A stretch of 12,508 bases of DNA, taken from positions 1 to 12,508 of the forward strand of contig JAADEE010000123.1 in the NCBI GenBank assembly GCA_013153575.1. The letters are read 5' to 3'. Positions within the stretch are counted from its first letter, which is position 1. Every line of letters starts with the position of its first letter. This stretch comes from Chlorobiota bacterium (GTDB taxonomy: Bacteria > Bacteroidota > Bacteroidia > Bacteroidales > JAADGE01). Positions 1-12,508 of the stretch are shown here, piece by piece. The position numbers and the translations under genes are program-made. The notes under the pieces were generated by a model that saw only the letters and a program-made list of their open reading frames with translations, was not told where the DNA came from and ran no database searches.

Positions 1-329
1 TCTGCAAACCAAAGCATGTATGTTGTTGAGTCTTTTAAATCTTCATTAAACTTAACAATAAACTTTTTGCCTTTAATTTTAAACTCCGGTTTTTCTTTAA
101 GGGGAGGTGAACAAATAAAAACAGAATTAAGATTATTCAAAACAAAATATTCATCAAATTTGAATATTAATTTGTTGTTTTTAAAATTGGTGTCGAAATT
201 TTCCGGAGTGCTACTTAATAAAACAGGAGGTGTTATGTCTTTTTCACCACCGGTTAAAGAGCCAACTTGTGCACAGCTTACAAGTAAAAGTAGAATAGTA
301 AGTATAATATAAATTCTTGATTTATTCAT
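1..329 (-). CDS. Ig-like (Big_5-type) lipoprotein, 5' part only
   Basis: Reading the reverse strand from an ATG at 329-327 gives an open frame that runs off the left edge (about 109 codons, 3' end missing). It begins with MNKSR, a hydrophobic stretch and a lipobox LVSC with Cys19, so it is an exported lipoprotein. After this comes a Gly-Gly-Glu-Lys-Asp then TPPV segment, and later SPPLKEKPEFKIKGKKF. These match the first Ig-like (Big_5-type) domain of a widespread Bacteroidota cell-envelope lipoprotein family with the pattern 'GG.KD..PP....S.P'. The molecular role of that family is not established. The gene is divergent from the ferredoxin gene across 89 bp. An overlapping open frame on the + strand (16-312) has no such logic and is a shadow. 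The identification rests on the lipobox and this motif pattern; the remainder lies outside the window. Confidence 0.8.
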   Translation of the reverse strand, partial: MNKSRIYIILTILLLLVSCAQVGSLTGGEKDITPPVLLSSTPENFDTNFKNNKLIFKFDEYFVLNNLNSVFICSPPLKEKPEFKIKGKKFIVKFNEDLKDSTTYMLWFA

Positions 330-370
330 TATTTTAAATAAAGTAATAACTTTGAAAATGTAATTTTATT

Positions 371-401
371 TTTGAAATATTTATCAAAAGTAGTAAAATT
401 G
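371..401 (+). promoter_or_regulatory. Probable promoter of the ferredoxin gene
   Basis: TTTG at 371-374, a 19-bp spacer, then TAAAATTG at 394-401. This matches the Bacteroidota promoter TTTG-N19..21-TAnnTTTG with one mismatch in the -7 box, and the ATG lies 17 bp downstream. On the opposite strand a perfect -7 box (CAAAAGTA as read on +, 385-392) lies inside the same region and may serve the divergent lipoprotein gene, but I see no -33 partner for it. Confidence 0.45.
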
Positions 402-418
402 TAGCTTAAAATATAATA

Positions 419-646
419 ATGATAAGAATTAGTCACCAGAGAGTAAAATGTATTGGTTGTAATTACTGTGTTGAAGTAGCACCATCTAATTGGGTAATGG
501 ATGAAAATGATGGGAAAAGTACGCTTTTAGAGGCAAAAGAAAAAAAGGGAATTTATATTGCAATTACTTCTGATGATGATTTTGAAAATAATGTTGAGGC
601 TGCAAGTGTTTGTCCTGTAAATATTATTAAAGTTGAGAAAATATAA
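419..646 (+). CDS. Single-cluster [4Fe-4S] ferredoxin
   Basis: A 75-residue acidic cytoplasmic protein with no signal peptide. Cys11, Cys14 and Cys17 form CxxCxxC near the N-terminus, and Cys65 followed by Pro66 supplies the fourth ligand. This is the arrangement of monocluster ferredoxins, which hold one low-potential [4Fe-4S] cluster and act as soluble electron carriers. The length is typical for the family. The start is the only suitable ATG, with an A-rich upstream stretch and a candidate promoter. The gene stands alone between a divergent lipoprotein gene and tRNA-Arg, so its redox partner cannot be told from context, and nothing ties it to the sulfur genes downstream. Confidence 0.9.
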   Translation: MIRISHQRVKCIGCNYCVEVAPSNWVMDENDGKSTLLEAKEKKGIYIAITSDDDFENNVEAASVCPVNIIKVEKI

Positions 647-653
647 AAGACTA

Positions 654-684
654 TTTGTTTGACTATTTTCTTTTTGTATTTTTG
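654..684 (+). promoter_or_regulatory. Promoter of tRNA-Arg (perfect Bacteroidota consensus)
   Basis: TTTG at 654-657, exactly 19 bp, then TATTTTTG at 677-684. This is an exact match to TTTG-N19-TAnnTTTG. The expected transcript start is just ahead of the tRNA 5' end at 696. The -33 box begins only 8 bp after the ferredoxin stop codon. The match is strong phylum-level evidence. Confidence 0.8.
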
Positions 685-695
685 CGAAATATTTT

Positions 696-767
696 GCCCT
701 CATAGTTCAACGGATAGAATAGCAGTTTCCTAAACTGTAGATACAAGTTCGATTCTTGTTGGGGGTA
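696..767 (+). tRNA. tRNA-Arg, anticodon CCU
   Basis: All four arms fold by eye. The acceptor stem is GCCCTCA with TGGGGGT (7 bp, two G-U pairs). The D stem is GTTC with GAAT. The anticodon stem is GCAGT with ACTGT around the loop TTCCTAA, giving anticodon CCT, which reads AGG (Arg). The T arm is ACAAG-TTCGATT-CTTGT. The discriminator base is A767 and a 3' CCA is not encoded. Length is 72 nt. Confidence 0.93.
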
Positions 768-774
768 CAGGTAT

Positions 775-805
775 AAAAAAAGTCGATTTTAAATCGACTT
801 TTTTT
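775..805. terminator. Bidirectional intrinsic terminator
   Basis: A perfect 15-bp inverted repeat (A7-GTCGATTT, one T, AAATCGAC-T7). The A-run and T-run flank the GC-containing core, so the hairpin has a U-tract in both orientations. It lies between the convergent tRNA-Arg (+) and the cytochrome b gene (-) and can end both transcripts. Confidence 0.88.
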
Positions 806-812
806 GTTGTTT

Positions 813-2135
813 TTATTCTTCCGGAAGGTTTAAAATGAAACCTTCCATGCCAATAATTTTATCTTTTTTATAAATAGGATTTGCAGATAATAGGTGTTTA
901 CCAATTGTGCCATCTTTACATTTTCTAATAGCAATTCTACTTGAAATGGTTTCTCCATTTTTAGTAACACGATTAAAAACATCGTCTAAATCTTTAATCC
1001 CTTTTTCATCTCTACTGCAAGAATAATGCTTCCCTATAATTTCATCTTTACTATCATATTTATATAAAGAAAGCCAAGCATTATTTACATCTTTAAAATA
1101 ACCGTTTATATCTAGCCAATAATAACCGGCTTCACTATGTCTTACAGCATCGTACATATGTAATGAATTGTCTTCTGTGTCAGAAATGTCTAGTACAAAT
1201 CCTTCTAAACCAACAATTTCTCCGTTTTCAAAAATAGGATTTGATGATAAGATATGTCTTCCTAAAGAACCATCTTTTTTCTTTCTTATAACAGGAACCC
1301 CAATAATTTTTTCTCCTGAAAGGACTTTTGAAACAAGGTCATCTAATTTTTTCAAATCTTTTTCTTCACGAGCAATAGAATAATGTTTACCAATAACCTC
1401 TTCTTTGTTATTATATCCAAACATTTTTAGCCATGCACTATTTACATCTGTAAAGATACCATTTTTATCTAAGCAGTAATATCCTGCAACACTTTTATCA
1501 ACAGCATCTTGCATATGTTTTAAGTGGTCTTCTTTTTCGTCAACATCAACAACTTCCCAACCTGTAAGCATTGCTTTTAAACTTGTGAAAATACCATCGC
1601 CTGTTGTTGTTAAATATACGTGTGCAATAACAAATGTAATTAGCAAGAATGCACCAATTGTGTGTATTATTGCAAATGTTTCCATTCCTGTTTCGTGTAG
1701 AGGATTGCTTGGGTAAAAATAATACATATATATGAAACCTGTTAATGCCTGTACAGGAATAACTAATAAGTTTAATCCTAGATAAATTAACCGTTGTAAA
1801 GGATTTAGTTTATTGTATCTTGTCTTTTTTGTTGGGTGTGGTGCACCTTTAAATATTCCGGAAATATAATACCTAAATTGTTCTTTAACAAACTTAGATG
1901 TTGGAATATATTGCCTCCATTCTCCTGTAACAAAGTGCCAAAAAAGTGCAAAAATGATAAGAACAAAGAATGCCCAAGCTGCTGTATTGTGCCATTTAAC
2001 AGCATTTTCAAAACCCATTAATGAGAAAGAGCTATGAACTTCAAACCCTGTTAGCATTAGAAATAATATTAGCAAAACTTGCGACCAATGCCAAAATCTT
2101 TCAAAACTTCTGTAAATATATGTTTGTTTCTTCAC
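813..2135 (-). CDS. Membrane cytochrome b (b561/hydrogenase-type) fused to two PAS domains
   Basis: A 440-residue protein. Residues 1-200 are a four-helix di-heme cytochrome b domain, with helices near 17-35, 48-70, 115-140 and 153-177. Candidate heme ligands are His16 (FWHW), His49 (KWHN), His67, His158 and His172. Such subunits take electrons from quinol and pass them to a periplasmic partner. The C-terminal half is a tandem duplication of about 115 residues with a period of 119: PAS1 near 205-318 and PAS2 near 324-437. Both copies carry GYY.LD..G, DVN.AWL, IGKHYS, IRK.KDG and EGF. No kinase, cyclase or other output domain follows; the protein ends at LPEE. The start is GTG. The next in-frame Met (27) lies inside helix 1 and would lose His16, and an in-frame stop lies 7 codons upstream. 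It sits 43 bp behind the octaheme gene and is probably its quinol-side partner. That pairing is inferred from context. Confidence 0.85.
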   Translation of the reverse strand: MKKQTYIYRSFERFWHWSQVLLILFLMLTGFEVHSSFSLMGFENAVKWHNTAAWAFFVLIIFALFWHFVTGEWRQYIPTSKFVKEQFRYYISGIFKGAPHPTKKTRYNKLNPLQRLIYLGLNLLVIPVQALTGFIYMYYFYPSNPLHETGMETFAIIHTIGAFLLITFVIAHVYLTTTGDGIFTSLKAMLTGWEVVDVDEKEDHLKHMQDAVDKSVAGYYCLDKNGIFTDVNSAWLKMFGYNNKEEVIGKHYSIAREEKDLKKLDDLVSKVLSGEKIIGVPVIRKKKDGSLGRHILSSNPIFENGEIVGLEGFVLDISDTEDNSLHMYDAVRHSEAGYYWLDINGYFKDVNNAWLSLYKYDSKDEIIGKHYSCSRDEKGIKDLDDVFNRVTKNGETISSRIAIRKCKDGTIGKHLLSANPIYKKDKIIGMEGFILNLPEE

Positions 2136-2178
2136 GAGATAATATTTTTTAATTTAAAAACTATAATAATTGAGTATA

Positions 2179-3900
2179 TTATTTTTTTCTTTTTATAATT
2201 CTAATGGTCATATGAATTAAAACAGAAATAAATGTAAGTATGATTATAATAACACCGCTATTATCAACAACTTTTGAGTAATCTCTACCCGGAAGGTAAA
2301 AATCAGTTAGTTCACTTAATCTACTATTATGAGAGTGACAATCTGTACAAGAAAGACTTTTTTCTTTTGGTGCAACCATGTGATTAATAGGCCAAAAACT
2401 TTCTGTTTCAATAAATGAATATTTGCCACTATAAGGTAAATTCAAGTAATCCATTCCTGCTTTAGCAGAAGCATTCCAATCAAAATCTACCCAGTATGCT
2501 CCTAAACCTTTAACTTTTCCTGCTAATTTAGGTTGTATTAAACTCATGTTTTCTTTATCATAAATTTGTTTACCTCTCATAATTTTAACAGGAATTATTT
2601 TTGAAGGATGATTTTTGTCAGATGGATGTATATTATCATAATATGAGCCAAAAGGTTTGTTTAATTTTAAAGCTTTTGTTGTATCTTTAATTTTATCAGA
2701 AATGAGTTGGTGATCGAAATAACCATTTGACCAAATATACTCAGGTTGTAGGTTATTAGCAAAAATGGCGGTACCATGTTTTGCATCATATTCTAATTTT
2801 ATATTTGATGAATCTTTCCGTGTTTTTAAATTTGGTAAATCTTTTGCTAAAATATAATCTCCATATTTACAAATTGTATCATTGCCTGTTATTTCTTTTT
2901 CATAATGTAGAGGTTTTCCGTCTTTTAATATTCCAGATGAAGACCAATCCCAATATATTTTTGTAGGATTAACTTTTGCATATGTTGGAATATGGCATGT
3001 TTGACAAGCAACTTGTTTAAAGTGGTCATTTAAAAGATTGTCTGTATGTGGTTTTTCTGTATGACAATCAACGCAAGAAACCCCATTTTGTGGAGAGCCG
3101 GAAATCATAGCAAGAGAACCTTTTATATTATGATTTATTGTTTTGTGGCATTTTTGGCAACTCATATTGTTGTCATTTGGACCTTTTGATGCCATATGAA
3201 CATCAACATCGCGAGTGCATTTTGTAAGAGCCATTTCTAAGTCTCCGTGTTTTACATTATTTCCTCCACCTCCCACAGCATGGCAAGAAACACAATTCTT
3301 TTTCTTAGGAAACCCAACATGTTGTGCAATTAAAGATAAATTTATAGATGGAGAAGGATTTCCGGCTCCGGGTAAATTAGGACCTTTACAAGGATTAGAT
3401 TTTTTATATGTTCCTGTATTATCATGACAAACTAAGCAGTCTTCATTATTTTGATTTGTAAAATCAAAGTTTTTATCTCCGTACCCATATCCTGCATGAC
3501 ACATTGAACATAGTTGTTCATTTGAGTTAATTCCTATACAAAAATTATTAAGAATGTTTTTTTTACCCATCTTAAGTTTTCCTTTCCCTGGAATTGAATC
3601 ATTTTTTAACCATTGAAAATGTTCAGTATGCATAAACTCTTCTCCTCTTTTATTATGACAAGAAAGACATGCTTCTGTAACTTCTTGCGGAGTTTTAAAG
3701 TCTTTTTGTAATTCTGCGAACTTTGTATGGTCTGCCCCCGTAAGCGTATCTGTACTATAATTTTGAATGTGAATTTTAGGAGCAAAATCATTTTTGCTAT
3801 AATACACATTATATATAAGAGCAAATAACCAAGGCAACATTATAAATGTAAATGTTGCTAATAATTTTATAAAATCACTTTTTGATTTGAAATATGCCAT
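2179..3900 (-). CDS. otr: Octaheme c-type cytochrome, tetrathionate reductase (OTR) family
   Basis: A 573-residue protein with eight CxxCH heme motifs, starting at Cys78, 131, 155, 203, 248, 276, 299 and 518. Seven fall in the first 303 residues and the eighth after a gap of about 215 residues, as in the octaheme tetrathionate reductase family. The characterised Shewanella member reduces tetrathionate to thiosulfate, and also nitrite and hydroxylamine, at a heme with lysine ligation. The GTYKK segment (163-167) after heme 3 is a plausible source of that Lys, but I could not align it. Extra Cys at 121, 171, 228 and 344 may form disulfides. The protein has an uncleaved-looking N-terminal helix (11-31) and a second helix at 548-567 followed by RIIKRKK, so it appears anchored at both ends with the heme domain outside the membrane. 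It is first in a minus-strand unit with the cytochrome b-PAS gene. Tetrathionate is the likeliest substrate, but reduction of nitrogen compounds cannot be excluded. Confidence 0.88.
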   Translation of the reverse strand: MAYFKSKSDFIKLLATFTFIMLPWLFALIYNVYYSKNDFAPKIHIQNYSTDTLTGADHTKFAELQKDFKTPQEVTEACLSCHNKRGEEFMHTEHFQWLKNDSIPGKGKLKMGKKNILNNFCIGINSNEQLCSMCHAGYGYGDKNFDFTNQNNEDCLVCHDNTGTYKKSNPCKGPNLPGAGNPSPSINLSLIAQHVGFPKKKNCVSCHAVGGGGNNVKHGDLEMALTKCTRDVDVHMASKGPNDNNMSCQKCHKTINHNIKGSLAMISGSPQNGVSCVDCHTEKPHTDNLLNDHFKQVACQTCHIPTYAKVNPTKIYWDWSSSGILKDGKPLHYEKEITGNDTICKYGDYILAKDLPNLKTRKDSSNIKLEYDAKHGTAIFANNLQPEYIWSNGYFDHQLISDKIKDTTKALKLNKPFGSYYDNIHPSDKNHPSKIIPVKIMRGKQIYDKENMSLIQPKLAGKVKGLGAYWVDFDWNASAKAGMDYLNLPYSGKYSFIETESFWPINHMVAPKEKSLSCTDCHSHNSRLSELTDFYLPGRDYSKVVDNSGVIIIILTFISVLIHMTIRIIKRKK

Positions 3901-3930
3901 TTTGTAATAATTTTATTGATATTTTTTAAA

Positions 3931-3960
3931 CAAAAGTATAGATATACAAAATTTAACAAG
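3931..3960 (-). promoter_or_regulatory. Candidate promoter of the octaheme cytochrome unit
   Basis: Read on the reverse strand, CTTG (3960-3957), an 18-bp spacer, then TACTTTTG (3938-3931). The -7 box is a perfect TAnnTTTG. The -33 box has one mismatch and the spacer is one base short of 19. The start codon lies 31 bp from the -7 box. Confidence 0.45.
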
Positions 3961-4269
3961 GTTTAAACTGTCTGTTTTTCAACACATTAACTTTCTTGTT
4001 TTTGTTTTTATTATTATGTATGTGTTTGATATTTAGTTTTATGTGAAAATTGTGTTGTGCTTGTCATTTTATAATGTGCTTAAATCAACATTTTATTTGG
4101 TTGTTTTTGGCATATCTTTTTATGTTTTATTACAAAAAACTGTGACGTTTTATTATATTGATTAATACTTTACGGGTAAGAGTTAAGAAATTTGTTTTTG
4201 TTTTAGACTTGTTGTTTTTTAAACAATTGTTTTTTTGATATAAGACAGCTTTTTTATTTGTTGCAACGT

Positions 4270-4298
4270 TTTGTTGTTCGGTGTCAATATTAGATTTG
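4270..4298 (+). promoter_or_regulatory. Candidate distal promoter of the sulfur operon
   Basis: TTTG at 4270-4273, a 17-bp spacer (shorter than the usual 19-21), and a perfect -7 box TAGATTTG at 4291-4298. If used, it gives a leader of about 240 nt containing the inverted repeat at 4397-4426. Confidence 0.3.
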
Positions 4299-4396
4299 TT
4301 TTTAGTCAAAAAACTGTTAAAATTTACATGTTTTTTTATTCTTTTCTATTTAAGTGTGTTTTTTAGAAAGATTCTAAACAAGCGCCAATCCCCTAT

Positions 4397-4426
4397 AACA
4401 AAACATGTTGTAAAACATGTTTTGTT
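4397..4426. repeat. 11-bp perfect inverted repeat (hairpin or operator)
   Basis: AACAAAACATG (4397-4407), an 8-nt loop, and CATGTTTTGTT (4416-4426). It lies about 120 bp ahead of the molybdoenzyme start codon. The T-run is interrupted by G inside the stem, so it is not a clean terminator. An operator or a leader hairpin fits better. It is immediately preceded by an unusually C-rich patch for this region, AGCGCCAATCCCCT (4381-4394). Confidence 0.55.
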
Positions 4427-4489
4427 TTGCTCATATTATTAAACATTTTATTTTGTGTTTATTAGCAGGTTTTTCCAAAAAAAATTATA

Positions 4490-4497
4490 TAATTTTG
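4490..4497 (+). promoter_or_regulatory. Candidate proximal -7 box of the sulfur operon
   Basis: TAATTTTG is a perfect TAnnTTTG box 46 bp before the start codon. No TTTG is present 19-21 bp upstream, so if it is used it would probably need an activator. Confidence 0.3.
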
Positions 4498-4509
4498 ATA
4501 AAAATTTAG

Positions 4510-4525
4510 TGTGATATATGTCATA
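4510..4525. promoter_or_regulatory. CRP/FNR-like palindrome
   Basis: TGTGA-TATATG-TCATA resembles the TGTGA-N6-TCACA site of CRP/FNR-family regulators, with one mismatch. It sits between the proximal -7 box and the start codon (ends 18 bp before ATG), a position that favours repression or control of another start site. This is sequence resemblance only. Confidence 0.3.
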
Positions 4526-4543
4526 TTTTAAAGTGATTACAAA

Positions 4544-6805
4544 ATGAAAACAACAAGACGAGATTTTATAAAGATTTCTTCATTAGGTATTGGAGGATTA
4601 GCTTTAAGTACTTCTCCTATTCTAGGGTGGGTACCAAGCTTTTTAAAAGAAGATGATAATACTCCCGATGACTCTACAGCTAAAAGGTATCCAAATTATT
4701 GTGAGGTTTGTTTTTGGAACTGTGCAGGTTGGGTTTACACAAATAAAGATAAGGACGGAAATGAAAAAATTTGGAAAATTATAGGTAATGATGATGATCC
4801 AAATAGTAATGGACGTTTTTGCCCAAGAGGAACAGGAGGAATAGGAATGTATTATGATAAGGATAGATTAAGAAAACCTCTAAAAAGAGTTACCGGTGAA
4901 GATGGAAATCAAACTTTTGTTGAAATAGAGTGGGATGAAGCAATTGATATCGTTGCAAAAAAAATGAAAGAAATAAAAACAAAGTATGGTCCGGAAAGTT
5001 TTGCTTTATTCAAACACGGAACAAGCGGAAAACATTTTGCAACACTTTTTAAGGCATATGGAAGTAAAAATATGGCAGGTCCTGCATATTCACAATGCAA
5101 AGCACCAAGAGAAGAAGGTTTTAGAATGACATTTGGTCATCCACTACATTCTCCTGAGCCATTAGACATTAGAAATACAAGGTGTTTAGTTTTAATCGGT
5201 TCTCACCTTGGAGAGAATATGCACAACGGACAAGTTCAAGAAATGTCAGAAGCTATTGAAAATGGGGCATCAATAATTACAGTTGATCCAAGATTTTCAA
5301 CAGCCGCAAGTAAATCTAAATTTTGGTTACCAATAAAACCATCAACAGATATTGCTCTTCTTTTAGCATGGATGCATGTTATAATTAAAGAAAAACGTTA
5401 CGACATTGATTATGTTGAAAAAAACACAAGTGGTTTTGAACAACTTAAAAACCATGTTAAAAACTTTACACCTGAATGGGCTTACGGAATAACAACAATT
5501 AAACCGGATATAATTCGCAAAACAGCGAGAGAAATGGCTGCAGCATCACCTGCAGTTATTATACATCCGGGAAGACATGCAACTTGGTATGGAGATGATA
5601 CACAAAGATCAAGAGCAATTGCAATACTAAATGCACTTCTTGGTTCTTGGGGAAGACGTGGAGGATTTTTTAATCCCGAAAAAGCAAAACTTCCAAAATA
5701 TCCAATGCCTGCATTTCCGAAACCAAAATGGTCATGGAGAGATATTGCACCCGATAAATATCCTCTTGCAAAAATGGGTGTTACAAATCTTCTTATTGAT
5801 GGTTCACATCCGGATAAAAAAGAAGGACATAAAATTAAAGCATGGTTTGTTGTAGGAACAAATCTTCCGGTAACAATTCCAAATTCAAAAAGAACAATTG
5901 AAGCTATACATAATCAAGAATTTATTGTTGTTGTTGATACAATGCCATCTGAAATGGCAGGATATGCAGATATTGTTTTACCGGAAGCAACATATTTAGA
6001 AAGATATGATGATTTAAGATTAGCCCAACATAGAGAACCAACAATTGCATTAAGAATGCCTGCTGCAAAACCATATGCAGAAACAAGACCGGGCTGGAAA
6101 ATGTGTAAAGATATTGCAGGTAAACTTGGTTTAAGTGAATATTTTAATTATAACGATTACTCTGAAGTTTTAGATTGGCAACTGAAAAAAATTGGTTCTT
6201 CTCTTGATGAGATGAAAGAAATTGGAGTAATGAAATTAGATAGAAAATATAATGATTTGTATTTCCATGAGCATATGGAGCATGAATTTGAAACACCAAC
6301 AGGGAAAATTGAATTTTATTCAAATGGAATGTTAGCTGCAGGTTTTGCCCCAATGCCGGTTTATACTAAACATCCTGAACCTCCAAAAGGATTTTATAGG
6401 TTGATATATGGAAGAGCTCCAATGCACACTTTCAGCAGAACAACAAACAACCCATATTTAATGGAACTAATGAAAGAAAATGCACTTTGGGTTAATCCAA
6501 AAACTGCAAAAGATTGGGGATTAAAAACAGGACAAAGGGTTTGGTTACAAAATCATCAAGGAGCAGTTTCTACTTTTTCTATTGCAGTTAGAGTAACAGA
6601 AAGAATTAGGCAAGATTCTGTATATATGGTACATGGTTTTGGACGATTAAATAAAAAATTAACAAAAGGTTATGGTGCCGGAATAAGTGATACAGAAATG
6701 GTTACAGATGTTAAAATTGATAAAGAAACAGGAAGTACAGGAATGAGAAGTAATTTTGTAACATTTTTAACGGAAGAACCTGAAAAAAAAGAAAAAACAG
6801 TTTAA
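4544..6805 (+). CDS. Molybdopterin oxidoreductase catalytic subunit, PsrA/PhsA type
   Basis: A 753-residue protein, the usual size for polysulfide/thiosulfate reductase A chains. It opens with a twin-arginine signal (TTRRDFIK, then a hydrophobic stretch to about residue 30), so it is folded with cofactor and exported. Residues 48-115 hold the [4Fe-4S] motif Cys53-x2-Cys56-x3-Cys60 and Cys93. The molybdopterin domain follows, and Cys185 in YSQCKAPREEG is the expected Mo ligand, as in the PsrA/PhsA/NapA side of the DMSO reductase family. The C-terminal molydopterin-binding barrel is at about 615-740 (RAPMHTFSRTTNNP, later VHGFGR). In this family the enzyme reduces sulfur compounds such as polysulfide or thiosulfate with electrons from the B subunit. 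It is the first of eight genes, followed by B and C subunits and sulfur-handling proteins, which favours a sulfur substrate. Other oxyanions handled by relatives (arsenate, selenate) cannot be excluded from sequence. Confidence 0.9.
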   Translation: MKTTRRDFIKISSLGIGGLALSTSPILGWVPSFLKEDDNTPDDSTAKRYPNYCEVCFWNCAGWVYTNKDKDGNEKIWKIIGNDDDPNSNGRFCPRGTGGIGMYYDKDRLRKPLKRVTGEDGNQTFVEIEWDEAIDIVAKKMKEIKTKYGPESFALFKHGTSGKHFATLFKAYGSKNMAGPAYSQCKAPREEGFRMTFGHPLHSPEPLDIRNTRCLVLIGSHLGENMHNGQVQEMSEAIENGASIITVDPRFSTAASKSKFWLPIKPSTDIALLLAWMHVIIKEKRYDIDYVEKNTSGFEQLKNHVKNFTPEWAYGITTIKPDIIRKTAREMAAASPAVIIHPGRHATWYGDDTQRSRAIAILNALLGSWGRRGGFFNPEKAKLPKYPMPAFPKPKWSWRDIAPDKYPLAKMGVTNLLIDGSHPDKKEGHKIKAWFVVGTNLPVTIPNSKRTIEAIHNQEFIVVVDTMPSEMAGYADIVLPEATYLERYDDLRLAQHREPTIALRMPAAKPYAETRPGWKMCKDIAGKLGLSEYFNYNDYSEVLDWQLKKIGSSLDEMKEIGVMKLDRKYNDLYFHEHMEHEFETPTGKIEFYSNGMLAAGFAPMPVYTKHPEPPKGFYRLIYGRAPMHTFSRTTNNPYLMELMKENALWVNPKTAKDWGLKTGQRVWLQNHQGAVSTFSIAVRVTERIRQDSVYMVHGFGRLNKKLTKGYGAGISDTEMVTDVKIDKETGSTGMRSNFVTFLTEEPEKKEKTV

Positions 6806-6845
6806 AAATAATTATCTCTTAAGAGAAAAACATAAATAAATAATT

Positions 6846-7379
6846 ATGAGATATGGAATGGCAATAGACACAAGAAAATGTGTCGGATGTAGCGACTGTG
6901 TTGTTGCATGTCAAACAGAAAATAGTATTCCTCACGGATATACCAGAGATTGGATTTCTGAAACTGTTGAAGGAATGTATCCTAATTTAGCATTGGAAAT
7001 TCGTTCTGAAAGGTGTAATCATTGCGATGATACTCCTTGTGTAAGAACTTGCCCAACAGGTTCTAGCCATATTATTGAAGGAGGAATTGTAAAAGTAACA
7101 CACGAAGAATGTATTGGGTGTGGAGCATGTATTGAATCATGTCCTTACGATGCAAGATACTTCCATCCGGAAGGATATGTTGACAAATGCACTTTCTGTG
7201 ATCATAGAGTTAAAAATGGTCAAGATCCTGCATGCGTTTCAGTATGCCCAACACACTGTATGTATTTTGGCGATTTAGATGACCCAAATAGTGAAATTTC
7301 AAAAGTGGTAGCAAAAAACAAAGTTAAAGTTTTAGCTCCTGAAGCAGGAACAAAACCACAAATTTTTTATTTAGTATAA
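6846..7379 (+). CDS. Four-cluster [4Fe-4S] electron-transfer subunit, PsrB/PhsB type
   Basis: A 177-residue iron-sulfur subunit that carries electrons from the membrane subunit to the molybdoenzyme. Four cysteine groups are visible: Cys12/15/18/22, Cys57/60/65/69, Cys89/92/95/99 and Cys115/118/130/134. This is the standard DmsB/PsrB/NrfC pattern for four [4Fe-4S] clusters, and an extra Cys138 is present. There is no signal peptide. B subunits of this type are normally exported by hitchhiking on the Tat signal of the A subunit. It starts 40 bp after the catalytic gene and 28 bp before the NrfD gene, which is the normal A-B-C order. The length is close to that of PsrB. Confidence 0.93.
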   Translation: MRYGMAIDTRKCVGCSDCVVACQTENSIPHGYTRDWISETVEGMYPNLALEIRSERCNHCDDTPCVRTCPTGSSHIIEGGIVKVTHEECIGCGACIESCPYDARYFHPEGYVDKCTFCDHRVKNGQDPACVSVCPTHCMYFGDLDDPNSEISKVVAKNKVKVLAPEAGTKPQIFYLV

Positions 7380-7407
7380 TTTTAAACCTCATAAAATTCA
7401 TTCAGAA

Positions 7408-8427
7408 ATGAGAGAAGAACTTATTACAAGCGGAAGAATGAACCCGGGAATTGATCCTGTGCTTCATGGATGGCATTGGCCAATACCATTTTATTTATTC
7501 GTTGGAGGACTTGCTGCCGGACTTTTATTTTTTGCGGCATACAAAGTTTTATTCGGAAAAGAAAAAGACTTTCCAACAGCTGTTATGATAGGACCATTTG
7601 TTGCATTAGCTGCTATAGTTATGGGATTAATGGCATTAATTTATGATTTACATCACCCATTATATGCATGGCAATTATTCACAACAATAAGAATAGAGTC
7701 GCCAATGTCATGGGGGGCTTGGACATTAATGATTGTTTCAATTGTAAATGCTGTTTGGATTTTTACCTATCTTAAAAAAATATTTCCGGATTTTAATTTA
7801 AAACAAAACTTTTTAAGAAAAGTAATTAGTAACTTCATTGAAGAAAAACAATCTGAAGGAAAATTAAATTGGGATTGGAAATATAAATTTCTAAGAGATT
7901 TTGAAAGTTTTTTAATTAAGAATAGAAAAGCATTGGCTTGGTTAATGATGATTTTATCAATTATCTTAGGGGTTTATACAGGAATTCTTTTATCCGCATT
8001 TAATGCAAGACCTTTGTGGAATACAGCTTTATTAGGACCACTATTTTTAACATCAGGATTCTCAACAGGAGCTGCAATGTTAATGATACTTTCAAAAACA
8101 CACCTAGAAAAAATTGCATTTAGCAAAATAGATGTTTTGTTAATTATTATTGAACTATTTTTCATAACTCATATGTTTATGGGCTATTTAGCAGGTTCAG
8201 AAGTAAAAGCAGAAGCTGCACATTATTTTATGGGAGGTGAATTTACCGTAACTTTTTGGGTAAATGTAATAATTTTAGGACTTGTAGTTCCATTAGCATT
8301 AGAAACTATGGAATTGTTAAACGTTAAAATTCCTGTTATAATACCGGGACTATTAATACTTTGGGGAGGAATGATGTTTAGATTTATAATGGTAGATGCC
8401 GGACAAGTTATTAGATATTTATATTAA
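7408..8427 (+). CDS. NrfD/PsrC-type quinol-oxidising membrane subunit
   Basis: A 339-residue integral membrane protein with eight predicted helices, near 25-46, 57-81, 103-122, 174-196, 203-228, 240-262, 278-298 and 308-328. The first helix starts with the family-typical GWHWPIPFYLFVGGLAAG (21-38), with His20 and His23 near the presumed quinone side. NrfD/PsrC proteins anchor the AB dimer and oxidise quinol. A hydrophilic, Lys-rich loop of about 50 residues (123-172) separates helices 3 and 4. By the positive-inside rule it would be cytoplasmic, as would the YKVLFGKEKDF loop, placing the N-terminus outside. The gene follows the B subunit by 28 bp and completes a PsrABC-like complex. Confidence 0.9.
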   Translation: MREELITSGRMNPGIDPVLHGWHWPIPFYLFVGGLAAGLLFFAAYKVLFGKEKDFPTAVMIGPFVALAAIVMGLMALIYDLHHPLYAWQLFTTIRIESPMSWGAWTLMIVSIVNAVWIFTYLKKIFPDFNLKQNFLRKVISNFIEEKQSEGKLNWDWKYKFLRDFESFLIKNRKALAWLMMILSIILGVYTGILLSAFNARPLWNTALLGPLFLTSGFSTGAAMLMILSKTHLEKIAFSKIDVLLIIIELFFITHMFMGYLAGSEVKAEAAHYFMGGEFTVTFWVNVIILGLVVPLALETMELLNVKIPVIIPGLLILWGGMMFRFIMVDAGQVIRYLY

Positions 8428-8447
8428 AATTGAAAAAATATTATAAA

Positions 8448-8984
8448 ATGGAAGATATTAAAATTCAAAAACCACCTAAAAAATACATGAACCCATATTT
8501 AGCCGGAGTTCTTTTAGGAATAGTTATTCTTTTATCTTTTTACTTTACAAGAGAAGGTTTAGGAGCAAGTGGTGCTTTTAAAAGAGTTGTTGCAAAAGTT
8601 GAGCAAACAATTGTTCCATCACATCTTGAAAGTGAAAATTCAGCATTTCATCATTACGTTACAGATGGTAAAGACCCCCTTAAAAACAGATTAGTTTACA
8701 TGATTGTTGGAGTATTTATTGGAGGTTTTATTTCCGGGGCAATAAATAGAAGATTAAAATTAAAGTTAGAACATTCACCCAAAATAACCTCAAAAAAGAG
8801 AGCAATAGCTGCATTAATTGGAGGAGCATTGTTTGGATTAGGATCTGCTTTTGGTAGAGGATGTACAAGTGGAGCTGGACTTGACGGAATGGCAGTTCTT
8901 GCAACATCAGGTTTTGTTGTTGTTGCAATGATTTTTGGAGCAGGCTATGTGTTTGCTTGGTTTTTTAGAAAATTATGGATTTAA
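8448..8984 (+). CDS. YeeE/YedE-family half-size sulfur transporter, first copy
   Basis: From ATG 8448 the protein is 178 residues with four hydrophobic helices (about 18-33, 82-99, 118-136 and 154-172). A TTG 18 bp upstream (8430) would add six residues; I prefer ATG because it is A-rich upstream and TTG lies only 2 bp past the preceding stop. The key motif is FGRGCTSGAGLDG, with Cys139 as the only cysteine. YeeE/YedE proteins move thiosulfate or other sulfur species through the membrane, relaying them by conserved cysteines (TsuA is the characterised example). Classical members are about 350 residues with an internal duplication. Here the two halves are separate adjacent genes, and this half carries one Cys motif. 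It probably pairs with the next protein. Confidence 0.83.
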   Translation: MEDIKIQKPPKKYMNPYLAGVLLGIVILLSFYFTREGLGASGAFKRVVAKVEQTIVPSHLESENSAFHHYVTDGKDPLKNRLVYMIVGVFIGGFISGAINRRLKLKLEHSPKITSKKRAIAALIGGALFGLGSAFGRGCTSGAGLDGMAVLATSGFVVVAMIFGAGYVFAWFFRKLWI

Positions 8985-9005
8985 TAAATTTAAGAAAATA
9001 AAAAT

Positions 9006-9593
9006 ATGGGACCACTATTTAATGCAAATGATGAATGGAGTTTTGTCATTGCCCTTGTTATAGGAATTGCTTTCGGTTTTATTCTTGAAAGTGCAGGATT
9101 TTCATCATCAAGAAAACTTGCCGGAGTATTTTATGGATATGATTTTGTTGTTTTGCAAGTGTTTTTTACAGCAGCAATTACAGCAGCAATAGGTTTATTG
9201 TTTTTTGAATATTTTGGGTGGATTGACCTTTCTGCCATTTGGATAAATAAATTCTATGTTGGTTCTGCAATATTAGGCGGTGGGCTTATGGGATTAGGAT
9301 TTATTATTGGAGGATTTTGTCCGGGAACAAGTGCTTGTGCATCAGCAATTGGTAAAATTGATGCAATGTTGTTTTTAGGAGGATTCATTATAGGTGTTAT
9401 TATTTTCGATTTATTCTACCCTCTTTATAAACCATTTTATAAAGCAAGTAGCATGGGAGCATCAATGATATATGATGTGTTAGGAATGAATAAATATGTA
9501 TTTTTATTATTATTTGTAATTGTTGCAATTTTATCTTTTGTTGGAACTGCATATATACAACAAAGAGTTTCTAAAAAAACAAAAAAATATTAA
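9006..9593 (+). CDS. YeeE/YedE-family half-size sulfur transporter, second copy
   Basis: A 195-residue membrane protein. It begins with the family signature GFILESAGFSSSRKLAG (24-40) and DFVVLQV (46-52). A second signature follows, GGLMGLGFIIGGFCPGTS (92-109), with Cys105 and Cys111 inside the membrane. Helices lie near 12-30, 46-68, 84-104, 119-138 and 163-185. It follows the first copy by 21 bp, and the two together supply three cysteines, the number important in TsuA. Both have their own start and intact ends, so this is a split pair and not a frameshifted gene. Cargo is probably thiosulfate or another sulfane-sulfur species, by family and context. There is no TusA-like partner in the window, which is usual next to importers that feed the cytoplasm. 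It ends 5 bp before the first rhodanese gene. Confidence 0.85.
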   Translation: MGPLFNANDEWSFVIALVIGIAFGFILESAGFSSSRKLAGVFYGYDFVVLQVFFTAAITAAIGLLFFEYFGWIDLSAIWINKFYVGSAILGGGLMGLGFIIGGFCPGTSACASAIGKIDAMLFLGGFIIGVIIFDLFYPLYKPFYKASSMGASMIYDVLGMNKYVFLLLFVIVAILSFVGTAYIQQRVSKKTKKY

Positions 9594-9598
9594 AAGTT

Positions 9599-10252
9599 AT
9601 GAGCGATATAAGGATAATTAAAAAACGCTATATTTTTATGGCATCAGTATTTATCGGTTTAGCTCTTTTATTAGTTTTATTACCGGAAAGGCATACATTA
9701 AAAGAACTAAAAGCAGAAAGGCTTTTACAAGAAGTAAATGACAACACTCGTTATTTTACAACAGACGATGTTGCAGAAAAAATTATTGCAAATGATGCAT
9801 ATATGCAATTAATAGATGTAAGAACTCCCGAAGATTATAAAAACTTTCATCTTAAAGGAGCAATAAACATACCTATTGATAGTATATTAAATAAGGATGA
9901 GGATGGGAATTATACCTATGAAGGAATTCTAAATCAAGATTTAAAAGCAAACGTTTTCTATTCTAATGGAACTATATATTCTAATCAAGTATGGTTGTTA
10001 TTAAGAAGGTTGAAGTACAAAAACAATTATGTTATGGAAGGCGGACTTAATAAATGGATTGAAACTATTATTAAACCGACAAAACCTTCAGCAACTGCAA
10101 GTCAAAAAGAACTTGACAGGTACGATTTTAGACGTGCAGCAAGTATGTATTTTGGTGGAGCTAGTGTTACGGTATCTGCAGAAGAAGATGTTCCGGCTCC
10201 GACTCCTGTTATTAAAAAAAGTGCATCGAAGGAAGAAGAAGGTGGATGCTAA
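9599..10252 (+). CDS. Membrane-anchored rhodanese-like protein, no active-site Cys, C-terminal GGC tail (A)
   Basis: A 217-residue protein. Positively charged residues (IKKR) precede one helix at about 12-28, giving N-in topology with the rest outside. Residues about 52-157 form a rhodanese fold: LIDVRTPEDY, HLKGAINIP, then NVFYSNG and MEGGLNKW. Counting back from the LKY strand, the active-site Cys column is Ser122, so sulfurtransferase chemistry at the usual site looks impossible. A linker follows, containing DRYDF and GGAS (173-189), then APTPVIKKSASKEEEGGC at the exact C-terminus. Cys217 is the only cysteine in the protein. It starts 5 bp after the second transporter gene and 29 bp before rhodanese B. 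My inference is that the fold is a docking or structural scaffold and the tail Cys carries sulfur. Anchoring or disulfide pairing through the tail is the alternative. Confidence 0.88.
   Translation: MSDIRIIKKRYIFMASVFIGLALLLVLLPERHTLKELKAERLLQEVNDNTRYFTTDDVAEKIIANDAYMQLIDVRTPEDYKNFHLKGAINIPIDSILNKDEDGNYTYEGILNQDLKANVFYSNGTIYSNQVWLLLRRLKYKNNYVMEGGLNKWIETIIKPTKPSATASQKELDRYDFRRAASMYFGGASVTVSAEEDVPAPTPVIKKSASKEEEGGC
10196..10249 (+). other. C-terminal GGC tail of rhodanese A
   Basis: Encodes APTPVIKKSASKEEEGGC, residues 200-217. The final codons are GAA GAA GAA GGT GGA TGC before TAA. It aligns residue by residue with the tails of B and C. Confidence 0.9.
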
Positions 10253-10281
10253 ACAATTATTTATTTTTTAAATAAGAAAAA

Positions 10282-10926
10282 ATGGAAATTATAGGACATA
10301 AAAAAATATCAAATAAATTACCTATACTTGGGATTGTTTTTATTTTAATTGTTATTTTAGGTTTAGTAACAATGGAAATACCAAGGCATATTTATCGTCT
10401 TAGTACAGAGGAAATGTTAGAAAAAACAATGAAACATGATTATATAATTCGTTATGATAAATTTTTTGACATTTATCATAATAACGATTCTTTATATAGA
10501 TTTATAGATTTACGTTCAGCAAAAGATTACCAAATATCGCATTTAGAAGGAGCTATAAATATTCCTATTTCAAAAATTTTAGATTTTAAGTATAGAGATA
10601 TTGTTAATCAAGACGAGAAAATAAATGTTTTATATTATTCTGACCAAGGAGGAGCTTGTGCTCCATGGATGATTCTTACACAATTAGGTTATAAAAACAA
10701 TTATATTTTAGGTGGAGGATATGATTATGTTAAGAATCATATTATTGATGAATATTCTCCTATGTTAGGAAGTTTCTTAGGAGAGAAAGCAAAGTACGAT
10801 TATAAAGAAATAATAAATAATACAGCCGGAGGTGCATCTGCATCATCAGCAAGTAACGATGTTTCAGACACCCCAGCTCCAATTATTAAAAAGAAAGCTT
10901 CTGCTGAAGAAGAGGGAGGATGTTAA
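10282..10926 (+). CDS. Membrane-anchored rhodanese-like protein, no active-site Cys, C-terminal GGC tail (B)
   Basis: A 214-residue paralogue of the preceding protein, with a single anchor helix (about 14-31) after IGHKKISNK and an extracytoplasmic rhodanese-like domain at about 55-155. The FIDLRSAKDY, HLEGAINIP and QLGYKNNYILGGG elements are kept. In the active-site column the residue is Tyr119, next to Ser120, so the catalytic Cys is missing. Cys126 lies seven residues later in a GGAC segment outside the normal position. The linker repeats the A pattern (KYDYK, then AGGAS) and is Ala/Ser-rich to about residue 195, ending in PAPIIKKKASAEEEGGC with Cys214. Codons for the tail differ from A at synonymous sites, so similarity is held at protein level. 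The function is unknown; partnership with A, C and the transporter pair is inferred from operon position. Confidence 0.87.
   Translation: MEIIGHKKISNKLPILGIVFILIVILGLVTMEIPRHIYRLSTEEMLEKTMKHDYIIRYDKFFDIYHNNDSLYRFIDLRSAKDYQISHLEGAINIPISKILDFKYRDIVNQDEKINVLYYSDQGGACAPWMILTQLGYKNNYILGGGYDYVKNHIIDEYSPMLGSFLGEKAKYDYKEIINNTAGGASASSASNDVSDTPAPIIKKKASAEEEGGC
10873..10923 (+). other. C-terminal GGC tail of rhodanese B
   Basis: Encodes PAPIIKKKASAEEEGGC, residues 198-214. The final codons are GAA GAA GAG GGA GGA TGT before TAA, with synonymous differences from A and C. Confidence 0.9.
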
Positions 10927-10954
10927 TTAGGTTTAATTTCTAAAAAAAAACAAA

Positions 10955-12076
10955 ATGAACAAAAAAGCATATTTTTTACCAATAATATTTTTTGCATTAT
11001 TATTTGTAAATATTGGGTGTTCAACAGACAATCCTAAAAATAAAAAGCTTATAAAAGAACCTGCAAAAGAAATAAATGAAAGCGAAGCTTTAGTTAAATT
11101 TTTAGAGCAATCTGGAAATATAATTAATGCAAAACGAATTCCAACATTAATTTCTGCAGAAAAAGTTAAAGCAAACCTTAAAAATTTTCTTGTTATAGAT
11201 TTAAGAAAACATAGTGATTATGTAGCTGGACATATTGATGGTGCCGTTAATGTTTCAATTAAAGACCTTGTTTCATACATGAAAACTAAAGTTGCAGCAG
11301 AAGTTTATGATAAAATTGTTTTAGTTTGCTATTCTGGACATAAAGCAAGTTTTGCAGCAATGACTTTACAACTTTTAGGCTATAAAAATGCTTATGCTAT
11401 GAAGTGGGGAATGAGTTCTTGGGATAAAAACACAGCATCAACAAAGTGGTTAAAAGCAATATCTGATAAATATAGTTCAAAACTTGAAAAAACAGATAAC
11501 CCAAAGGGAGCAAAAACAAAACTTCCTGAAATTAAAACAGGAAAAGTTTTAGGTTATGATATTCTTGAAGAAAGAGCAAAAACCATTTTAAATAAATTAG
11601 ATTTTAAAATTAGTGTTGATAAATTAATGGAAAATCCATCTGATTATTACATCATTAATTATTGGCCTGATTATAATTATCAAAAAGGACATTTGCCGGG
11701 AGCTATTCAATACGATCCGAAATTAAGTTTAACAGCAGATAAAGAACTTTTAACACTACCAACAGATAAAAAAATAGTTGTTTATTGTTATACAGGACAA
11801 AATGCAAGTTATACTGCAGCATATTTGCAAATTTTGGGCTATGATGCATATACATTAACTTACGGAGCAAATTCATTTATGCATTCAAAACTTACAAGTT
11901 TAAAAATAGGACATGCATTTAATAGTTCACAAATTAAAAATTATCCTTTAGTTGAAGGAGAATTGCCAAGTATAAAAAAAGAAGGTGCAACTGTTAGTGA
12001 AGAGCCTGAAGAAGATAATGCAACTCCAATTATAATTAAAAAGAAATCAACAGCAGAAGAAGAGGGAGGTTGCTAA
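10955..12076 (+). CDS. Tandem-rhodanese lipoprotein with intact active sites and C-terminal GGC tail (C)
   Basis: A 373-residue protein with a lipoprotein signal. The lipobox is NIGC with Cys22, followed by STDN, and no charged retention signal is obvious. Two rhodanese domains follow: domain 1 about 62-160 (IDLRKHSDY, GHIDGAVNV, loop CYSGHKAS with Cys125) and domain 2 about 216-310 (GHLPGAIQY, loop CYTGQNAS with Cys278). Both active-site cysteines are present, unlike A and B. In domain 2 the usual Asp-Val-Arg strand is replaced by INYWPDY. The protein ends in ATPIIIKKKSTAEEEGGC with Cys373. Rhodaneses transfer sulfane sulfur through a Cys persulfide, and the periplasmic Sud protein of Wolinella delivers polysulfide sulfur to Psr, a plausible analogy. 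It is last in the operon, 28 bp after B and 20 bp before the terminator stem. It is probably the active sulfurtransferase that loads or unloads the tails. Confidence 0.9.
   Translation: MNKKAYFLPIIFFALLFVNIGCSTDNPKNKKLIKEPAKEINESEALVKFLEQSGNIINAKRIPTLISAEKVKANLKNFLVIDLRKHSDYVAGHIDGAVNVSIKDLVSYMKTKVAAEVYDKIVLVCYSGHKASFAAMTLQLLGYKNAYAMKWGMSSWDKNTASTKWLKAISDKYSSKLEKTDNPKGAKTKLPEIKTGKVLGYDILEERAKTILNKLDFKISVDKLMENPSDYYIINYWPDYNYQKGHLPGAIQYDPKLSLTADKELLTLPTDKKIVVYCYTGQNASYTAAYLQILGYDAYTLTYGANSFMHSKLTSLKIGHAFNSSQIKNYPLVEGELPSIKKEGATVSEEPEEDNATPIIIKKKSTAEEEGGC
12020..12073 (+). other. C-terminal GGC tail of rhodanese C
   Basis: Encodes ATPIIIKKKSTAEEEGGC, residues 356-373. The final codons are GAA GAA GAG GGA GGT TGC before TAA. 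An acidic stretch (SEEPEEDN) precedes it. Confidence 0.9.
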
Positions 12077-12096
12077 TACAATATTTATTAAGATTT

Positions 12097-12132
12097 AAAA
12101 CTGGTTTTGATTTAATCAAAATCAGTTTTTTT
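12097..12132 (+). terminator. Intrinsic terminator of the sulfur operon
   Basis: AAAACTGGTTTTGAT (12097-12111), a 3-nt loop, and ATCAAAATCAGTTTT (12115-12129). This is a 15-bp stem with one G-U pair, with T7 at 12126-12132. It lies 20 bp after the last rhodanese stop codon and ends the eight-gene transcript. Confidence 0.88.
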
Positions 12133-12165
12133 ATTTATAATAGAATATATTTTATTGTTTTATGT

Positions 12166-12173
12166 TAAATTTG
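12166..12173 (+). promoter_or_regulatory. Candidate -7 box for the acyltransferase-like gene
   Basis: TAAATTTG is a perfect TAnnTTTG box 36 bp before the ATG and after the operon terminator. No TTTG lies at the expected upstream distance, so this is half a promoter by sequence. Confidence 0.35.
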
Positions 12174-12209
12174 TAAACGTATAACTCATAAACAGTAAAA
12201 AAAATAAAA

Positions 12210-12508
12210 ATGAATAAGTTCTTAGAACAAGAAGAATATAACTATAAAAATACAAGTTTGGCAAAAAATGATATTGTTGCAAAAATTATTATTCAGTTAA
12301 AAAGATTAAAAAAACTTAATAAGGCTTATTCAAAAAATGTAGATAAAAATGGGATTGATTTTGTAAATTCTGTTTTAGAAATGTTAGGTGTTAAATGTGA
12401 AGTAGATGATATTGATATAAATAGAATACCCAAAAAAGGACCATTTATTTTAATATCTAACAGCCCTTTAGGAGGAATTGAAGGGTTGTTGCTTTTAAAA
12501 CTTATACA
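12210..12508 (+). CDS. Lysophospholipid acyltransferase-like protein, N-terminal part only
   Basis: The ATG at 12210 opens a frame that runs off the right edge (99 complete codons). After a charged helical lead (about 1-60) comes DINRIPKKGPFILISN (69-84), then SPLGGIEGLLLLKLI (85-99). This matches the start of the PlsC/LPLAT-like domain in long acyltransferases common in Bacteroidota, where the segment normally reads Asn-His-Pro-x-Gly-Gly-x-Asp-Gly. Such proteins acylate lysophospholipids or aminolipids at the inner membrane. Here the catalytic His is Ser85 (codon AGC, 12462-12464) and the usual Asp is Glu91, so this protein may be inactive or a divergent paralogue. It has its own promoter candidate and lies after a terminator, so it is not part of the sulfur operon. 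Start choice is secure within this stretch; the rest is outside the window. Confidence 0.72.
   Translation, partial: MNKFLEQEEYNYKNTSLAKNDIVAKIIIQLKRLKKLNKAYSKNVDKNGIDFVNSVLEMLGVKCEVDDIDINRIPKKGPFILISNSPLGGIEGLLLLKLI

Follow-up and report, generated by a model that had tools for sequence, protein, structure and literature searches.

Gene content of the locus

The window, i.e. the whole stretch of 12,508 nucleotides analysed here, carries the following genes and parts, three of whose products we call P1, P2 and P3.

813..2135, minus strand: cytochrome b561 with two PAS domains (PF01292 E 4.8e-28; PAS; two sensory_box stretches)
2179..3900, minus strand: octaheme tetrathionate-reductase-family cytochrome (TIGR04315, 496.6 bits, cut-off 375)
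4544..6805, plus strand: PhsA/PsrA-like molybdopterin oxidoreductase, RR signal sequence by eye (PF00384 E 1.9e-44)
6846..7379, plus strand: PhsB/PsrB-like iron-sulfur subunit (Fer4_11 E 8.2e-23)
7408..8427, plus strand: NrfD/PsrC-like membrane subunit (PF03916 E 3.9e-48)
8430..8984, plus strand: YeeA, carboxy-terminal YeeE/YedE half, Cys in GRGCTSG (PF04143 positions 174-308 of 310, E 3.8e-22)
9006..9593, plus strand: YeeB, amino-terminal YeeE/YedE half, Cys in GGFCPGTS (PF04143 positions 11-156 of 310, E 5.8e-13)
9599..10252, plus strand: P1, 217 aa, membrane-anchored, rhodanese fold (PF00581 E 9.9e-15)
10160..10249, plus strand: P1 tail, residues 188-217, predicted unstructured arm (pLDDT <50), end EEEGGC
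10282..10926, plus strand: P2, 214 aa, membrane-anchored, rhodanese fold (PF00581 E 9.6e-12)
10831..10923, plus strand: P2 tail, residues ~184-214 (from alignment, tail start by eye), end EEEGGC
10955..12076, plus strand: P3, 373 aa, lipoprotein with two rhodanese domains (PF00581 E 3.8e-30 in 2 stretches)
11975..12073, plus strand: P3 tail, residues 341-373, predicted unstructured (pLDDT <50), end EEEGGC

The octaheme cytochrome scores above the cut-off of its family model and is assigned to the tetrathionate reductase family. For the molybdopterin oxidoreductase the best NCBIfam match is the PhsA model, at 485 bits below the cut-off of 694, hence its label of Phs/Psr-like only. YeeA and YeeB match the two halves of PF04143 and each carries one conserved Cys, in 99/99 and 100/100 rows, respectively; a PDB sequence search with YeeB gave no match. 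The TTG start of YeeA is the first one chosen by the ORF tool, and an ATG lies a few codons downstream.

According to the ORF translations, P1, P2 and P3 end in PVIKKSASKEEEGGC, PIIKKKASAEEEGGC and PIIIKKKSTAEEEGGC, which bears out the shared EEEGGC-stop tail, Cys last, described in the initial annotation for proteins of 217, 214 and 373 residues. The range it gave for the three genes, 10181..12076, is right at its end; its start falls inside P1, which truly begins at 9599. As it also stated, the tail is borne by proteins with differing anchors, namely one N-terminal hydrophobic helix each in P1 and P2 (simple hydropathy scan) and a lipobox, VNIGC, in P3 (by eye), and with differing numbers of Pfam rhodanese stretches (one, one and two), while synonymous differences are found among their last six codons. 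Its common Pro-x-Ile-Lys-Lys element fails in P3, which has P-I-I-I-K-K.

In the AF2 model of P1 the block-mean pLDDT exceeds 90 for approximately residues 51-180 and drops below 50 for residues 188-217. By the hydropathy scan, none of P1, P2 and P3 has a hydrophobic helix at its C-terminus, and the Cys is the last residue.

Conservation of the terminal cysteine

In the counts that follow, ORFs cut at their 3' side by the end of a stretch and identical protein sequences are excluded, and a terminal Cys is one within the last three residues. It is present in all 48 P1 homologues, in 51/58 P2 homologues (7/58 are without a tail Cys) and in 11 of 13 YeeB-P1 fusions, the two others, L133 and L163, being tail-less. 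P3 homologues with YeeE or octaheme genes in their stretch carry it in 52 cases and lack it in 13 (of 65); those without such genes, some of whose stretches are cut by contig ends, carry it in 12 and lack it in 19 (of 31), so the tail does not belong to P3 everywhere. As a control, 29 of 1014 other frames of at least 150 aa from these loci have a terminal Cys. The homologue counts, set against these frames, reject a chance origin; as homologues are related, the counts are not independent events. In the phylum sample, Cys is the last or second-last residue in 43/43 P1 or P1 fusions.

In 14-row alignments, C217 is the sole invariant Cys of P1 (and the sole Cys of the window's P1), with G215 invariant as well, and C214 is the sole invariant Cys of P2; neither tail shows a second conserved Cys or a conserved His. 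In P3, residues C22, C125 and C278 are invariant in 12/12 rows and C373 is kept in 11/12.

The window's GGC places a glycine-flanked Cys at the C-terminus, as in SoxY. Among 174 tailed ORFs the ends are GGC (116), GGCE (19), GGCG (15) and others (24). Before GGC, composition shifts from Glu-rich through Gly-rich to Lys-rich while the Cys stays, and with such varied residues there is no fixed motif in support of a single docking site.

Tails of one locus resemble each other at 4.56 of 8 positions, versus 1.76 when shuffled (maximum 2.18 in 2000). The codons compared are 55% identical against 51% expected, and by this comparison recent DNA duplication, which the initial annotation had dismissed, is rejected as the general cause. 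It is retained for some loci that look recently copied, with 0-3 differences per 36 bases (L008, L009, L010, L013, L113, L157 and one pair of L101). Common descent accounts for part of the within-locus likeness.

Distribution of the tail endings

We searched by pattern first, for EEGGC-stop in 393 genomes of the window's order and for EEEGGC-stop and K[KR][KR]EGC-stop in 395 genomes of its phylum, both samples being the window's own kin. On frames of at least 100 aa, all three endings are confined to the tailed rhodanese family in the genomes sampled. EEGGC-stop occurs at 35 places, 23 of which terminate frames longer than 200 aa, and all 23 belong to this family; of 15 frames of at least 60 aa ending in K[KR][KR]EGC in the phylum genomes, 14 match the P1 profile. 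In the window's own genome (1.75 Mb, 70.7% complete), GARGGNGGNTGYTRR has three forward matches and no reverse one, and these are P1, P2 and P3; GGC-stop (TRR) occurs at six places, the same three genes plus three frames of at most 15 codons.

These searches bear on a rival reading, that of a tag for sorting or anchoring, whose GGC end a dedicated enzyme would read and attach to lipid, to the cell wall or to a further protein. That one module sits on proteins with different anchors would suit a tag, and tails alike within a locus are expected from a shared processing enzyme. However, the long tailed frames all belong to the tailed rhodanese family, and the occurrence on unrelated exported proteins that the initial annotation foresaw for a sorting tag is not seen on any frame of at least 100 aa in the 393 order and 395 phylum genomes; a tag spread over many exported proteins is thus unsupported in the window's genome, its order and its phylum alike. 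Signals of the LPXTG, PEP-CTERM and GlyGly-CTERM kinds consist of a motif, then a hydrophobic helix, then a basic end. P1, P2 and P3 do not have this architecture, and no hydrophobic segment lies near their tails. Membrane helices are moreover already present on P1, P2 and the polytopic YeeB-P1 fusion, and a lipobox on P3. With the neighbouring genes described below, we consider a sorting tag unlikely.

The tail is not a general trait of rhodaneses in these genomes either. From six genomes, 30 rhodaneses were fetched out of 50 places: five end in GGC or EGC, all of them within the cassette, one has a Cys-rich SKC end, and 24, two of which share one ORF, lack Cys at all of their final three positions. 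Outside these samples, a search of a plasmid collection returned one record, Gemmatirosa; a Gemmatimonadota relative adjoining YeeA and YeeB ends in RRRGC.

Genomic neighbourhood and fusions

The initial annotation proposed looking for the tail beside YeeE and Psr genes. In our samples, searched by profile first, YeeE genes lie in the stretch of 46/48 and 42/43 P1. The usual neighbour enzyme of the module is a Phs/Psr-type or octaheme sulfur oxidoreductase; the octaheme gene is the second recurring neighbour, and the cytochrome b561/PAS gene recurs beside it. Dependence of the tail on YeeE alone is weakened by two P1 loci that have no YeeE despite neighbouring DNA, L016 (10 kb upstream present) and L216 (Phs-P1-P2).

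Labels for neighbours came solely from profiles of genes in the window, and the remaining ORFs were clustered without naming. Among 675 such unlabelled ORFs from 104 P1 loci, the top family, by eye a MerR-like regulator lying within 8 kb, is found at 20 loci and the next at 12. As the commonest family reaches just 20/104 loci, no processing gene goes locally with the tail, which further argues against a sorting tag.

The same neighbourhood bears on a sensing tail, which would bind a metal, haem or a regulator and report the sulfur or redox state with no carriage of sulfur. A varied make-up around a constant Cys would fit this, as would the MerR-like regulator and the PAS-domain cytochrome adjacent in the window. 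Nevertheless, the tail has a single Cys with no conserved partner Cys or His, no regulator is shared by the majority of loci, and we find this reading very improbable.

Of 100 YeeB rows, 31 are YeeB-P1 fusions, and well-supported branches force at least two changes. The tail Cys is kept in 18/18 of the fusions in the phylum sample. Tailed P2 and P3 are found mostly within the window's order: 41/43 phylum-sample loci have no labelled tailed P2 or P3 beside P1, and L215 and L216 have a tailed P2.

A third alternative is that the terminal cysteines form disulfides among P1, P2, P3 and perhaps YeeE, tethering a complex with no sulfur carriage. Several tailed partners per locus with similar tails would favour it, and by predicted topology the site would be periplasmic. 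In the 41 loci just mentioned, though, only homodimers or a bond to YeeE are possible, and the tail Cys persists in fusions where P1 and YeeB are already linked. We therefore hold a disulfide tether to be rather improbable.

Rhodanese fold and loss of the catalytic cysteine

PF00581 matches P1, P2 and P3. Foldseek with P1 leads to rhodanese structures (best 2hhg, E 5.6e-7), and a PDB sequence search gave five weak rhodanese-type matches (best E 0.0029). Alignment of the C-x-x-G loop shows that the canonical active-site position is Tyr121 in P1 and a Tyr in P2; the position is non-Cys in 103/104 unique P1, while D73 and R75 are kept in 104/104. P3 has the catalytic Cys in both domains (C125 and C278). 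The earlier designation of three rhodaneses consequently holds for P3 and overstates P1 and P2, which are rhodanese-like, because the canonical active-site Cys is absent from them.

This loss raises the option that the tail Cys folds back into its own rhodanese pocket, acting in cis as the catalytic cysteine in place of the lost one. The invariant Asp and Arg, kept with the canonical position a Cys in 1/104 P1, speak for it, and an arm of ~30 residues would be long enough to reach the pocket. On the other side, P3 has both catalytic cysteines and usually the tail as well, and the P1 model leaves the tail unplaced. We assign this option a low probability. It is compatible with a swinging arm, as one stop of that arm.

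A proposed swinging arm for sulfane sulfur

From the sequences, we favour, at somewhat better than even odds, the reading in which the tail, ~30 flexible residues with a Cys at or next to the end, swings as an arm that carries sulfane sulfur, much as in SoxY. The initial annotation had suggested such a carrier, and the genomic evidence supports it: tail endings confined to one family in the genomes sampled, the YeeE neighbourhood, a sole invariant Cys in P1 and P2 and the YeeB-P1 fusions. Such an arm is more probable than a sorting tag or a disulfide tether. In one large phylum, exported proteins encoded next to a sulfur transporter probably hand over sulfur atoms through a tail Cys.

The minimal module comprises YeeA, YeeB, P1 and one sulfur oxidoreductase. 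The tail Cys would hold sulfane sulfur as a persulfide, or as a thiosulfonate derived from thiosulfate. The arm may pick up its sulfur at Phs, from the octaheme enzyme or, where present, at the live rhodanese sites of P3, and would release it for import to the two YeeE channel cysteines. Against this reading, a direct hand-over of sulfur between the channel cysteines has been doubted on account of their spacing of ~7 A (PMC11582611, excerpt). Flow could alternatively be reversed, with YeeE or free polysulfide as the source and the reductase as the recipient.

A more tentative proposal, which we rate at somewhat less than even, is a phylum-wide protein-to-channel delivery of sulfur. The rhodanese fold without catalytic Cys would serve as a membrane-tethered docking platform, whose peptide arm puts the persulfidated terminal Cys into the mouth of the split YeeE channel; sulfane sulfur would then cross without release of a free ion. 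Such delivery would be convergent with SoxY, and the gene fusion would hard-wire it. If true, the proposal would explain widespread rhodanese-like proteins without a catalytic cysteine, and a rhodanese fold with a terminal Cys beside YeeE would be a simple genome marker for sulfur metabolism. As arm and channel are encoded side by side and often as one polypeptide, a single pair of proteins with one Cys-to-Ser substitution would suffice to test it.

Comparison with known systems

Sud of Wolinella is an exported rhodanese of the Psr operon, and the lipoate-binding LbpA of the sHdr pathway is a lipoyl protein of a cytoplasmic pathway, its fold unrelated to that of rhodanese-like P1, P2 and P3. 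LbpA resembles the tailed proteins as a carrier whose Cys, close to the C-terminus, is often flanked by glycine, and its authors liken it to SoxY (PMC6067878, excerpt). The Desulfurivibrio triple-rhodanese likewise comes from a Psr operon and is an exported sulfurtransferase; further ones lie beside YeeE genes (PMC12142623, excerpt). That excerpt says nothing of a terminal-Cys arm; P1 and P2 have one, and differ further by lacking the active-site Cys.

In the family of TsuA, SoxT and the half-size PmpAB, YeeB corresponds to the amino half and YeeA to the carboxy half, and in our reading their Cys fall at about the positions of Cys91 and Cys293 of TsuA (PMC11582611, excerpt). The half-genes of the window are longer than PmpAB, at 184-195 aa versus ~130 aa, and YeeB is here often fused to a tailed rhodanese domain, a fusion that goes unmentioned in the same excerpt.

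P1 and P2 differ from SoxY of SoxYZ by their rhodanese fold, by their membrane anchor or transporter fusion, and by a Glu-, Gly- or Lys-rich arm; only PF00581 is reported for them in Pfam up to E 0.1, with no SoxY fold, and no Sox model is among the matches listed for the window's proteins (Pfam, NCBIfam). What they would share with it is the design of a periplasmic carrier: SoxY holds its intermediates on a Cys in a C-terminal swinging arm (PMC5336275, excerpt), that Cys sits in GGCGG (PMC6067878, excerpt), and GGCG closes 15 of the tails found here. The passing of sulfur from SoxY to the YeeE-like SoxT has itself been called conceivable (PMC11582611, excerpt).

Window genes and their tails

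In the window, genes for PhsA-, PhsB- and NrfD-like proteins and a pair of half-length YeeE/YedE genes are followed by P1, P2 and P3, the three consecutive exported rhodanese-like proteins of 217, 214 and 373 residues. Each of the three frames ends in EEEGGC and a stop codon, as first described.

Features of the window
813-2135, minus strand: cytochrome b561 with two C-terminal PAS domains
8430-8984: YeeA, half-length YeeE/YedE, matching the carboxy half of PF04143
9006-9593: YeeB, half-length YeeE/YedE, matching the amino half of PF04143
9599-10252: P1, end EEEGGC-stop
10282-10926: P2, end EEEGGC-stop
10955-12076: P3, end EEEGGC-stop
Strand opposite to P1-P3: octaheme tetrathionate-reductase-family cytochrome (TIGR04315, 496.6 bits, cut-off 375)

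The PhsA-like protein scores 485 bits against a curated cut-off of 694, so it is named Phs/Psr-like only (Phs below, for the oxidoreductase genes). In many relatives the cytochrome b561 gene encodes about 215-245 residues, too short for PAS domains, in contrast to the window copy; a sensor may have been added to this membrane electron carrier.

Conservation of the terminal cysteine

A scan of GTDB contigs with P1 gave 13 loci. All P1 and P2 of these loci end in GGC, as does P3 at 10 of those 11 that have a P3 frame, the exception being locus L016. P3 relatives were found in 93 of 295 order genomes, and the stretches taken with their neighbours were 80 around the better P3-relative places and 10 around EEGGC-stop places. 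With identical proteins and ORFs cut at the 3' end removed, a cysteine lies within the last three residues of 48/48 P1, 51/58 P2 and 11/13 fusions of YeeB and P1 in one polypeptide. For P3 this holds in 52 of 65 cases where the stretch contains YeeE or octaheme genes (26 of 26 where the octaheme gene is present) and in 12 of 31 where it contains neither; the background is 29 of 1014 other frames of at least 150 aa, real genes or not. The 174 tailed ORFs end in GGC (116), GGCE (19), GGCG (15), GGCS (6), GGCD (5), GGCN (4) or otherwise (9).

P1-profile matches occur in 43 of the 395 genomes of the phylum sample, the window's own included. The profile rows take in the tail; many matches end short of it, so the tail did not select those sequences. 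The other 42 genomes supplied 43 more P1 or fusions, and in every one the Cys is last or followed by a single residue (GGC 20, EGC 18, also DGC, FQC, MGC, GGCG and GGCA). A Gemmatirosa megaplasmid (Gemmatimonadota) carries a relative, adjoining YeeA and YeeB relatives, that ends in RLRRRGC. The preceding residues vary, from EEE to GGG to KKKK, while the Cys is kept.

At four loci (L098, L111, L113, L121) P2 lacks GGC and has a common terminus of another kind, FDExCPDLN, in which four residues follow the Cys; P1 and P3 there end in GGCG or GGCS. P1 or fusion genes are apparently broken at three others: in L290 and L293 only the final, tail-bearing portion is in frame, and in L133 the fusion ends before the tail.

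Specificity of the tail

The initial annotation had proposed a swinging sulfur-carrier arm, with a sorting or anchoring tag as the alternative, and a check for the tail in unrelated proteins. Long frames with the tail belong to the P1/P2/P3 family in the window's own genome and in the order and phylum samples. In the own genome (70.7% complete), the three matches of GARGGNGGNTGYTRR are the P1, P2 and P3 genes, and only four rhodanese-domain places were found, all within P1-P3. EEEGGC-stop has five places in the 395 phylum genomes, the window's three and two ending in TGG, not a stop. In the order sample (393 genomes), EEGGC-stop occurs 35 times, in 20 genomes. Frames longer than 200 aa, counted from stop to stop, account for 23 of these, and every one is a relative of P1, P2 or P3; the remaining 12 lie in frames of at most 48 codons. 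K[KR][KR]EGC-stop has 22 places in 22 of the 395 phylum genomes, two with TGG for the stop. Fifteen end frames of at least 60 aa, 14 of which (each above 200 aa) match the P1 profile, and five lie in frames of at most 30 codons; the fifteenth, the 72-aa frame of L290, has no profile match at E 1e-3, yet contains the YFGG region of P1 and resembles a broken copy of it. Across 104 stretches, GGC or GGC plus one residue ends 166 labelled rhodaneses or fusions (duplicates between collections counted) and none of the other frames of at least 40 aa.

Cysteines and predicted structure

The description of three rhodaneses stands for P3, which has both catalytic cysteines; neither P1 nor P2 is a canonical rhodanese. 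By our alignment of the C-x-x-G loop, Tyr121 of P1 occupies the catalytic Cys position. Among 104 unique P1, fusions included, this position holds Tyr (65), Phe (22), Val (8), Ile (5), Leu (2), Met (1) or Cys (1), and five have Cys anywhere in the loop region; Asp73 and Arg75 are unchanged in all 104. Stand-alone P1 (n=71) contain one Cys in 50 cases, two in 16, three in 4 and four in 1. The sole invariant Cys is C217 in P1 and C214 in P2 (14-row alignment each); in P3 the lipobox Cys and both catalytic Cys are invariant (12 rows), and the last Cys is present in 11/12. The P2 loop (window about 10630-10675) reads CGAC then GPW, thioredoxin-like, in 6 of 14 rows; of these two cysteines the window's P2 has the second only (GGAC).

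AlphaFold2 models the P1 rhodanese domain well (block means of pLDDT above 90) and gives residues 188-217 no structure; P3 residues 341-373 are likewise unplaced. Foldseek with P1 returns rhodanese folds. Hydropathy, the basic end of YeeB and the basic start of P1 would place the rhodanese part outside the cytoplasm.

Gene neighbourhood and the YeeB-P1 fusion

YeeE genes share the stretch with 46 of 48 P1 (order-derived loci and GTDB scan set); the others are L166, cut by a contig end, and L016, whose 10 kb upstream are YeeE-free. In the phylum sample YeeE accompanies P1 in 42 of 43 cases, 18 of them through fusion, the exception being L216 (Phs-P1-P2). The 25 stand-alone phylum P1 comprise 21 with YeeE and Phs, one with Phs only and three with YeeE only (one, L212, on a 3.4-kb contig); 17 of the 18 fusions have an octaheme gene and one has Phs. 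Judged by length, 31 of 100 YeeB rows are fused to P1. A quick YeeB tree needs four fusion/split changes, and since two are forced by well-supported branches, more than one event is likely.

A Cys is kept in 99/99 YeeA and 100/100 YeeB. From our interpretation of profile matches, these would fall about where TsuA has Cys91 and Cys293, described as indispensable in the accessible text of PMC11582611.

L016 (10001-12510) and L216 carry tailed P1 and P2 with no YeeE at the locus; in L216 P1 lies directly 3' of NrfD, which suggests that the arm can also serve a Phs-like enzyme. A third context is found at L128, L131, L135, L142, L149 and L154: YeeA-YeeB-P1, with P1 ending in DGGC or VGGC plus G or E, and a tailless P3 on the opposite strand; L128, L149 and L154 have a P2 relative with no Cys at all. 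In L242 YeeA-YeeB-P1, whose P1 ends in FQC, is directly preceded by a protein of 561 aa (4925-6610) that matches rhodanese profiles weakly. The 675 unlabelled ORFs lying at most 8 kb from P1 at 104 distinct loci include no family that reaches more than 20 of these loci. The commonest, in 20 loci (L228, for example), is a small regulator, MerR-like by eye, which may control the module; the next two occur in 12 and 10.

Likeness of tails within loci

Tails were compared over the eight residues before GGC (53 loci with at least two tails, 129 pairs). Within a locus 4.56 of 8 residues are the same, against 1.76 with loci shuffled (maximum 2.18 in 2000), a comparison that still contains common descent; what follows the Cys, be it a residue or nothing, agrees in 94.6% against 49.8%. 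The same codon is used at 569 of 1030 same-residue positions (55%); codon usage predicts 51%. On the whole, then, tails of a locus agree as peptides and their codons are close to independent; recent copying as the general cause is rejected on this ground. Twenty tail pairs are identical at all 12 residues compared, and in these 0 to 9 of 36 bases differ. The initial argument against recent DNA duplication holds in general, but some pairs may stem from recent copying: 0 to 3 of 36 bases differ in L008, L009, L010, L013, L113, L157 and one pair of L101. The likeness is explained by shared selection, or by copying long ago after which selection acted on the peptide.

Proposed mechanism and comparison with SoxY

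The tail is best read as a putative swinging sulfane-sulfur arm for YeeE and for the oxidoreductase encoded nearby. This reading is based on conservation and, within the samples, specificity; on the lost catalytic Cys; on linkage and gene fusion; on the disorder predicted for the tail; and on the likeness of tails. Sulfur would be carried on the tail Cys, and the arm's partners and the direction of sulfur flow are likewise conjectural. One point speaks against a direct hand-over into the channel: the cysteines are about 7 Å apart, and direct transfer between them is doubted (PMC11582611, accessible text).

Most subscription papers and all bioRxiv preprints lay outside our literature search: in the titles and abstract openings covered, no such terminal-Cys tail is named, the six matches for an EEGGC, EEEGGC or GGC tail concern other subjects by title, and rhodanese, C-terminal cysteine, C-terminal tail and persulfide were not found together. 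The accessible portions of PMC11582611, PMC5336275, PMC6067878, PMC13188914, PMC12142623 and PMC13047784 do not mention the tail. These negatives are no proof of its novelty.

In SoxY, according to the accessible portions of the sources, the Cys is borne on a swinging arm (PMC5336275) and sits within GGCGG (PMC6067878). The proposed likeness is the Cys on a swinging arm and the difference is the fold, by which membership in SoxY fails; the tailed proteins are best regarded as probably SoxY-like in working, but not SoxY.
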